Below, piece by piece: positions 1 to 64,000 of a stretch of DNA of 64,000 bases (the stretch's first letter is position 1; each line of letters opens with the position of its first letter). A program made the translations under genes and the position numbers. The DNA comes from Cupriavidus basilensis (lineage in GTDB: Bacteria > Pseudomonadota > Gammaproteobacteria > Burkholderiales > Burkholderiaceae): assembly GCF_000832305.1 (NCBI RefSeq), contig NZ_CP010536.1:3968001-4032000 (forward strand), given 5' to 3'. A model generated the notes under the pieces. The model was not told the origin of the DNA and searched no databases. It saw only the letters and a list, made by a program, of their open reading frames with translations.

Positions 1-2
1 TT

Positions 3-755
3 GCCGCAGCCGAAACCGAAAACGCCACCGCGCCTGCCCCGGCCGCCGCCAGCCTGCTGGAGCAAGCCGCCGCGCTGCCTGCGGCCTGGCGCGCATTGCT
101 GGCCCCCTGCATGAACACCGCCGGCTGGCAGGAGCTGGCCGCCTTCGTCGACGGCGAGCGCGCCAGCGGCAAGCCGGTCTTTCCGCATGACGTGTTCCAC
201 GCCTTGCACCTGACGCCGCCCGAGACCGTCAAGGTGGTCATCCTTGGCCAGGACCCGTATCACGGCACCGGCGTGGTCAACGGCAGCGAGATTCCGCAGG
301 CGCATGGCCTGGCCTTCTCGGTGCCGGACGGCGTGCGCGTGCCGCCCAGCCTGCGCAACATCTTCAAGGAAATCGCCGCGGAGTATGAAGGCGGCGCCGT
401 GCCAGCCTCCGGCAATCTCGAAGGCTGGGCGCGCCAGGGCGTGCTGCTGCTCAACACCGTGCTGACGGTGGAGCAAGGCCAGGCCGCCAGCCACGCCAGG
501 CGCGGCTGGGAAGCGGTGACCGACTGCCTGATCCAGGCCTTGTCCGCCGCGCGCCCGCACCTGGTCTTCCTGTTGTGGGGCAGCCACGCGCAAGCCAAGA
601 AGCCCTTGCTGGCCGGCACGCACTGCGTGCTGGAAGCGCCGCATCCGTCACCGTTGTCGGCACACCGGGGTTTCCTGGGCTGCGGGCACTTCCGGCTGGC
701 CAACGATTGGCTGCAACGGCACGGCGCCGCGCCGGTGGACTGGCGCGCCACCTGA
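3..755 (+). CDS. ung: Uracil-DNA glycosylase, family 1 (5' partial)
   Basis: Removes uracil from DNA to start base-excision repair. The water-activating motif GQDPYHG is read near bases 246-266 and the DNA-intercalation loop HPSPLSAHR near 637-666, both diagnostic of family 1 UDG. The reading frame is open to the left edge of the window, where an Ala/Pro/Glu-rich stretch precedes the enzyme core. The true start is therefore probably outside the window, and the start given is only the first in-frame base. Bases 96 (TTG) and 111 (ATG) are possible internal starts but would cut into the N-terminal region. The gene is convergent with the acylphosphatase gene, about 35 bases downstream. Confidence 0.95.
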
Positions 756-789
756 GCCGCCGGGCAGCCGCCTGCCTGCCGGACACGCC

Positions 790-1062
790 TCAAGCGGTCG
801 GCAGGCAGTCGAAGTCCTCGAACTCTCCCGCGCCGGGCAACGCCACCAGCGCGTTGACCTGCGCATCGGGCGGCCCGCGCCGCATCCAGTTGCAAAAGGC
901 CTCCAGCCGATCCGGTGGCCCATAGGCCATGACCTCGACCGAGCCATCGTGCCGGTTGCGCACCCAGCCGTTGATGCCGAGCGCCCCGGCCTGCCCCGCG
1001 CAGGCCACACGGTAGCCCACGCCCTGCACCCTCCCCTTGACCACGATGTGCCATGTTTCCAT
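790..1062 (-). CDS. acyP: Acylphosphatase
   Basis: Small cytosolic enzyme of about 90 residues that hydrolyses acyl phosphates. The signature GRVQGVGYR near the N-terminus carries the phosphate-binding arginine, and GWVRNRHDGSVEV carries the catalytic asparagine. I chose the ATG at 1062 (METWHIVV), which gives the usual family length and has a GGGGAAG-like ribosome site just upstream. An in-frame ATG at 1098 would add 12 basic residues that do not belong to the fold. It is convergent with ung. Assignment is firm; the physiological substrate is unknown, as for most members. Confidence 0.92.
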   Translation of the reverse strand: METWHIVVKGRVQGVGYRVACAGQAGALGINGWVRNRHDGSVEVMAYGPPDRLEAFCNWMRRGPPDAQVNALVALPGAGEFEDFDCLPTA

Positions 1063-1385
1063 CTGGCTTCCCCTTGCCGCGCGCGAGCGCCGAAACATCC
1101 GTTGAAACGGTTACGACACGCATAACAGGTAAACTAGACCGCCATGCAAAGCGTTACCAGTAAGGGCAGGCCCATGCAGGTAACGTCCGCAGCACAACGA
1201 CGCGCAAGGCGCGCCCTGTCGACAACCCGAAAACCCTGTTCATGACCTGAGCCAGCGTAGCGCAAGGCGCCCACGCGCTGGCTGGCACCACTGATCCGAT
1301 CCATCCAGGCCCGCGGACCGCCCGGCCCCACCCGGCCCATACGGCCCATACGGCAACCGCAGCCAACGTTTCCACTGCCAAGATA
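1063..1385. other. Intergenic region between divergent acyP and ABC permease genes
   Basis: 323 bases without a convincing gene. It must hold the promoters of two divergent genes. I see no clear sigma70 pair with good spacing; TTGAAA at 1102 and TAAACT at 1130 are 22 bases apart, which is too far. Open frames here are short and lack family features. Confidence 0.5.
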
Positions 1386-3140
1386 ATGCAGCAAGCCGAA
1401 CACGACCAGGCCAGCTCGGTCACTTCCCGTGGCTACGCCAGCCAGCTGCTGACCGCGCCGCCGAACCGCTTCGACCTGGCGCTGCTGCCCATCATCCTGG
1501 CGGTGATCGTGCTGGTGGCCTTTGCCGCCCGCCAGATGAACGTGCCCTACCAGCCCGGTGAGCCGCTGGATGTGCACCTGGACATCGCCTACCTGCCCTA
1601 CTACCTCATGCGCACCAGCATCCGCATGATGATTGCGCTGGGCGCCTCGCTGCTGTTCTCCTTCGCCTTCGCGGCGCTCGCCTCCAAGAACCGCACCGCC
1701 GAGAAAGTGATGGTGCCGGCGCTGGACATCCTGCAGTCGATCCCGGTGCTGGGCTTCCTGTCGATCACCGTGACCGGCTTCATCGCGCTGTTCCCCGGGA
1801 GCCTGGTCGGGGTGGAATGCGCCGCCATCTTCGCCATCTTCACCTCGCAGGCCTGGAACATGGCGTTCAGCCTCTACCAGTCGATCCGCACCATCCCGAC
1901 CGACCTGGTGGAAGCGGCAGCCATGTTCCGGCTCTCTCCGTGGCAGAAGTTCTGGCGCCTCGAAGTGCCTTTCGCCATGCCGGGCCTGCTGTGGAACATG
2001 ATGATGTCGATGTCCGGCGGCTGGTTCTTCGTGGTGGCGTCGGAAGCCATCTCGGTGTCTGGCAACGACATCCGCCTGCCGGGTATCGGCTCCTACATCT
2101 CGCTGGCGATCCAGCAGCAGAACCTGGCGGCGATCGGCTGGGCCATCCTGGCCATGCTGATCGGCATCATCCTCTATGACCAGTTGCTGTTCCGGCCGTT
2201 GATTGCCTGGGCCGACCGCTTCCGCTTCGAGACCATGGCGCAGGAGACCGAACCGCAATCGTGGCTGCTCAACCTGCTGCGCCGCTCGGAATGGGTACGC
2301 GTGCTGCTGGGCCGCACGGCGGCGCTGGCCGAACGCACGCTGGCCTGGGGATCCGGGCGCAAGGCGGTGGCGCCGAAGGCCAACGATGGCCGGCGCGCCA
2401 TGTGGATCGAACGCGCCGGCAACGTCATCATCATCGTGATTGCCATGCTGGCGCTGTATCGCGTGATGCACTTCGTGCGCACCGAGGTGGGCTGGGCCGA
2501 AGTGGGCCATGTGCTGTGGCTGGGCACGCTGACCATGGTGCGGGTGATCGTGCTGATCGCGCTGGCCGCGGTGATCTGGGTACCGATTGGCATCCGCATC
2601 GGCCTGAACCCCAAGGTGGCGCGCGTCGCCCAGCCGGTGGCGCAGTTCCTGGCCGCCTTCCCGGCCAACCTGATGTTCCCGCTGGTGGTGATGCTGATCG
2701 TGCGCTTCGGGCTGAACCCGGAGATCTGGCTCAGCCCGCTGATGATTTTCGGCACGCAGTGGTACATCCTGTTCAATGTGATTGCCGGCGCGTCCGGCAT
2801 CCCCACCGAACTCAAGCTGGCCGCGCGCAACTTTGGCCTGCGCGGCTGGCTGCTGTGGAAGCGCTTTCTGGTCCCTGCGGTGTTTCCCAGCCTGCTGACC
2901 GGCCTGGTGACCGCCGCCGGCGGCTCGTGGAATGCGAGTATCGTGTCCGAATACGTCACCTGGGGCGACCGCACGCTGGTCGCCACCGGGCTGGGCAGCT
3001 ATATCGCGGAGATGACCTCCAAGGGCGACTTCCCCCGCATCGCGCTGGGCATCGGCGTGATGGCGATCTTCGTGGTGGGCTTCAACCGCCTGCTGTGGAA
3101 CCGCCTCTACCTGCTGGCGCAGGAACGCACGCGTCTTTGA
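1386..3140 (+). CDS. ABC transporter permease, NitT/TauT type, two fused permease domains
   Basis: Integral inner-membrane protein of 584 residues made of two binding-protein-dependent permease domains in tandem. Domain 1 runs to about residue 290 and domain 2 from about 345 to the end. Each has the cytoplasmic EAA-type loop seen in nitrate/sulfonate/taurine importers: EAAAMFRLSPWQKFWRLEVP in the first, and KLAARNFGLRGWLLWKRFLVP in part in the second. Usual family permeases have one domain of about 260 residues, so this gene supplies the whole channel. The ATPase gene follows after 81 bases. No periplasmic binding protein is encoded nearby, so the substrate cannot be named. The start at 1386 has only a weak ribosome site. 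Confidence 0.88.
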   Translation: MQQAEHDQASSVTSRGYASQLLTAPPNRFDLALLPIILAVIVLVAFAARQMNVPYQPGEPLDVHLDIAYLPYYLMRTSIRMMIALGASLLFSFAFAALASKNRTAEKVMVPALDILQSIPVLGFLSITVTGFIALFPGSLVGVECAAIFAIFTSQAWNMAFSLYQSIRTIPTDLVEAAAMFRLSPWQKFWRLEVPFAMPGLLWNMMMSMSGGWFFVVASEAISVSGNDIRLPGIGSYISLAIQQQNLAAIGWAILAMLIGIILYDQLLFRPLIAWADRFRFETMAQETEPQSWLLNLLRRSEWVRVLLGRTAALAERTLAWGSGRKAVAPKANDGRRAMWIERAGNVIIIVIAMLALYRVMHFVRTEVGWAEVGHVLWLGTLTMVRVIVLIALAAVIWVPIGIRIGLNPKVARVAQPVAQFLAAFPANLMFPLVVMLIVRFGLNPEIWLSPLMIFGTQWYILFNVIAGASGIPTELKLAARNFGLRGWLLWKRFLVPAVFPSLLTGLVTAAGGSWNASIVSEYVTWGDRTLVATGLGSYIAEMTSKGDFPRIALGIGVMAIFVVGFNRLLWNRLYLLAQERTRL

Positions 3141-3221
3141 GCCGCCCTATGCCGCCCCATGCGGCCATACGCACCCAATACGCCACCCATTTGAAGCCCT
3201 GAATCTGAACGGAACTCCATC

Positions 3222-4568
3222 ATGGCAAGCCCCACCGCAGACGCAAGCGAATCCGTAGTAGAGCTGCGCGGCGTCTCGAAAATCTTCCGCACCGCGGACC
3301 GCTCGGACCGCGCCGTGCTCGAAGGCGTGGACCTGACCCTCAAGCGAGGCGAGATCGTCGCCATGCTGGGCAAGTCCGGCTCGGGCAAGTCCACCCTGCT
3401 GCGCATCATGGCCGGACTGGTCGGCGCCGATCGCGGCGAGGTGCGCTTTCGCGGCCAGCCGCTGCGTGGCACCGCCGAAGGCATCGCCATGGTGTTCCAG
3501 TCGTTCGCGCTGTTTCCCTGGCTCACCGTGCAGCAAAACGTGGAGCTCGGGCTGGAAGCCCAGGGCGTGCACAAGGAAGAACGCGCGCGCCGGGCCGAGG
3601 CGGCGATCGACATGATCGGGCTGTCGGGCTTCAACAGCGCGCTGCCGCGCGAGCTCTCCGGCGGCATGCGCCAGCGCGTGGGCATTGCCCGTGCGCTGGT
3701 GACCGAACCCGACCTGCTGCTGATGGACGAGGCCTTCTCCGCGCTCGACGTGCTGACCGGCGAGACCCTGCGCGACGAAATGCTCGACTTGTGGGAAGAC
3801 GGCCGCACCAATATCAAGTGCATCCTGATCGTCTCGCACAATATCGAAGAGGCGGTGATGATGGCCGACCGCATCGTGATCCTGTCGAGCGACCCGGGCC
3901 GTATCCGCGCCGAGGTGAAGATCCCGTTCCCACGCCCGCGCAACCGCGACTCTTCCCAGGTGCGCGGGCTGATCGACGAGGTCTACACACTGATGACGTC
4001 GCCCGCGGCGATGGGTCCGCGCGTCACCGCGCTCGCAGCCGCGCGCGATATCGGCTACCGCTTGCCGGACGCCGACATCAGCCAGATGGAGGCCATTCTC
4101 GACCTGCTGTGCGAAGCACCCTTTTTCGGCAGGGCCGACCTGCCGCACCTGGCAGAGGAAGCCGGGCTCACCGACGATGACCTGCTCCCGGCCTGCGAAG
4201 CGCTGCACCTGCTGCAACTGGCCACCATCGAGCGAGGCGACATCAGCGCCACCGGCCTGGGCCGCGCGTACTACGAGACGGAGCCGCCCGAGCGCAAGGT
4301 GTTGTTCGGCAAGCAGTTGCTGCAGCACGTGGCACTGGCCGCGCATATCCGCCGCGAACTGGAGCAGTCCGAGGACGGCGAGATCCGCGAAGAGCATGTG
4401 CTGCGCGAGCTCGAAGCGTTCCTCAAGCCGGACGAGGCCGAGCGCGTGCTGACGCTGGCCATCGAATGGGGCCGCTATGGCGAGGTGTACGAATACAGCT
4501 ACAACAGCGGCATGCTGACGCTGCCCCGCGAGGAGCAGCCGGCGCCGGGCGCGGGCACGCAGGCCTGA
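3222..4568 (+). CDS. ABC transporter ATP-binding protein with AAA-associated C-terminal domain (NitT/TauT type)
   Basis: ATPase partner of the fused permease just upstream. The first 260 or so residues are a complete ABC domain: Walker A GKSGSGKST, Q-loop VFQSFALFPW, signature LSGGMRQRVGIARAL, Walker B LLLMDEAFSALD and the switch histidine in IVSHNIEEA. The remaining 190 residues form the helical extension found in a subset of nitrate/sulfonate-type ATPases (AAA-associated domain, family knowledge). That domain is thought to be regulatory, but its ligand is unknown. 448 residues is long for an importer ATPase and the extension accounts for this. Confidence 0.9.
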   Translation: MASPTADASESVVELRGVSKIFRTADRSDRAVLEGVDLTLKRGEIVAMLGKSGSGKSTLLRIMAGLVGADRGEVRFRGQPLRGTAEGIAMVFQSFALFPWLTVQQNVELGLEAQGVHKEERARRAEAAIDMIGLSGFNSALPRELSGGMRQRVGIARALVTEPDLLLMDEAFSALDVLTGETLRDEMLDLWEDGRTNIKCILIVSHNIEEAVMMADRIVILSSDPGRIRAEVKIPFPRPRNRDSSQVRGLIDEVYTLMTSPAAMGPRVTALAAARDIGYRLPDADISQMEAILDLLCEAPFFGRADLPHLAEEAGLTDDDLLPACEALHLLQLATIERGDISATGLGRAYYETEPPERKVLFGKQLLQHVALAAHIRRELEQSEDGEIREEHVLRELEAFLKPDEAERVLTLAIEWGRYGEVYEYSYNSGMLTLPREEQPAPGAGTQA

Positions 4569-4594
4569 TTGGCGCGGCCCGGCCTCTCAGGTTC

Positions 4595-7105
4595 CTAGCG
4601 CTCGCGCATGGCCCTGCCGATCGCGCCGGTGCGCAGGGCGATCTTGGCGGTGTCCTCGCGCAGCGCGCGCAGGCGGCGCTCCAGGATGGCATTGGCGGTG
4701 CGTCCGGTGGAGCTCGCCGTGCTGACGATGCTGCCGGCTTCGCTGGCAGCCCGGCTCAACTCGCCCGAGGCCGCGGCCTGCACCAGCACATCGGCGCGGC
4801 GGCGGTCGGCCGAATCGGCCAGGCGGGCGCGACGCTCGCTGGCGTCTTCGGCAGCGGGCTGCGCGGTGAGCGCTTCCGTGGCGATGGCAGCATCGGCGGC
4901 GCGCACGGCCTGGGCATCGGACACCGCCGCAACGTCGGCGCCACCGGCACCATGGGCAGCACCATCGGCAGCACCATGGACAACACCAACGGCGACCGCC
5001 ACGTTGGCACCAACACGATCGTTCACCAGCCCTGCCGTCTCCGCGGCTTTCACCGGCGCCTTCGCCTTGGCCGGGTCCTTCACCGTGCGAATGAAACCCG
5101 CGCCCCGCCCGCCGGCACGATCATCCTCGGCCAGCCTTTCGCTGGCCAGTTGCAGGCTATTGGCTGCGGCGTCGGTGGCCTGGCGGATGGCGGCTTCTGC
5201 GGCCGGCAGGTCCAGCTCGCCGTAGTGCTCGCGCACCTGGATGCGCGCCGCCGCCACGTGCGCCGCCACCAGGTAGTTCTGCACGATGAAACGGTTCAGG
5301 TTGTCCACCGCGCGATGCCGGCTCTTAGGCTCGTCGAGCATGCGCTGGAACGACCCGATCAGCGCGGACAGGCTGTCCATGAACTGCTTGCGCTGCACCC
5401 GGTAGGCAAAGTCGTCCTTGGCCACGCGCAGCAGCAGGTCGCGTGTGGCGGCAATATAGCGGCGGTTGGCCTGCAGCACGTTTTCCACCAGCGCGGGCAG
5501 CGCGCGGTATTCCCAGCTGGGCAGCACAAAGCTGAACACCGTGGCGATCACGCCGCCGATCACGGTATCGATCAGCCGCTCGCCCGCGACCGTGGCGCTG
5601 CCCGGCACCAGCAGGTTGATCTGGATCAGCACCTGCACGCAGGCGGCAACAGCCGTGTAGCGGTACTTGATCGTGGAGAACGCCGTGCCGGCCACCAGCG
5701 CCAGGAACAGCACGCCCAGCAGGATCAGCGGCTGGTGCACGACCTTGAGCACGCCCACCGCAATCACGCAGCCGATCAGCGTGCCGATCAGGCGGTCGTT
5801 GTAGCGCTGCTTGGTCATGCTGAAATTGGGCTTCAGGATGACGATGATGGTCAGCAGGATCCAGTAGCTGTGCGACACATACGGCAGGTGCTCCGCAATC
5901 CACAGCCCGGCGCCCACCGCCATGGTAATGCGCAGCGCAAAGCGGAACGCCGGCGACTTCCAGTTCAGGTTGTCGCGCAGCACCTTGAGCTCGTAGCGCT
6001 GGCGCGTCAGGAACGGTGTCATGTCCGGCCCGGGCAGCACCTTGCTAGGCTCCACCGGCGTGCGCGATGCCTCGTGCAGCTGCTCCACCAGCACGATGGC
6101 ACCCTTGATCATGTCGAGCGTTTCCGCCGCCGCCGTCATCGCCGCCGGGTTGATGTGGTGGTAGCGCAATTGCGCGATCTCGTGCGCGACGGCGCGCAAC
6201 TCTTCCCGGTAGTCCACCGAAGCGTAGGAAGGCCGGCCGCGCGTGATGTCGTAGGCGATGCCCTCCACGTCCTTGCACATCAACTGCACCAGCCGGCGCA
6301 AGTGATCGAGTACCGGCGTGCTGCCAAAGGTCTGGCGCAGCAGCGGGTAATCGGTATTGGTGGAGAGGATGTACTCGTACAGGTCCAGCATGCGCATGTG
6401 GACCTGCACCAGCAGCCCGTCATGCGTAGTGCGGTTGCCGCGCAGCACCAGGTCGCGCGCGGCCTGCTGGCGCTCCGCCACCACGATCTGCTGGCGCACC
6501 AGCTGGTTGAACAGCACCTCGTAGTCGCTGCCAGCGTCGTAGAAACCCGCCTTGATCTCGAGGTACCCGGCCATCTCGTACAGCGACTCGGCCAGCACCT
6601 GCTGCTTGGTGCGCCGCTGCGTAGCCCAGCTCACCGCCATCGCATACGCCATATAGGCCACCGCGCCGATGCCGAACAGCAAGGAATGCTCGAGCGCGCG
6701 CCGCACCACGAAGTCCTCGTTGATGGTGAGCGTCATGACGAACAAGGCCGAGAACTGCAATGGCAAGGTCTTGTTGCCATACGCCGTCATCATGCCGGCC
6801 ATGAAGGTCACCAGCACCAGCACCAGCGGCATCACGCGCGGGAACGGCGTGGCCATGGCCACCAGCAATGTCACCGCCGTGCACAACAGCACGCTGGCCA
6901 GCATCTCGTTGAACTTGTGGTTGAACGGGCTGGGCAGATCCATCAGGCTGGTGCACAGCGCGCCCATCGACACCACCATGGCGGTGGGCAGATCCGCGAA
7001 CTGCAAGGCGATCAGCGTGGCGCCGATCACCCCGGTCGCGGAGCGCAGCCCGCGATACACGTAATGCGAATAAACGAAGGTGCGGGCGTCGTGCGCGTAT
7101 TGCAT
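4595..7105 (-). CDS. FUSC-family inner-membrane protein (YccS/AaeB-like)
   Basis: Large membrane protein of 836 residues with the FUSC architecture: an N-terminal block of about six hydrophobic helices (residues 20-170), a soluble middle part, and a second hydrophobic block (about 390-530) containing the family-typical HSYWILLTIIVILKPNFS and a following RLIGTLIG segment. Family members include the aromatic-acid efflux component AaeB and YccS. Export of small aromatic or organic acids is therefore plausible but unproven. The tail after about residue 650 is alanine-rich and low in complexity. No membrane-fusion partner gene (AaeA-like) is adjacent, which favours a YccS-like stand-alone protein. 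Confidence 0.85.
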   Translation of the reverse strand: MQYAHDARTFVYSHYVYRGLRSATGVIGATLIALQFADLPTAMVVSMGALCTSLMDLPSPFNHKFNEMLASVLLCTAVTLLVAMATPFPRVMPLVLVLVTFMAGMMTAYGNKTLPLQFSALFVMTLTINEDFVVRRALEHSLLFGIGAVAYMAYAMAVSWATQRRTKQQVLAESLYEMAGYLEIKAGFYDAGSDYEVLFNQLVRQQIVVAERQQAARDLVLRGNRTTHDGLLVQVHMRMLDLYEYILSTNTDYPLLRQTFGSTPVLDHLRRLVQLMCKDVEGIAYDITRGRPSYASVDYREELRAVAHEIAQLRYHHINPAAMTAAAETLDMIKGAIVLVEQLHEASRTPVEPSKVLPGPDMTPFLTRQRYELKVLRDNLNWKSPAFRFALRITMAVGAGLWIAEHLPYVSHSYWILLTIIVILKPNFSMTKQRYNDRLIGTLIGCVIAVGVLKVVHQPLILLGVLFLALVAGTAFSTIKYRYTAVAACVQVLIQINLLVPGSATVAGERLIDTVIGGVIATVFSFVLPSWEYRALPALVENVLQANRRYIAATRDLLLRVAKDDFAYRVQRKQFMDSLSALIGSFQRMLDEPKSRHRAVDNLNRFIVQNYLVAAHVAAARIQVREHYGELDLPAAEAAIRQATDAAANSLQLASERLAEDDRAGGRGAGFIRTVKDPAKAKAPVKAAETAGLVNDRVGANVAVAVGVVHGAADGAAHGAGGADVAAVSDAQAVRAADAAIATEALTAQPAAEDASERRARLADSADRRRADVLVQAAASGELSRAASEAGSIVSTASSTGRTANAILERRLRALREDTAKIALRTGAIGRAMRER

Positions 7106-7139
7106 GTGGCGGCGATCGGGGCGTTGGTGGCTATTCGGC

Positions 7140-8945
7140 CTACAGGCCCAGCCAGCGCGCGCGCATGGCCTGGCGGCCGCCTTCGGCCGTCACGGTGTAC
7201 TGCGCCGCCGGCTCGCGCGCGAAGGTCAGTGGCAGCACATGCAGCTCATCGCGGCGGAACACGTGGCACTCGGCGCTATCGCCGTCGCGATACCGTGCCA
7301 GCAGCTTGTCGAGCTGGCCAGGGGCGACACGCAGGCCGTCCACCGCGGCCAGCAGGTCGCCCGCCGAGATCCCGGCCGCCTGGGCCGCGCCGCCGTCGAG
7401 CACCTGGGTCACGCGCACCCAGCCATCCTCGGTCTTGGTCTTGATGCCGAGCGCGGCGTTGCGCTCGGGCTTGGTCGGCACCGCCTTGATGCCGAAGGGC
7501 TTGAGGAGCGCAGCGAGTTGCATCTCGCCGGTGCCTTCGGTGAGCGAGCGCAGCAGCGCGCCCAGGCGCAGGCCGCTGACCTCATCGAACAAGGCGTGCA
7601 CCTCGGCCTCGGTCACGCCGCGCTGCTGCGCGCCTGGCGCATAGAAGCCGCTGCCGTAGCGCCGCCACAGCGCGCGCATGATGTCGTCGAGCGAGCGGCG
7701 GTTGCGGGTCTTGGTGCGGATGGTGAGATCCAGCGCCAGGGCAACGAGCGAGCCCTTGGTGTAATAACTGACGATGGAGTTGGGCGCGTTTTCGTCCTGG
7801 CGGTAGTACTTGGTCCAGGCATCGAACGAGCTATCGGCCACGCTCTGCTTGGTGCGGCCGTTGCCGCGCAGCACGCCGTTCCAGGTCTTGGCCAGCAGCT
7901 CCACGTACTGCTTCTCGGTGATGCGCCCGCTGCGCACCAGCATCAGGTCATCGTAATAGCTGGTGAAACCCTCGAACAGCCACAGCAGCGGCGTGTAGGT
8001 TTCCTCGCGCAGCCGGTAGGGCACGAACGCCGCGGGCTTGATGCGCTTGACGTTCCAGGTATGGAAATACTCGTGGCTGCACAACCCGAGGAAGGTGCGG
8101 TAGCCCTCGGTGGCTTCTTGCTTGCCGCGCGCCGGCAGGTCGGCGCGCGCGCACATCAGCGCGGTGCTGGCGCGATGCTCCAGGCCGCCGTAGCCGTCCG
8201 TCGTGACCATGGTCATGAACACGTAGCGGTGGTTGCTGTCGAGGAATGGCGCAGCCTCGGTCTCGGGCTCGAACAGGCGGATCTGCGCTTCGCAGATCTG
8301 CTTCAGGTCGCGGCAGACGCGCTCGAGATCGAGCTGCGGCACGCGGCCCGTGAACACCACGTCGTGCTGGGCGCCGCAGGCGCGGAAGCTGCCCATGGTG
8401 AAGTTGCCCATCTCAACCGGGTGATCGACCAGTTCGTCGTAGTCGGCCACCTGGTAGCGGCCGAAGCCGTAGCGCTTGGCGCCACCGCGCCCGGGCGCCT
8501 CGCGCATGGCCGTGGCGACCCGCCAGCCGGCATAGGCCTCGCCGGCGGGCGCATGGATATCGACCGTGCAGGGCAGGTCTGCCTGCCCTTCGGCGCAGAG
8601 GAAGACCGAGCTGCCGTTGAAGAAGCCGTGCGTGGCGTCCAGGTGCGCTGCGCGCACCGACAAGTCCCAGGCGTAGACCTCATAGCTGAGCGTAAGCGGC
8701 CCGTCCACCGGGGCCGCCTGCCAGCTCTGCTTGTCCAGCTTGGTCAGCGCCACCGGCTTGCCGCCGGCCTGCGCGCGGATGCGCACGATATTGCGTGCGA
8801 AGTCACGGATCATGTAGCTGCCGGGAATCCACGCCGGCAGGTAGAACTGCTGGCCGGCGGGATGGGGGGCGTCTACCGTGACGGTGACGGCGAACAGGTG
8901 CGCTTCCGGTTGAAGCGGGGCAATGGCGTAATGGATCGGCTTCAT
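7140..8945 (-). CDS. M61-family metallopeptidase with PDZ domain
   Basis: 601-residue peptidase of the M61 (glycyl aminopeptidase-like) family. The zinc-binding motif HEYFHTW lies at residues 291-297, with the downstream glutamate expected in EGFTSYYDDLM. An N-terminal beta-rich domain precedes it and a PDZ-like domain follows (about residues 480-590, with VTQVLDGGAAQAAGISAGD). No signal peptide is visible, so a cytosolic location is likely. It starts 195 bases from the reductase stop on the same strand and ends 34 bases before the FUSC start, so the genes could be co-transcribed. Members prefer N-terminal Gly/Ala peptides; the substrate here is not known. Confidence 0.9.
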   Translation of the reverse strand: MKPIHYAIAPLQPEAHLFAVTVTVDAPHPAGQQFYLPAWIPGSYMIRDFARNIVRIRAQAGGKPVALTKLDKQSWQAAPVDGPLTLSYEVYAWDLSVRAAHLDATHGFFNGSSVFLCAEGQADLPCTVDIHAPAGEAYAGWRVATAMREAPGRGGAKRYGFGRYQVADYDELVDHPVEMGNFTMGSFRACGAQHDVVFTGRVPQLDLERVCRDLKQICEAQIRLFEPETEAAPFLDSNHRYVFMTMVTTDGYGGLEHRASTALMCARADLPARGKQEATEGYRTFLGLCSHEYFHTWNVKRIKPAAFVPYRLREETYTPLLWLFEGFTSYYDDLMLVRSGRITEKQYVELLAKTWNGVLRGNGRTKQSVADSSFDAWTKYYRQDENAPNSIVSYYTKGSLVALALDLTIRTKTRNRRSLDDIMRALWRRYGSGFYAPGAQQRGVTEAEVHALFDEVSGLRLGALLRSLTEGTGEMQLAALLKPFGIKAVPTKPERNAALGIKTKTEDGWVRVTQVLDGGAAQAAGISAGDLLAAVDGLRVAPGQLDKLLARYRDGDSAECHVFRRDELHVLPLTFAREPAAQYTVTAEGGRQAMRARWLGL

Positions 8946-9001
8946 GAGCGTGATTGTAGCGCCATGCCCGCCCCGGACTACGCGCCGGACTACGCGCCAG
9001 A

Positions 9002-9991
9002 TCAGGCGTTGACGTTCACCACCACGCGGCCGCGCATGCCACCGTCGACGATCTTGCGCCCGGCCTCGATCGCCTCCGACAAGCCGATCTCGCGGGTGAT
9101 CGCGCGCAGGCGATCCGGCTCCAGGTCCTGCGACAGCCGCTGCCAGGCCTGCTCGCGCAAGGCCATCGGGGCCATCACGCTATCGATGCCGTAGAGCGTG
9201 ATGCCGCGCAAGATGAAGGGTGCCACCGAAGCCGGGAAATCCAGCCCCTGCGCCAGCCCGCACGCGGTGACCGCGCCGCCGTAGCGCACCTGCGCGCAAG
9301 CATTGACCAGCGTGTGCGAGCCCACCGAATCCACCACCGCCGCCCAGCGCTCCTTCTGCATCGGCTTGTTGGGCTTGCCCAGCTCCGCTCGGTCGATCAC
9401 CTCGGCCGCGCCCAGCGCCTTGAGGAAATCCGCTTCGGCCGTCTTGCCGGTGGAGGCCACCACGCGATAACCCAGCTTCGACAGGATGGCGATGGCCACC
9501 GAGCCCACGCCGCCCGAGGCGCCGGTCACCAGCACCTCGCCATCGCCCGGCTTGATGCCAGCGCGCTCCAGCGCCAGCACCGACAGCATGGCGGTATAAC
9601 CGGCCGTGCCGATGGCCATGGCCTGCCGGGTGTTGAAGGCAGGCGGCAGCGCCACCAGCCAGTCGCCCTTGAGGCGGGCGCGCTGCGCCAGGCAACCCCA
9701 ATGCGTCTCGCCCACGCCATAGCCATTGAGCACAACCTTGTCGCCGGCCTTCCAGCGTGCATGCGTGGATTCCAGCACCGTGCCGGCACCATCGATGCCC
9801 GCCACCATCGGCCACTTGCGCACCACCGGCGAGCGGCCGGTAATGGCCAGCCCGTCCTTGAAATTGATGGTGGAGTAGTCGATGGCCACCAGCACGTCGC
9901 CCTCGGCGGGCAGGCTGGATTCGTCGAGCGCGGTAACGGCGGCGTGGGTCACGCCGTCGGCCTGGGTCAGCAGCAATGCCTGGAACGTCAT
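9002..9991 (-). CDS. acuI: Acryloyl-CoA reductase / YhdH-type quinone oxidoreductase
   Basis: NADPH-dependent medium-chain reductase of the YhdH/AcuI group, about 330 residues. The N-terminal part has the family run DYSTINFKDGLAITG and VAGIDGAGTV, and the Rossmann motif is VTGASGGVGSVAIAIL. Known members reduce acryloyl-CoA to propionyl-CoA, protecting cells from acrylate. The start at 9991 (MTFQALLL) has a good ribosome site (GGAGA); in-frame upstream codons to 10075 code for an arginine-rich stretch unlike the family. There is no zinc-site cysteine cluster, as expected for this zinc-free branch. The symbol follows family similarity only. Confidence 0.85.
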   Translation of the reverse strand: MTFQALLLTQADGVTHAAVTALDESSLPAEGDVLVAIDYSTINFKDGLAITGRSPVVRKWPMVAGIDGAGTVLESTHARWKAGDKVVLNGYGVGETHWGCLAQRARLKGDWLVALPPAFNTRQAMAIGTAGYTAMLSVLALERAGIKPGDGEVLVTGASGGVGSVAIAILSKLGYRVVASTGKTAEADFLKALGAAEVIDRAELGKPNKPMQKERWAAVVDSVGSHTLVNACAQVRYGGAVTACGLAQGLDFPASVAPFILRGITLYGIDSVMAPMALREQAWQRLSQDLEPDRLRAITREIGLSEAIEAGRKIVDGGMRGRVVVNVNA

Positions 9992-10080
9992 GGGGTCTCC
10001 TTCGGGTTCTTGATTTTCAACCAATGGCGACCGGTCGGCTCCGGCACGGCGGCGCCGGGAAAGCCGCCGGCGCAACGTGC

Positions 10081-10830
10081 TTACTTCTTGAGGCTGGCGA
10101 GCTTGCGCTCGAGCGTGGCGGCGTCGGCTGCGCCGGGAATGCGGGTGCCGTCCATGAAGAATACGGCCGGGGTGCCGGTGATGTTCAGGCTCTGGCCGAG
10201 CGCCAGGTTGTCATCGACCGGCGTCTTGCAGTTGCCGTTGCCGGCCAGCGCCACGTGGCTCAGCATCCAGTCGCGCCAGGCCTTGGTGCGGTCAGCCGAG
10301 CACCAGACCTGCTTGGCTTTTACCGACGAATCCGGCGACAGCACCGGGTACAGGAAGGTGTAGACAGTGATGTTGTCCATCTGCTGGAACGTCTGCTCGA
10401 TGCGCTTGCAGTAACCGCAGTTGGGGTCGGAGAACACCGCCACCTGGCGGCTGCCATCGCCCTTGCTCCACTTGATCGCGCGCGCCAGCGGCAGGTCCGA
10501 CCACTTGATGCGGTTGATATCGGCCAGCCGTTCCTCGGTCAGGTTGGTGCCGGTCTTGGAGTCCACCATCTCGCCGTTGATGATGTAGCGGCCGGTGGCA
10601 TCGGTGTAGACCACCTGGCCACCGATGTTGACCTCGAACAAGCCGGGCACGGGCGTCTTGGCCACGCTCTTCACTTCAGCGCGCCCGCCCAGCATCTTTT
10701 GCACCGATTCCTTGATGCGGTCGGTGCCGGGCTCGCCCGCCGCCATGGCGTGCAGCGCGAAGCCGGCAGCCGCGATGCCGCCAACGATGGTGGCGCACAG
10801 GGCGGGACGGCGGCGCAGGAAATGCAACAT
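10081..10830 (-). CDS. dsbC: Thiol:disulfide interchange protein DsbC
   Basis: Periplasmic disulfide isomerase of 249 residues. A signal peptide covers residues 1-31 (basic start, hydrophobic core, AMAAG cleavage region). An N-terminal dimerisation domain follows, then a thioredoxin fold with the active-site CGYC at residues 138-141. A second cysteine pair typical of DsbC is also present (VWCSAD and NGNCKTP). The cis-proline loop is read in TGTPAVFF. It lies between the UbiH-type gene and the AcuI-like gene, all on the minus strand. It would be kept reduced by DsbD, which is not in this window. Confidence 0.95.
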   Translation of the reverse strand: MLHFLRRRPALCATIVGGIAAAGFALHAMAAGEPGTDRIKESVQKMLGGRAEVKSVAKTPVPGLFEVNIGGQVVYTDATGRYIINGEMVDSKTGTNLTEERLADINRIKWSDLPLARAIKWSKGDGSRQVAVFSDPNCGYCKRIEQTFQQMDNITVYTFLYPVLSPDSSVKAKQVWCSADRTKAWRDWMLSHVALAGNGNCKTPVDDNLALGQSLNITGTPAVFFMDGTRIPGAADAATLERKLASLKK

Positions 10831-10901
10831 GATGACTCCAGTAATTCGATGATTCGGTTCGCGCGAGCGAGCTCAGGATTCAGGTTTCAAGGGGCGGGCG
10901 C

Positions 10902-12173
10902 TCAGCCCAGCGCGCGGCCGATAAGAAAACGCTTGAGCAGCGACTGGCTACCCACGACCCGCATGCCGGCATTGCGCACCGTGCGCGCCACGCCGCCAGG
11001 CAGGGAAAACAGCCGATGCAGGCCATCGGTAGCCGCCGTCAGCGACAACAAATCGGTGGCGCGCGCGCGCTCGTAGCGGCGCAGCAAGCGCAAGTCGCCT
11101 TCTGCGCGGAAAGACTCTTTGGCGGCCATCACGCGGCCAAGTTCCGCCACATCACGCAAACCCAGGTTCATGCCCTGCCCCGCCAACGGGTGCACCACGT
11201 GGGCGGCGTCGCCCACCAGTGCCACGTGCGGCTGCACAAACTGATCGGCGCGCTGCAGCACCAGGGGGAAGCCCTGCGCCGGCGTCACGCAGCGCAGCGC
11301 GCCAAACTGGCGTCCCACTGCGCCGCTGGCGGCCTGCATCACGGTATCGGCCAGCGCCTCGGGCGACAGCGCCAGCAACTCGCTCGCATGGGCATCGTCG
11401 GCCGACCACACCATCGACACGCGCTGTCCCGGCAACGGCAGCAACGCCAGGATCTCGCCGTTGGCCGGCTCCTCGTCCGCCATCAGCTTGGGCGGCGTGC
11501 CCAGGAACCACTGCCAGGCCGTGTCCTGGTGCGGCAGCTCACATTCGAAATTCGCCACGACGCCAAGCTGGCGATAGTGGCGCTTGGTGACCGGAATGTG
11601 GCATTGCTCGCGCACCCACGAGCGCGCGCCATCGGCGCCCACCACGCAAGCCGCGCGCACCTTGCCGCCGCCGGCCAGGGTCAGCGTCACGCCATCATGG
11701 TCGCGCGCGAACGCCGCAGCCGTATCGTCATGCCAGTGCACCTGGTGCTGGAAGCGCAGCGCGGTATCGAGCACGCGCTCCACATGGCCGGATTCGATGA
11801 TCCACGCCAGTTGCGCAACGGTGGCCGCGTAGGCCGAGAAATGGAGATCACCGGCAGCCGAGGCATTCGCCTGCGCCGCGCTCGCATCGCCGAACACGCG
11901 CATGTCGCACACCGGCTGCATCCGCGCCGGGTCCAGCGCCTCCCACACGCGCAACTGCTCCAGCAGGGCTTGCGAGCTCGCCGAGAAGGCGTAGATGCGG
12001 CTGTCCCACTGGCCAGGATCCGCTGTAGCGGCGGAAGCTGCGGAAGCGGGAGAGCGCGGCGCAACCAGCGCCACCTGCATGCCCTGCTGGGCCAGCAGCA
12101 ACGCACAAGCCTTGCCGACGATGCCGCCGCCAACCACGGCAACCTGGAAACGGGAGGGAGATGGACGAGTCAT
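10902..12173 (-). CDS. UbiH/UbiF/VisC-type FAD-dependent monooxygenase
   Basis: Flavoprotein hydroxylase of about 423 residues, of the family that hydroxylates the aromatic ring during ubiquinone synthesis. The FAD-binding motif VAVVGGGIVGKACALLLAQ is at the N-terminus, and the second FAD motif GDAAHVVHPLAGQGMNLGL is near residue 300. I chose the ATG at 12173 (MTRPSPS); the in-frame extension to 12263 lacks family character. Which ring position it hydroxylates (UbiH, UbiF or UbiI role) cannot be decided from sequence reading alone, so I give no symbol. Confidence 0.88.
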   Translation of the reverse strand: MTRPSPSRFQVAVVGGGIVGKACALLLAQQGMQVALVAPRSPASAASAATADPGQWDSRIYAFSASSQALLEQLRVWEALDPARMQPVCDMRVFGDASAAQANASAAGDLHFSAYAATVAQLAWIIESGHVERVLDTALRFQHQVHWHDDTAAAFARDHDGVTLTLAGGGKVRAACVVGADGARSWVREQCHIPVTKRHYRQLGVVANFECELPHQDTAWQWFLGTPPKLMADEEPANGEILALLPLPGQRVSMVWSADDAHASELLALSPEALADTVMQAASGAVGRQFGALRCVTPAQGFPLVLQRADQFVQPHVALVGDAAHVVHPLAGQGMNLGLRDVAELGRVMAAKESFRAEGDLRLLRRYERARATDLLSLTAATDGLHRLFSLPGGVARTVRNAGMRVVGSQSLLKRFLIGRALG

Positions 12174-12310
12174 GCATGGATTATAGCCACCCCGGCACGA
12201 CGGCTTTGGTGCGCCCTCGCGCGCATGAAGCGCCGCCCAGGCGCCTGCGGCAAAGGGGCGCACGCCCGCGAGGCGCGCAAATTCAGCAGGCAGCAGGCGT
12301 GGCCAGCCGG

Positions 12311-12339
12311 TTCAGCGCAACGTCCGGCGAGGTTACAAT
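12311..12339 (+). promoter_or_regulatory. Candidate sigma70 promoter of ychF
   Basis: TTCAGC at 12311-12316 and TACAAT at 12334-12339 are separated by 17 bases. They lie in the 333-base gap between the divergent UbiH-type gene and ychF. The -35 match is weak, so this is a suggestion. The rest of the gap (12174-12506) shows nothing else I can name. Confidence 0.35.
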
Positions 12340-12506
12340 AGCCATCTTTCTGATGGCACCCCAGCACAAAACCGGTGAGCAACGCCCCGCTTTGGCTGTG
12401 TTGTCTCGTGCTGAACCCTCCCCTCTGCGTCCCCATCGCTGCGCCATTCCAGTGCGCCGGACGCACCCAGGGTGAACCGCAACCCATTGATTTTTAAAGG
12501 TTTACC

Positions 12507-13598
12507 ATGAGCCTCAAATGCGGCATCGTCGGCCTGCCCAACGTCGGCAAGTCCACGCTGTTCAACGCCCTGACCAAGGCCGGCATCGCCGCCGAGAACT
12601 ATCCGTTCTGCACCATCGAGCCCAATGTGGGCGTGGTGGAAGTGCCGGATACGAGGCTCGCCAAGCTGGCCGAGATCGTCAAGCCCGAGCGCATCCTGCC
12701 GGCCGTGGTCGAATTCGTCGACATTGCCGGCCTGGTGGCCGGCGCGTCCAAGGGTGAAGGCCTGGGCAACCAGTTCCTGGCCAACATCCGCGAAACCGAC
12801 GCCATCACCCACGTGGTGCGCTGCTTCGAAGACGACAACGTGATCCACGTGGCCGGCCGGGTCGATCCGCTGTCCGACATCGAAGTGATCAACACCGAAC
12901 TGGCGCTGGCCGACCTCTCCACCGTCGAAAAAGCCCACGCACGCTACATCAAGCCCGCGCGCGCCGGCGACAAGGAAGCGCTGCGCCTGGTGGCCGTGCT
13001 GGAAAAAGCCCAGGCCGTGCTCAACGAGGCCAAGGCCGTGCGCACGCTCGACCTGTCCGATGAAGAATGGGCCGCCATCAAGCCGCTGTGCCTGATCACC
13101 GCCAAGCCCACCATGTACGTGGCCAACGTGCGTGAAGACGGCTTCGAGAACAACCCGCACCTGGACGCCGTGCGCGCCCACGCCGCCAAGACCAAGTCGC
13201 CGGTGGTAGCCGTGTGCGCCGCCATCGAAGCCGAGATCGCCGACCTCGACGATGCGGACAAGGCCGAGTTCCTGGCCGACCTCGGCATGGAAGAACCCGG
13301 CCTGGATCGCGTGATCCGCGCCGGCTTCACCCTGCTCGGCCTGCAGACCTACTTCACCGCCGGCGTGAAGGAAGTGCGCGCGTGGACGATCCATGTGGGC
13401 GACACTGCTCCACAGGCGGCCGGCGTGATCCACACCGACTTCGAACGCGGCTTCATCCGCGCCCAGACCATCGCCTATGAGGACTTCATTACCTACAAGG
13501 GTGAGCAAGGCGCGAAGGAAGCCGGCAAGATGCGCGCGGAGGGCAAGGAATATGTGGTGAAGGATGGCGACGTGATGAACTTCTTGTTCAACGTCTAA
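12507..13598 (+). CDS. ychF: Redox-regulated ATPase YchF (Obg-like)
   Basis: Ribosome-associated P-loop ATPase of the Obg/HflX superfamily, 363 residues, full family length. The P-loop is GLPNVGKST at residues 8-16, switch and G3 regions follow ([20 protein letters not shown]), and the TGS-like domain closes the protein (ending NFLFNV). It has a clear AAAGG-type ribosome site. The stop codon lies inside the 15-bp sequence repeated at the far end of the island, so the island appears to have inserted at the last codons of this gene while keeping the reading frame intact. Identity is firm. Confidence 0.97.
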
Positions 13599-13601
13599 GC
13601 C
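13587..13601 (+). other. Candidate attL core of the ychF island
   Basis: GTTCAACGTCTAAGC covers the last codons and stop of ychF. A copy with one mismatch (GTTTAACGTCTAAGC) is at 23522-23536. An integrase gene points away from this site. This is the pattern of site-specific insertion into the 3' end of a conserved gene. Only 11 bases are perfectly shared without interruption, so the exact crossover is not resolved. Confidence 0.6.
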
Positions 13602-13635
13602 GGACGGTTCATTTCAGACCATCCCACGGTATCCC

Positions 13636-13674
13636 AAAAAGCCCCGTAAAGCCTTGTGCCTACGGGGTTTTTTG
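13636..13674 (+). terminator. Rho-independent terminator after ychF
   Basis: CCCCGTA at 13642-13648 pairs with TACGGGG at 13661-13667, followed by a run of Ts. It is 37 bases after the ychF stop. A similar hairpin lies after attR at 23584. Confidence 0.8.
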
Positions 13675-13715
13675 TTTCCTGTCATATCACATCACTTCTT
13701 GTCATCCCGAAGAAA

Positions 13716-13779
13716 ACCGGGTACAAGACCGGGTACAACACCACGAGACAGCTCCGAATCCCGGATTTTCATACCCGGT
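13716..13779. repeat. Arm-type repeat cluster ACCGGGTAC, left end of island
   Basis: ACCGGGTAC occurs at 13716-13724 and again at 13728-13736, exactly 12 bases apart, and an inverted copy ATACCCGGT is at 13771-13779. The right end has the same pair with the same 12-base step at 23442 and 23454. Their position between the core site and the integrase gene suits integrase or excisionase arm-site binding; that role is inferred. Confidence 0.55.
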
Positions 13780-13820
13780 TTTCGCCGGAGACTTGCCACA
13801 AACCCGCACCGGGACTGGAA

Positions 13821-15089
13821 ATGCTGACCGATACCCAATGCCGCAACGCCAAGCCCAAGGATAAGCCGTACAAGCTGACCGATGGCAAGGGCCTGTATCT
13901 GGAGGTGAAACCGAACGGCGCGAAGGCCTGGCGCTATCGCTTCGAGCTGGCAGTGGATGGTAAGCACAAGGAAAGCCTATTTGCACTCGGCGACTACGCC
14001 ACCGCACCGGCCGCGGAAACCCCGGCGCAGACGAAGGCAAGGCAAGCGGGAGGACGCTTTACCCTGGCCGAAGCGCGTGAGGCGCGCACCAAGGCGCGGT
14101 CACTGGTCAAACAGGGCGTGAACCCAGCACACCACCGGCAGCTCGAACGCATCCAGCGCAGCCAGCAGAATGCCGCCACCTTCGAGGCAGTGGCAAAGGA
14201 GTGGCTGGGCCTAAAGGACTGGACCGAAACTACCAGGGCCAGGCGCCTGGACATGCTAGCGCGCGTCGTTTTCCCCAAGGTCGGAAAGTTGCCAGTGGAC
14301 ACGATCAAGCCGGCCCATGTGCTGGACGTACTGCAGGCCGCCGCCCAGAAGAACGGGCCGACCGTGGCCGCCGAGGCCAAGCGCACCATGTCCGCGGTAT
14401 TCGAACTGGCGATATCGACCTTGCGCGCCGAGGTCGATCCGGTCTATCCGGTGCGAAAGGCTCTGCCGGCAAACAAGACCCAGCACAAACGCCCGCTCTC
14501 GTCAGACGAAATCGGACGGCTGCTGCGCGACTTGGGCGGCTACGAGCGCAACTTCCAGACAGTGGCCGTGTTCCGCCTCATGTGGATGACCTTGTGCCGG
14601 CCCAGCGAGGCCGCGGGCGCGCGCTGGGAAGAATTCGATCTGGACGCGGGGCTCTGGCGCATCCCTGCTGAACGCATGAAGAAGCGGAAGGAGCACACTG
14701 CCCCCTTGCCGCGGCAGGCGACCGAGTTGCTGCGCGCGCAATACTCCCTGACCGGCCGGCACGCGCACGTCTTCCCCAACCGAGACGACCGCACCAAGCC
14801 CATGACGGATGCCACGCTGCGCCAGGCTCTCAAGTACCTAGGCTGGTCGGGCACCTACAGCCCGCACGCAACGCGCACCACCGGCAGCACGCGCCTCAAC
14901 GAACTGGGCTACCCGACTGACTGGATCGAACGGCAGTTGGCGCACGCCGAGCCCAACGCGGTGCGGCGCACCTACAACCACGCGGACCACTTAGCGGACA
15001 GGGCAAAGATGATGCAGCAGTGGGCGGACATGCTGGACACATGGAAGGCAGGCGCAACGGTGCTGCCGATCAACGGCAAGGTTGCCTGA
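13821..15089 (+). CDS. int: P4-type tyrosine integrase (DUF4102 N-terminal domain)
   Basis: Site-specific recombinase of 422 residues that would insert and excise the island. The N-terminal DUF4102-like arm domain begins MLTDTQCRNAKPKDKPYKL and includes DGKGLYLEVKPNGAKAWRYR. The catalytic residues are readable: arginine in LCRPSEAAGARW, HATR, the second histidine in LAHAEPNAVRRTYNH, and the nucleophilic tyrosine in that last motif. I took the ATG at 13821 because the frame upstream to 13656 runs through the repeat cluster. It appears intact. P4-type integrases usually target tRNA genes; here the repeat evidence points to ychF. Confidence 0.93.
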   Translation: MLTDTQCRNAKPKDKPYKLTDGKGLYLEVKPNGAKAWRYRFELAVDGKHKESLFALGDYATAPAAETPAQTKARQAGGRFTLAEAREARTKARSLVKQGVNPAHHRQLERIQRSQQNAATFEAVAKEWLGLKDWTETTRARRLDMLARVVFPKVGKLPVDTIKPAHVLDVLQAAAQKNGPTVAAEAKRTMSAVFELAISTLRAEVDPVYPVRKALPANKTQHKRPLSSDEIGRLLRDLGGYERNFQTVAVFRLMWMTLCRPSEAAGARWEEFDLDAGLWRIPAERMKKRKEHTAPLPRQATELLRAQYSLTGRHAHVFPNRDDRTKPMTDATLRQALKYLGWSGTYSPHATRTTGSTRLNELGYPTDWIERQLAHAEPNAVRRTYNHADHLADRAKMMQQWADMLDTWKAGATVLPINGKVA

Positions 15090-15181
15090 CATTTGCGAGC
15101 CGCGCCTAGATCGACGGATCGAAAGCCGGGTCCCCTACTCGGCCGGCGCAGCTCTCCAAGATAGATGCAAAAAAGGAGCGT

Positions 15182-15895
15182 ATGGACGAGCTTGATCTGT
15201 GCAGGATTGCGGACACCCTTCCGCTGACGGCAGTTGCCGCGCTTCTCGCCGGCTCAAGGCCCAGCCGAGTGCAGGCGCCAGACAAATCCGGGGTGAACCG
15301 ATACCACCTCCTACGACTGGACAGACCGGGCGGCGACGAGATTGGAGAAACGCCCGAAGTCTTCGACACCGCGCTGCAGATGCTGATGCATGCAGCGGGG
15401 CGGGGCACGCTCAAAGCGGACAAGGTCTACACCGGTGTATGGACCCTCCTCCGCTCCCGCGACGGATCCATACCAAGACCTCACCACTGCGAAGCGGTGG
15501 GGGCACTCGACCCGCACGCGACCACCGTTGCCGTAGACGACCTGACGCAATGGCTCGCCCGCCGCGGCGTGCGGTCGTGCTTCTTCTTTCCTGAGGACGC
15601 ACGCACACTGGACTACCTAGAGCCTACCCACGAACGCCATTCGCCGAGACTCGCCGCTGCGGTGAAGGCTTGGCAGGCTATGGAGGACGAGAACCTGAGG
15701 CGGAGGAAGTCACCAAAGGTCGCGATGGAGCAATGGCTTGAGTCCAACTACAAGGTGCTTGGACTGGTTCACAAGCGAGACAGCCGCAAGCACGGCTACA
15801 AAGAGGGCGACATGAACAAATCGGCAGTTGCAGAAGCAGCGAAGGTCGCGAACTGGGTAGATGGTGGCGGAGCACCTCGGACACCTGTCGAATAA
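15182..15895 (+). CDS. Hypothetical protein next to integrase
   Basis: 237-residue soluble protein that I do not recognise. It has a good ribosome site (AAAAAAGGAGCG before ATG), no signal peptide and no membrane segment. The N-terminal part (LCRIADTLPLTAVAALLAG) could form a helix-turn-helix-like start, and the C-terminal part is rich in Lys and Arg. The middle contains FFFPEDARTLDYL. Its place right after the integrase, same strand, 92 bases downstream, suggests a mobile-element housekeeping role. Function is not predicted. Confidence 0.7.
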   Translation: MDELDLCRIADTLPLTAVAALLAGSRPSRVQAPDKSGVNRYHLLRLDRPGGDEIGETPEVFDTALQMLMHAAGRGTLKADKVYTGVWTLLRSRDGSIPRPHHCEAVGALDPHATTVAVDDLTQWLARRGVRSCFFFPEDARTLDYLEPTHERHSPRLAAAVKAWQAMEDENLRRRKSPKVAMEQWLESNYKVLGLVHKRDSRKHGYKEGDMNKSAVAEAAKVANWVDGGGAPRTPVE

Positions 15896-16081
15896 CCCAC
15901 CCCACCCCTAGAGCCGCGCCAGCGCTAGGTTTGAAGGCTGCCCCGCCTCTTAGTCAGCCAGCAACCCACCCACCCCATGTTGCTCTCGACGGGTGGGTTT
16001 TCCGAACCCACCCGGCTATTCGAGGTATCGCCTGGTCTATTTAATTCGTGTCGCACCACTTCTTTTCACGAGGTCCGCGAC

Positions 16082-16369
16082 ATGGAAGAATCCACCTATT
16101 TTCCGACCGGCCCGAAGCCGGCCCCCATCAAACCCCGCAGCAATCCCGCGGGCACCCTGCCCGAGACGGGCTACGTCCGCCAGTCCCATCTGATCCCAGC
16201 CATCCTGCCGTTCTCGGGCACCACCCTCTGGCGCAAGGTCAAGGACGGCACCTTCCCCGCCCCCGTCAAGCTCTCCCCGCGCGTCACTGCTTGGCCGGTT
16301 GACGCCATCCGCGAATACCTGGCCGACCCCGAAAGCTACGGCACCACGCGCGCTGGCACGGAGGACTGA
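16082..16369 (+). CDS. alpA: AlpA-family excisionase/regulator
   Basis: 95-residue MerR-like winged-helix protein of the AlpA family. The core reads ETGYVRQSHLIPAILPFSG, then TLWRKVKDGTFPAPVKLSPR, and ends AWPVDAIREYLADP, which is the usual order. AlpA proteins regulate integrase expression or act as excisionases in P4-like elements. The start at 16082 gives MEESTYFP and follows CACGAGGT; an in-frame start at 15977 would add 35 unrelated residues. The Rha-family gene begins three bases after its stop, so the two are probably co-transcribed. Confidence 0.85.
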   Translation: MEESTYFPTGPKPAPIKPRSNPAGTLPETGYVRQSHLIPAILPFSGTTLWRKVKDGTFPAPVKLSPRVTAWPVDAIREYLADPESYGTTRAGTED

Positions 16370-16372
16370 CTA

Positions 16373-17194
16373 ATGCCGGCCACCCTGCAAAAGCAAAATC
16401 GCCGCGCCCCCGTCAATCCGATGCCCGCCAGCCCCCCCAATGGCAGAGTACTGCCGGCGCTGGTGCACCTGCACCGCGGTGTGCCTGTCACCGATTCCCA
16501 GTCGATCGCGCGTGAGTTCGGGCGCCGGCATGACAACGTGATGCAGTCGATCGGTAGCCTTATCGCAGACGACACGATCAACCGCCTTGATTTCAAGGAG
16601 GTTGAGTACACCGATGCCAAGGGCGAGCGGCGCCGCGCCATCGAATTGACCGAGCGGGGCGCCCTGATCGCCATGCCCTTCATTGGTGGCCGCAACTCTC
16701 GCGCAGGCCAGGCCCGCTTGGTGGATGCGTTCATGAGCATGCGCGTGCAGTTGGCGGAACGCATTACCACCGGCTGGGCCGAGGCCCGCCGCGAAGTTGC
16801 AGCAAACTATGCCGTAGTAGCAGAGATGCTGGCCATGCGCCGCGAAGCCGAGGGCAAGGAGACGAAGGCCCACCACTACACAAACGAGGTGCGCTTGATT
16901 AATTTTGCCTTCGCCGGCAAGTTCGGTCCGCTCGACCGCGGCAGCCTGAGCCACTCCGAATTGCACATTTTGAACCGCTTGCAAATCCGCGATTCCGCCT
17001 TGATCGGCGTGGGCAAGCCCTACGACGAGCGTAAGGTCGCCTTGGTGACCTATGCGGCCGAGCTACGAGCCGCGCAGCCCCGCCGCCTGTCGCGGGGAGG
17101 TTCCCAATTGAAAGCCCGCAACTCTGTCGGAGCCCAGCGCGCCCGCCTGCCGAACGACGAATCGCAAGCCCCAACAAGCGCGGGTGAGGCATGA
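16373..17194 (+). CDS. Rha-family phage regulatory protein
   Basis: 273-residue protein whose first 130 residues match the Rha domain: VTDSQSIAREFGRRHDNVM, then FKEVEYTDAKGERRRAIELT, then TERGALIAMPFIGG. Rha was first described as a lambdoid phage regulator and is common on prophages and satellite islands. The C-terminal third is basic and less conserved. It overlaps the next gene by four bases (ATGA), which implies coupled translation. In this island it is likely part of the regulatory and replication module alpA-rha-rep-like. Confidence 0.85.
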   Translation: MPATLQKQNRRAPVNPMPASPPNGRVLPALVHLHRGVPVTDSQSIAREFGRRHDNVMQSIGSLIADDTINRLDFKEVEYTDAKGERRRAIELTERGALIAMPFIGGRNSRAGQARLVDAFMSMRVQLAERITTGWAEARREVAANYAVVAEMLAMRREAEGKETKAHHYTNEVRLINFAFAGKFGPLDRGSLSHSELHILNRLQIRDSALIGVGKPYDERKVALVTYAAELRAAQPRRLSRGGSQLKARNSVGAQRARLPNDESQAPTSAGEA

Positions 17195-17640
17195 GCGCAA
17201 AGAAACGGCCGCAGGAGGCCGTCTCTGGCTCATACACACCGATCCCGCACGCAGTGCTGGACAGCGTGGCATTCGTTGGTGCGTCCATTCGGGCGAAAGC
17301 CATGCTCTTCGAACTCCTGCGACAGCATAGCGGGCGCAATAACGGCCGCCTGCAGCTTTCGGAACGGTGGCTGAAGGCGCGTGGCTGGAATTCATCCGAC
17401 CAAGTGCAGAAGGCAAAGGCTGAGCTGACGGAGCGCGGTCTCGCCCTGAAAACCCGGCAGGGCGGCAGGTCCATCGGGCCCGACTGGTTCGCCCTCACCT
17501 GGGTCCCGATTTCCAACTATGCCGACCTGGACATCAAGCCAGGAAGTTTCTACCCAGGACACTGGCGGATGATGGATACCGCCCCGATTGTGAAAGATGC
17601 CCGTTTCGGTGTAGCTCAGCAGAGCGGGGGGGAAACGTGA
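17191..17640 (+). CDS. Winged-helix, replication-initiator-like island protein
   Basis: 149-residue protein beginning SGSYTPIPHAVLDSVAF and continuing through RAKAMLFELLRQHSGRNNGR and LQLSERWLKARGW. This reads as a winged-helix DNA-binding domain of the kind found in small replication initiators and in phage island proteins. Four iteron-like repeats begin five bases after its stop, which supports a role in binding DNA there, either as initiator or autorepressor. The functional name is inferred from domain feel and context, not from a firm family match. Confidence 0.6.
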   Translation: MSAKKRPQEAVSGSYTPIPHAVLDSVAFVGASIRAKAMLFELLRQHSGRNNGRLQLSERWLKARGWNSSDQVQKAKAELTERGLALKTRQGGRSIGPDWFALTWVPISNYADLDIKPGSFYPGHWRMMDTAPIVKDARFGVAQQSGGET

Positions 17641-18298
17641 GACCTACACCACCTTACGGTGTAGATCCACACCGCCCCACGGTGCAGAGGGATCGTCTGC
17701 TACACCGCCCCACGGTGTAGCAAAAGGGGTTTGCGGTGATTTCAGTACACCGCCACACGGTGCGAATGAATGTTGCCAGTTGCCACCCACTGAAGACCAT
17801 TCCCGAGTTGAGGAAAAAAAGGGCGTGGCGAGGTGGACGGCCTATTGAGGTCGGTCACCAAAGATGGAGATGGAGAGCAAGCCATGGGAGGCGTCAGACG
17901 CGAATAGGCAAATCGGTGCGCAGCTGAGTGAAAGAGGGCAAGCTGCCCATTATCCAACCATAGGACTGGTAGGCTTAGAGCCAGCCCCGCGAGAGTGCCA
18001 ATGCCGCGCATCAGACGGCCAGCTTTGGCCCCAGCGGCCAGTTGTCAGCGGTTAATTGGCGCGGCTAGCAGCTAATCCGACCGGCAACGATACGGTCCAC
18101 CCTTCGCGGTACGCGGCCAATATGCCCTTCATAAAAGTTATCTTTCTGCTTGAACGTGGCAACCAAAGAGTGTTGCGGTTGCCGGCCCGCGCGGCTGGCT
18201 TTGACCGCGTGAGAAGTGCCGCCGAGGTGGAGACGACTGGCCTTGGAGAGATTACAAAGCCGTCGCCGTCCACTACACTCGAATCCGAGGAATCTCTA
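17641..18298. other. Non-coding stretch with iteron array, possible control region
   Basis: 658 bases between the winged-helix gene and the next small gene. The first 125 bases hold the four-copy repeat listed separately. The remainder (17770-18298) contains purine-rich runs (AAAAAAAGGG near 17814) and no frame with recognisable protein character. It could be an origin or a long regulatory leader. Confidence 0.4.
17645..17765. repeat. Four-copy iteron-like repeat, consensus TACACCGCCCCACGGTGTAG
   Basis: Copies lie at 17645-17664, 17668-17687, 17701-17720 and 17746-17765. Each is an imperfect palindrome, CACC...GGTG; the third copy is the most symmetrical. Start-to-start steps are 23, 33 and 45 bases, roughly two, three and four helix turns. 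A half site (CGGTGTAG) is also seen at about 17607. The array directly follows the winged-helix gene. Confidence 0.75.
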
Positions 18299-18535
18299 AT
18301 GGAGAGGACGATGCTAGGGCTACAGTACGTTGGGCTGGCGCTGAATCACTGGAAGAAGTGGCGCCCGAAGGAATACAAGGAAATGCAGAAGGACGGAACG
18401 CTCAACGAGAGGGCGCAGACGGCCAGCAAGGAGGCGGCGAAGCAGGTGGCGAGCCTGATGGCCGGGGGGTATCAGAAGCACGAGGCAGAGGAGGCAGTAC
18501 TCCCCGAACTGATTCTGCTGCGGCCAGAAAGGTAA
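18299..18535 (+). CDS. Small hypothetical protein
   Basis: 78 residues starting MERTMLGLQYVGLALNHW, then a charged helical region (KEYKEMQKDGTLNERAQ) and a short acidic end. I do not recognise it. GAGG about nine bases upstream of the ATG at 18299 serves as a ribosome site; the same frame is open from 18056 but that part shows no protein-like composition. A separate frame of broken HsdM sequence follows immediately, so this gene may itself be next to or part of a decayed segment. Confidence 0.45.
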   Translation: MERTMLGLQYVGLALNHWKKWRPKEYKEMQKDGTLNERAQTASKEAAKQVASLMAGGYQKHEAEEAVLPELILLRPER

Positions 18536-18584
18536 AGGGGCCGCGCAAGCCGCGCCCCAAGAAGCCCACGGGCGAGGCCTTCAC

Positions 18585-18768
18585 AGTGAAACCAACCTGC
18601 GCGACATCCTCGACAAGGTGCACGAGACCAAGCGCAAGCTGGCGGACGAATGCGACCTGTGGGCCATCGTCAGCCTGCCGGGTGGCAGTGTTCTCCACCG
18701 CTGGGGCCGGTGTGAAGACCAACTTGCTGTTTTTCACCAAGGGCAAGAAATCCGCGACGCTCTGCTAA
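18585..18768 (+). pseudogene. hsdM: Type I restriction methylase (HsdM/N-6 DNA methylase) remnant, frameshifted
   Basis: Two adjacent frames together spell part of an HsdM protein. The first (frame of 18618) reads NLRDILDKVHETKRKLADEC, then DLWAIVSLPGG. After one extra base at about 18684-18687 the other frame continues VFSTAGAGVKTNLLFFTKGK. The combined LPGG-VFSTAGAGVKTNLLFF pattern is characteristic of the region after the catalytic NPPF motif of type I methylases. The catalytic motif and the SAM site are missing, so this is a fragment truncated at both ends and frameshifted. No HsdR or HsdS sequence is seen nearby. Confidence 0.7.
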
Positions 18769-18831
18769 GACCGTCGCGCTCTTGCATGTTCGCAACACCC
18801 CTCCGCCGTGGGGCAGAGGAAGCGAGCCAAT

Positions 18832-19164
18832 ATGCGGCAGAGTAGAGCAATTAAATTCACACTGCAGATCATGCCTAGGCGCCGAAATTGCCCAACGATG
18901 CAACAGCTTCAGACCCGATTCGTCTGGGCATCGGTGCGGTGGTGGCTATGGGCCCTCATTGCATTCATCGCCGCCTACGCTATCAATACCGTCCCGTGCA
19001 TGGTACCGGGCATCCTCCCAGGCGCCGCTGCCGTCTGCGAGCCTGCGCTCCCCGTCGCCTATGTCGTCTGGCCCGTGCTTACGCTCATTGGCTGCGCGAT
19101 GGGAGGGTGGCGCTTCTACCGTGATTACTACTGCGGCGATATAGCGCGAGACTTCTATGAGTAG
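18832..19164 (+). CDS. Small membrane protein, hypothetical
   Basis: 110 residues with two likely membrane helices: about WWLWALIAFIAAYAI and VAYVVWPVLTLIGCAMGGW. A basic N-terminus precedes them. No family recognised. The start is uncertain: ATG at 18832, GTG at 18808 and ATG at 18898 are all in frame, and only the first has a purine-rich upstream stretch (AGAGGAAG). It could be cargo of the island, or an open frame left beside the hsdM remnant. Confidence is moderate because no ribosome site is strong. Confidence 0.4.
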   Translation: MRQSRAIKFTLQIMPRRRNCPTMQQLQTRFVWASVRWWLWALIAFIAAYAINTVPCMVPGILPGAAAVCEPALPVAYVVWPVLTLIGCAMGGWRFYRDYYCGDIARDFYE

Positions 19165-19247
19165 GCCCTCGCACAACTCAGCAGTAGCCCCCCGAAGCCA
19201 CTCGGATATGCCCCGTCTTGTCGCGACGCACCTTGGGAAGGCGGCGC

Positions 19248-20108
19248 CTACTGGCCACGTCCTCGCGATAGATCGATCTCTCGAATCCATTTCTCCGCGT
19301 TGGGTAAGCTCATCGAACTCCGCAACTCCGTCATATCGGCAGCGAACGCTAGTGCCTTCTCCCGAACCGGCGCAAGCTCCTCTGAAGCTCGATAGGGCGC
19401 GCCGTCGAATAGGGCTAAGAACCGTGATGGATAGTCGTCCAGCTCAAACTGATGGATTCTTCCAAGGCGCTCCAGATATGCGTGCCCCTGATTGATCTCA
19501 GTAGTGAGCCTCAGAAACTCAGGGTCATTCGGGCTCAATGGCTTCGGAAGAGCGCTTCTAATCTCATCCAGCGCACGAATCTTTTCCGAAGTGAAACTGT
19601 GCATGGGGTCGGCAAATGCGCGAGCCAGATCGTGGCATATTACCTTTGCCCACGAGCGGAGAGCCCTAGAAGTTGTCGTGGGATCAGAACCCATAGCTTG
19701 CATGGTAGAGCGAACCCGCTGTGCTAGCTCGTAGCTCTCCCTGGGGCTCGGTGCGGAATCCCACCTTCCCATCTTGCTATGAAGATCGACAAGTGTCTCG
19801 CCGGTAATCTCGGCAAGCTGTCGCAGTTTGCGGAGAGCCTCATCGGCCTGCTCGATCTTCTCGTCCAACTTCCTCGTCTTTGCCTCGATGCCCAGGCCCT
19901 TGATGGATTCAAAGCGGTCAATCGTTGCGGCAAAAAGGAGAGCGAGCCCGGCTGCGAGTGATGTCGCTGCGATTGACGTATTACTGTGTGCGACATGCCA
20001 GGTGCCGACAGCCAGATTCACTACGCCGGCTGCAAACAAACTCCAGTTTGTCAGCCCATAAAGTAACTGGCGATACCAGGGGAGAAGATTTTTGCCGTCG
20101 GAGACCAT
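19248..20108 (-). CDS. Membrane-anchored coiled-coil protein, hypothetical
   Basis: 286 residues. Two hydrophobic helices lie near the N-terminus (WSLFAAGVVNLAVGTWHV and IAATSLAAGLALLFAATI). A heptad-rich coiled-coil stretch follows (KTRKLDEKIEQADEALRKLR), then a mostly helical soluble domain of about 170 residues that I do not recognise. The likely layout is an inner-membrane anchor with a cytoplasmic sensor or effector region. It lies 135 bases downstream of the PIN-like gene on the same strand. Base composition is visibly lower in GC than the chromosomal flanks, consistent with transfer. Confidence 0.65.
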   Translation of the reverse strand: MVSDGKNLLPWYRQLLYGLTNWSLFAAGVVNLAVGTWHVAHSNTSIAATSLAAGLALLFAATIDRFESIKGLGIEAKTRKLDEKIEQADEALRKLRQLAEITGETLVDLHSKMGRWDSAPSPRESYELAQRVRSTMQAMGSDPTTTSRALRSWAKVICHDLARAFADPMHSFTSEKIRALDEIRSALPKPLSPNDPEFLRLTTEINQGHAYLERLGRIHQFELDDYPSRFLALFDGAPYRASEELAPVREKALAFAADMTELRSSMSLPNAEKWIREIDLSRGRGQ

Positions 20109-20243
20109 AGCTTAGGGAAGTAGTATTTCGAGCGTCCTTCAGATACTCATCGGCCCGGTGTCATATGATCCTATGCATCGTAGCCAAGCATCGATGCACG
20201 CCCGAGCGCTCTGCTGTGCGGACTCTCGCGCCGCACGTCGCCC

Positions 20244-21464
20244 TTATCCTTGTAGCCGCCGCTCAATGGCGCTCGGAAGATTGAGGAACTTGCCGACCAC
20301 GGTCGTTTTGAGAGGGAGCTTTGCTTCGGATATCGTATTCGCCATGAAGCCATCAGCCCGAAAAATGTCTACGTGCGGTACGTACACGGTATGTAAGATA
20401 TCGCCAAAATCGCTTGCAAGTGGCTTACGATGCCGCTGTGGTAGCAGTGCTGACCGGCGTCCTAGGTGACACATGACGTTAGCAACTGTCATCAGAGTCG
20501 GAGCATTCTCCCATGAACAATCGAATGCGTCGCCCACTGTGATTCCCTGAGCCGCTGCAAGCCTCCGTACGAGAGATCTAGGCTGATTCCGCAATAGCGA
20601 TGTGAAAACGTCGCGTAGCCCAGTCGCGACTGCGTCGGAAGGTTCACCAGCATTAGCAAGCCCCTCGCAAAGTCCGCTAACTTCTTGGGCGAGAGCAAGT
20701 AGCGACTCCATCAAACTCTCCCCGATCTCCCGAATGCACAACGATACCGGCGCGACACGCTCCCACTGCTTTGCATACCAGTCTGCAAAGCACTCCAGGT
20801 CCGCCATCGAATCCCTAATCCCCTTGATGGCCGTCTCCCTGGATCCAATGCCGAGCGAGTACTGAATAACATCACGCAATGCAGCCGGTGTCATCGGAAA
20901 TTGATCTGCTGCGTGCTGTTCAGCGGTGAGAGCGAGGCTGCGAAGGCGCTTGTACGCAGAGCTGCGCAAGCCGCCCCGGCTGTCGAAAAACTCCTGCTCG
21001 TGCTTCCGTCTCGATTTTCGATTGAGGTGCATCGAGTCTAGCTCTTCGCGGAGCAAAACAGCGGGGGAAGTCGGCTCAATAAGCGCGTCGTCGAAGCTTG
21101 GCATCCAGTGCCCATCAGACCTAGAGACTTCAGGAGCGCTGACACCTTGATGCGGCGCTCTCGTTGCAAGAAGCTCCGATTCCATTATGGCGAAGGGATC
21201 CAGCAAGCACGCCCTACCGCAAAGGCGGGAGATATGCCTGAGGCGCATCTTCGCGGCATCTAAGCTCGATGCGTCCACTGGGGCGACCTCAATGACGTGA
21301 GCGTAGCTATATCGGAGCTGGATCAGGCCTTCTTCTTGCCAAGACAAGAGAGTTCTTTCGGTATCGGAATGAGCTTCTGTGCGGGCACTAGGGTTAGCCA
21401 GCGTCGAGAAGTCGCTACTATCCAGATACACTTGGAGGGGGCGCTTAGCTGTCACTGAAACCAT
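20244..21464 (-). CDS. PIN-like domain protein
   Basis: 406 residues. The start LQVYLDSSDFSTLANP resembles the first strand and acidic residue of PIN-like nucleases. The C-terminal SDFGDILHTVYVPHVDIFRA, followed closely by a further aspartate, resembles the motif that closes a PIN-like active site. The middle 200 residues are helical and unassigned. PIN-like proteins of this size occur as cargo on genomic islands and include RNA-cutting toxins and defence effectors. A nuclease function is inferred from the paired acidic motifs only. It is read opposite to the integrase and is low in GC. Confidence 0.6.
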   Translation of the reverse strand: MVSVTAKRPLQVYLDSSDFSTLANPSARTEAHSDTERTLLSWQEEGLIQLRYSYAHVIEVAPVDASSLDAAKMRLRHISRLCGRACLLDPFAIMESELLATRAPHQGVSAPEVSRSDGHWMPSFDDALIEPTSPAVLLREELDSMHLNRKSRRKHEQEFFDSRGGLRSSAYKRLRSLALTAEQHAADQFPMTPAALRDVIQYSLGIGSRETAIKGIRDSMADLECFADWYAKQWERVAPVSLCIREIGESLMESLLALAQEVSGLCEGLANAGEPSDAVATGLRDVFTSLLRNQPRSLVRRLAAAQGITVGDAFDCSWENAPTLMTVANVMCHLGRRSALLPQRHRKPLASDFGDILHTVYVPHVDIFRADGFMANTISEAKLPLKTTVVGKFLNLPSAIERRLQG

Positions 21465-21964
21465 TTGGATCTACAGCTCCGCATGAGGAACGCTCGTGGT
21501 CACTGCGAGCACGTTTTGGTCGACTTGCTGACTGTTCCGTCCTTGCAGACAAACTTGCTGCCGCTGCAATGCGAAACCCCGCCCTTGCTGCCCGAACATA
21601 GCTGGCGCCCCCGAGCATCTGCAGCCTGGCTCACCGCCAAGAGACCCAGAACAACCGGCGCCCCAATGTGACGCATATGCCATCCCGTTAGAATGGGAAG
21701 TGTCGCCGGCGGGGCTGCGCAGGGGAACCCTTCCGAAGCCGGGGCCCTCTGCCGAGCCCCCCAACCCGATCGGCTGCTGGGTAGCCGACGCGTTTACTGG
21801 TGGAGAGCATAGCAATACCTACTATCCGCCACAACTTCCACTGCAGCCGGGGGGCGCAGGAAATCCTTCCGAGGTGTGGAGCAGAGGGTAGCTGACCGGT
21901 AGTGGCGGGCCTCTGTTTGCATTACCATTGCGCCGATTGACCAAACAACAATGAGCTAACCAAA
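21465..21964. other. 500-base gap between divergent cargo operons
   Basis: Separates the minus-strand PIN-like gene from the plus-strand two-gene operon, so it should contain both promoters. I see no convincing gene; several short open frames overlap each other in both directions without family features. Confidence 0.4.
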
Positions 21965-22456
21965 TTGGCCGGTCCCGTTCTCTATTCAACGAATTGTTGG
22001 TACGCACATCAGATCGCAGTAAAGTACAGGGGAGGTCGTCACTTCGTGTGGTGCAGTGAGCACTACGATCCGACGAGCGCACCTGCGGGATCTGCTGGGG
22101 CCGCTATTGCCCCCAGTTCCAGTCCCAAAGGAATCTACGATCAGCTCCACGGAGATTGTGACCGAGAAGACACACACAGCGCGCTTATTAAGGGGTACTC
22201 AAAGACGTTTCGCCGACTTGCAACGCAGTGGCTCAGCACGTCCGAGATCACGAAGGACCAGCATGACGAGATCGTCAGCGCGATCACATCTAAGAGCTGG
22301 AAAATATGGCGTCCAGTACTCTTTGTGATTCCGCGGCATCCAATTGAAAGCTCCGGCCGATTGCTCACCGTGCCTCACAAGCGTCGAGCGGCATACGGAC
22401 CAGAGCTGCAAATTCTCGATTTGGCTGCGGCCGAATTCGACATGATCGAGAGGTGA
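21965..22456 (+). CDS. Unknown island protein, first gene of a two-gene operon
   Basis: 163 residues starting at a TTG codon. The N-terminal part reads LYSTNCWYAHQIAVKYRGG, then HFVWCSEHYDP, and the C-terminal part contains SWKIWRPVLFVIPRHPIE. It has no signal peptide or membrane helix. I do not recognise the family. Aromatic residues and histidines are concentrated in the first 35 positions, which would suit a nucleotide- or substrate-binding pocket, but that is speculation. The second gene begins four bases after its stop, so the two proteins probably act together. The start is not certain because TTG is uncommon. Confidence 0.6.
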   Translation: MAGPVLYSTNCWYAHQIAVKYRGGRHFVWCSEHYDPTSAPAGSAGAAIAPSSSPKGIYDQLHGDCDREDTHSALIKGYSKTFRRLATQWLSTSEITKDQHDEIVSAITSKSWKIWRPVLFVIPRHPIESSGRLLTVPHKRRAAYGPELQILDLAAAEFDMIER

Positions 22457-22460
22457 AAAA

Positions 22461-23360
22461 TTGATCACAACTCTGTCGCGGTTCGATAAGGTTACAGCAG
22501 CCGGGATTCTTGCGCGTGCCGCAGTCGCTTTAGACGATGATGCAAATCCGGTAGCTCACCAGTTTCGCGTGCCCAGCGAACTGGAGTTGCGCACCGCCAT
22601 ATTAGAAGAAATCCGAGCCAAGCTTGGAATAGCAGTAACTGACTGTACTCGTGAGTCGCTCGAGCGATTGGAAGATGTGCTTGATGACGAGATGGAAGCT
22701 CTGGTTGGCCCCACGGACACACAGAAAGCACTTGCCAACTTGTCCGCACAGGGCGACCTCCCCTCCGATCTTTTCGAGGTTGTCGCTATTCCAAATATCA
22801 TTCAGTTCTACGGAAAGCGATTCGACCAGGAAGAGAAAATAATCCGAGAAACGGTGAGTAAAGCCGATCAAGAGCAGCACTTCGGACCGCCAGTAGCCAT
22901 CGGCGAGCCCTTCCTCATTTCGTTGTTTACAAAGCACTACCCGAATAAGTTTCCTCTGCGTAGTTTTACGATGTTGGTGGCCGGTCAGCGTACAGGGCTC
23001 GTGCTGACAGTACAGCAAGCCTGGCGAGTATATGCTGACCTGGTGGATACGGTGAGCGCGAAGACTCTCGTCGATTTGCTGCGCAATTTTTCCAATGCGT
23101 TCAAGGCTGAATTGTTGGTCAATGGAAAGAAAGGCAATTTCTTCCTTTCTGAGAATATCCGGGACGATCATCCCAGCGGCACGGAAATTACTATTCTGCA
23201 CCCCACCGACAAGCACGGAAACCCGGCCAAAGGAACACATACGCAGACCGTTAGCTGTTTCGAACAGAAGGATCCGATTTCGCGAGGTACGCGGGTCTCC
23301 CTGATCGTTGGTGTGAATCTGACAAAATACAAGGCTGTTTTAGAAGAGCGTGCCTGGTAG
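22461..23360 (+). CDS. Unknown island protein, second gene of a two-gene operon
   Basis: 299 residues from a TTG start preceded by GAGAGGTG. The N-terminal 150 residues are helical and acidic; the C-terminal part is basic with short strands (LLVNGKKGNFFLSENIRDD, then ILHPTDKHGNPAKG). No catalytic motif I can name is present, nor a membrane segment. It is the last gene before attR. Small operons of unknown soluble proteins at this position, next to the attachment site, are often defence or toxin cargo; this is a location-based guess only. Confidence 0.65.
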   Translation: MITTLSRFDKVTAAGILARAAVALDDDANPVAHQFRVPSELELRTAILEEIRAKLGIAVTDCTRESLERLEDVLDDEMEALVGPTDTQKALANLSAQGDLPSDLFEVVAIPNIIQFYGKRFDQEEKIIRETVSKADQEQHFGPPVAIGEPFLISLFTKHYPNKFPLRSFTMLVAGQRTGLVLTVQQAWRVYADLVDTVSAKTLVDLLRNFSNAFKAELLVNGKKGNFFLSENIRDDHPSGTEITILHPTDKHGNPAKGTHTQTVSCFEQKDPISRGTRVSLIVGVNLTKYKAVLEERAW

Positions 23361-23441
23361 ATGGCGACGCCAGTCATCCGGGGGAGTCGTCAGCTGCTCG
23401 TGCACCGTAAAAGCGCGATGGGTGCTAGTAACGACAACGAA

Positions 23442-23462
23442 ACCGGGTATGAAACCGGGTAC
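23442..23462. repeat. Arm-type repeat pair, right end of island
   Basis: ACCGGGTAT at 23442-23450 and ACCGGGTAC at 23454-23462, in the same orientation and with the same 12-base step as the pair at 13716 and 13728. They lie 60-80 bases inside the attR core. Confidence 0.55.
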
Positions 23463-23521
23463 GAAATGGGAGCCCCTCGCCATAGACCCATCAACTACGC
23501 GGATTTCAGGTCGATATGTCG

Positions 23522-23536
23522 GTTTAACGTCTAAGC
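23522..23536 (+). other. Candidate attR core of the ychF island
   Basis: GTTTAACGTCTAAGC matches the ychF 3' end copy at 13587-13601 in 14 of 15 positions and would also end a reading frame in Phe-Asn-Val-stop. This marks the far boundary of the island and gives a length of about 9.9 kb. Confidence 0.6.
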
Positions 23537-23583
23537 AGACTGCACCACTGTCCGCCGGCTGGACTCGGCGGGCGACAAAAAAT

Positions 23584-23621
23584 GAGCCCCGCAAGGCATG
23601 CGTGCCTGCGGGGCTTTTTGC
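23584..23621 (+). terminator. Rho-independent terminator beyond attR
   Basis: AGCCCCGCA pairs with TGCGGGGCT, extended by GGCA/TGCC, and is followed by five Ts. It resembles the hairpin after ychF at 13636. It is probably the terminator that followed ychF before insertion, or a second copy brought by the element. Confidence 0.75.
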
Positions 23622-23662
23622 TTCAGGTGGCGGCCCCTCTCTTGTGCCGAGCCACCACAAGA

Positions 23663-23953
23663 TCATCCATCGCGCGTCCCCTCCAAGTCCCGCAGGACCG
23701 CGAGTTCGCTCAACACCAGCGCTTCGTTAGCGAGTGTCGCCGCCAGCGAAAGCAGATGGCCCTGGGTCTCCTCCGTCAAGTTGGCAAGGGTGCCCCCGGC
23801 AGCGTTCTCGATGGCGACCGACAGCAGCGCATTGAGTTGCGCAGCCTTTTCAGCGGCGAGGCTAAGCGGGCTTTCGGCTGCAGCGTGCGCGGTCACGAAG
23901 ATATCGCGGCCTGTCTGTTCGGCGCTGATGTTGTAGTGGGGGTGCTTACACAT
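23663..23953 (-). CDS. Small hypothetical protein (DUF3077-like)
   Basis: 96 residues, helical and alanine-rich, starting MCKHPHYNISAEQTGRDIF. The central part (AAEKAAQLNALLSVAIENAA) recalls short DUF3077/DUF6124-type proteins of pseudomonads, which have no known function. I prefer the ATG at 23953, preceded by GGGAG, over the in-frame ATG at 23962. Its start overlaps the end of a short upstream frame, suggesting coupled translation. It lies just outside attR. Confidence 0.55.
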   Translation of the reverse strand: MCKHPHYNISAEQTGRDIFVTAHAAAESPLSLAAEKAAQLNALLSVAIENAAGGTLANLTEETQGHLLSLAATLANEALVLSELAVLRDLEGTRDG

Positions 23954-24059
23954 TGGATGCACTCCCGATTTGGGAGCGCATGCGCTTTGGAATTACGGGG
24001 ACTTTGGGATAAGCCGAATGCCAGGTACAGGCAATTCGGACAAACAAGGACTGGGGCAT
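23946..24059 (-). CDS. Possible 37-residue leader peptide
   Basis: A short frame starting ATG at 24059 and reading MPQSLFVRIACTWHSAYPKV at its start. It has a strong ribosome site (AAGAGGAGG, five to six bases before the ATG). Its stop overlaps the start of the next gene in AATGTGTAA. A good Shine-Dalgarno sequence plus overlap supports a translated, coupled small frame; no family is recognised. Confidence 0.4.
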   Translation of the reverse strand: MPQSLFVRIACTWHSAYPKVPVIPKRMRSQIGSASNV

Positions 24060-24630
24060 GTGCGCCTCCTCTTGACCAATTCAAAGGAACCGCCTTGCGG
24101 CGGCTGTCTTCCCACGTAGTCGAGACGCCAATCCCGGTCGCTGTGGTTGCAGCGACTCGTCTAGTATAGCGCTGGCAGCAATGATCGTGCGCACTCCCGA
24201 GGCATCGGCTGCTGACTCCACGAAGACGCGCATACAGAGCTTTGGGCTCCTTCGCGAAAGACTTACGCTGGTCATCGCACAGATGAAAGCGCCTGTACGG
24301 ATGAGCAGGCGCGGCGCAGACGCCCTCGCACGACGCGACAATCGAACGAGTCCCAGGTTGTCGTTTCGCCCGATCTTCAATCAAAGAGATCCTTTGAGCG
24401 CCTGGGAGATGGTTCGGCGCAAAAGGCTGAAGCAAGTGGCTGGTTGGGCACGTCATCGCCAGACCCTTGATTTCGGTCAGTCGAAGCCTGACGAGGCGTA
24501 GTTGCAACTCGTACAAGGTGCGATCCGGAAGCCGCGGCCAATTGGCTTGGGATGTCTACGCAGGGTGACTGGACGGTACGGCAAGGAGCAATCATACTGA
24601 TCATAGTGATCAATATGGATGGAGATAACC
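24060..24630. other. Non-coding stretch before the toxin-antitoxin pair
   Basis: About 570 bases. Frames are open on both strands but overlap and lack ribosome sites or family motifs. The last 35 bases hold the candidate operator of the antitoxin gene. Confidence 0.4.
24598..24612 (+). promoter_or_regulatory. Candidate antitoxin operator, TGATCA direct/palindromic pair
   Basis: TGATCA at 24598-24603 and 24607-24612, each self-complementary, separated by three bases and ending 18 bases before the antitoxin ATG. Phd/YefM antitoxins usually repress their own operon at paired palindromes in this position. Confidence 0.5.
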
Positions 24631-24900
24631 ATGATTACCGAAGTCACCGCAGTCAATTTCCGGCAGAACTTGGGCGACATGCTCAATCAAGTGCAGTACC
24701 GCCACGACAGCATCGTCATCAACAAGGACGGTAAGCCGGTCGCCGCGCTGGTCGATGCCGAACTATTCGCGCGTATTCGCAGGATGCGGGAACACTTCGA
24801 GGCGCTGAGCGATCGTGTTGCGCATGCCTACGACGATGTCCCGGCCGAGCAGGGAATGGCTGAAATCGAAGCCGCCGTGGCCGCAGAACGGAATCGCTAA
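24631..24900 (+). CDS. Type II antitoxin, Phd/YefM family
   Basis: 89 residues. The start MITEVTAVNFRQNLGDMLNQ is the usual Phd/YefM DNA-binding fold, followed by IVINKDGKPVAALVD. The C-terminal half is charged and should wrap the toxin. I chose the ATG at 24631, with GGAGA seven bases upstream; an in-frame ATG at 24619 overlaps that ribosome site. The stop overlaps the toxin start (TAATG), giving coupled translation. The protein likely neutralises the PIN toxin and represses the operon through the paired TGATCA sites. Confidence 0.88.
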   Translation: MITEVTAVNFRQNLGDMLNQVQYRHDSIVINKDGKPVAALVDAELFARIRRMREHFEALSDRVAHAYDDVPAEQGMAEIEAAVAAERNR

Positions 24901-25313
24901 TGCCAGGGTTGCGCGTCGTACTTGACACCAACGTGCTGATATCGGGATTGGCCTATCCGGCAAGCATACCGGGACGCATAGTTCAAGCCTGGCGACAAGG
25001 CGCGCTTGACGTCGTGCTGTCGCGGTACATCCTGGACGAGATGACGAGAGTTCTGCCTCGTCTCACGCGGATCCGCTTAAGCCCCGAAGAAATTCGCGAT
25101 CTGGCCGACAGCCTCATTCTGCTGGCCGATTTGGTAGAGCCGGATAGTGGGCGGGATGACGAACTGCGAGATCCTGCGGATCAGCCCGTGCTTGCTACCT
25201 TGCGCGTCGCCCAGGCGCAATACTTGATCACCGGCGATAAGGATTTGCTGGCGCTGGCACAACGCTACCCGATCGTTACGCCCGCCACTTTCTGGGCGAG
25301 GCACGGCGGTTAG
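24900..25313 (+). CDS. Type II toxin, PIN family ribonuclease
   Basis: 137 residues. The start RVVLDTNVLISGLAYP is the signature of the putative PIN-family toxin group (TIGR00305-like), with the first active-site aspartate. The closing acidic residues are read in DPADQPVLATLRVAQAQYLI and TGDKDLLAL. Predicted to cut RNA when free of antitoxin. It forms a one-base-overlap operon with the Phd-type gene. The pair is 1.1 kb outside the attR core, so it is not part of the ychF island as delimited here, though it may mark another small insertion. Confidence 0.88.
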   Translation: MPGLRVVLDTNVLISGLAYPASIPGRIVQAWRQGALDVVLSRYILDEMTRVLPRLTRIRLSPEEIRDLADSLILLADLVEPDSGRDDELRDPADQPVLATLRVAQAQYLITGDKDLLALAQRYPIVTPATFWARHGG

Positions 25314-25365
25314 GCGTTGCGACTCAGCGTCTGCGCAGAAATCCGCACGCCGGGAAGGGCAAACA

Positions 25366-25404
25366 GAAGCCCCGCAAGGCCCAAGGGCCCGCGGGGCTTC
25401 CCGG
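25366..25404. terminator. Hairpin between convergent toxin and GDYXXLXY genes
   Basis: GAAGCCCCGC pairs with GCGGGGCTTC, with an inner GGC/GCC extension. It sits between two convergent stops and could serve both, though neither side has a long T run. Confidence 0.6.
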
Positions 25405-25431
25405 ATACAAGCGGCAGCTCACGCCAACTGC

Positions 25432-25932
25432 TCACAGCGCCCCCAAATCCTCCCCCCGCAGCCCCACCAGCAACGCCTGCCCGTCCGGCCCCACACGGAA
25501 TTCCCCATAGCGCGCCTTCTCGAACCGCGCCCCCTGCCCTTCCTGAAAGAAGTACGCATCGGTGGATACCTGCGCCTGCGTGCCGCCCCAGCGCGACGGC
25601 ACAGTCTGGAAGCGCAGCAGTTGCTCGCCGCCGGCCAGCGCCTCGCCTGTGTGCAAGCGCACAAGGGTGGCTTCGCCACGCGGGTCGCGGCGGATCACGG
25701 CGACTTGCTCGCGCGCGGGCTCGATGCCTTGCCGGTGGAGCGCCTCGCGGATAGCGTCCGCAATGGCGAAGTTCAGCGCCATGTAGTCGCCTTGCATGAG
25801 CGAGCGCGGATCGACTGGCGCCAGGCGCAGGTAGACGGTGTCGCCATGCGCCAGCAGCCGTTCCTTGCCGGTGATGGCGAAGGCGGCCAGGCCGAGCGTG
25901 AGGACCCATGCCAACAGTATCCAGCGTTTCAT
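25432..25932 (-). CDS. GDYXXLXY domain protein
   Basis: 166 residues with one N-terminal membrane segment (WILLAWVLTLGLAAFAI) and a periplasmic domain. The name-giving motif is seen as QGDYMALNF at about residue 47, with phenylalanine in place of the last tyrosine. The family has no known reaction. Its start overlaps the DUF4401 stop by four bases, and DUF4401 overlaps DUF2157 in the same way, so the three proteins are translationally coupled and probably form one membrane complex. Confidence 0.88.
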   Translation of the reverse strand: MKRWILLAWVLTLGLAAFAITGKERLLAHGDTVYLRLAPVDPRSLMQGDYMALNFAIADAIREALHRQGIEPAREQVAVIRRDPRGEATLVRLHTGEALAGGEQLLRFQTVPSRWGGTQAQVSTDAYFFQEGQGARFEKARYGEFRVGPDGQALLVGLRGEDLGAL

Positions 25933-27050
25933 CCTTGTCTCCTTGCGCCGTCACGCCGCAGCGCCATGCGCAGCAGCAGCACGGCGATGCCGGCGCCGGC
26001 GAGCGTGGCGGACTTGATCAGCAGCGTCCAGTGCAGCGCGCTGTAGTACCAGATAAAGCCGCTGCCGAGCGCGGCGACGGCCAGGCCCAGCCAGGGCAGC
26101 GAGCTGCGGCGCAGCGCCAGGCCGAGCGCGAGCGCCGCGGCGACGACCGCCGGCGCACCGGCAAGCAAGGCGCTGAACAGCGCCGCGCCGACAAGCGCGG
26201 TGCCCCGCACCGCCGGGCTTAGCTGCAGCCGGCTTGCTTCGGCAAGAACAAACGCGGCGAGCACCAGGCCGAACAGCGCGCCGGCCATCCAGTAGTTGCC
26301 GGCGTGGCGCCCGGTGCTGGCCTCGAACAGCAGTGCCTGAGGCTGGCTGAGGCCGGTCACCACCAGGGCTGCGCCCAGTGCGAACAGCAGCGTGGCGTCG
26401 GCAGCCGGCTCGATCCAGTTGTGCAGCCCGGCGGCGCAGAGCCGCCCTTGCGCCAGCACGAAGCCGGTGAGCAGCGTCATGGCCAACGGCGCGAGCCAGC
26501 CCAGCGAGAAGCTCATGGCTTGCCAGACGTGGCGCAGGCCGGGCGTCATGGCCAGGTGGAGCGCCAGAGCCACGCCGGTCCATACGCCCAGCGCGGCCAG
26601 GAAGCGATGGAGCCGGTTGCTGACCAGCACATAGAGCACGGCCTCCAGCAACGCGAGCGCGCCCCAGAAAGCCGCCGATTCGAGCAGGCGGCTACCGCCG
26701 TAGGCCTGGCTCGCGCCGTACACGAGCAGGCCCTGGCCGCTGAGGCTGACGGCCAGCGCGAATTGCTCGAGCGCGGTGGCGGCCGCGCGGCGCCGGTACA
26801 GCACCGCGGCCAGCGCAATCATGGCGGCGCCGCAGAGCGCCATTGCCGTGGCGTTGTCGCGTGCGGCCACAAAGACTGAGCCGAGCAGGAAGGCGAGGAA
26901 GAACACCGCACCGAGCCAGCCCGCGAGGCCCATCAGCAACCTGACCGCCCATGGCGTGCGCCCTTGCGCGGCTTGCGGCTGCCCTTGCACCAGGCCGCGC
27001 GCGGCCAGGTCCTGCCACAACCTTTGTACTACTTGACGGTCGCTGGTCAT
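25929..27050 (-). CDS. DUF4401 membrane protein
   Basis: 373-residue polytopic membrane protein with about ten hydrophobic helices, of the DUF4401 family. The start MTSDRQVVQRLWQDLAARGL gives a short cytoplasmic lead before the first helix at about residue 38. The same frame is open to 27965 but that part is a shadow of the upstream DUF2157 gene. It overlaps both neighbours by four bases. No transport or enzyme motif is visible, and the family's function is unknown. Confidence 0.85.
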   Translation of the reverse strand: MTSDRQVVQRLWQDLAARGLVQGQPQAAQGRTPWAVRLLMGLAGWLGAVFFLAFLLGSVFVAARDNATAMALCGAAMIALAAVLYRRRAAATALEQFALAVSLSGQGLLVYGASQAYGGSRLLESAAFWGALALLEAVLYVLVSNRLHRFLAALGVWTGVALALHLAMTPGLRHVWQAMSFSLGWLAPLAMTLLTGFVLAQGRLCAAGLHNWIEPAADATLLFALGAALVVTGLSQPQALLFEASTGRHAGNYWMAGALFGLVLAAFVLAEASRLQLSPAVRGTALVGAALFSALLAGAPAVVAAALALGLALRRSSLPWLGLAVAALGSGFIWYYSALHWTLLIKSATLAGAGIAVLLLRMALRRDGARRQG

Positions 27051-28102
27051 GCCGGCTCTCCGTTGGGCGCGCCGCTTTGGGCTTGCCCGTGGTGTCGATA
27101 GGCGCGCAGCAGCCAAGCCGCCGCCGCGGCGGACAGGCCGATGGTCAGCAGCCCGAGGATCAGGAAAGCGCCGAACGCGTCCCGGCGGCCCTCCAGCAGC
27201 AGCCGGGCAACCCCGGTCACCAGCAGCACGATGACCGAGAAGCTGGCCAGGCTGAGCGCCACCACATCGAATGCCCGCAGCCGGAACCACGCTAGCAGCC
27301 CGCCCAGCGCGAGCATGGCCACGCCGAACATGGCGGGGTCGAAGCGGTTGTGCAGGATGCTGGCGAGGCCGAGCCAGCCGGCATAGGCACACGCCAGCGT
27401 GGCAAGGATGCGCGCGCCGGCCAGCCCGCGAAAGCCGTCGACCGGCGCCACTGCGCGCAGCGCGAACCACAGCATCAGTTGCACCAGCGTGGCCACCAGC
27501 AACGAGAGCGTGGTGGCGCGTTCGCCGGCCGCCCCAAACAGCAGGTCGAACATGCCGCCCACGCCAAGGCGCACGCTGAGATACCGCAGTAGCGCCACAT
27601 TGGCCAGCACGATCACCACCCACCAGTGCGGCGCCGCGCGCGCGGCCAGCGCCCACGGGATCGCCAGCAGTGCCCACAGGGCAAACAGTTGCCAGGCGTC
27701 GGCGCCAGTCTGATACACCTGCCCGATCACGGCCAGCAACACGCCGGCCACCACCTGGGCGCCGCAGAGCGCCGCCAGCCCCGCCATGTCGGCGGGCGGG
27801 CGCAGCCAGGCGAATCCCGCCAGCAGCGTCAGCGCGCCGGCCAGCAGGCCAAACTTGGCGAACTTGTGCAGGTCCTGCCAGTTGAAGGCAAAGAACACGA
27901 TCACGCCGGCGCACAGCAACGCGGCGCCCAGCATCAGCAACGTGCGATCGAGCCAGGTCCGCCACTGCGCCGCGTCGGGCTCCGTCCCCGGCCAGCCGGC
28001 GGCCACGCCGTCGGCGCCGAGCACGCCCTGCTCACGCCAGTCTGCCAGCGCTTGGCGCGCTGCCCGCCGGTCTTGAAAGCCCTGCGTTGTGGTTGCCTGC
28101 AT
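27047..28102 (-). CDS. DUF2157 membrane protein
   Basis: 351-residue polytopic membrane protein, first gene of the three-gene cassette. The soluble N-terminus (QDRRAARQALADWREQGVL) is the DUF2157 lead, followed by helices starting at about residue 54 (LLMLGAALLCAGVIVFFAFN). I start it at the ATG at 28102; the in-frame extension to 28360 overlaps the promoter region of the divergent nucleosidase gene. Function is unknown. Genes with this domain order are widely found together. Confidence 0.85.
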   Translation of the reverse strand: MQATTTQGFQDRRAARQALADWREQGVLGADGVAAGWPGTEPDAAQWRTWLDRTLLMLGAALLCAGVIVFFAFNWQDLHKFAKFGLLAGALTLLAGFAWLRPPADMAGLAALCGAQVVAGVLLAVIGQVYQTGADAWQLFALWALLAIPWALAARAAPHWWVVIVLANVALLRYLSVRLGVGGMFDLLFGAAGERATTLSLLVATLVQLMLWFALRAVAPVDGFRGLAGARILATLACAYAGWLGLASILHNRFDPAMFGVAMLALGGLLAWFRLRAFDVVALSLASFSVIVLLVTGVARLLLEGRRDAFGAFLILGLLTIGLSAAAAAWLLRAYRHHGQAQSGAPNGEPA

Positions 28103-28259
28103 CGATGCCCCATGTGATGGATACGCCAGCGCACTGTAGCAAAGCCGCCGCCATCTGCGCAGCTTTCCTTGCGTGAGCGGGAACATGCAACAGCGCTGCT
28201 TTGCCGCCCTGTCCCGGCCCGGTATGCTGTGCGTTTCTCCAACTCGGCCACGCCTCGCC

Positions 28260-29027
28260 ATGACCCTTGGTATCCTCGCCGCCATCCACGATGAAGTCGA
28301 CGGCCTGATCGCCGCCATGCGCCATGATGATGCCCGCGCCACCGTGCGGACGATCGGCATGCGCGACTATCACGTTGGCCATCTCTACGGCCAGCGCTGC
28401 GTGCTGGTGCTCGCGCGCATGGGCAAGGTGGCGGCGGCGGCCACCACGGTCACCCTGGTGCGCGAGTTCGGCGTGGATGAGATCGTCTTCACCGGCCTGG
28501 CCGGCGGCATCGGGGCCGAGACGCGGGTCGGGGACGTGGTGGTGGCGGACCGCACGCTGCAGCACGACCTGGACGCGCGGCCGTTTTTTGCCCGGCATGA
28601 GGTCCCGCTGCTGGATCGCGCTGAATTCCCCACCGACCCGGCACTTACCGCCGCGCTGCGCGATGCCGTGGCAGGCTACCTGCGGGATGATCTGCCGACC
28701 TCCGTCCCGGCCGGCGTGCTGGCGCGCTTTGGGGTGAGTGCGCCCAGGCTGCATGTGGGGATGATCGCCAGCGGCGACCAGTTCATCGGCGCACCCGCCG
28801 CCGCGGCCGAGTTGCGCGAGCGCTTGCCCGGCGTGCTGGCGGTGGAAATGGAAGGCGCCGCGGTGGCGCAGGTTTGCCATGAGTATGGCGTGCGGCATGC
28901 GGTGATGCGCACGCTATCGGATCGGGCCGACGATACCGCGCACGTGGATTTTGCGGCGTTCCTGACCGACGTGGCCAGCCATTATTCGAGCGGGGTTTTG
29001 AGGCGATTTCTGGAGCAGCGCGGGTAA
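28260..29027 (+). CDS. mtnN: 5'-methylthioadenosine/S-adenosylhomocysteine nucleosidase
   Basis: 255-residue nucleosidase that splits MTA and SAH and so drains by-products of methylation and polyamine synthesis. Readable key parts are the N-terminal LGILAAIHDEVDGL, the VFTGLAGGIGAETRVGDVVV strand-loop, the ribose-binding VEMEGAAVAQVC and the catalytic aspartate in RTLSDRADD. The ATG at 28260 gives the family start; an earlier in-frame codon at 28173 is in the divergent promoter region. It is slightly longer than the 230 residues usual for E. coli Pfs. Regulation is not visible. Confidence 0.9.
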   Translation: MTLGILAAIHDEVDGLIAAMRHDDARATVRTIGMRDYHVGHLYGQRCVLVLARMGKVAAAATTVTLVREFGVDEIVFTGLAGGIGAETRVGDVVVADRTLQHDLDARPFFARHEVPLLDRAEFPTDPALTAALRDAVAGYLRDDLPTSVPAGVLARFGVSAPRLHVGMIASGDQFIGAPAAAAELRERLPGVLAVEMEGAAVAQVCHEYGVRHAVMRTLSDRADDTAHVDFAAFLTDVASHYSSGVLRRFLEQRG

Positions 29028-29095
29028 CCGGGCTAAAGCGGCGTTGGCGTGAATTAAGGATTCGGGATTCGAGATTGGACGGCAGTCATTCAATC

Positions 29096-29332
29096 TCACC
29101 GCCCCCTGGCCACACCCCCGACGCCAACCAGCACGGCCGCGCCCAGGATGGCCGCGAACCAGCCCGCCATCTGCCCGTCGACAAACCAGTGCAGCCCACG
29201 GCCGCCGTAAAACGCGGCCAGCGCGCCCATTGCGCCGAACACCGCCGCCGCAAGCAGGCTGACCCGGCCCACGGGGTGCAGCCACCGCGCCGCCAGCCCA
29301 GCCAACACCCCTACCGCCAGCGTACCCAACAT
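29096..29332 (-). CDS. Small GlsB/YeaQ-like membrane protein
   Basis: 78 residues with three hydrophobic segments (TLAVGVLAGLAARWL, LLAAAVFGAMGALAAF and AAILGAAVLVGVGG). Pattern and length resemble the GlsB/YeaQ/YmgE (transglycosylase-associated) proteins, small stress-linked membrane proteins. The ATG at 29332 is preceded by GGGAGAAAG. Family assignment is tentative because such short hydrophobic proteins give weak similarity. It is convergent with mtnN and divergent from hemA. Confidence 0.55.
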   Translation of the reverse strand: MLGTLAVGVLAGLAARWLHPVGRVSLLAAAVFGAMGALAAFYGGRGLHWFVDGQMAGWFAAILGAAVLVGVGGVARGR

Positions 29333-29450
29333 CACTTTCTCCCAGATTCCAGAATATGGCGCGCCGCCCGGGGAGTCCCGCCGGTCGCCACGCGTGGCCG
29401 CAACAATACGGTAAACCCGACCGCGCTCGGGCAAGATCCGCGCCGGGCGC

Positions 29451-29456
29451 TATAAT
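29451..29456 (+). promoter_or_regulatory. Consensus -10 box of the hemA promoter
   Basis: A perfect TATAAT about 130 bases before hemA, after GC-rich sequence. No good -35 hexamer lies 16-18 bases upstream (the best is near GCAAGA), so only the -10 element is claimed. Confidence 0.5.
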
Positions 29457-29585
29457 GTAGCCCGGTTCGGCGGCGCTTTGCGCCGGAATCCGCGCTTGAA
29501 TTCATGCCCGGATTGCACCTGACTCCCGCGCTGCAGCCTGCAAAGCCGCCGCCCGGAGCCCGGCCAGAGAGACATGCTCCCCACC

Positions 29586-30890
29586 ATGCAACTGCTCGCG
29601 ATCGGTATCAATCACACCACGGCGCCCGTCTCGCTGCGCGAGCGAGTGGCGTTTCCGCTTGAGCAGATTAAACCCGCCCTGGGCGCCTTGCGCACCCACC
29701 TGGCGGGCAAGAATGGCACCGAAGCCGCCATCCTTTCCACTTGCAACCGCACCGAGATTTATTGCGCCACCGATGTGCTGCTGTCGGGTTCGGAGGGCTT
29801 CGAGCACACGCTGCGCTGGCTGGCGCAGCACCATAACGTGCCGGCCGGCGAACTCGCTCCCCACCTGTACTCGTTGCCGCAGTCCGAAGCCGTACGCCAT
29901 GCGTTCCGGGTGGCCAGCGGGCTGGACTCGATGGTGCTGGGCGAAACCCAGATCCTGGGCCAGTTGAAGGATGCGGTGCGCACCGCCGGTGAAGCCGGCG
30001 CGCTGGGCACCTACCTGAACCAGTTGTTCCAGCGCACGTTCGCGGTGGCCAAGGAAGTCCGCGGCCAGACCGAGATCGGCGCGCATTCGGTATCCATGGC
30101 CGCTGCCGCGGTGCGCCTGGCCCAGCGGATTTTTGAAAGCGTCTCGACCCAGCGCGTGCTGTTCATCGGCGCGGGCGAGATGATCGAGCTGTGCGCCACG
30201 CACTTCGCGGCGCAAACGCCGCGCCAGATCGTGGTGGCCAACCGCACTGTGGAGCGTGGCGAGCGGCTGGCCGAGCAACTCGCCGGCCAGGGCCTGACCA
30301 CCGAGGCCATCCGCCTGTCGGAGCTCGGCGCGCGCCTGCATGAGTTCGACATCGTGGTGTCGTGCACCGCCAGCTCCCTGCCCATCATCGGGCTGGGCGC
30401 GGTGGAGCGCGCCGTCAAGCTGCGCCGCCACCGCCCCATCATGATGGTGGACCTGGCCGTGCCGCGCGACGTGGAGCCCGAAGTCGCGCGCCTGGACGAC
30501 GTCTTCCTGTACACCGTGGACGACCTCGGCGCCATCGTGCGCGAGGGCAATGCCATGCGCCAGGCTGCCGTGGCGCAGGCGGAAGCCATCATCGAAAGCC
30601 GCGTGCAGAATTTCATGCACTGGCTGGAAACCCGCAGCGTGGTGCCTGTCATCCGCGAACTGCAGGTGCAGGGCGAGGCCATGCGCCAGGCTGAGCTGGA
30701 GCGCGCGCGCCGCATGCTGGCGCGCGGCGACGACCCGCAAGCCGTGCTCGAAGCCCTGTCCGGCGCGCTCACCCGCAAATTCCTGCACGGCCCGACCCAC
30801 GCCCTGAACCACACCCAGGGCGAGGACCGCGAGACCTTGCTGCGCCTGGTGCCGGGCTTGTTCCGCCACAGCAGCCACTCCGAGCGCTAG
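29586..30890 (+). CDS. hemA: Glutamyl-tRNA reductase
   Basis: NADPH-dependent enzyme that makes glutamate-1-semialdehyde, the first committed step of C5 haem synthesis. It is 434 residues from [15 protein letters not shown]. The nucleophilic cysteine is at residue 53 in STCNRTEI. The NADPH domain begins [17 protein letters not shown], and the C-terminal dimerisation helices are complete. An ATG four codons earlier (29574) has the closer purine-rich site (AGAGAGAC), so either start is possible; I keep the usual family start. The gene is followed by prfA, a common order in betaproteobacteria and gammaproteobacteria. Confidence 0.95.
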
Positions 30891-31037
30891 CCGCGCTCGC
30901 CTCAGCCGTGCGTGTCCTGCGCGCGGCCAGCTTTGCGTTGCCTCAGGCCATTGGCCATTGGCCCGCACGCATCCCGGCAGCAACATCCGTCTCCACCCGT
31001 TTCACCGCGCCGTTTCACCGCGCCCCTTCGGACCCCC

Positions 31038-32120
31038 ATGAAAGCCAGCATGCTTGCCAAGCTCGACCAATTGTCCGAGCGACTCGACGAAGTCAACGCC
31101 CTGCTTGCGCGCGAAGATGCCACCGCCAAGATCGACCAGTACCGCAAGCTCACGCGCGAACACGCCGAGCTGACGCCAGTGGCCGAGCAGTATGCGCAGT
31201 ACTGCCAAGCACAGGAGGACCTGTCCACCGCGCAAGCGCTGCTGGACGATCCCGAGATGAAGGAGTTCGCGGCTGATGAGATCACCACGGCCCGCGAGCG
31301 GCTGGAAACGCTGGAAGGCAGCCTGCAGAAATTGCTGCTGCCCAAGGATCCCAACGACGACCGCAACCTGCTGCTGGAAATCCGCGCAGGTGCCGGCGGC
31401 GAGGAAAGCGCGCTGTTCGCCGCCAATTTGCTGCGGATGTACACGCGCTACGCCGAGCGCCAGCGCTGGCAGGTGGAGGTGATGAGCGAATCGGCGTCCG
31501 ACCTGGGCGGCTACAAGGAAGTGATCATCCGGATCGCCGGAGATGCGGCCTTCTCCCGGCTGAAGTTCGAATCCGGCGGCCATCGCGTGCAGCGCGTGCC
31601 AGCCACCGAGGCCCAGGGGCGCATCCACACTTCGGCCTGCACGGTGGCAGTCATGCCCGAGGCCGACGAGGTGACCGAGGTGGAAATCAATCCGGCGGAC
31701 CTGCGCGTGGATACCTTCCGCGCCTCCGGCGCTGGCGGCCAGCACGTGAACAAGACCGACTCGGCCGTGCGCCTGACCCACCTACCCACCGGCATTGTGG
31801 TGGAGTGCCAGGACGACCGCAGCCAGCATCGCAACAAGGACAAGGCCATGAAGGTCCTGGCGGCCCGGCTGATGGACGCGAAGCTGCGCGCGGCTCAGGC
31901 GAAAGAAGCCAGCACCCGGCGCAACCTGATCGGCACCGGCGACAGAAGTGATCGTATCCGCACCTATAATTTCCCGCAGGGGCGCGTGACGGATCACCGC
32001 ATCAACCTGACGCTCTACAAGATCGACATGATCATGGACGGCGATCTCGACGAGCTCCTGTCCGCCTTGTCCGCGGAACACCAGGCGGACCAACTGGCGG
32101 CGCTGGGCGAAGGGCATTAA
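31038..32120 (+). CDS. prfA: Peptide chain release factor 1
   Basis: Recognises UAA and UAG stop codons and triggers peptide release. It is 360 residues, the usual length. The stop-codon recognition motif PAT is at residues 188-190 and the catalytic GGQ at 233-235, whose glutamine would be methylated by PrmC, encoded 0.7 kb downstream. The ATG at 31038 ([12 protein letters not shown]) matches the family; longer in-frame codons to 30912 are not protein-like. Confidence 0.97.
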
Positions 32121-32343
32121 TCGCTTGGCAGTAGCAGGTTATTGCGACGAATTACCGCTCACTAAGGCAGTTTTTTGGATCGCCCTGCATAAATCGCGAT
32201 TTTCGAAGGAAAACCTTTGTATCTGTTGTAAATGCTTGCAACAGCACTGGCGCGCCATTCTTCGCTGCCTATAATCGATCCGACCAAGCCGCCATACAGA
32301 GGTCGGCGTGTCGCCACTCGAAAACGGACAAAAGGACGAAATC

Positions 32344-32670
32344 ATGAAGAAATTGCTCGCGCTGTTGATGATCACCGCCGCCATGGCTGCCTGCAGCAAG
32401 AAGGAAGAAGCCCCCGCCACGCCGAGCGCCGACAGCGCCATGCAAAGCGCCGCTGACTCCGCCAAGGCCGCCGCCAGCGACGCCGCATCCGCCGCCAGCA
32501 ATGCCGCCGATGCTGCCAAGGCCGCTGCCAGCAGCGCGGCTTCCGATGTTTCCGCTGCCGCCGAAAAGGCCAAGGTCGACGCCGGCAATGCCATGGAAAA
32601 GGCTAAGGACGCCGCCAAGGATGCTGTCAACGCCGGCGCGGACAAGGCCAAGGACGCCGTCAACAAGTAA
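32344..32670 (+). CDS. Alanine/lysine-rich lipoprotein
   Basis: 108 residues. A lipoprotein signal (KKLLALLMITAAMAACSKK) gives a lipobox AMAAC with the acylated cysteine at residue 17. The mature part is almost only Ala, Lys, Asp and Ser in heptad-like order (DAASAASNAADAAKAAASSA), so it should be a long amphipathic helix or coiled coil, similar in style to Lpp-type or LEA-like proteins. It lies between prfA and prmC and ends just before a strong terminator. A possible -10 (TATAAT, 32270-32275) is upstream. Function is unknown. Confidence 0.8.
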   Translation: MKKLLALLMITAAMAACSKKEEAPATPSADSAMQSAADSAKAAASDAASAASNAADAAKAAASSAASDVSAAAEKAKVDAGNAMEKAKDAAKDAVNAGADKAKDAVNK

Positions 32671-32745
32671 TCCGCACGCCACGGCGGCAAGACACTGGCG
32701 CATCGCGCGCCCAGGCACCGCCGCCCAGGCAAGCGCGTTACACTG

Positions 32746-32787
32746 CAAACCCCGTCAGGGCACCTCCCGACGGGGTTTTGTTTTTTT
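32746..32787 (+). terminator. Rho-independent terminator before prmC
   Basis: AACCCCGTC pairs with GACGGGGTT across a short loop, followed by TTTTG and seven Ts. It ends transcription of the lipoprotein gene 70-110 bases after its stop, and lies 10 bases before the prmC start region. Confidence 0.85.
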
Positions 32788-32796
32788 GCCCTCTCC

Positions 32797-33714
32797 ATGC
32801 CCAGCATCATGTCCACCGCCACGTCCCCCAGCCCCAATGCCGCCACGCCGGTCTCACTGCCTGAGACGGCCACGGTACGCGACGCCCTGGCCGTGGCTGC
32901 GGCGGCCGGCTTGCCAGCGCTGGAGGCGCGCCTGTTGATCAGCCATGTCACCGGGCTCACCCGCACCCAGCTGATCACGCGCGACGGCGAAACGCTTGCC
33001 CCGGCCCAGCGCGAGAGCGTGGCCGCCTTGCTCGGGCGCCGCCTGGGCGGCGAACCGGTGGCCTACTTGCTGGGGGAGCGGGAATTCTTCGGGCGCGCCT
33101 TCCGCGTGACCCCGGATGTGCTGATTCCGCGCCCGGACACCGAAATCGCCGTGGAAGCGGCCCTGAAGCTGCTGGCGCCGCTAGCTGTCCCCCGGGTGCT
33201 CGACATGGGCACCGGCTCCGGCGCACTGGCCGTCACGCTGGCCTGCGAACGGCCCGACGCCGAGGTCTGGGCGACCGATATCTCGCCCGGCGCGCTGCAG
33301 GTGGCGCAAGACAACGCGCGCGCCCTGGGCGCCGGCAATGTGCGCTTTCTGGCCTCCGACTGGTACGCCGCGCTGCCCGCTGGCCTGCGCTTCGACCTGA
33401 TCGTGAGCAATCCGCCCTATATCGCCGCCGCGGACCCGCACCTGGGCCAGGGCGACCTGCGCTTCGAGCCGATCGATGCGCTGACCGATCATGGCGATGG
33501 CTTGTCGGACCTGGGGGCAATCGTGGCCGGGGCCGCCGCGCGCCTGCATGCGGGCGGCTGGCTGCTGATGGAACACGGCTACGACCAGGGCCAGGCTGCC
33601 CGCGACCTGCTGGCCGCCGCCGGCATGGCCGAGATCTTTACCGCGCGCGACCTGGCCGGCCATGAACGCTGCAGCGCGGCTCGCCTGCCAGCGCAGGCCG
33701 GGACGGCCGCCTGA
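32797..33714 (+). CDS. prmC: Peptide chain release factor N5-glutamine methyltransferase
   Basis: SAM-dependent enzyme that methylates the glutamine of the GGQ motif in release factors. About 305 residues. The SAM motif is VLDMGTGSGALAVTLA and the catalytic NPPY is encoded at 33409-33420 (LIVSNPPYIAA). An N-terminal helical domain precedes these, as in E. coli PrmC. Starts at 32797 and 32809 are both in frame and I cannot separate them. The gene belongs to the prfA-prmC-grxD-ubiX run. Confidence 0.95.
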   Translation: MPSIMSTATSPSPNAATPVSLPETATVRDALAVAAAAGLPALEARLLISHVTGLTRTQLITRDGETLAPAQRESVAALLGRRLGGEPVAYLLGEREFFGRAFRVTPDVLIPRPDTEIAVEAALKLLAPLAVPRVLDMGTGSGALAVTLACERPDAEVWATDISPGALQVAQDNARALGAGNVRFLASDWYAALPAGLRFDLIVSNPPYIAAADPHLGQGDLRFEPIDALTDHGDGLSDLGAIVAGAAARLHAGGWLLMEHGYDQGQAARDLLAAAGMAEIFTARDLAGHERCSAARLPAQAGTAA

Positions 33715-33758
33715 AGCCGGCAGCCGATTCCGGTAAAATCAAATACTTGATTGCATCA

Positions 33759-33784
33759 AGGCGCGCGCATCACGCGCGCCTTTC
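33759..33784. terminator. Hairpin between prmC and grxD
   Basis: AAGGCGCGCG pairs with CGCGCGCCTT around a short loop and is followed by only three Ts. It may be a weak terminator or an mRNA processing hairpin in front of grxD. Confidence 0.5.
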
Positions 33785-33844
33785 CGATTTCCCGACAGCG
33801 GCGCTGGCCAGTGCCTGCACCGCGAGCAACTGAAAAGAGACATC

Positions 33845-34156
33845 ATGAGTGACGTGCAGCAAAAGATCGACCAGATCGTCAAGGGCAGCCCGGTGGTCCT
33901 GTTCATGAAGGGCACCGCCCAATTCCCGATGTGCGGCTTCTCCGGCCGTGCCATCCAGATCCTGAAGGCCTGCGGCGTCGACGCACCGACCACGGTCAAT
34001 GTGCTGGAAGACGACGGCATCCGCCAAGGCATCAAGACCTACGCCAACTGGCCGACCATTCCGCAGCTCTACGTGAACGGCGAGTTCGTCGGCGGCTCGG
34101 ACATCATGATGGAGATGTACCAGAACGGCGAACTGCAATCGCTGCTCAAGCCCTGA
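33845..34156 (+). CDS. grxD: Monothiol glutaredoxin, Grx4 family
   Basis: 103 residues, the normal length. The active site CGFS starts at residue 30 (KGTAQFPMCGFSGRAIQIL) and the glutathione-binding cis-Pro region is WPTIPQLYVNGEFVGGSDI. Grx4 proteins bind a glutathione-ligated [2Fe-2S] cluster with a partner subunit or BolA and hand over clusters. A clear AAAGAGA site precedes the ATG. ubiX starts seven bases after its stop, so co-transcription is likely. Confidence 0.95.
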   Translation: MSDVQQKIDQIVKGSPVVLFMKGTAQFPMCGFSGRAIQILKACGVDAPTTVNVLEDDGIRQGIKTYANWPTIPQLYVNGEFVGGSDIMMEMYQNGELQSLLKP

Positions 34157-34163
34157 GCGCGAC

Positions 34164-34772
34164 ATGACCGCAGCGGGCGCAGCGGGTGAAGGCAAGCCGC
34201 GGCGCATCGTCGTCGCGATCACCGGCGCCACCGGCGCGGTCTATGGGGTCCGCCTGGTGCAGATACTGGGCGCCGCGCCCGGCGTGGAGGCCCATCTGCT
34301 GATCTCGGCGGCGGGCGTGATGAACCTGCAGCACGAACTCGACATCAGCAAGGCCGAGGTGGAAGCCTTTGCCCAGGTGGTCCACAACGTGCGCGATATC
34401 GGCGCCACCATTGCCAGCGGCTCGTTTGCCGCCCATGCGATGGTGGTGGCGCCCTGCTCCATGCGCACGCTCGCGGCCGTGGCGCATGGCCTGTCCGACA
34501 ATCTCATCACCCGCGCCGCGGATGTCACGCTCAAGGAGCGCCGCAAGCTGGTGCTGATGGTGCGCGAAACGCCGTTGAACCTCGCGCACCTGCGCAACAT
34601 GACCGCCGTCACCGAGATGGGCGGCATTATCTTTCCCCCGGTACCCGGCTTCTACCAGAAGCCGCAGAGCGTGGCGGAACTGGTCGACCATACGGTTGGC
34701 CGCGTGCTGGACCTGATCGACGTGCCGCAAACGCTGGCGCCGAGCTGGGCCGGGCTCAACGGCCAGGCCTGA
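34164..34772 (+). CDS. ubiX: Flavin prenyltransferase UbiX
   Basis: 202-residue enzyme that joins a dimethylallyl group to FMN, making the prenylated flavin cofactor of the decarboxylase UbiD. Readable features are the flavin-binding start RIVVAITGATGAVYGVRLVQ, the ASGSFAAHAMVVAPCSMRTL loop and the LKERRKLVLMVRETPLNLAH region. It supports ubiquinone synthesis and any UbiD-like decarboxylase in the cell; ubiD is not in this window. It is the last gene of the block and is convergent with the small lipoprotein gene. Confidence 0.95.
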   Translation: MTAAGAAGEGKPRRIVVAITGATGAVYGVRLVQILGAAPGVEAHLLISAAGVMNLQHELDISKAEVEAFAQVVHNVRDIGATIASGSFAAHAMVVAPCSMRTLAAVAHGLSDNLITRAADVTLKERRKLVLMVRETPLNLAHLRNMTAVTEMGGIIFPPVPGFYQKPQSVAELVDHTVGRVLDLIDVPQTLAPSWAGLNGQA

Positions 34773-34826
34773 CACGCGCGTTTTACGTCGTCCTAGCCCG
34801 TGCTATCCCGCACTGCCGCTATCGCT

Positions 34827-35054
34827 TCAATGCCAGTAGCGATAGCGGCGGCCGCCGTAGTAGCCGCCGCGATAGCCATAGTAGCCACCATAAAACCCGG
34901 GGGCCACCACCACCGGCGGCGCAGCGTAGACCGGCGCCGGCGCCACTGCGACCTCACCGCCCCCATAGCCATAGCCGGGATAAGCCGGGTAGACCGCACA
35001 ACCGCCAAGCATGGCGGCGCCAACCATCGCGAGTCCCATCATCAACGTTCTCAT
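34827..35054 (-). CDS. Small Gly/Tyr-rich lipoprotein
   Basis: 75 residues with a lipoprotein signal ending in LGGC (cysteine at about residue 19). The mature part is dominated by Gly, Tyr, Pro and Ala (YPAYPGYGYGGG, YYGYRGGYYGGRR). Such small envelope proteins are common in Burkholderiales and have no assigned reaction. It stands alone between convergent ubiX and the lysine locus. Confidence 0.75.
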   Translation of the reverse strand: MRTLMMGLAMVGAAMLGGCAVYPAYPGYGYGGGEVAVAPAPVYAAPPVVVAPGFYGGYYGYRGGYYGGRRYRYWH

Positions 35055-35205
35055 CTCATCGTCCTTGTGCCTTGTTTAGCCTTGGTTTAGCCATAAGAAC
35101 GTTATACGGGGCGGTTTGGTAATACAGGGTCAACCTGCTGTAACCCTTGTTACGAATCGCAACGTTTGGATGAACGTAAAGGCCACAGGTCTCGAACATC
35201 AAACC

Positions 35206-36726
35206 TCAGACCTCAAACCGCACCCCCTGCGCCAGCGGCAGCGCATCCCCATAGTTCACGGTATTGGTAGCGCGCCGCATATACCCCTTCCAGGCGTCCG
35301 AGCCGGATTCGCGCCCGCCGCCAGTCGCCTTCTCACCACCGAACGCACCGCCAATCTCCGCCCCGCTGGTGCCGATGTTCACATTGGCAATGCCGCAATC
35401 GCTGCCGCTTGCCGACATGAAGCGTTCCGCCTCGCGCAGCGACTCGGTGAAGATGCAGGACGACAAGCCATGCTCCGACGCATTGTTCAGCGCGATGGCT
35501 TCGTCCAGCGTGGTGTACGGCATCACGTAGAGAATCGGCGCGAAGGTTTCGCTCAGCATCGTCTCGTGCTGGCGATCGGTCAGCACCAGCGCGGGCCGCA
35601 CGTACTCGGCATTGGGGTACTTTTCGGCCAGCACGCGTTCGCCGCCGTGCACGGTGTTGCCATGCTCGCGGCAGCGCAGCAGCGCGGCGGCCATGGCGGC
35701 GCCCGCGGCGCCATCGATCAGCGGACCGACCAGCGTTGTCTCGGCCAGCGGGTCGCCCACCGGCAGGCGGCCGAACACCTGGATCAGGCGCGTGGTAACG
35801 GCCTCCAGCACGTCGACATGCACGAAGGCGCGGCGCAGCGACGTGCAGCGCTGCCCGGCCGTGCCCGCCGCCGAGAAGGTCATGGCGCGCACGGCGAGTT
35901 CGAGATCGGCCGAGGGCGCGATGATCGCGGCATTGTTGCCGCCGAGCTCCAGGATGGCGCGCTTGAACCGCTCGGCGCAAGCGATGCCCACGGCGCGGCC
36001 CATGCGGGTGGAGCCGGTGGCGCTCACCAGCCGCACGGCGGCGTGTTCCACCAGATGCTGGCCCAGCGCCGGGCCGCCCGAGAGCACGGTGGCGATGCCA
36101 ACGTGCTGTGGCGCGGCAATCTCCAGCACGCCGTCAAGCAGGCTCTGCATGGCCAGCGCGGTGAGAGGCGTTTTCTCCGACGGTTTCCAGATCACGCCAT
36201 TGCCGCACACCAGCGCCAGCGCCGCATTCCAGGCCCAGACCGCCACCGGGAAATTGAAGGCCGAGATCACGCCGCATAGGCCATAGGGATGCCAGGTCTC
36301 GCGCATCGCATGCTGGGGCCGCTCCGAGGCAATGGTAAGGCCATGCAACTGGCGCGACAGACCGACGGCGAAGTCGCAGATGTCGATCATCTCCTGCACC
36401 TCGCCTAGCCCTTCCTGCAGGATCTTGCCGGCCTCCAGCGAGACCAGTTCGCCGAGATGCTTCTTGTGTTCGCGCAGCACTTCGCCAAAGCGCCGCACCA
36501 CCTCGCCGCGCACTGGCGCAGGCACCAGCGCCCAGCTGGCTTGCATCACGCGGGCGCGTTCGATACGTGCATCGGCCTCGGCTAGGCTGCAGGCGGGCAA
36601 GTGCCCGAATGCCTCGCCATCGATCGGCGAGCGCACCGGCAAGGCGCCGGTGGGGCCTTCGCCGTCGCGCCACGGCGGCGTCAGCCCGATGGCCTGCCAG
36701 CAGGCCGCGAATTCCTTTGCTTTCAT
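35206..36726 (-). CDS. amaB: Aldehyde dehydrogenase, ALDH7/AmaB type (piperideine-6-carboxylate dehydrogenase)
   Basis: 506-residue NAD-dependent dehydrogenase of the ALDH7 (antiquitin) group. The catalytic cysteine is in GTAGQRCTSLRR and the base glutamate in ILELGGNNAAI; the substrate-fitting NIGTSGAEIGGAFGGEK is typical of ALDH7. AmaB oxidises 2-aminoadipate 6-semialdehyde (in equilibrium with piperideine-6-carboxylate) to 2-aminoadipate. Its start overlaps the stop of a lysine-dehydrogenase-like gene by four bases (ATGA), and together they could turn lysine into aminoadipate in two steps. The functional call rests on family plus this pairing. Confidence 0.85.
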   Translation of the reverse strand: MKAKEFAACWQAIGLTPPWRDGEGPTGALPVRSPIDGEAFGHLPACSLAEADARIERARVMQASWALVPAPVRGEVVRRFGEVLREHKKHLGELVSLEAGKILQEGLGEVQEMIDICDFAVGLSRQLHGLTIASERPQHAMRETWHPYGLCGVISAFNFPVAVWAWNAALALVCGNGVIWKPSEKTPLTALAMQSLLDGVLEIAAPQHVGIATVLSGGPALGQHLVEHAAVRLVSATGSTRMGRAVGIACAERFKRAILELGGNNAAIIAPSADLELAVRAMTFSAAGTAGQRCTSLRRAFVHVDVLEAVTTRLIQVFGRLPVGDPLAETTLVGPLIDGAAGAAMAAALLRCREHGNTVHGGERVLAEKYPNAEYVRPALVLTDRQHETMLSETFAPILYVMPYTTLDEAIALNNASEHGLSSCIFTESLREAERFMSASGSDCGIANVNIGTSGAEIGGAFGGEKATGGGRESGSDAWKGYMRRATNTVNYGDALPLAQGVRFEV

Positions 36727-37928
36727 ACCGTTGCCTCTTGAAGCGGATGACGGGTGTAGTGCCGGCCGAAACGGTTGGCCAGGAAAACGTCCAGCGGCAT
36801 CGCCTCTTGCGCAACGAAGCCGGCCTGTGGCAATTCGCCGTTGGCGACCAGATCCAGCGCGGTGCAGATGCCGGCCGCCGTGGTGAGCTGGATCGCATTG
36901 ACGTGCCCCGCAACCGTATCCGCGCCACCGATGCGCGCCGAGAACGACGCCTGTGTCAGCGGCCCGCGCCCGCCTTTGCCACCGCTGGCGGCATAACCAG
37001 TGGCACTGGCGAACACGATCACCACATCCTGCTGCGTGGCGGGGATCGCGCTCTCGAAGATCTCGCGCATCCAGTCGCGGCGCTCGCGCAGGCGCAGGTC
37101 GTTGAGCAGCAGCTTCATCACCGCGCAGTGGCCCGGATAGCGGATCGACTTGTAGTCCACGCCGCGCGCCCGGCCCGCCAGCGTCTCGGGCAAGGTGCCA
37201 AGCCCTCCTGAAGTATTAAAGGCTTCGTACTCGATGCCGTCCAGCGCAAAGCTCTCCAGCCCTTCCAGCGCCGGCACTTCCACGCGGCGGCCATCGACGA
37301 TGGCCTCGCACGGGTTGCAGTATTCGTTGATCAGGCCTTCGGTGCTCCAGGTCAGGTTGTACTTGAGCGCATTGCTCGGGTAGCGTGGCAGCGCGCCAAC
37401 GCGCATCTTCAAGTCGAGCAGTTCGCCACCGCCGCGCAGGAAGCGCTGGGCAAGGTCATTGCCGACCACACCGATAAAGCCGGGCGCCAGCCCGCATTGC
37501 GGCATCAGCACGCAGCGCGCGCCCTCGGCCAGGCGGCGAATGGCGTGGGTGGCGGCAACGTCTTCGGTCAGGTCGAAGTAATGCACGCCAAGGCTGGCCG
37601 CCACCGTGGCCACGCCGACCGCGGCATGGAATGGCAGTGCGTTGAGCACGGCCTGCGCGCCGCCGAGCAGCCGGGCGCAATCCTCGGTCTGGCCCGGGTC
37701 GCCGACGCGCACGGCGATGCCCTGCGGCACGCCCTCGAGGTGGGTGGGCTCGCGGTCCACCAGGGTCACGCGGTAGTCGCCGCTGTCATGCAGCATGACG
37801 GCGATGGTGCGGCCGATCTTGCCCGCACCCAGCACGACCACGCGCATCGGCGTCTGCCTGGCTTGGGTGTTCTGTCCAGTGCGCTGTCCAGTTTGGTCCA
37901 GATGGCCGGTTGGCGTCATGCAGGTCAT
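36723..37928 (-). CDS. Saccharopine dehydrogenase family protein, likely L-lysine 6-dehydrogenase
   Basis: About 400 residues. The N-terminal Rossmann motif RVVVLGAGKIGRTIAVML starts the NAD-binding domain, and the family run PQCGLAPGFIGVVGNDLAQR is present. The fold is shared by saccharopine reductases and lysine 6-dehydrogenase; the adjacent AmaB-type gene favours lysine 6-dehydrogenase, which forms aminoadipate semialdehyde directly. Three ATGs near the start are possible (37940, 37928, 37847); AGGG just before 37928 makes it my choice. A Lrp/AsnC gene is divergent, 170-180 bases away, and is the probable regulator. Confidence 0.8.
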   Translation of the reverse strand: MTCMTPTGHLDQTGQRTGQNTQARQTPMRVVVLGAGKIGRTIAVMLHDSGDYRVTLVDREPTHLEGVPQGIAVRVGDPGQTEDCARLLGGAQAVLNALPFHAAVGVATVAASLGVHYFDLTEDVAATHAIRRLAEGARCVLMPQCGLAPGFIGVVGNDLAQRFLRGGGELLDLKMRVGALPRYPSNALKYNLTWSTEGLINEYCNPCEAIVDGRRVEVPALEGLESFALDGIEYEAFNTSGGLGTLPETLAGRARGVDYKSIRYPGHCAVMKLLLNDLRLRERRDWMREIFESAIPATQQDVVIVFASATGYAASGGKGGRGPLTQASFSARIGGADTVAGHVNAIQLTTAAGICTALDLVANGELPQAGFVAQEAMPLDVFLANRFGRHYTRHPLQEATV

Positions 37929-38029
37929 GATGTCCCTCATGGAAGTGATTCAGCGGAGCGAGCCCATAGCTGAAGTATGGTTGCGGGCACAGGCAGAATG
38001 AAGGAACAAGATTGACGAAAAGGCCTCAC

Positions 38030-38041
38030 AATCGAACGATT
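38030..38041. promoter_or_regulatory. Palindrome between divergent lysine genes, possible Lrp operator
   Basis: AATCGAACGATT is a perfect 12-base palindrome in the 167-base gap between the lysine-dehydrogenase and Lrp genes. A second CGATCG palindrome lies about 20 bases further. TTGACG at 38012 could be a -35 element. Confidence 0.4.
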
Positions 38042-38107
38042 AGACGAGACCAACGATCGAGTCGACGAAACACCGGCATTTGACCCGCCCGCAGCCCTAG
38101 CCCGCCC

Positions 38108-38557
38108 ATGACCGAACTCGACCAGACCGACCGCCACCTGCTCGCCCTGCTGCAGGCCAACGCACGCGAGAATGCCGCCAATCTCGCGCGCAAGCTCGGC
38201 ATTGCCCGCACCACCGTGGTGGCGCGCATTGCGCGGCTGGAGCGCGATGGCGTGATCGCCGGCTACGGCGTGCGGTTGGGCAAGGAAATGGAAGACAACG
38301 CCATCCTGGCGTTCTGCGGCATGTCGGTGATGCCAAAGTGCGCGCCCGCGGTAGTGCGGGCGCTGCAGCGCTTTCCCGAGATCGAGGAGCTGAACTCGGT
38401 CAGCGGCCCGGTGGACTACATGGCGGTGATCCGCTGCGACACCCATGCCCGGCTGGACAAGCTGCTGGACGAAATCGGCGCGCTGGATGGCGTCAACCAC
38501 ACCACCACCTCGATCGTGCTGGCGCGCAAGATCGACCGGCGCCGCGCCGCGGGCTGA
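38108..38557 (+). CDS. Lrp/AsnC-family transcriptional regulator
   Basis: 149 residues: an N-terminal winged helix-turn-helix (LDQTDRHLLALLQANAREN, then RKLGIARTTVVARIARLERD) and a C-terminal RAM ligand-binding domain. It is divergent from the lysine-dehydrogenase/AmaB operon, the classic position for a local activator that senses the substrate amino acid. Lysine or a breakdown product is therefore a likely effector; that is inference. Full length, no oddities. Confidence 0.9.
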   Translation: MTELDQTDRHLLALLQANARENAANLARKLGIARTTVVARIARLERDGVIAGYGVRLGKEMEDNAILAFCGMSVMPKCAPAVVRALQRFPEIEELNSVSGPVDYMAVIRCDTHARLDKLLDEIGALDGVNHTTTSIVLARKIDRRRAAG

Positions 38558-38659
38558 GCCAGCGGCGCGCGCAAAAGGCTTATGCTGCACAAGCTGGCAG
38601 CCAGCCCGGCGTAGTTAGTTGGGCACCCCGAAGACCATCCCGATCAGGAGAGCAAGACG

Positions 38660-39469
38660 ATGAGCAATCGCATTCGAGTCGCCGTGGGCGGCGTGACCGG
38701 CTGGGCCGGCGGCGAACTGGCGCGCGGCGTGGCGCACGCGGACGACATGACGCTGGTGGCCGGGCTGTCGCGCGGCGCGGCCGGCCAGGCCCTGGCGGCA
38801 CTGACCGCGCACAAGGGCACGCCGGGCGTGGCGGTGGCCAGCATCGACGAGCTGGCGCAGGGCGCGTTCGACGTCTATGTGGAATACACCAAGCCGGACA
38901 TTGCCAAGCGCAACATCCTGCAAGCGCTGGCCAAGGGCGCGCACGTGGTGGTGGGCACCTCCGGGCTATCCGACGAGGACTATGCCGAGATCGATGCCGC
39001 CGCGCGCCAGGCCCGGCGCGGCGTGCTGGCCTGCGGCAACTTTGCCATCACCGTGGTGCTGCTGCAGAAGTTCGCCGAGATGGCCGCGCGCCACCTGGAG
39101 CACTGGGAAATCATCGACTACGCCAAGGCCGGCAAGATCGACGTGCCATCCGGCACCGTGCGCGAGCTGGCGTATCGGCTGGGACAGGTCCGCGAGGCCA
39201 GGCAGGCGGTGCCCATCGACCAGGTCAAGGGCCCGAAGGAGACACGTGGCGCAACGATGTCCGGCAGCCAGGTGCACGCCGTGCGCCTGCCGGGCTATCA
39301 GTTGGGCGTGGAGGTGATCTTCGGCGCCGACGGGCAGCGCCTGCATCTGAAGCATGAGTCCGGCGACGGCTCCAAGCCCTATGTCTCGGGCGCCCTGCTG
39401 GCAATCCGCAAGGTGCATGCCTTGACCGGGCTGGTACGCGGGCTGGACAAGGTGATGGAAGGGCTTTGA
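38660..39469 (+). CDS. DapB-family dihydrodipicolinate reductase-like protein, non-canonical
   Basis: 269 residues with the DapB fold: nucleotide motif VAVGGVTGWAGGELARGV, VVGTSGLSDEDY and GNFAITVVLLQKFAEMAA, ending in the C-terminal DapB domain. Canonical DapB has an E(L/I)HH-x-x-K-x-DAPSGTA active site; here the region reads EIIDYAKAGKIDVPSGT, so the histidine pair is missing while the lysine and PSGT remain. GWAG also replaces the usual GRMG. A changed substrate is likely. It follows the Lrp gene on the same strand, 102 bases apart, beside lysine catabolic genes, so a role with a cyclic lysine-derived imine is possible. It has a good GAGAG ribosome site. Confidence 0.8.
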   Translation: MSNRIRVAVGGVTGWAGGELARGVAHADDMTLVAGLSRGAAGQALAALTAHKGTPGVAVASIDELAQGAFDVYVEYTKPDIAKRNILQALAKGAHVVVGTSGLSDEDYAEIDAAARQARRGVLACGNFAITVVLLQKFAEMAARHLEHWEIIDYAKAGKIDVPSGTVRELAYRLGQVREARQAVPIDQVKGPKETRGATMSGSQVHAVRLPGYQLGVEVIFGADGQRLHLKHESGDGSKPYVSGALLAIRKVHALTGLVRGLDKVMEGL

Positions 39470-39519
39470 GGGGCTTTGAGGGGCTTTGCGGCGCGCGCAG
39501 CGCCGCATAGCCACAAGCA

Positions 39520-40188
39520 CTACCAGCTGCCTTCCTTGCCCTTCTTCTCCGCGGCCTTGCCGCCGGGGGCAGCTTGCGGGGCGGACGCCGCCTTGGGGTT
39601 GAGCTGTTGCGCCATCGCGTTGTCCTGGTTGGCCATCAGCACGCGGGCCTGGGGCAGCAGCAGTTCGATGGTGCCGGTATTGGGATCCTCCGGAATGGCG
39701 TAGAGCTCCACGGTCAGCGGCTTTTTCATCCAGCCGGCGTGCGCACTGGTGACGGGCTGGCCGGCCTTGTCCTTCATCTTCACCTGCTCGGAACGAAAGG
39801 GCTTGCCGTAGCGCGCGGTAAGGCTGTCCACCGCGTCTTTCTCGGAGCGCACGCCATCGGTCGGCACGATCACGCCAACCAGCGCATTACCGTCGACAAA
39901 GGCCACCACGTGGGGTCCGTCCATGAAGGCGGGCCGCTTGTCGCGCGGCACGCCAACCTGGCGCATCACGCCATCGCCACGCACTTCGACGCACAGGGCG
40001 GTCACGTCGCGTCCGTCTGGGGTGCGCTTGTCGGCGCAATCGGGCAGCGTGGGCAGCGGGCTGCCGATCTCCAGGCTACCCAGCATCGGCGCCAGTTTGT
40101 CGGCGACGCCATCCTTGGGAGCGGCGCCGGCCCAAGGTGAAACCAGCAGCAGGCTGGCAACGGCCAGCCCGGCGAGGGGGTATTTCAT
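39520..40188 (-). CDS. Periplasmic hypothetical protein
   Basis: 222 residues with a cleavable signal peptide (KYPLAGLAVASLLLVSPWAGA). The mature part has paired cysteines (LPDCADKR and ALCVEV) that could form a disulfide, and the C-terminal tail is low in complexity (Ala, Pro, Lys). I do not recognise the fold. AGGAGT lies just before the ATG at 40188, which fixes the start; in-frame codons upstream are not used. Convergent with the DapB-like gene. Confidence 0.75.
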   Translation of the reverse strand: MKYPLAGLAVASLLLVSPWAGAAPKDGVADKLAPMLGSLEIGSPLPTLPDCADKRTPDGRDVTALCVEVRGDGVMRQVGVPRDKRPAFMDGPHVVAFVDGNALVGVIVPTDGVRSEKDAVDSLTARYGKPFRSEQVKMKDKAGQPVTSAHAGWMKKPLTVELYAIPEDPNTGTIELLLPQARVLMANQDNAMAQQLNPKAASAPQAAPGGKAAEKKGKEGSW

Positions 40189-40284
40189 CCAGACTCCTGA
40201 GATAAGCTCCGGGTTGGAGCGCCCCCTGCACGCGTGGTTCCTGCCACCCGCCACAAGATGGCATGCAGGCACACTGCCGGGGGG

Positions 40285-40581
40285 TTAATGCATCATATTC
40301 ATCACCGCGCTGGCCAGCACCGCCAATACCATCAGCAGCAAGCCCCACAGCAGCAGGCGCGGCACCCGGCTGGGCGGTAACTGCCGCCGCGGCGAGCGCG
40401 CCGACGACGGCAGCGGCGCGCGCTGGCGGGCATGGCCATGCAGGCCACGCGCGTGCCAGACGGTGTCTGGCCCGAGGTCGCGCAACGTAGTGCTTTCCTT
40501 GCCCTGCGGCTTGCGCGGGCTCTGCGACTGCGGCTGCGGGCGCGGTGCGCCGTCACTGCCCGGCGGTCGTTTTGTGGCCAT
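40285..40581 (-). CDS. Small tail-anchored hypothetical protein
   Basis: 98 residues: a hydrophilic Arg/Pro/Gln/Ser-rich part and one C-terminal membrane helix (LLLWGLLLMVLAVLASAVM). A GGGAG site precedes the ATG at 40581, supporting translation from there rather than from upstream in-frame codons. No known family. It could be a tail-anchored protein. It lies between the periplasmic protein and the ClC gene on the same strand. Confidence 0.6.
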   Translation of the reverse strand: MATKRPPGSDGAPRPQPQSQSPRKPQGKESTTLRDLGPDTVWHARGLHGHARQRAPLPSSARSPRRQLPPSRVPRLLLWGLLLMVLAVLASAVMNMMH

Positions 40582-40710
40582 CTGTGCTCCCCGGTTCGTC
40601 GTGCCGGCGCGGATCCTCATGTGCCGCCGGTACACAGCGCCGGGTGCATGGCCCGGGCGCCGCCCATGGTAAGACAAAGCGGCACCGGGCACCATGGCCA
40701 CAGCCTCTGC

Positions 40711-42183
40711 TTATGTGGTGGGGGCCACTTTCCGCGTAGCTGCAAGCGCCTCGCGCCGGAAAGCGTGGCCCACGTGGTGATAGAACGGGTGCGGGCAGAA
40801 CTGGCGTGCCAGGAACGAGGCCAGCAGCGACGAAGCCAGCAGGAACAAGGTGAGGTCCTGCGAGCGCGTCATCTCCATCACGATCACGCTGGCGGTGATG
40901 GGCGCCTGGGTGGCGGCGGCCAGGAAGGCGGCCATCGACACCAGCGCCAGCACGCGTGGCTCGGCCATGGCGCCGAAGAGGTGGCCGACCCAATCCGCCA
41001 CATTGGCGCCGATGCCGGCGCCGATGGCCAGCGATGGCGTAAAGATGCCGCCGGGAATGCCGGCGAAATACGACACCACGGTCGCCGCCAGCTTGGCCAG
41101 GCCGAACCACAGCGTGGCGTGCGGCTCGCCATTGATCAGGCCGGCGGCCTGCTCGTAGCCGGTGCCGAAGGTGGCGCCCCCGGTGGACCAGCCGATCGCC
41201 GCGGCCACCAGGCCGCACACGAACGCCACCTGTACGGGATGCTGCGATGGCCAGGCGCGCAGCCGTGCCGGCATCAGCGCGGGCACGCCGCCGCTGAGCA
41301 GCTTGGCAAACAGGCCGCCCAGCACGCCGTTGACCAGGGCGCACAGCAGTACCGGCCCCCAGGCATCGTGCAGCGCGAGGATCGGCGTCTTGACGCTGAA
41401 ATAGGGATTGTTGCCAAGCATCGCCAGCGAGAGAAAGCCTGCTGTCAGCACGCCTGACAGCACCAGCCGGTCCCAGCGCACGGCGGTGCCGCGGCCGAGT
41501 TCCTCGATGGCGAACACCACGCCCGCCAGCGGCGTATTGAAGGCGGCGGCCAGGCCCCCGGCAGCGCCAGCGGCGATCAGCGCGTTGGGATGAAAGCCGA
41601 TGCGAAAGCGCAGCTTCTCGTGGCACCAGCGTCCCCAGGCGAGCATGGCCGCGGCGCCAACCTGCACCGATGGCCCTTCGCGGCCGATGGAGGCGCCCGC
41701 CAGCAGCCCGCCAGTGGTCAGCAGCACTTTCCACATTGACTGGCGGAACGACACCAGCAGGGTCTGCGCCGGCCCGGCCGGGGGCAGGCCGAATGCGGCG
41801 ATCACCTGCGGGATGCCGCTGCCGCGCGCCTGCGGCGCCAGGCGGATGGTGAGCCAGCGCAGCGCGGCCAGCCCGAACGGCAGCAGCACAAAGGCCAGCC
41901 AGGGCGTGGCTGCTGTCAGGTGCGCGTTCCAGCGCAGGGCCACCTCGGCAATCCAGGCGAAGATCAGGGAGAACAGCGCCACGCAGCCGGCGCCGCACAT
42001 GAAGACAGCGTAGCGTAGCGTGGTGCGGGAGATACGCCACATCTGGCGCGACTTGCGGCCCGCGGCCATGCGAGCGCGGCGGCGCAGCGCGCGCAGCCGG
42101 TTGTGCTCGGAGGCCAGCCCGGAAACGTCGTCAGGATCGGACGGCTCGGGAGCTTGGCTGCGATTTGGCGTAACGTCGTTCAT
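40711..42183 (-). CDS. ClC-family chloride channel/transporter
   Basis: 490-residue polytopic membrane protein. The ClC selectivity motifs are all readable: GSGIPQ, GREGPSVQ (with the gating glutamate), and GIFTPSLAIGA. Presence of the gating glutamate in GREGP suits both channel and proton-coupled exchanger types. A second, proton-side glutamate is not obvious to me, so exchanger activity is uncertain. I start at 42183 (MNDVTPNRS). It is a single gene with no evident partner. Confidence 0.92.
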   Translation of the reverse strand: MNDVTPNRSQAPEPSDPDDVSGLASEHNRLRALRRRARMAAGRKSRQMWRISRTTLRYAVFMCGAGCVALFSLIFAWIAEVALRWNAHLTAATPWLAFVLLPFGLAALRWLTIRLAPQARGSGIPQVIAAFGLPPAGPAQTLLVSFRQSMWKVLLTTGGLLAGASIGREGPSVQVGAAAMLAWGRWCHEKLRFRIGFHPNALIAAGAAGGLAAAFNTPLAGVVFAIEELGRGTAVRWDRLVLSGVLTAGFLSLAMLGNNPYFSVKTPILALHDAWGPVLLCALVNGVLGGLFAKLLSGGVPALMPARLRAWPSQHPVQVAFVCGLVAAAIGWSTGGATFGTGYEQAAGLINGEPHATLWFGLAKLAATVVSYFAGIPGGIFTPSLAIGAGIGANVADWVGHLFGAMAEPRVLALVSMAAFLAAATQAPITASVIVMEMTRSQDLTLFLLASSLLASFLARQFCPHPFYHHVGHAFRREALAATRKVAPTT

Positions 42184-42312
42184 GGAGCGGCAGGCGTGGG
42201 CGAAGAAACGCCGCGACAAGCCCGAGGGCCGGATTCATCACGGCGTGATGGAACTATACGCCGATCGCCGCCGGGCATGCCGCGCACAAAGTGCGCGCCA
42301 GGAGCCCCTGGC

Positions 42313-43290
42313 TCAGTCCAGGCTGATGTTGTTGGCGCGGATGACCTTGCCCCAATGCTCGCGATCCGCCTCCACGTAGCGGTCGATCTCGGCCTGGGTG
42401 CGCGGCGGCTGGATCACCAGTCCCAGTGCGCTGAAGGTCGCCCGGAAATGCGGATCCTTGAGGACCTGCGCGGCCGCGGCCTGCAGCTTTTCCACCACGT
42501 CCGGCGGTGTCTGCGCCGGCACGGCGAGCCCGAACCAGGTTGCCGCCTGGAAGTTGGGATAGCCGCTTTCGGCCACGGTCGGCACGTTGGGCAGCACGTC
42601 CAGCCGGGTACGGCCGGTCACCGCCAGCGCGCGAAGCTTGCCGCCCTTGATGTGGGGCAGCGAGGTGCTGACCACATCCACCATCAGTTGCACATCGTTG
42701 GCGAGCAGCGCCGATAGTGCCGGCGCGCTGCCGTTGTACGGCACATGGGTGACCGAGATCCCGAGTTCGGTCTTGAGCATTTCGGTAGCGAGCTGCAGCG
42801 CGTTGCCCAGGCCGACCGAGGCGTAGTTGAGCTTGCCGCCGCTGGCCTTGGCATAGGCAGCGAACTCGCGGATATTGGTCGCCGGCACCTGGCTGTTGGT
42901 CACCACCACCAGCGGCGCCTCCGCACCAACGGTGAAGATCCGGAAATCGCGCGGCGGATCGTAGGCGATCTTCTTGTAGAGCATCGGGTTGAGCACCATG
43001 CTGCCGTTGGTGGCCAGCACCATGGTGTAGCCATCGGCGGGTGCGCGCGCCACGCTTTGCGTGCCGATCATGGTGGCGGCGCCAGGGCGGTTCTCCACCA
43101 CCACCGTCTGCTTGAGCACGCGGCTCATGCCATCGGCCAGCCCGCGCCCGAACTGGTCGGTGGAGCCGCCCGGCGTATAGGGCACCACCAGCTTGATGGG
43201 GCGATCGGGATAGGCGGCAGCGGCCAGTTGCGAACAGGCGAAGACGGCGGCGCCGGCCCAGGCGCGCCATCCGGTTTTCCAGCTATGCAT
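42313..43290 (-). CDS. Bug-family tripartite tricarboxylate transporter binding protein
   Basis: 325-residue periplasmic solute-binding protein. The signal peptide (residues 1-25, ending AAAAYPDRP) and the mature start YPDRPIKLVVPYTPGGSTD are typical for the Bug family, which binds carboxylates such as tricarboxylates, nicotinate or aromatic acids. It is downstream of an acyl-CoA ligase and SDR on the same strand, so its ligand may be the acid activated by that ligase. Membrane TctAB components are not encoded here, as is common for Bug genes in this group. Confidence 0.92.
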   Translation of the reverse strand: MHSWKTGWRAWAGAAVFACSQLAAAAYPDRPIKLVVPYTPGGSTDQFGRGLADGMSRVLKQTVVVENRPGAATMIGTQSVARAPADGYTMVLATNGSMVLNPMLYKKIAYDPPRDFRIFTVGAEAPLVVVTNSQVPATNIREFAAYAKASGGKLNYASVGLGNALQLATEMLKTELGISVTHVPYNGSAPALSALLANDVQLMVDVVSTSLPHIKGGKLRALAVTGRTRLDVLPNVPTVAESGYPNFQAATWFGLAVPAQTPPDVVEKLQAAAAQVLKDPHFRATFSALGLVIQPPRTQAEIDRYVEADREHWGKVIRANNISLD

Positions 43291-43321
43291 TGCGTAGTCT
43301 CCTTGGCGTTTTTTGACGTCT

Positions 43322-43377
43322 GGTGTTCGGTACTCGGTACTCGGTACTCGGCATCCGGCATTCGGTGCCCGGTGCGG
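43322..43377. repeat. Heptanucleotide tandem repeat, eight degenerate units
   Basis: Units of seven bases: GGTGTTC, three identical GGTACTC, then GGCATCC, GGCATTC, GGTGCCC and GGTGCGG. It fills the gap between the ligase stop and the Bug gene. Confidence 0.7.
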
Positions 43378-43378
43378 C

Positions 43379-44884
43379 TCAAACGCGCCGCGTGCGCCCT
43401 TCCCAGTACTTGTCGCGCAGACGGCGCTTGGCCAGCTTGCCGGTATCGTCGCGCGGCAGCAGCGCCTCCACCACGATGGTGCGCGGCACCTTGAAGCCGG
43501 ACAGGCGCTGGCGCAGCCATTCGATGATGGCACCCTCTTCCAGCGTGGCGTCCGCCACCGGTTGCACCATGGCCAGCAGCCGCTCGCCGTATTCGTCGTC
43601 GGGTACGCCGAACACCACGCAGTCGGCCACGCCGGGATAGCGCACCAGTTCGTGCTCGATCTCGGCCGGGTAGATGTTCACGCCGCCGGAGATCACCATG
43701 TCGGAGGCGCGGTCGCAGATGAAGAGGTAGCCGTCGGCGTCCAGGTAGCCCATGTCGCCCAGGCTGACCAGGCCGTCGCGGTCGATGGCGCGGCGGGCTG
43801 CCTCGTTGTTGCGATAAGTGAAGTCCGGGTAGGCAGGCTGGCGCACATAGACCAGGCCAATCTCCCCGGGGGCGCACGCAACGCCCTGCTCATCCAGGAT
43901 GCGCACCTCGCCCTGGTCAACCGGGCGCCCCGCCGTGCCGGGCTTGGCCACGGCGTCGGCCGGCGTGGCCACGGTAATCATGCCGGCCTCGCTTGAAGCA
44001 TAGGTTTCGTGGATCACCGGGCCGAACCAGTCCAGCATGGCGCGCTTGACCTCGGGCGCGCACGGCGCTCCGGTCGAGGCGACAAAGCGCAGCGAGGACA
44101 AGTCATAACGGGCGCGCACTTCGGGCGGCACCTTGAGCATGCGCACATACATGATCGGCACCAGGTAGAGCACGTCGATGCGGTGCTTCTCTACCAGCGC
44201 CAGCACCTGCTCCGGATCGAAGCGCGCGCACAGCACCAGGCGCTCCCCAAGCTGCAGCGCATTCTGGATGAACACGCCCGGCGCGCTGTGGTACAGCGGC
44301 GCGGCCATCAACGCGCGCGTGCCCTGCACGATGCCCATGGTCTGCGCCACCACCGAGCGCATGCGCGCGAGCTGCTCGTCCAGCATGGCCAGCGGCGGCG
44401 CGGCGCGCAGCACGCCCTTGGGGCGGCCGGTGGTGCCGGAGGTGTAGGCCATGTGGCCGCGCGGCGCGACCCGCGGGCCGTCGTAGGGCCGCTGCACGGC
44501 GAGCCAGCTTTCGTAGCCGGTCGCACCAGCGGGGCTGTCCTTGCCGGGCGCCGCCACCGCCAGCACCTGTACACCTTCGGGCACCACGGCGCGCACGCTG
44601 TCCAGCAGGTCGGCGCTGACGATCAAGGCCCGGGCACCGCTATCGGTCAGCAGGAAGCGGATTTCTTCCGCGGTGAAGTGCCAGTTGATCGGGCAGTAGT
44701 AAGTACCGGCCGTGCGGCAGGCATGCACGATATCGGCAAAGACCGGGTCATTGCGCAGCAGCACCGCGACCACGTCGCCTTCGCCCAGGCCGAGCGCGCG
44801 CAGCCCGCCGGCCAGGCGCGCGCCGCGCTCGATCAGTTCGGCGCCGGTACGGTGGATGTCTTCAAACAGTAGGTCAGCGGCCAT
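43379..44884 (-). CDS. AMP-dependent acyl-CoA synthetase/ligase
   Basis: 501-residue adenylate-forming enzyme. The ATP-binding motif is AYTSGTTGRPKGV, the second core motif is HETYASSEAGMITVA, and the hinge and C-terminal lysine regions are present (LGDMGYLDADGYLFICDR; DDTGKLAKRRL). It activates a carboxylic acid as its CoA ester; the acid is not identifiable. Its start and the SDR stop share one base (TGATG), so the two enzymes are co-translated, with a Bug transporter protein downstream. This is a catabolic set for an imported acid. Confidence 0.9.
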   Translation of the reverse strand: MAADLLFEDIHRTGAELIERGARLAGGLRALGLGEGDVVAVLLRNDPVFADIVHACRTAGTYYCPINWHFTAEEIRFLLTDSGARALIVSADLLDSVRAVVPEGVQVLAVAAPGKDSPAGATGYESWLAVQRPYDGPRVAPRGHMAYTSGTTGRPKGVLRAAPPLAMLDEQLARMRSVVAQTMGIVQGTRALMAAPLYHSAPGVFIQNALQLGERLVLCARFDPEQVLALVEKHRIDVLYLVPIMYVRMLKVPPEVRARYDLSSLRFVASTGAPCAPEVKRAMLDWFGPVIHETYASSEAGMITVATPADAVAKPGTAGRPVDQGEVRILDEQGVACAPGEIGLVYVRQPAYPDFTYRNNEAARRAIDRDGLVSLGDMGYLDADGYLFICDRASDMVISGGVNIYPAEIEHELVRYPGVADCVVFGVPDDEYGERLLAMVQPVADATLEEGAIIEWLRQRLSGFKVPRTIVVEALLPRDDTGKLAKRRLRDKYWEGRTRRV

Positions 44885-45816
44885 CAGTTGTCTCCAGCCT
44901 GGCTAGGCTTGGTGGTAGAGCGGGTCGGGGTCGGTGCGTTGACGGTGCGCCCCGCACGATCGGCGGCGTTCGTGGCCGCGATGCGTTCGCGCGCGGCTTG
45001 CCATTCGGCATCGCCCCAATCCAGGTACTGCTTGAAATAAGCGCCGTTGGCAAGGTAATCGCCGCCATCCAGCGCAATGGTCTGTCCGTTGATCCACGCG
45101 TTGTCGCGGGCCAGCAGGAAGGCGGCCAGGTTGCCGATATCCTGCGGCTGGCCGATGCGGCCCGTGGGGTTCTGGCCGCTCATCGCGTCTTGCTGCGCAT
45201 CCTGCGGACGCAGGCGCGAGCCCGCGCCTTCGGTGGGGATCACCCCCGGCGCGATGGCGTTGCAGCGGATGCCGTGGCGGCCCCACTCCACGGCCAGCGA
45301 CTTGGTCATGGCATCCACGCCCGCCTTGGACATGGCGGACGGCACCACGAAAGGCGAACCGGTCCAGACCCAGGTCACGACGATGGACAGGACCGAGCCG
45401 GGGTGGCCGTCGCGGATCCAGCGCTTGCCCACGGCCTGCGTGGTGTAGAAGGTACCGCGGAAGACGATGTCGGAGATGGCGTGAAAGCCGTTGGGCGACA
45501 GATCCTCGGTGCGGCTGATGAAGTTGCCTGCGGCGTTGTTGACCAGGCAATCGAGCGGGCCGTGCCGGGTCCAGATGGTCTCGATCATGGCGTCGACGGC
45601 ACCCGCGTCGCGGATGTCCACCGCGTGCGTCACGACCTTGGCGCCATGCTGGTGGCGCAGCATCTCGGCGGCCTCGTCCAGCACCGCCAGCCGGCGCCCG
45701 CACAGGTGCAGCTCCGCCCCCAGCCCCGCCAGGCGCTCGGCCATGATCAGGCCCAGCCCGGTGCCGCCACCGGTGATCAGCACGCGCTGACCGGCGAAAA
45801 GATCGTTCTTGAACAT
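44884..45816 (-). CDS. Short-chain dehydrogenase/reductase (2,4-dienoyl-CoA reductase-like)
   Basis: 310-residue SDR. Cofactor motif VLITGGGTGLGLIMAERL, NNAAGN, and the C-terminal GQTIALDGGDYL fit the SDR group of dienoyl-CoA reductase-type enzymes. At the usual YxxxK position it reads SAMSKAG, so the catalytic tyrosine is replaced, as is also known for 2,4-dienoyl-CoA reductases. ATG at 45816 follows GGAGA. It leads the operon SDR-ligase-Bug; a LysR gene is divergent. The tail (THR/SER/PRO-rich, last 25 residues) is disordered. Confidence 0.85.
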   Translation of the reverse strand: MFKNDLFAGQRVLITGGGTGLGLIMAERLAGLGAELHLCGRRLAVLDEAAEMLRHQHGAKVVTHAVDIRDAGAVDAMIETIWTRHGPLDCLVNNAAGNFISRTEDLSPNGFHAISDIVFRGTFYTTQAVGKRWIRDGHPGSVLSIVVTWVWTGSPFVVPSAMSKAGVDAMTKSLAVEWGRHGIRCNAIAPGVIPTEGAGSRLRPQDAQQDAMSGQNPTGRIGQPQDIGNLAAFLLARDNAWINGQTIALDGGDYLANGAYFKQYLDWGDAEWQAARERIAATNAADRAGRTVNAPTPTRSTTKPSQAGDN

Positions 45817-45977
45817 GGTGTCTCCTGCTTGTTTCAGGGCGGCGTCTCGCCCGCCTGGCCCCGCCTTGGCGATCCAGCAGGGCATGGTCACTGTAGCCTC
45901 GGCTCCCCGCATCGACAATTCCCTCGCAGCGACTCACAATGTTGCGCCATACGCGACAATTCTCCATGGAATCCCGG

Positions 45978-46910
45978 ATGGACCTCAACCTGATCCAGGC
46001 CTTCGTCGATATCGTCGAAGCCGGCAATTTGTCCGAGGCGGGGCGGCGGCGCGGCGTCACGCGCTCGCAGGTCAGCCGCCAGCTGCGCGAACTGGAGCAC
46101 CAGGCTGGCGCGCAGTTGCTGCGCCGTACCACGCGCCGGCTGGAGCTGACCGAGGCGGGCCGCGCGCTTTACCAGCACGGGCTGCGCATCCTGCAGGAGG
46201 TGGCGTCCGCCCAGGCGGAGATCGACAGCCTGGGCACCACCCTGCGCGGCCACGTGCGCGTGAGCGTGCCGACCGGGCTGGGCGACACCTTCCTCGCCCC
46301 GCTGCTGCTGGAATTCACCGGGCAGCATCCCGGCATCTCGCTGCGCGTGTTCTTTGCCAACCGCGTGGTGGACCTGATCGCCGCGGAGATCGACGTGGCG
46401 CTCAAGGTGACTTCGCAGCCGCCGCTGGACCACGTAGCGCGAGACATCTGCGCTATCGACTGGCAGCTCTGCGCCTCGCCCGGCTACCTGGCGCGCCACG
46501 GCCCGCTGCAAACCCCGGCCGACCTGGCGCGCTGCCCGTTCCTGTGCCCGCCCTATCCCGCCCGGCGCTTCATGCTCACGCTCAACCGCGGCGAGCAGCG
46601 CGAAGAGGTGGAACTGAGCCCGCACCTGCAGTCCGAGCATTTCCCCTTCCTGATGCGCGCGGTACGCGACGGCCACGGCGTGGGCCTGCTGCCCGTCTAC
46701 GCCGGCTGGGACGATGTGCGCGAAGGCCGCCTGGTGCCGGTGCTGACCGACTGGAAACCGGAAGGATTGGGCAGCCGGCTCTACATCATCACCACGCCCA
46801 ACCTGCATCCGTCGATGGCCACGCGCACCTTGATCGACTTCCTGCGCGAGCGGATTCCGGCGCTGGATGTCTTCAGCGCCCCGGGCGGTACCGCTTTGTG
46901 CACGCCGTAA
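45978..46910 (+). CDS. LysR-family transcriptional regulator
   Basis: 310 residues. The N-terminal helix-turn-helix reads LIQAFVDIVEAGNLSEAGRR, then VTRSQVSRQLRELEHQAG, followed by the effector-binding domain (GHVRVSVPTGLGDTFLAP). It is divergent from the SDR-ligase-Bug operon, so it most likely controls it in response to the acid or its CoA ester. ATG at 45966 (MESRMDLN) or 45939 are also in frame; the usual LysR start is MDL at 45978. The intervening gap is about 160 bases. Confidence 0.88.
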   Translation: MDLNLIQAFVDIVEAGNLSEAGRRRGVTRSQVSRQLRELEHQAGAQLLRRTTRRLELTEAGRALYQHGLRILQEVASAQAEIDSLGTTLRGHVRVSVPTGLGDTFLAPLLLEFTGQHPGISLRVFFANRVVDLIAAEIDVALKVTSQPPLDHVARDICAIDWQLCASPGYLARHGPLQTPADLARCPFLCPPYPARRFMLTLNRGEQREEVELSPHLQSEHFPFLMRAVRDGHGVGLLPVYAGWDDVREGRLVPVLTDWKPEGLGSRLYIITTPNLHPSMATRTLIDFLRERIPALDVFSAPGGTALCTP

Positions 46911-47063
46911 TCTGCCTAGGCGCGGGTCCCGCGCGTACCGCGCACACTGCGTGCGGCTCGCCAGCAAACTTTCAAATTGCAAGTTAAGATGCGCCGAACC
47001 CTTTGGCTTGCAAAACGATAGTAAAAACCCGAGCCAACCCTGCAAGCCGCGCGAGAGGAGACC

Positions 47064-47600
47064 ATGGGACATACCGACTTTGCCAGCATGCCCTGCCCGA
47101 TTGCCCGCTCGATGGCGGTGCTGGGCGAGCGCTGGGCCATTCTTTTGCTGCGCGAGGCGTTCTACGGCAGCACCCGCTTTGATGAATTCCAGCGCCACCT
47201 GGGCATCGCGCCCAACATCCTCAGCGCGCGCCTGAAGACGCTGGTGGAACACGGCATGCTGGAGCGCGTGCCGGCGCCTGACAGTGCGCGGCATGCCTAC
47301 CACCTCACAGAAAAAGGCCGCGATTTCTTCCCCGCCTTCGTAGCGCTGAAGGCCTGGGCCGACCGTTGGATGACCGACGAGCGCGGCCCGCTCACCTTGC
47401 TGCAGGACAAGCACACCGGCGCGGAAATCGCCGCGCCGGCGCTGGCCCGCCCGGACGGCAGTCCGCTGACGCTGGACGACCTGCGCGTGGCGCCAGGCCC
47501 CGGCGCTGGCAGCTATTTGCGGCGGCGCTTTGGCGCCGCTGCCGCCCTGCAAGCCGCGCACGAGCAACCGGCAGACGAAACGGAATCCAGCCATGAATGA
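47064..47600 (+). CDS. HxlR-family transcriptional regulator
   Basis: 178 residues. The N-terminal PCPIARSMAVLGERWAILLL is the HxlR lead with the conserved cysteine, which in some members senses electrophiles or oxidants. The winged helix follows (EFQRHLGIAPNILSARLKTL). The C-terminal 60 residues extend beyond the usual 110-120 and are unassigned. It overlaps the MATE gene by eight bases, so it probably regulates that efflux pump, with the possible trigger being a reactive compound. Confidence 0.9.
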   Translation: MGHTDFASMPCPIARSMAVLGERWAILLLREAFYGSTRFDEFQRHLGIAPNILSARLKTLVEHGMLERVPAPDSARHAYHLTEKGRDFFPAFVALKAWADRWMTDERGPLTLLQDKHTGAEIAAPALARPDGSPLTLDDLRVAPGPGAGSYLRRRFGAAAALQAAHEQPADETESSHE

Positions 47601-48990
47601 GCCGCAAGCCAATCCCATGGCCGCAGCCGCGATAGCGCCAGCCACGGCCGCACCCATTGCCACTCCCACGCACCCGCTGATGCGCGAACTGATGCGCCGC
47701 ATCCTGCAACTGGCCGCGCCCACCAGCCTGATCGCCTTCCTGCAGGCGGGCGCGCAACTGATCGAGACCTGGCTGGCGGCGCGCCAGGGCACGGCGGCGC
47801 TGGCGGGCTGGGCGGTAGTGCTGCCGTTTGCCTTGCTGCTGCAGCAGATGTCCACCGGCGCCATGGGCGGTGGCGTGGTGGCGGCCATCGCCCGCGCGCT
47901 GGGCGCGAACAAGCGCGAGGAGGCCTCATCGCTGGTGCTGCATGCGCTCATCATCGCGCTCACGGCGGGGCTGGCATTTGCCGTGGCGATGGCCGGCTTC
48001 CCGCGCGCCGTCCTGGGCGCGGTGGCAGGGCAGACCGCGGCAGACGCGGCCGCCACGTATGCGATCTGGCTGTTCGGCGGCGGCGCGGTGCCGGCCTGGC
48101 TGGCCAACACGCTGGCATCGGTGCTGCGCGGCGGTGGCCGCCATGCGCTGGCGGCGCGGGTGCTCTCGCTGATGTGGATCGTCTTCCCGGTGCTGGCCTG
48201 GACGCTGGCCGAGCCGGCAGGCATGGGCCTGGCCGGCATCGGCGCGTCACTGGCGGCGGTATCGTGGGCGGCGGCGCTGGCCATGGCCTGGGTGGTGCTG
48301 CGGGGCGGCGCGGGATTCGTGCCGATGCTGCGCATCCGTCCATCACGCGCGCTGTTCAAGCGCATCCTGTCGGTGGGGCTGGTGGCCTGCGCGCTGGCCT
48401 CGGTGGCCAACCTGTCCACGATCCTGGTGACCACCGAGCTGCGCCACTATGGCACCGCCGCGGTGGCGGCGTACGGCATCTCCGCGCGCCTGGAGTTCCT
48501 GATGATCCCGCTGGCGTTCGGCGTGGGCTCCGCGCTAACCGCGCTGGTGGGGCGAGCAGTCGGCGCCGGCGACTGGGCCACCGCACGCCGTACGGCTTGG
48601 GCTGGCGCGCTGATGGCGCTGGCGGTGGCCGGCGCGGTGGGTGCGGTGGTGGGACTGGCGCCGGATGCCTTTGCCGGGTTCTTCACCAAGGATGCCGAAG
48701 TGGCGAGCATCGCAGCGCGCGCGCTGTCCTGGGTCGCGCCGGCCTTCGGCGGCTTCGGGCTGGGCATGGCGCTGTATTTCGCGTCGATGGGCGCGGGCCG
48801 CATGGGCTGGCCGATCGCGGCCGGCATCTCGCGCATCGCGCTGGCCGCCGGCGGCGGCTGGCTGCTGGCGAACGTCGCGGGCATGGGCCTGGACGGGCAC
48901 TTCCTGGGCGTGGCGCTGGGCATCACCGCTTACGGCGTGGTGACGGCGTTTGGCGTGCGCGGCGCTAACTGGTCAGCGCGCGGAGCCTGA
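47593..48990 (+). CDS. MATE-family multidrug efflux transporter
   Basis: 465-residue membrane protein with about twelve helices, N-terminal lobe beginning LQLAAPTSLIAFLQAGAQLI and the second lobe around LVACALASVANLSTILVTTE. MATE proteins export cationic drugs or metabolites using sodium or proton gradients. Its ATG at 47593 lies inside the 3' end of the HxlR gene, showing one transcription unit. The substrate is not predicted. Confidence 0.9.
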   Translation: MNEPQANPMAAAAIAPATAAPIATPTHPLMRELMRRILQLAAPTSLIAFLQAGAQLIETWLAARQGTAALAGWAVVLPFALLLQQMSTGAMGGGVVAAIARALGANKREEASSLVLHALIIALTAGLAFAVAMAGFPRAVLGAVAGQTAADAAATYAIWLFGGGAVPAWLANTLASVLRGGGRHALAARVLSLMWIVFPVLAWTLAEPAGMGLAGIGASLAAVSWAAALAMAWVVLRGGAGFVPMLRIRPSRALFKRILSVGLVACALASVANLSTILVTTELRHYGTAAVAAYGISARLEFLMIPLAFGVGSALTALVGRAVGAGDWATARRTAWAGALMALAVAGAVGAVVGLAPDAFAGFFTKDAEVASIAARALSWVAPAFGGFGLGMALYFASMGAGRMGWPIAAGISRIALAAGGGWLLANVAGMGLDGHFLGVALGITAYGVVTAFGVRGANWSARGA

Positions 48991-49125
48991 ATGGCAGCGA
49001 GCTGCGCATCGAACAGCATTTCCTGCGCGGTGGTGACTTCGAGGTAGCTGGCGTAGCCGCCCTCGTAGCGCGCGCCGGCGTGAGCGTGGACACCGTGGCC
49101 AGCAAGCTGACCCTGCTGATTCATT
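48984..49125 (-). pseudogene. Remnant of an outer-membrane efflux protein (NodT/OprM family)
   Basis: On the minus strand the frame reads ARYEGGYASYLEVTTAQEML, then FDAQLAAIQA. This is the well-conserved C-terminal helix of OprM/NodT-type outer-membrane factors (RYxxGxxSYLEVLxAQ). Nothing else of the 450-residue protein is present, so it is a fragment between the MATE gene and the metallophosphoesterase gene. The rest of the 341-base gap (48991-49331) shows no gene. Confidence 0.6.
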
Positions 49126-49331
49126 TGCCGCCCTCCCGCAGTCATCTGCACCCGCGGCGGCTGCCGCAAGCATGCGCAACGGGTCACGCAAATAAAACCC
49201 AGAAGAGGTGATGCGAACAATTCAATCTTTCTTGCAAGCGATTTAAGTGCTTTCGGGCACAGCTTGCGCCCCTTGAATCCGGCGGCCGGGGACCTCACGT
49301 ACGGCATCGACTCCCACACCCTGGAGGTGGC

Positions 49332-50465
49332 ATGCCCCCTCGCACCACGGTTTTCGTCGCCGCCCTCGTGGTTGGCCTGCTGCACGGCTATATCGGGCTG
49401 CGCCTGTTACCCGACATGCCGGTATCCTTCGCCATCAAGGCGCTGGCTGTAGCGTGGCTGGCGCTATCGTGGCCGCTGATCCCCGCAGGCCTGCTGGCGC
49501 GGCGCCTGGACCAGCCCTGGTCCGATGCGCTGACCTGGGTGGGCATGCTGGCCATGGGTTTTTTCTCCTCCTTGCTGATACTGACGCTGGCGCGCGAGGT
49601 CGTGCTGCTGGTGAGCGCGATGGCCGGCTGGCACCCGGCATGGCTGCTGCCCGGCACCGCTGCCGCAGTGCCGGTGCTGGCGCTGCTGGTCACACTGGTG
49701 GGACTCTTCAATGCGCGGCGGCTGGCGCAGGTGGTCGAGGTGGAAGTCCCCATCGCCGGCCTGCCTGACTCGCTGCACGACTTCACCATCGTGCAGATCA
49801 GCGACATCCACGTTGGCCCCACCATCAAGCGCGCCTACCTGGAGCGCATCGTCGCCCGCGTCAACGGGCTGGCCCCCGACGCCATCGCCATCACCGGCGA
49901 CCTGGTCGACGGCACCGTGCGCGAGCTGTCCCGGCACACGGCCCCGCTAGGCAACCTGAAGGCCCGCCATGGCACCTACTTTGTCACCGGCAACCATGAG
50001 TATTACGTTGGCGCCGAGCCGTGGATCACGGAGCTGCGCGGACTAGGCCTGCGCGTGCTGATGAACGAGCATGTGGTGATCGGGGAGGAGGAGGAAGCGC
50101 TGGTACTGGCAGGCGTGACCGATTTTTCCGCCCACCGTTTCGACGAGAGCCATCGCAGCGACCCGGCGCGCGCGCTGCACGGCGCCCCGGCGGTAGTAGC
50201 CGCGCGCGTGCTGCTGGCGCACCAGCCGCGCACGGCGCCGGCTGCATCCACCGCGGGCTTCGACCTGCAACTCTCCGGACATACGCATGGCGGCCAGTTC
50301 TGGCCCTGGAACCTGTTCGTGCCGATGCAGCAGCCTTATACCGCCGGGTTGAACCGGCATGAGGCGATGTGGGTGTATGTGAGCAGGGGGACCGGGTATT
50401 GGGGGCCGCCCAAGCGGTTTGGGGCGCCGTCGGAGATTACTAAGTTGAGGTTGGTGAGGAAGTGA
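49332..50465 (+). CDS. Membrane-anchored metallophosphoesterase (YaeI/LpxG-like)
   Basis: 377 residues. Four hydrophobic helices occupy about the first 125 residues, then a calcineurin-like phosphoesterase domain: QISDIHVGP (metal), AITGDLVDG, FVTGNHEYYVG and SGHTHGGQFWP are all readable. Some relatives hydrolyse UDP-diacylglucosamine (LpxG) or other phosphoesters at the membrane. The exact substrate is not predicted. A large palindrome starts about 95 bases after its stop and separates it from the convergent ettA gene. Confidence 0.88.
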   Translation: MPPRTTVFVAALVVGLLHGYIGLRLLPDMPVSFAIKALAVAWLALSWPLIPAGLLARRLDQPWSDALTWVGMLAMGFFSSLLILTLAREVVLLVSAMAGWHPAWLLPGTAAAVPVLALLVTLVGLFNARRLAQVVEVEVPIAGLPDSLHDFTIVQISDIHVGPTIKRAYLERIVARVNGLAPDAIAITGDLVDGTVRELSRHTAPLGNLKARHGTYFVTGNHEYYVGAEPWITELRGLGLRVLMNEHVVIGEEEEALVLAGVTDFSAHRFDESHRSDPARALHGAPAVVAARVLLAHQPRTAPAASTAGFDLQLSGHTHGGQFWPWNLFVPMQQPYTAGLNRHEAMWVYVSRGTGYWGPPKRFGAPSEITKLRLVRK

Positions 50466-50528
50466 GTTTTTTGGGAGGGGTGGCTGCAACTGCTGTTGCA
50501 ATGGCTTAACGTCAAGGGCAACTGCAAC

Positions 50529-50558
50529 GTCAACTTCAACTTCAACTTCAACTTCAAC
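50529..50558. repeat. Hexanucleotide tandem repeat (TTCAAC)
   Basis: One GTCAAC followed by four perfect TTCAAC units. It sits at the outer edge of the left arm of the large palindrome. Confidence 0.8.
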
Positions 50559-50640
50559 TGCAGTTTCACCACGCCTGCGGCGCGGCGACCTACTTTTTTG
50601 TCTTGCCAAAAAAGTAGGCAAAAAAGGCGCGCCGGGGTAC

Positions 50641-51931
50641 GACTCACTCACATAGGTAACACTTGAGTTCAAGCACATAGGTAACAGTTTTCTACCCTGC
50701 ATGGGCGACCCTGAAAGGAGATGCCCATGCCCTGGAGCGAGCTGAAACCCATGGACCAACGAATTTTGTTTGTGGTCGATCACGTCAAGGGTGTTGAGAG
50801 CATGAGCGCGCTGTGCGCGCGATATGGCGTCAGCCGGAAGACAGGTTACAAGTGGCTTGAGCGGTACGAAGCAGAGGGGCTGGATGGACTGGCCGAACGC
50901 AGCCGGCGTCGGCGTGAGCAGGATCGCGTGCCCTACGCGATCCGCCAGGCGATTCTGGCGCTGCGAACGCAGGGCGGGATGGAGCAAGGGCCGAAGAAGA
51001 TCCAGAAGCTGCTGGAGGCCCGGTACGGGGCAGAGCTGGTGCCCTCGCGCACGACGATCTACAACGTACTTAAGCAAGCAGGACGGATCCTCCCACGGCG
51101 CTTGCGACGTCGTGTGATGCCGCACGAAGGCGTATTGCGCTCGACCCAGGAGCCGAACGGCTTGTGGAGTGCGGACTACAAGGGGCAGTTTCTGACGGGG
51201 GACCACCGGTGGTGTTACCCGTTGACGGTAATGGACCATGCGAGCCGGTATCTGCTGGGTTGCAAGGGCTTGAACGGGCCCCAGTTGGTACCTACGCGTG
51301 CGGTCTTCGAGCAACTGTTCCGGCGCTACGGCTTGCCGGACCGGCTGCGCACGGACAACGGCGTTCCGTTCGCGAGTACGGGTAGCGCAGGGTTGTCGCA
51401 GTTGTCGATCTGGTGGCTGAAGCTGGGGATCGTGCCGGAGCGGATCGAGCGAGGGCATCCGGAGCAGAACGGTCGGCACGAGCGCATGCACCGCACGCTC
51501 AAGCGAGCGACGGCGCAGCCGCCAGCGGCCACGTTGAGCAGCCAGCAGCGTCGCATGGATGAATTCCGGCGCTACTACAATCGGGAAAGGCCGCACGAGG
51601 CGTTGGAGCAATGCACGCCGCAGAGTTGCTACACAAAGTCGATGCGGGCCTATCCGAGTCGTCTTGAGGAGATGAGCTACGCGAGCTACATCCTGCCGCA
51701 CCGAGTGACGAAAGCGGGGCTGATCTACCAGGCGGGCAAGATCATCTATGTCGGTCATCTCTTGCAGGGCGAGGTGGTCGGATTGGAGGCAGTTGCCGAT
51801 GGGATATGGCGTGTGCACTTCGGCCCCATTGCCATAGGATTGATTGATGAACGCCAGGCGAAGCAGCACTACCTGACAATCAAAGTGTTACCTATGTGAG
51901 TGAACTCGTTTGTTACCCATGTGGTTGATTC
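50641..51931 (+). mobile_element. IS481-family insertion sequence
   Basis: 1,291 bases with one transposase gene. The left end begins GACTCACTCACATAGGTAAC and the right end, read inward, GAATCAACCACATGGGTAAC, a clear imperfect terminal inverted repeat. The motif CACATAGGTAACA recurs about 25 bases further inward at each end. The element is flanked by GTAC on both sides (50637-50640 and 51932-51935), the likely target duplication; the intact opposite palindrome arm supports the insertion point. Confidence 0.85.
50721..51899 (+). CDS. IS481-family transposase
   Basis: 392-residue DDE transposase. An N-terminal helix-turn-helix (SMSALCARYGVSRKTGYKWL) binds the ends. The catalytic triad is read in WSADYKGQF (Asp), RTDNGVPFAS (Asp) and RGHPEQNGRHERMHRTL (Glu). 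The C-terminal part is full length and no frameshift is seen, so the element is likely active. The start shown has an upstream GAAAGGAGATG; the ATG six bases later (50727) is also possible. Confidence 0.93.
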   Translation: MPMPWSELKPMDQRILFVVDHVKGVESMSALCARYGVSRKTGYKWLERYEAEGLDGLAERSRRRREQDRVPYAIRQAILALRTQGGMEQGPKKIQKLLEARYGAELVPSRTTIYNVLKQAGRILPRRLRRRVMPHEGVLRSTQEPNGLWSADYKGQFLTGDHRWCYPLTVMDHASRYLLGCKGLNGPQLVPTRAVFEQLFRRYGLPDRLRTDNGVPFASTGSAGLSQLSIWWLKLGIVPERIERGHPEQNGRHERMHRTLKRATAQPPAATLSSQQRRMDEFRRYYNRERPHEALEQCTPQSCYTKSMRAYPSRLEEMSYASYILPHRVTKAGLIYQAGKIIYVGHLLQGEVVGLEAVADGIWRVHFGPIAIGLIDERQAKQHYLTIKVLPM

Positions 51932-51935
51932 GTAC

Positions 51936-52523
51936 ACCGGATGGGGCGACACCCCCTCGGGATTTCACCAAAAGAGCGGCCGGGACCCAAACTCGCATCG
52001 CCTTAAGGCGATACTCAGACATGGGTCCCTCTTTTCCGCTCTTTTCGTGAAATCCCGAGGCGCCCCATACGGCCTGGGTGAACCTTCACGGCTCGCTGCG
52101 CATCGCGCATGGGTGTTTCCCGCCTCCAGGCGGGAAACACGGCCGACCCAGTGGGATCAAATCACCATTCGGCGTAGCCGTGATTTCCGCCCCCAGGCGG
52201 CAATCACCCGCCCGCGATGCGCAGCGAGCCGTCTGGGTTTTCATCTCCCGTTATGGGGCGCCTCGTCGCCGGGCGAAAAGAGCGGAAACGAGGAGGCCAT
52301 GTTTGAGTATCGCCTTAAGGCGATGCGAGTTTGGCCTCCGGCCGCTCTTTTCGTCCGGCGACGAGGAGGCTTTCGCCCCATCCGGGTCGCTTCTTTGCCT
52401 ACTTTCTTGGCGAGACAAGAAAGTAGGTCGCCTCCCCGCAGGGGAGGTGAAACTGCCTTTGACTTTGCTGTTAAGCAGTGGCAGTTGCAGTCCAAAGACC
52501 ACAACATCCCCCCCTCTCTCCCC
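51936..52523. other. Right part of the large palindrome, no gene
   Basis: 588 bases between the insertion sequence and the ettA stop. Long open frames run through it, but their codons simply mirror the hairpins and they have no family features. It carries the dyad centre and the whole right arm. Confidence 0.7.
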
Positions 52524-54191
52524 TTACCGAACAATAGGCTTATACCGAATCCGCTTAGGCTTAGCCCCCTCCTCACCCAGACGTCGCTTCTTATCCGCCT
52601 CATACTCCTGATAGTTGCCAGGGAAGAACTCCACATGCGACTCGCCTTCGAAGGCAAGAATGTGGGTGGCGATCCGGTCCAGGAACCAGCGATCGTGGGA
52701 GATCACCATCACGCACCCGGCGAACTCCAGCAGCGCGTCTTCCAGCGCGCGCAGCGTTTCCACGTCGAGGTCGTTCGACGGTTCGTCGAGCAGCAGCACA
52801 TTGCCGCCGGAGATCAGCGTCTTGGCCAGGTGCAGGCGCCCGCGCTCGCCGCCCGAGAGCGTGCCCACGTGCTTTTGCTGGTCCGAGCCCTTGAAGTTGA
52901 AGCGCCCGATGTAAGCACGCGACGGCGTCTCATAGCGGCCGACCGTCAGCACGTCGGCGCCGCCGGAGATCTCTTCGAACACGGTCTTGCTGCCGTCGAG
53001 TGCATCGCGGCTCTGGTCCACGTAGGCCATCTTCACGGTCGGGCCGACCTTGATTTCGCCGCTGTCCGGCTGTTCCTTGCCGGTGAGCATGCGGAAGAAG
53101 GTCGACTTGCCCGCGCCATTGGGGCCGATGATGCCAACGATGGCGCCAGGCGGCACCTTGAAGCTGAGGTCGTCGATCAGCAGGCGGTCGCCGTAGGCCT
53201 TGCTCACGCCGTTGAACTCGATCACCTCGTTGCCCAGGCGCTCACCCGCGGGGATGAAGATTTCCTGGGTTTCGTTGCGCTTCTGGTATTCCTGGCTGTT
53301 CAGTTCGTCAAAGCGCGCGAGACGTGCCTTGGACTTGGCCTGGCGCCCCTTGGGGTTCTGCCGCACCCATTCCAGCTCCTTGTTCAGCGCTTTCTGGCGC
53401 GCCGACTCGGTCGACTCTTCCTGCTTCAGGCGAGCTTCCTTCTGATCCAGCCACGAGCTGTAGTTGCCCTTCCAGGGAATGCCGTGGCCACGGTCCAGTT
53501 CCAGTATCCATTCCGCGGCGTTGTCGAGGAAGTAGCGATCGTGGGTCACCGCCACCACGGTGCCGGGGAAGCGCGTGAGGAATTGCTCCAGCCATTCCAC
53601 CGATTCCGCATCCAGGTGGTTGGTGGGTTCGTCGAGCAGCAGCATATCGGGGCGCGACAGCAGCAGGCGGCATAGCGCCACGCGGCGCTTCTCGCCACCG
53701 GACAGGTTCCCCACCTTGGCATCCCAGGCCGGCAGGCGCAGCGCATCAGCCGCGATCTCCAGCTGCAGCTCGGCGTTGTTGCCGTCGCTGGCCGCCAGGA
53801 TGGCTTCGTATTTGGCCTGGTCCGCTGCCAGCGCGTCGAAATCCGCGTCCGGCTCGGCATAGGCCGCATAGATCTCGTCGAGCTTCTTGCGGGCTTCGAA
53901 CACGCCGCCCAGCGCGGCTTCCACCGACTCGCGCACGGTTTGCTCGGGATCGAGCTGCGGCTCCTGCGGCAGGTAGCCAATGTTCAGGTTGGGCATGGGC
54001 GTGGCTTCGCCCTCGATTTCCTTGTCGAGGCCAGCCATGATCTTCAGGACGGTCGACTTGCCCGAGCCGTTCAGGCCCAGCACGCCGATCTTGGCGCCCG
54101 GGAAGAAGGACAGGGAAATGTCCTTGAGAATGTGACGCTTGGGCGGGACGATCTTGCCCACGCGGTTCATGGTGAAAACGTACTGTGCCAT
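52524..54191 (-). CDS. ettA: ABC-F translation factor EttA (energy-dependent translational throttle)
   Basis: 555 residues, identical in length to E. coli EttA. Two ABC domains without membrane parts: Walker [10 protein letters not shown] and GPNGAGKST; signatures [16 protein letters not shown] and [15 protein letters not shown]; Walker [12 protein letters not shown] and [11 protein letters not shown]. The arm and linker between them are present. EttA binds the ribosomal E site and gates translation at low energy charge. The start [11 protein letters not shown] at 54191 matches the family. Confidence 0.95.
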
Positions 54192-54255
54192 GCGGATCCG
54201 GGTGAAATTGGGGGGAATCGGCCAAGTGTAGCAAAGCCGGTCCGCACAAGGCCCG

Positions 54256-55011
54256 TCAGGACGCCCCTGAGGACGCCTTCCTGGCGCCCGGCGTGCCGGC
54301 AGTACGCTTGCGCGCACGGGTCAGGCTGGATGTCAGGCGGCGGTAAGCAATATCCATATGCCGCTGCATGACCGCGCGCGCGCGCTCCGGATCCTTGCCG
54401 CGCAGCGCCGCCAGGACTTCGCGATGCTCGGCGATGGCCTGGGCCCAGACCTCGGGCGTCTCGAAGTGGCTGTTCAACTGATCGAACAGCGGCCCGAGGC
54501 GCAAGTCGAAGAGCCGGCGCACCACGCCCACCAGCACGCTGTTGCCGGTGGCTTGCGCCACCCGCACATGGAACAAGCGATCCGCATCGATCGGCTTGAT
54601 GCCGGCGGCGGCTTCGGCGGCCATCTGCGCGATGGCTTGCTCGATGGCATCGAACTGGGCCTTGCGCCCGCTCCTGGCGGCCAGCGCAGCGACCTCACCC
54701 TCCACCAGCGCACGCGCGCGAATCAGTTCGAGCGGCCCTTCCTCGCCGGACAGGTCGAAGCCCGCGTCGGCGGATGACGGCGGCTCGCACACATAGATGC
54801 CGGAGCCCATCCGCACTTCGATATAGCCCTCGACCTCGAGCGCGATCAACGCCTCGCGCAGCGATGGGCGGCTCACGCCGAGCTGCACCGACAAATCCCG
54901 CTCCGCCGGCAGGCGCGAGCCCACCGGAAATTCGCCGGCCTGGATCAGCGTGCGCAACTGGGCGCTGATCTGGCGGTATAGGCGTTGCGGTTCGATCGAA
55001 TGGATAGGCAT
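54256..55011 (-). CDS. FadR-type GntR-family regulator
   Basis: 251 residues: N-terminal winged helix with the GntR run [20 protein letters not shown], then [20 protein letters not shown], and a C-terminal FadR-type FCD ligand domain (histidine/aspartate metal site in [23 protein letters not shown] region and [10 protein letters not shown]). It is divergent from the dehydratase and sugar ABC transporter genes, so it probably represses them and is released by the sugar acid. The start at 55011 has a poor ribosome site; longer in-frame starts up to 55131 exist. Confidence 0.88.
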
Positions 55012-55336
55012 GTGCAGCCCGAGCGTCTGGCGGAATTGGTTTGACCATTTGTCCAGCCGGCTGGAGTCTAGGCAGCGCGCCAGCGAATGTCCAGGCGGAT
55101 TCATCGCGCGCCGCAGCATGCGCGGCGGCATCGGTAAAGACCACTAATTGGTAATACCAGTTTACCTGTCCAGACTCGTGAACTAGACTCCGCTCACTCG
55201 GCATGCATGCGGCAAGGCAGTGCAATCAGTCGTGGGCATCCGTATCTGCAGCGCACAATAAAGCGGGCATCAGCACACGTAGCGCCTACGCGCCAGCCGT
55301 CGCTGCGCGGCCCCCGCAAAGACGCAGGAGACCCGA

Positions 55337-57070
55337 GTGAACGACGACAAGCCGACGCCCCCCACGCGCCGCAGCCAGGCCTGGTTTGGCCGCCTCGACC
55401 GCGATGGCTTCCTCTATCGCTCGTGGCTCAAGAACCGCGGCATCCCTCACGACCAGTTCGATGGCCGTCCGGTCATCGGCATCTGCAACACCTACTCCGA
55501 GCTCACGCCCTGCAACTCGCATTTCCGCACACTGGCCGAACAGGTCAAGATCGGCGTGTGGGAAGCCGGCGGCTTTCCGCTCGAGTTCCCGGTGATGTCG
55601 CTGGGCGAGACCATGCTGCGCCCCACCGCCATGCTGTTTCGCAACCTGGCGAGCATGGACGTGGAAGAATCGATTCGCGGCAACCCGATCGATGGCGTGG
55701 TGCTGCTGATGGGCTGCGACAAGACCACGCCAGCGCTGATGATGGGCGCGGCCTCGTGCGACCTGCCCACCATCGGCGTCTCCGGCGGCCCCATGCTGAG
55801 CGGCAAGTTCCGCGGCGGCGAACTGGGCTCCGGCACCGATGTGTGGAAGATGTCGGAGCAAGTGCGGGCCGGCCAGATGTCGCAGGAGGACTTCTTCGAG
55901 GCCGAGAGCTGCATGCACCGATCGCACGGCCACTGCATGACGATGGGCACCGCGTCGACCATGGCCAGCATGGTGGAAGCGTTGGGCATGAGCCTGCCCG
56001 GCAACGCGGCGATTCCCGCCGTGGATGGCCGCCGCAATGTGCTGGCGCGCGCGTCGGGGCGCCGCATCGTGGAGATGGTGAAAGACAACCTGGTGATGTC
56101 GAAGATCCTGACCCGCGATGCGTTCGAGAACGCCATCCGCGTCAACGCGGCCATCGGCGGCTCGACCAACGCCGTGATCCACCTGCTGGCCATCGCCGGG
56201 CGCATCGGCGTCGAACTCAAGCTGGAAGACTGGGATGCGCTGGGCCACGAGCTGCCGTGCCTGCTCGACCTGCAGCCATCCGGGCGCCACCTGATGGAGG
56301 ATTTCTATTACGCGGGCGGCCTGCCCGCGGTGATCCGCGAACTGGAGTCGGTGCTTGCGCGCGACGCACTCACCGTCAACGGCAAGACGTTGTGGGACAA
56401 CTGCAAGGACGCGCCCAACTGGAACCGCGAAGTCATCCACGCCTTCGGCGCGCCCTTCAAGGCCAACGCCGGCATTGCTGTGCTGCGCGGCAACCTGTGC
56501 CCCGATGGCGCGGTGATCAAGCCGTCGGCCGCCACGCCGGCGCTGCTCAAGCACACCGGCCGCGCGGTGGTGTTCGAGAACAGCGAGCACATGCATCAGC
56601 GGCTCGACGATGAATCGCTCGACGTCGACGAGACCTGCGTGCTGGTGCTGAAGAACTGCGGCCCGCGTGGCTACCCCGGCATGGCCGAAGCCGGCAATAT
56701 GCCGTTGCCGCCCAAGGTGCTGCGCAAGGGCATCACCGACATGGTCCGCGTGTCGGATGCGCGCATGAGCGGCACGGCTTACGGCACGGTGGTGCTGCAC
56801 GTGGCGCCCGAAGCCGCGGCCGGCGGCCCGCTGGCGCTGGTGAAGGACGGCGACATGGTGGAACTCGATGTGCCCATGCGCAAGCTGCACCTGCATGTCG
56901 ATGAAGCGGAGCTGCAGCGCCGCCGCGCCGCGTGGCAGGCGCCCGCGCTGCCGATGGCGCGCGGCTGGACGCGCCTGTATGTCGAGCACGTGCAGCAAGC
57001 CAACCTGGGCGCCGACATGGATTTCCTGGTGGGCAAAAGCGGCGCCGCGGTGCCCAAGGACAACCACTGA
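55337..57070 (+). CDS. IlvD/Edd-family sugar-acid dehydratase, likely L-arabinonate dehydratase
   Basis: 577 residues from a GTG start with GCAGGAGA upstream. The three cysteines reported to hold the [2Fe-2S] cluster of Rhizobium L-arabinonate dehydratase (59, 127, 200) are at exactly these positions here (LTPCNS, MGCDKT, HGHCMT). The catalytic serine region RVSDARMSGTAYG is at about residue 478, two short of the reported 480. The enzyme would turn an aldonic acid into the 2-keto-3-deoxy acid. The sugar ABC transporter genes follow on the same strand. Whether arabinonate, xylonate or another acid is the true substrate is open. Confidence 0.85.
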   Translation: MNDDKPTPPTRRSQAWFGRLDRDGFLYRSWLKNRGIPHDQFDGRPVIGICNTYSELTPCNSHFRTLAEQVKIGVWEAGGFPLEFPVMSLGETMLRPTAMLFRNLASMDVEESIRGNPIDGVVLLMGCDKTTPALMMGAASCDLPTIGVSGGPMLSGKFRGGELGSGTDVWKMSEQVRAGQMSQEDFFEAESCMHRSHGHCMTMGTASTMASMVEALGMSLPGNAAIPAVDGRRNVLARASGRRIVEMVKDNLVMSKILTRDAFENAIRVNAAIGGSTNAVIHLLAIAGRIGVELKLEDWDALGHELPCLLDLQPSGRHLMEDFYYAGGLPAVIRELESVLARDALTVNGKTLWDNCKDAPNWNREVIHAFGAPFKANAGIAVLRGNLCPDGAVIKPSAATPALLKHTGRAVVFENSEHMHQRLDDESLDVDETCVLVLKNCGPRGYPGMAEAGNMPLPPKVLRKGITDMVRVSDARMSGTAYGTVVLHVAPEAAAGGPLALVKDGDMVELDVPMRKLHLHVDEAELQRRRAAWQAPALPMARGWTRLYVEHVQQANLGADMDFLVGKSGAAVPKDNH

Positions 57071-57183
57071 GGCACGCTGGCGCCCCACGAATCACCACGG
57101 CAATCCAATCCAATCGCGGCGAACTGCCGCCCCCGGCATGAACGGGCATGAATGGGCACGAACGGCTCACGGAGACACCACGC

Positions 57184-58353
57184 ATGGCATCGGTCCAGAT
57201 TCGCGGCATCCAGAAATACTTCGGCAGCACGCAGGTGATCCGCGGCGTGGACATCGATATTGCCGATGGCCAGTTCACCGTGCTGGTGGGGCCGTCGGGC
57301 TGCGGCAAGTCCACGCTGCTGCGCATGATCGCCGGGCTGGAGGAGATCACCACCGGCGAGATCGCCATCGGCAACCGCGTGGTCAACCGCCTGCCGCCAA
57401 AGGAGCGCGATATCGCCATGGTGTTCCAGAACTATGCGCTCTACCCGCATATGACGGTCTACGACAACATGGCCTTCTCGCTCAAGCTCGCCAAGGGCGA
57501 CAAGGAAGAGATCAAGCGGAAAGTGGCCAAGGCATCTGCCATCCTCGGCCTGGACAGTTTGCTGGAGCGTTACCCGCGCCAGCTCTCGGGCGGCCAGCGC
57601 CAGCGCGTGGCCATGGGCCGCGCCATCGTGCGCGATCCGCAGGTGTTCCTGTTCGACGAGCCGCTCTCCAACCTGGACGCCAAGCTGCGCGTGCAGATGC
57701 GCGCGGAGATCAAGGAGCTGCACCAGCGCCTGCGCACCACCTCGGTCTACGTCACGCACGACCAGATCGAAGCCATGACCATGGCCGACCAGATCGTGGT
57801 GATGCGTGACGGCCGCGTGGAGCAGCGCGGCAAGCCGCTGGCGCTCTACGATCATCCCGACAACCTCTTCGTGGCCGGCTTTATCGGCTCCCCGGCGATG
57901 AACTTCGTGCCTGGCGTGCTGCGCCGCAGTGGCGGCGATGCCGCGGTCGAGTTTCCCGACGGCACGCGCCTGCCGGCGCCCGCGCGCTTCGATGCCACCG
58001 CCGGCACCGACGGCCAGCGCGTGATCTACGGCGTGCGGCCCGAGCACCTGACCCTGGGCATGCCGGGCCAGGGCCTGCAAACGCGCGTGTCGGTGGTCGA
58101 ACCCACCGGCGCCAACACCGAGATCTATTCCCGCTTCTGCGAGGCGGAATTCATCTCGATCTTCCGCGAGCGCCATGACTTCGCCGCGGGCGACATCCTG
58201 AACCTGGTGCCCGACCACCAGCACACACATCTGTTCGATGCCGACTCGGGCCAGACGCTGTTGCAGCGTGGACCGGCGGCGGCGGACGATCCGGGAAGCA
58301 GGCATGACCAGCACGGGGCGCAGCCCCTGACCACGGAGGAGACAAAGCAATGA
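57184..58353 (+). CDS. Sugar ABC transporter ATP-binding protein (UgpC/MsmK type)
   Basis: 389 residues. ABC domain with Walker [10 protein letters not shown], signature [15 protein letters not shown], Walker [13 protein letters not shown] and switch histidine in [12 protein letters not shown]; the C-terminal TOBE/MalK-like regulatory domain follows from about residue 240. Such ATPases energise carbohydrate importers. The start at 57184 (MASVQIRGI) is preceded by CACGGAGA. Its stop overlaps the binding-protein start by four bases. The last 50 residues are a polar tail not found in all members. Confidence 0.92.
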
Positions 58354-59672
58354 GCACACCGAGCAACTTCACGAGACGCGATTTCCTGGTGTCCACGGCG
58401 GCCGTTGCCGCCACCACGGCGATCGGCGGCCATGCCTTCGCCGCGCCGGCTGCACTGCAATACAAGCCGGAAGCCGGCGCCAAGCTGCGCGTGCTGCGCT
58501 GGAAGCGTTTCGTGCAGGGCGATGAAGACCTGTGGAACGCCAACACGAAGAAGTTCACCGAGCTGACCGGCGTCGAGGTACGCGTCGACAACGAAGGCTG
58601 GGAAGACGTGCGGCCCAAGGCCGCCGTCGCGGCCAGCGTCGGCAGCGGGCCGGACGTCATCGTTGGCTGGTTCGATGACCCGCAGCAGTACCCTGAAAAG
58701 CTGGTCGACCTGACCGACCTGGCCACCTACCTGGGCGGCAAATACGGCGGCTGGTACGACGTGTGCCGCAAGTACGGCACGCACAACGGCAAGTGGATCG
58801 GCCTGCCGCTGGGCGTGGTCGGCAACGCGCTGGTCTATCGCGAGAGCCACATCAGGGCAGCGGGGTTCGACACCGTGCCCAAGGACCTCCCCGGCTTCCT
58901 CAAGCTGTGCCAGGGCCTCAAGGCCAAGAACACGCCGTGCGGCTTCGCGCTCGGCAAGGCCGTGGGCGACGGCAACAACTGGGCACACTGGCTGCTGTGG
59001 TCGCACGGCGGCATGCTGGTCGACACCAAGGGCAAGGTCGTGGTCAACTCGCCCGAGACGTGGGCCGCGCTGGAATATGCCAGGCAGCTCTACGCCACCT
59101 TCGTGCCCGGCACGCTGTCGTGGCAAGACCCGTCCAACAACAAGGCCTTCCTCGACGGCCAGATCAGCCTGACCGCCAATGGCATCTCGGTCTACTACGC
59201 AGCCAAGAATTCGAAGGAGCCCAAGCTGCAGGAAATGGCGCGCGACATCCAGCACGCGCACTTCCCCATCGGCACGCCCGGCAGGCCCACCGAGCTGATG
59301 CAGATCACGCAGATGATGCTGTTCAGGTATTCCAAGTTCCCGAACGCAGCCAAGGCCTACCTGCAGTTCATGATGGAGCCGGAGCAGTACAACCCGTGGA
59401 TGGAAGCCGCCATCGGTTACGTCAGCCAGCCGCTCAAGGCCTATGAGGCCAATCCGATCTGGACGGCCGACCCCAAGCACACCGTCTATCGCGATTCCGC
59501 CGGGCTGATGCTCGACAACGGCCACGCCGGGCCGCTGGGCACGGCCTCGGCCGCAGCCATGGCGGACTACATCGTGGTCGACATGGTGGCCGAAGCGGCC
59601 AGCGGCTCCAAGACACCTAAGGAAGCGGCGGCGCGCGCGGCGGAGCGGGCGCAGCGGTACTACAAGGCCTAG
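58350..59672 (+). CDS. Sugar ABC transporter substrate-binding protein
   Basis: 440-residue extracellular solute-binding protein, family 1. A twin-arginine signal ([20 protein letters not shown]) ends in HAFAAPA, so it is probably exported folded. The mature part has [20 protein letters not shown] and [19 protein letters not shown] of the family. It is translated with the ATPase gene (ATGA overlap) and feeds the two permeases downstream. The ligand should be the sugar or sugar acid processed by the dehydratase. Confidence 0.92.
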
Positions 59673-59761
59673 TGACCAACGCCGAAAGCGAGATGAGGGC
59701 GCCGCGGCGGCGCCGCGCCCTCCGAGCCGAACCCTGCGAGGTGAGCCATGCGAGGTGAACC

Positions 59762-60661
59762 ATGATTTCCCGCCTGCTGAACAACCGCCATGCGCTGGGG
59801 CTGCTGTTCATGCTGCCCACCGCGCTATTGCTGCTGGTTTTCCTGACGTACCCGCTCGGCCTTGGCGTATGGCTCGGCTTCACCAACACCAAGATCGGCG
59901 GCACCGGAGAATGGATCGGCCTGTCCAACTACAGCTACCTGGCAGGCGACTCGCTGACGCAACTGGCACTGTTCAATACGATCTTCTACACCGTGGTGGC
60001 CAGCGTGGTGAAATTCGCGCTAGGCCTGTGGCTGGCGCTGCTGCTCAACAAGAACCTGCCATTCAAGTCCTTTTTCCGCGCTATCGTGCTGCTGCCATGG
60101 ATCGTGCCGACCGCGCTGTCGGCACTGGCATTCTGGTGGATCTACGACGCGCAGTTCTCCATCATCAGCTGGACACTGGTCAAGCTAGGGCTGATCGATC
60201 GCTATATCGACTTCCTGGGCGACCCATGGCTGGCGCGCTTCTCTACCATCGCGGCCAATGTCTGGCGCGGCATTCCCTTTGTCGCCATCTCCTTGCTGGC
60301 TGGCTTGCAGACGATCTCGCCCACGTTGTACGAGGCCGCGTCCATCGACGGCGTCACGCCATGGCAGCAGTTCCGCTATGTCACGCTGCCGCTGCTGACG
60401 CCGATCATCGCCGTGGTGATGACCTTCTCGGTGCTGTTTACGTTCACCGACTTCCAGCTGATCTATGTGCTCACGCGCGGCGGCCCGCTCAACGCCACGC
60501 ACCTGATGGCCACGCTGTCGTTCCAGCGCGCGATTCCCGGCGGCTCGCTGGGCGAAGGCGCGGCGATCGCCACCATGATGGTGCCCTTCCTGCTGGCCGC
60601 CATCCTGTTTTCATACTTCGGCCTGCAGCGGCGCGGCTGGCAACAGGGAGGCGACAAATGA
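59762..60661 (+). CDS. Sugar ABC transporter permease (UgpA/MalF type)
   Basis: 299 residues, six membrane helices. The cytoplasmic EAA loop is read as YEAASIDGVTPWQQFRYVTLP, written here in its first 19-21 positions. A ribosome site GAGGTGA precedes the ATG. It overlaps the second permease by four bases (ATGA). Together they form the membrane channel of a carbohydrate importer of the CUT1 class. Confidence 0.92.
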   Translation: MISRLLNNRHALGLLFMLPTALLLLVFLTYPLGLGVWLGFTNTKIGGTGEWIGLSNYSYLAGDSLTQLALFNTIFYTVVASVVKFALGLWLALLLNKNLPFKSFFRAIVLLPWIVPTALSALAFWWIYDAQFSIISWTLVKLGLIDRYIDFLGDPWLARFSTIAANVWRGIPFVAISLLAGLQTISPTLYEAASIDGVTPWQQFRYVTLPLLTPIIAVVMTFSVLFTFTDFQLIYVLTRGGPLNATHLMATLSFQRAIPGGSLGEGAAIATMMVPFLLAAILFSYFGLQRRGWQQGGDK

Positions 60662-61545
60662 AAGCGACGGCCGCAGCGCAGCAGCAGGACACGGCGCAGG
60701 GGATGGATTACCTGCAATCGATGCCGCGTCGCTGGGTGACCATCTACATCCCGCTAGGCATCTTCGTCTTCGTGCTGCTGTTCCCCTTCTACTGGATGGC
60801 GATCACTGCCTTCAAGCCCGACGGCGAACTCCTGATGCGCAGCGCCAACCCGTTCTGGGTGATGGCGCCCACGTTCGCCCACTTCAAGAAGCTGCTGTTC
60901 GACACCCCCTACCCGGAGTGGCTGCTCAATACCGTGATCGTCTCGACGATCTCCACCTTTGCCTCGCTGGCCGCCAGCGTGCTGGCCGCGTACGCCATCG
61001 AGCGGCTGCGCTTCCAGGGCGCGAAGCAGGTGGGCCTGGCCGTCTTCCTGGCCTACCTGATCCCGCCCTCGATCCTGTTCATCCCCCTGGCATCGATCGT
61101 GTTCCAGCTCGGCCTGTTCGATACGCGCTGGGCGCTGATCCTCACCTACCCCACCTTCCTGATCCCGTTCTGCACCTGGCTGCTGATGGGCTACTTCCGC
61201 TCCATCCCCTACGAGCTGGAAGAGTGCGCACTGATCGACGGCGCCACGCGCTGGGAGATCCTGGTCAAGATCATCCTGCCGCTGGCCGTGCCGGGGCTGA
61301 TCTCGGCCGGCATCTTCGCCTTCACGCTGTCCTGGAACGAGTTCATTTACGCGCTGACCTTCATCTCCTCGTCGGAGGTGAAGACGGTGCCGGTGGGGAT
61401 CGTCACCGAACTGATTGAAGGCGACGTCTACCACTGGGGCGCGCTGATGGCGGGGGCCTTGCTGGGCTCGCTGCCGGTGGCGCTGGTGTACTCGTTCTTT
61501 GTGGAGTACTACGTGTCGGGCATGACGGGCGCGGTGAAGGAATAG
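60658..61545 (+). CDS. Sugar ABC transporter permease (UgpE/MalG type)
   Basis: 295 residues with six membrane helices and the MalG-type EAA loop (LEECALIDGATRWEILVKII). A strong GGGAGG site precedes the ATG at 60658. It completes the importer: ATPase, binding protein, two permeases, with the dehydratase leading the cluster. A 129-base gap follows to the zinc-ribbon gene. Confidence 0.92.
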   Translation: MKATAAAQQQDTAQGMDYLQSMPRRWVTIYIPLGIFVFVLLFPFYWMAITAFKPDGELLMRSANPFWVMAPTFAHFKKLLFDTPYPEWLLNTVIVSTISTFASLAASVLAAYAIERLRFQGAKQVGLAVFLAYLIPPSILFIPLASIVFQLGLFDTRWALILTYPTFLIPFCTWLLMGYFRSIPYELEECALIDGATRWEILVKIILPLAVPGLISAGIFAFTLSWNEFIYALTFISSSEVKTVPVGIVTELIEGDVYHWGALMAGALLGSLPVALVYSFFVEYYVSGMTGAVKE

Positions 61546-61674
61546 ACGCATGGCGGCAGCCAGCACGCGTGGGGCCTCGGCAGGCTAAAATGCAAGGCTA
61601 TCCTGCCGTGAGCCTGCGCGCCCGGCAGTGTTGCATTCGAATCACTCTGCCCACTCTGCCGCCAGCCCGACCCC

Positions 61675-61899
61675 ATGAGCAAACCCGCCCGCACCCTCAC
61701 CTTCAAGTGCAAGAAGTGCACCAAGCCCGTCACGCTATTCCTGCAGAAGGTGTCCGCCTGTTCGCACATCACGCCGTACCAGGGTTTTTGCAAGTGCGGT
61801 GAAATGGTGCGCCACGCCACCGGCGACAAGGACGCCGTGGAGTCCTTCGTCAGCTCGGTCGACGGCAGCTGGGCCCACCATCACCACCATCACCATTGA
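61675..61899 (+). CDS. Small zinc-ribbon protein ending in seven histidines
   Basis: 74 residues. Two cysteine pairs, KCKKCTKP near residue 11 and FCKCGEM near residue 38, plus a further cysteine (SACSH), suggest a small zinc ribbon. The C-terminus is GSWAHHHHHHH, a natural seven-histidine tail likely to bind metal ions. I do not recognise a family. Its stop lies within the start of the next gene (TTGA overlap), and that gene encodes a putative metallopeptidase, so the two may work together. Confidence 0.75.
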   Translation: MSKPARTLTFKCKKCTKPVTLFLQKVSACSHITPYQGFCKCGEMVRHATGDKDAVESFVSSVDGSWAHHHHHHH

Positions 61900-62453
61900 G
61901 CACCCGTAGCACCCCCGCCCCCACCAGCGAGACCTGGCGCCCCGGCGTCAAGGATCCGCTGCGCTTTCTCGCCGCGTATCCCGACGGCGTGCTCGACCAG
62001 GTGCGCCAGATGGTGGCCGCCAATCGCCTGGGCGAGCACCTGGCAAAAAAATATCCCGCTCGGCACACCGTGCAGACCGATCGCGCGCTGTACGACTTCA
62101 CCGCCGAGCTGAAGCAGGAATTCCTGCGCACCGCACCGCCGATCCACAAGGTCGCGTTCGACGCCAAGATCGACGTGGTCCATCGCGCGCTCGGGCTGCA
62201 CACCGCCATCTCGCGCGTGCAAGGCGGCAAGCTCAAGGCCAAGAAGGAAATCCGCGTGGCGTCGCTGTTCAAGGAAGCACCGCCCGAGTTCCTGCGCATG
62301 ATCGTGGTGCACGAACTCGCCCACCTGAAGGAGAGCGATCACAACAAGGCGTTCTACCGCCTGTGCGAATACATGGAGCCGGCGTACCACCAGCTGGAGT
62401 TCGACACGCGCCTGTTTTTGGCGTGGCGCGAACTGGAGCCGGCGCAGGGCTAG
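61896..62453 (+). CDS. YgjP-like metallopeptidase domain protein (M48-like, DUF45)
   Basis: 185 residues from a TTG start that overlaps the previous stop by four bases. The zinc site HELAHLKESDHNKAFY (HExxH plus a third histidine) is typical of the YgjP/DUF45 group. E. coli YgjP has been linked to metal-dependent nucleotide or peptide hydrolysis, and the biological substrate is uncertain. No signal peptide. The lack of an ATG option nearby supports the TTG start. Confidence 0.82.
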   Translation: MSTRSTPAPTSETWRPGVKDPLRFLAAYPDGVLDQVRQMVAANRLGEHLAKKYPARHTVQTDRALYDFTAELKQEFLRTAPPIHKVAFDAKIDVVHRALGLHTAISRVQGGKLKAKKEIRVASLFKEAPPEFLRMIVVHELAHLKESDHNKAFYRLCEYMEPAYHQLEFDTRLFLAWRELEPAQG

Positions 62454-62472
62454 CCCCCTCTCGTCTCAAGCC

Positions 62473-62850
62473 TCACGCGGCGCCCGGGCTCACCACCACT
62501 GTCTTCCCATACGTCCCCTGAGCCGCCAGGCGATGCAGCACGCAAACCTGCACGTTGCCGGCAAAAGCGGCCTGCCTGACAGCTGCCGCCGTATGCGCCA
62601 GCACAACCGCGGCCATGGCGGCCTGCACTGGCTCAGGACGCGCGTTGGTCATCACGAGGTGCGTCACGATGAAGCCGGCTTCGGGGTCGTCACCGGTCAG
62701 CGCCACTTCCGCCACCAGCAAGCGGCTCTTGAGATCGGCCAGTTGCGCGTAACCGTGGCCGGCGAGCTCGCGGTGCACGCCGGCGAACACCTGCGCGAAA
62801 TCAATCCTGTCGGCGAGTTGCCGTGTGGTTTCCGTAATCAGGTGCGGCAT
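62473..62850 (-). CDS. 5-carboxymethyl-2-hydroxymuconate isomerase family protein
   Basis: 125 residues of the tautomerase superfamily. The N-terminus is Met-Pro-His (MPHLITETTRQL), so after Met removal a catalytic Pro1 is exposed, as in CHMI. The size and the ADLKSRLLVAEVALTGDD region fit the family, which acts in homoprotocatechuate breakdown. None of the other hpa genes is near, so a related isomerase in another ring-cleavage route is possible. It starts two bases after the Bug gene stop, so both are one operon. Confidence 0.85.
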   Translation of the reverse strand: MPHLITETTRQLADRIDFAQVFAGVHRELAGHGYAQLADLKSRLLVAEVALTGDDPEAGFIVTHLVMTNARPEPVQAAMAAVVLAHTAAAVRQAAFAGNVQVCVLHRLAAQGTYGKTVVVSPGAA

Positions 62851-62852
62851 GA

Positions 62853-63866
62853 TCAGTCCGGTTTCACCGAGGCGGAGGATACGGCGCGGGTCCAGCTCGT
62901 TTGCGCCTGCGACAGGAACTGGCGAAAGCCTGCAGGATCGAGCGGCCGGGCTTCCACGCCAAGCGCCAGCAGGCGTTCCTGCATCTGCTTGTCGGCAAGC
63001 ACCGCATTCAGCTCGCGATTGAGCCGCTCGAGGATATCGCCCGGCAGCTTGCCCGGCGCCATGATTCCGTACCACGGCGCCGCATCGAAATCGCGTACGC
63101 CCTGCTCGCGCATGGTGGGCACGCCCGGCAGCAAGGCGGAGCGCCGCGCGCCGGTCTGTGCCAGCGGCACCACCGTGCCGGCCTTGATATGCGGCATCAG
63201 CAGCACGGGGCTGTCGAACATCAGCGCAATCTGCCCGCCCAGCAAATCGTTGATGGCCGGGCCCGACCCCTTGTAGGGTGAGTGCAGCAGGCGCGCACCG
63301 GTCGCCTGCGAGAACATCGCACCGATGATGTGCTGGGGCGTGCCGTTGCCCGCCGAGCCGTAGGCGATGGTGTCAGGCGCCGCGACCGACGCGCGCACCA
63401 GAGCGGGCACGGCATCGAAGCGCTGGCCGCGCGTGCCGGCCACCAGGATGAATGGCACCGTGCCGATCAGGCCTACGCCGGCCAGGTCCTTCGCCGGGTC
63501 GTAGGGCAGCGCCGGATACAGCGCCTTGCCGACCGAGACCGGCCCGACCGCGCCGAGCAACAAGGTATAGCCATCGGCCGGCGCCTTGCTGACATAGTCG
63601 CTGCCGATGGTGCCGCCCGCGCCGGGCCGGTTCTCCACCACCACGGATTGCTTCAGGCGGACCTGCAGTTCTTTCCCGATCAGGCGGGCGAGAGAGTCGG
63701 TGGTGGCGCCGGGCGCATACGGCACCACCAAGCGGATCGGGCGATCCGGATAGGCAGCGCTGGCGGCTGGCGCGAACGCCAGGCAGAGCGCGGCGGCTGC
63801 GAGCACGGGCGATAAAAAGGCGGGCAGCCGGCGGTTGCGCCGGTTGGCGCTGGAATGGCATGACAT
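62853..63866 (-). CDS. Bug-family tripartite tricarboxylate transporter binding protein
   Basis: 337 residues with a signal peptide (basic start, then FLSPVLAAAALCLAFAPAAS) and the mature Bug start YPDRPIRLVVPYAPGATTD. A conserved ADGYTLLLG region follows. It pairs with the CHMI-like gene and is divergent from the gene that begins at 63965, so it is probably an importer component for an aromatic or carboxylic acid. It is the second Bug gene in the window and clearly different from the first. Confidence 0.92.
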   Translation of the reverse strand: MSCHSSANRRNRRLPAFLSPVLAAAALCLAFAPAASAAYPDRPIRLVVPYAPGATTDSLARLIGKELQVRLKQSVVVENRPGAGGTIGSDYVSKAPADGYTLLLGAVGPVSVGKALYPALPYDPAKDLAGVGLIGTVPFILVAGTRGQRFDAVPALVRASVAAPDTIAYGSAGNGTPQHIIGAMFSQATGARLLHSPYKGSGPAINDLLGGQIALMFDSPVLLMPHIKAGTVVPLAQTGARRSALLPGVPTMREQGVRDFDAAPWYGIMAPGKLPGDILERLNRELNAVLADKQMQERLLALGVEARPLDPAGFRQFLSQAQTSWTRAVSSASVKPD

Positions 63867-63930
63867 GGGGGTCTCCTAGTGTTTTCCATGTTGTGCGTGC
63901 ATTCCAGCAGTTACGACATGCTCTGTAAAA

Positions 63931-63955
63931 TGATGAATCGATTTTTAATTCATCA
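63931..63955. promoter_or_regulatory. Perfect 8-bp inverted repeat, probable LysR-type operator
   Basis: TGATGAAT at 63931-63938 and ATTCATCA at 63948-63955, with a nine-base AT-rich spacer. It lies in the gap between the Bug gene and the divergent gene at the right edge, where LysR proteins usually bind. It also contains a T-N11-A arrangement. Confidence 0.6.
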
Positions 63956-63964
63956 CGGCAAATT

Positions 63965-64000
63965 ATGAGATCAACGGCCACGCCCGAAGCCATGGACCTT
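63965..64000 (+). CDS. Start of a divergent gene, probably a LysR-type regulator (3' partial)
   Basis: Only twelve codons are in the window (MRSTATPEAMDL). A second ATG at 63992 would give MDL, a common LysR start. The identification rests on its divergent position to the Bug-CHMI operon and on the palindrome just upstream; the protein itself cannot be judged. Confidence 0.4.
   Translation, partial: MRSTATPEAMDL

Follow-up and report, generated by a model that had tools for sequence, protein, structure and literature searches.

An island with a P4-type integrase inserted at the ychF stop codon of a Cupriavidus chromosome

Gene content of the island

The window analysed here is a 64,000-nucleotide stretch of a Cupriavidus basilensis chromosome, in which a 9.94-kb island is inserted at the ychF stop codon and ychF itself is unbroken. 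The genes and other coding-region features of the locus were as follows.

12507..13598, + strand: ychF, complete, with its final codons and stop inside the attachment core (TIGR00092, E 5.7e-156)
13821..15089, + strand: P4-type tyrosine integrase, 422 aa, ATG at 13821 (PF13356, PF22022, PF00589)
15182..15895, + strand: hypothetical protein, 237 aa, no family (tblastn matches in 7 loci representing 4 genomes)
15977..16369, + strand: AlpA-like excisionase/regulator (PF05930, weak, 22.6 bits with the cutoff at 21)
16373..17194, + strand: Rha-family regulator (PF09669, E 1.3e-13; TIGR02681)
17191..17640, + strand: winged-helix-like protein, probable replication initiator on weak matches (phrog_270, E 0.0018; phrog_678, E 0.0084)
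17644..17762, no strand: four similar repeats TACACC-N-GGTG, two being perfect 7-bp palindromes (repeat scan)
18056..18535, + strand: ORF of 159 aa whose C-terminal half is common to other Cupriavidus ychF islands (66-69% over residues 88-158 in L032 and L111)
19248..20108, - strand: cargo, 286-aa hypothetical protein of a wide family without Pfam entry (173 matches at E ≤ 0.001, own sequence included)
20244..21464, - strand: cargo, 406-aa protein with seven acidic residues invariant across the alignment (50 matches at E ≤ 0.001, one being the window's own)
21965..22456, + strand: cargo, 163-aa hypothetical protein, no family at a convincing score
22461..23360, + strand: cargo, 299-aa protein with TTG start (68 matches at E ≤ 0.001, one being the window's own)

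The original prediction had placed a P4-type integrase directly downstream of ychF, followed by the mobile-element genes AlpA, Rha and a winged-helix protein and by low-GC cargo. The integrase was confirmed by its domains, PF13356 (Arm-DNA-bind_3, E 2.5e-21), PF22022 (Phage_int_M, E 3e-20) and PF00589 (Phage_integrase, E 1.5e-25), and by the P4-like spacing of its arm sites; the three mobile-element genes were recovered as well, the AlpA and winged-helix assignments being weak. The cargo also proved to be low in GC (about 51-60%, against about 64-71% outside the island), and the integrase end lies near the host level. The AlpA-like protein gave tblastn matches in 23 loci examined, some genomes being represented twice. 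Relatives of the winged-helix-like protein were 36-38% identical in five loci; the protein itself had no Pfam match, only the weak replication-initiation PHROG matches. The TACACC-N-GGTG repeats behind its gene are a possible origin; no such repeat set followed the winged-helix gene in the five relatives scanned, where other small inverted repeats were seen. The 159-aa ORF matched PHROG 938, labelled endolysin, at E 1.7e-7, over only the last ~100 of 2185 model positions.

The cargo of the right half is possibly concerned with defence, which is a guess. The only match to a known defence system there, that of the 286-aa protein to JetC, was weak (E 0.00035) and was not accepted. A confident model was predicted for the 406-aa protein (pLDDT 93.2), and its sequence-profile search returned designed helical proteins together with further coiled or helical chains; it may be a PIN-like nuclease, a suspicion raised only by the likeness of its acidic residues. 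The 286-aa and 406-aa genes were considered as one module and rejected as such, no relative of the former being found in the 11-13 kb around relatives of the latter in three other genomes of the order. The 299-aa protein was likewise modelled confidently (pLDDT 91.6); its family had no Pfam, PHROG, NCBIfam or PADLOC match, no PDB fold was matched by the model at E ≤ 0.001, and a plasmid search with the protein returned none.

Attachment cores, arm repeats and island boundaries

The ends of the island carry two copies of a 15-bp core and sets of arm-type repeats.

13586..13600, + strand: attL core GTTCAACGTCTAAGC (ychF Phe-Asn-Val-stop), read in the sequence
13714..13736, + strand: left arm-type double repeat AAACCGGGTACAAGACCGGGTAC (repeat scan; offsets +128/+140 from the core start)
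13767..13781, - strand: inverted left arm repeat (repeat scan; offset +181)
23440..23462, + strand: right arm-type double repeat AAACCGGGTATGAAACCGGGTAC (repeat scan; offsets -82/-70)
23522..23536, + strand: attR core GTTTAACGTCTAAGC, read in the sequence

The two cores share 14 of 15 bases and differ only in a synonymous Phe codon (TTC/TTT), so that the Phe-Asn-Val-stop end is preserved as predicted. A 15-bp repeat with one mismatch had been proposed at 13587-13601 and 23522-23536; the right copy stood, but the left was off by one base and lies exactly at 13586-13600. Outside margins of up to ~100 bases at each core, both strands of the island and of the remaining window were free of further copies with at most one mismatch. 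A looser search, with a guessed 15-mer and three mismatches permitted, recovered both sites, but at this tolerance the pair proves nothing because at least two matches also occurred in 25 of 100 shuffles. The strong evidence that the repeat is a putative attachment pair is positional: arm repeats flank both copies at P4-like spacing, and in relatives free of the island the DNA directly following ychF matches the right flank.

The arm repeats on either side of the cores have the form AAACCGGGTAY and show the doubled-arm arrangement of attP sites of P4-type integrases. In phage P4 attP (GenBank X51522) the arms stand at -77/-65 and +132/+144 and the inverted one at +171, so that in both systems doubled 12-bp repeats flank the core on each side and a single inverted repeat accompanies them, all at similar offsets, although arm motif and core sequences differ. 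The integrases are both of the arm-type, that of the window being 35% identical to the P4 enzyme over 96% of the query. Within the DNA compared, right ends were located for 6 of 68 rows, and in whole genomes for 4 of 23; both ends were read in nine complete islands. All nine had the right arm at -69/-70 and seven had both right arms; a left arm stood at +128/129 or +140-143 in eight.

Differences between attL and attR in the nine complete islands were used to place the crossover. Strand exchange probably takes place within AACGTCT (13590-13596), since on both sides of this block the bases sort into those of the host and those of the element. TTTAACGTCT was present at attR in 9/9, six of these having been located without requiring it and the right ends of the other three through a pattern that requires it. 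The attL stop codon was TAA in eight of the nine, paired with TGA at attR in five, and the stop codons were reversed in L085 (TGA left, TAA right). A one-base departure from AACGTCT occurred in 11 of the 58 left cores read, the right ends of those 11 not being found, and the E. coli right core carries TTC instead of TTT. Comparison of these ends supports an island attP that would bring along a ychF end of its own, TTTAACGTCTAA.

Six close relatives were compared for the empty site, for which a single core had been predicted. The DNA past the ychF stop clearly matched the right flank of the window in three, as expected (G003, 78/85; G058, 71/82; G040, 71/78), each better than the left arm; G003 has a short partial extra core at the site, no clear reading came from G006 and G004, and G005 matched neither flank. 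The low-GC DNA runs on past 23536 to about 25 kb. An island extending that far was unsupported: parts of 23652-25314 are present in G040 and G058, both of which have no such integrase at ychF, and the DNA right of 23536 was therefore not assigned to the island. The predicted island of about 10 kb at the ychF stop was borne out. With high confidence, we read 13586-23536 as a mobile island in its integrated state, with a P4-type tyrosine integrase that has the ychF 3′ end as its specialised target.

The ychF-site integrase clade and the replaced gene end

Target choice followed integrase relatedness in public loci. Among integrases at least 58% identical to that of the window, 51/56 were at ychF and 0/56 after a tRNA; among those at most 45% identical, the counts were 0/23 and 11/23. 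The window integrase fell within a 65-row clade (SH-aLRT 99.4), 60 rows of which are at the ychF 3′ end, and the ychF-site clade was defined by this grouping together with an integrase start 167-229 bases past the last ychF sense codon (226 in the window) and the core TTYAAYGTNTRR. The specificity for ychF is strong but not absolute, because five members sit elsewhere (L053, L054, L074, L087 and a P. veronii plasmid). Thus ychF, taken in the original prediction for a less usual target, is the commonest target of this clade. P4-type integrases usually target tRNA genes, although this does not define them. Phage P4 targets a tRNA gene, and here the island differs from it in using the ychF stop codon. 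A tRNA target was rejected, no tRNA gene being present in the window or, for any of the 60 ychF rows, in the up to 500 bases that precede the integrase. We regard the ychF-end integrases as a new attachment-site family of a known kind.

The occurrence of these islands is patchy. Fixed gene order in many genera had been named as evidence against an island; adjacency of ychF and integrase did occur in many genera, but it was not fixed, being found in 5/60 Cupriavidus genomes and, with ychF end and integrase start together in one place, in 627/5,426 complete E. coli genomes (about 12%), and gene contents vary between islands. In a class-wide sample of 369 genomes the integrase was recovered at E ≤ 1e-100 only in the window's own genome, which shows rarity, not absence.

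Two terminator-like hairpins mark the old and the new end of ychF.

13641..13673, + strand: terminator-like hairpin with T-run on the island side, just past the ychF stop (read in the sequence; folding energy -20.4 kcal/mol)
23585..23619, + strand: terminator-like hairpin, probably the native one of ychF, displaced by the island (read in the sequence)

Hairpins of the first kind were found in 44 of 60 ychF-integrase gaps against 8.8 expected from block-shuffled gaps, with the T-run 67-74 bases past the stop in 33 of the 44; the same test found none in the other 16. The counterpart of the second stands after the ychF stop in G003, G058 and G040. After integration, ychF would keep Phe-Asn-Val and take its stop codon from the element, which would usually also supply a terminator-like hairpin, set at a constant distance, and the host's own hairpin would be pushed to the far end of the island. 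The fixed hairpin suggests how the element may spare the host gene beyond its reading frame.

Nature of the element and relation to known systems

In the proposed reading, the integrase bound at the doubled arms on either side of the core would carry out recombination, with the AlpA-like protein as excision factor, and the Rha/winged-helix/repeat block would be the regulation and replication zone of a PICI-like phage satellite in need of a helper. We consider such a satellite, as opposed to a mere island with an integrase, to have somewhat less than an even chance. The order int, AlpA, Rha, replication-like protein and cargo matches the zone order described for Gram-negative PICIs, namely integration, Bro-type regulators, replication and late genes (PMC10111431), with int and alpA at one end in the same direction, the AlpA match being barely above its cutoff. 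In helper-embedded PICIs, the same source describes a doubled motif that stands 81 bp before the attP centre and again 132 bp after it; integrase clades dedicated to a protein gene are described there as well (PMC10111431). The island is alike in both respects. From the elements described there, the island differs in its motif sequence, in the absence of a primase and in its target, a conserved chromosomal gene kept intact via a replacement end. Against the satellite reading, the primase (pri) and downstream origin typical of PICIs were not found: no primase, helicase or relaxase turned up among the 10 of 13 island ORFs that were scanned, a further difference from phage P4 as regards the primase. 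The winged-helix protein and the repeats may stand in for primase and origin. Rha is a presumed member of the Bro network. Seven other complete islands each carry primase- or helicase-type domains in at least one scanned protein, but the primase-helicase pair of L085 may instead be a TOTE conflict system. Capsid or packaging genes were not found, and no helper is known.

The lack of a primase in the window's copy could also point to a decayed, immobile relic, as could the post-ychF DNA of two Cupriavidus genomes (G017, G031), which by eye resembles island left ends and has no integrase relative in the stretch searched. This we regard as unlikely: the integrase frame is open over 422 aa, and both cores and the arms are present. 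As a point against a mobile island, no excised circle was seen among close IMG/VR relatives, of which 3/3 were integrated beside a piece of ychF. Slightly less likely still than a relic is an IME/ICE remnant that moves by conjugation. In its favour, the P. veronii plasmid on which one relative is found is typed as conjugative, and L053 and L054, from different genera, have one non-ychF site in common; but relaxase, coupling protein and type IV secretion matches were absent among the ten island proteins scanned with Pfam. Boundaries made by homologous exchange at a hotspot, suggested by the variable region downstream of ychF in many Cupriavidus genomes, are most improbable given that core, arms and spacing are the same in complete islands from several other genera.

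Besides the satellite reading, we advance, still more tentatively, the view that the ychF islands may form a large satellite-like family in Beta- and Gammaproteobacteria, unnamed in the literature searched, defined by one integrase clade, present in ~12% of complete E. coli genomes and with defence systems in at least one member, whose attP would be a gene-end replacement cassette (stop codon and transcription terminator) insulating a conserved housekeeping gene as the element integrates. No report of integration at the ychF 3′ end was found in the literature searched, the scope of which did not extend to supplements and subscription journals, and the main text of PMC12629846 contains neither ychF nor PA4673. 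Pneumococcal prophages also integrate adjoining ychF, but upstream of it, on the promoter side, and at other sites of 14-26 bp (PMC6375853, PMC8637289, PMC10383233). The findings point to a protein gene, left intact, as a recurrent target of P4-type integrases, one whose core, arms and spacing are directly testable.

Like the E. coli integrase-only defence islands (PMC10121019), the present island has an integrase without other known mobility genes, and its mobilisation is similarly unclear. The main text of that study has no occurrence of ychF; its supplementary hotspot tables may list the site. If real, the family would give some of these islands a defined vehicle. It offers a concrete way to ask how they move, because a clade member stands at the same site in the 627 E. 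coli genomes and one such ychF island carries anti-phage systems, a retron Ec67-family reverse transcriptase and an ABC-three-component system.

The island ends and the ychF neighbourhood in Cupriavidus

The island is bounded by a 15-bp direct repeat, as the original prediction had claimed; its right copy stood as placed (23522-23536), but the left copy had been set one base off and lies at 13586-13600. The sole mismatch between the two cores is TTC/TTT, each coding Phe, and the window was found to hold no third core copy at up to one mismatch.

Repeats at the island ends (window coordinates)
13586-13600, left core (attL), GTTCAACGTCTAAGC, read in the sequence
13714-13736, left doubled arm repeat AAACCGGGTAY
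13767-13781, inverted copy of the arm repeat
23440-23462, right doubled arm repeat AAACCGGGTAY
23522-23536, right core (attR), GTTTAACGTCTAAGC, read in the sequence

GC falls in the cargo half of the island, where low-GC cargo had first been noted, and no tRNA genes were found within the window. The right end of the island also holds a 57-aa frame (23361-23534) that stops in the attR core and thereby also ends in Phe-Asn-Val; it is probably a by-product of this core.

The genome holding the window comprises 8.42 Mb in two contigs, and ychF was found in all 60 Cupriavidus genomes (G handles) searched. Downstream of ychF, 28 of the 60 carried, within about 225 bp, a relative of the window gene 25432-25932, whose product we take to be a GDYXXLXY-type protein. 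A clade integrase followed ychF in five genomes (G000, G001, G013, G032, and G039) and a distant integrase in two (G015 and G027); the remaining 25 had other DNA there or were unresolved. The expected empty site was compared in six relatives (G003, G058, G040, G005, G006, and G004). DNA after the ychF stop resembled the window right flank in G003 (78/85 aligned bases identical), G058 (71/82), and G040 (71/78), scoring in each well above the match to the island left arm, but that of G005 matched neither the right flank nor the left arm. G003 also showed a partial extra core directly 3' of the ychF stop. Second, partial core copies (AACGTCTGA-like) occurred immediately 3' of the stop at three loci (L003, L006, and L016), and may be traces left by imprecise insertion or excision.

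Right of the island, window DNA 23652-25314, which includes a Phd-type antitoxin gene, was found in G040 and G058 as pieces in changed order, so its membership in the island is not shown. Within it, 24619-25313 encodes a Phd-family antitoxin and then a probable PIN toxin; the homologous stretch of G040 was 80% identical over 718 bp.

An integrase clade at the ychF 3' end

Behind the window island stands a broad, testable family of ychF-site elements. A scan with one genome per species gave 458 integrase relatives; the top 79 distinct loci were kept for examination. Among these, ychF ended 167-229 bases before the integrase start in 51 of the 56 loci with integrases at least 58% identical, and none of the 56 had a tRNA before the integrase; at 45% identity or less, 0/23 were at ychF and 11/23 followed a tRNA. 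The five exceptions among the 56 were L053, L054, L074, L083 (a fragment), and L087 (whose contig stretch covers just some 400 bases ahead of the integrase). L053 and L054, from Stutzerimonas and Achromobacter, carry the same clade integrase in near-identical surroundings at a non-ychF site containing AACGTCTGA. Among the hosts are Cupriavidus, Massilia, Janthinobacterium, Azonexus, Pseudomonas (with P. aeruginosa PA7), and Stutzerimonas.

Two trees, both of a quick kind without bootstraps, were built. In the first, the clade held 62 rows (58 at ychF), and the G027 integrase, which likewise lies at ychF but is about 36-41% identical, was placed outside it on a long, unsure branch; ychF may therefore have been taken up as a target more than once. 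The second tree took in E. coli, Salmonella, P. veronii, and P4 and omitted G027; here 65 rows lay on one side of a branch (SH-aLRT 99.4), 60 of them at ychF. The integrases of G015 (locus L116; its gene matched in separate pieces) and G027 (L147), 36-38% identical, begin 147-210 bases past the ychF end, and judging from these two, further integrase lineages may use the site. On a P. veronii plasmid typed conjugative (L263, NZ_CP142043.1), a clade integrase lies 3' of the stretch GTCTAAATAG, in what is probably a secondary site.

Matches in a plasmid collection pointed to ychF loci of E. coli and Salmonella. The integrase matched in 628 of 5,426 E. coli genomes (626 over at least 80% of its length), and in 627 the end of ychF, the gap, and the start of the integrase came together at one place; 4,058 had the ychF-ycgV intergenic stretch instead, some with an IS inside. 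One ychF island, of about 26 kb (L267, strain uk_P46212, NZ_CP013658.1 383000-422000), has cores and ATGAGTAC arm repeats at either end, and a right core with TTC rather than TTT. Besides an ABC-three-component system and a RadC-family gene, it carries a reverse transcriptase of the retron Ec67 family. A single pair was compared: at an integrase-free locus (L268, E. coli NZ_CP041955.1, after 6287), the stretch following the ychF stop agreed with the island left arm at 94/111 aligned bases, hairpin included, and is perhaps a scar or domesticated end. Given this agreement, the ychF-ycgV sites are not clean empty sites: an older insertion's end may remain there, or the island arm may have been taken from there.

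Right ends were located for ten islands, six within the locus DNA of 68 rows and four within 23 whole genomes. One pattern found both ends in nine, of 5.2 to 35.8 kb (the window, L035, L038, L057, L085, L172, L064, L059, and L045); the tenth, L056, has a left TAG stop outside the left-end pattern. The right core TTTAACGTCT was present in 9/9, although for L064, L059, and L045 the search pattern itself demanded TTT. The attL stop was TAA in 8/9 and the attR stop TGA in 5/9, all five with left TAA; L085 had the two reversed. From these stop-codon differences, host and element bases seem to part on either side of AACGTCT. Left cores one base away from this motif (11/58) count against a strict core. 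The second right arm stood at -69/-70 from the core start in 9/9 islands, with both right arms seen in 7/9, and a left arm at +128/129 or +140-143 in 8/9.

Of 60 gaps separating the ychF stop from the start of the integrase, a set that includes the distant G027 and G015, 44 contained a hairpin with a T-run, versus 8.8 in a rough control in which the gaps were shuffled as two-base blocks. The T-run came 67-74 bases past the stop in 33 of the 44 (73 in the window). Thus the element usually seems to bring a putative terminator besides the stop codon.

An earlier study (PMC10111431) already describes elements that insert into protein genes and replace the gene end, as well as integrase clades of this type on protein genes. 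Other studies place pneumococcal prophages upstream of ychF (PMC6375853, PMC8637289, PMC10383233). Among the freely available main texts searched, none was found to describe integration at the ychF 3' end.

Element type and cargo

The window island reads int, AlpA-like, Rha, a winged-helix protein weakly similar to replication initiators, four repeats, and then cargo, and we take it to be a small PICI-like island. Counted from the core start, its arms lie at -82/-70 and +128/+140, with an inverted copy at +181; those annotated in phage P4 lie at -77/-65, +132/+144, and inverted +171. According to PMC10111431, the attP of helper-embedded PICIs has a motif that occurs doubled, about -81 and +132 away from its centre. 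That the island works like P4/PICI integration is well supported. Its identity as a PICI is not established, because a primase, one of the PICI features, did not turn up in the window copy; the scan, which covered 10 of 13 ORFs, gave no relaxase either. Each of seven other complete islands had at least one scanned protein with primase- or helicase-type domains (20 proteins scanned of 72 ORFs called), as expected of satellites, but the L085 pair may instead be a TOTE conflict system. In two of the ychF islands, L035 (6154-7047) and L038 (13038-13937), a gene upstream of primase-like genes codes for a protein of 298-300 aa that matches PF22759, the phage E217 baseplate hub gp41 (E 6e-18 and 2e-16).

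Counting the genome itself, the 406-aa cargo protein (20244..21464, minus strand) was found in 4/399 genomes of the order and the 299-aa protein (22461-23360, plus strand) in 1/399. Both have broader families in the protein database and confident structure models; the fold of the 299-aa protein gave no PDB match at E ≤ 0.001, and its family no curated family match. From the company kept in one E. coli relative, we would guess at a cargo role in phage defence.
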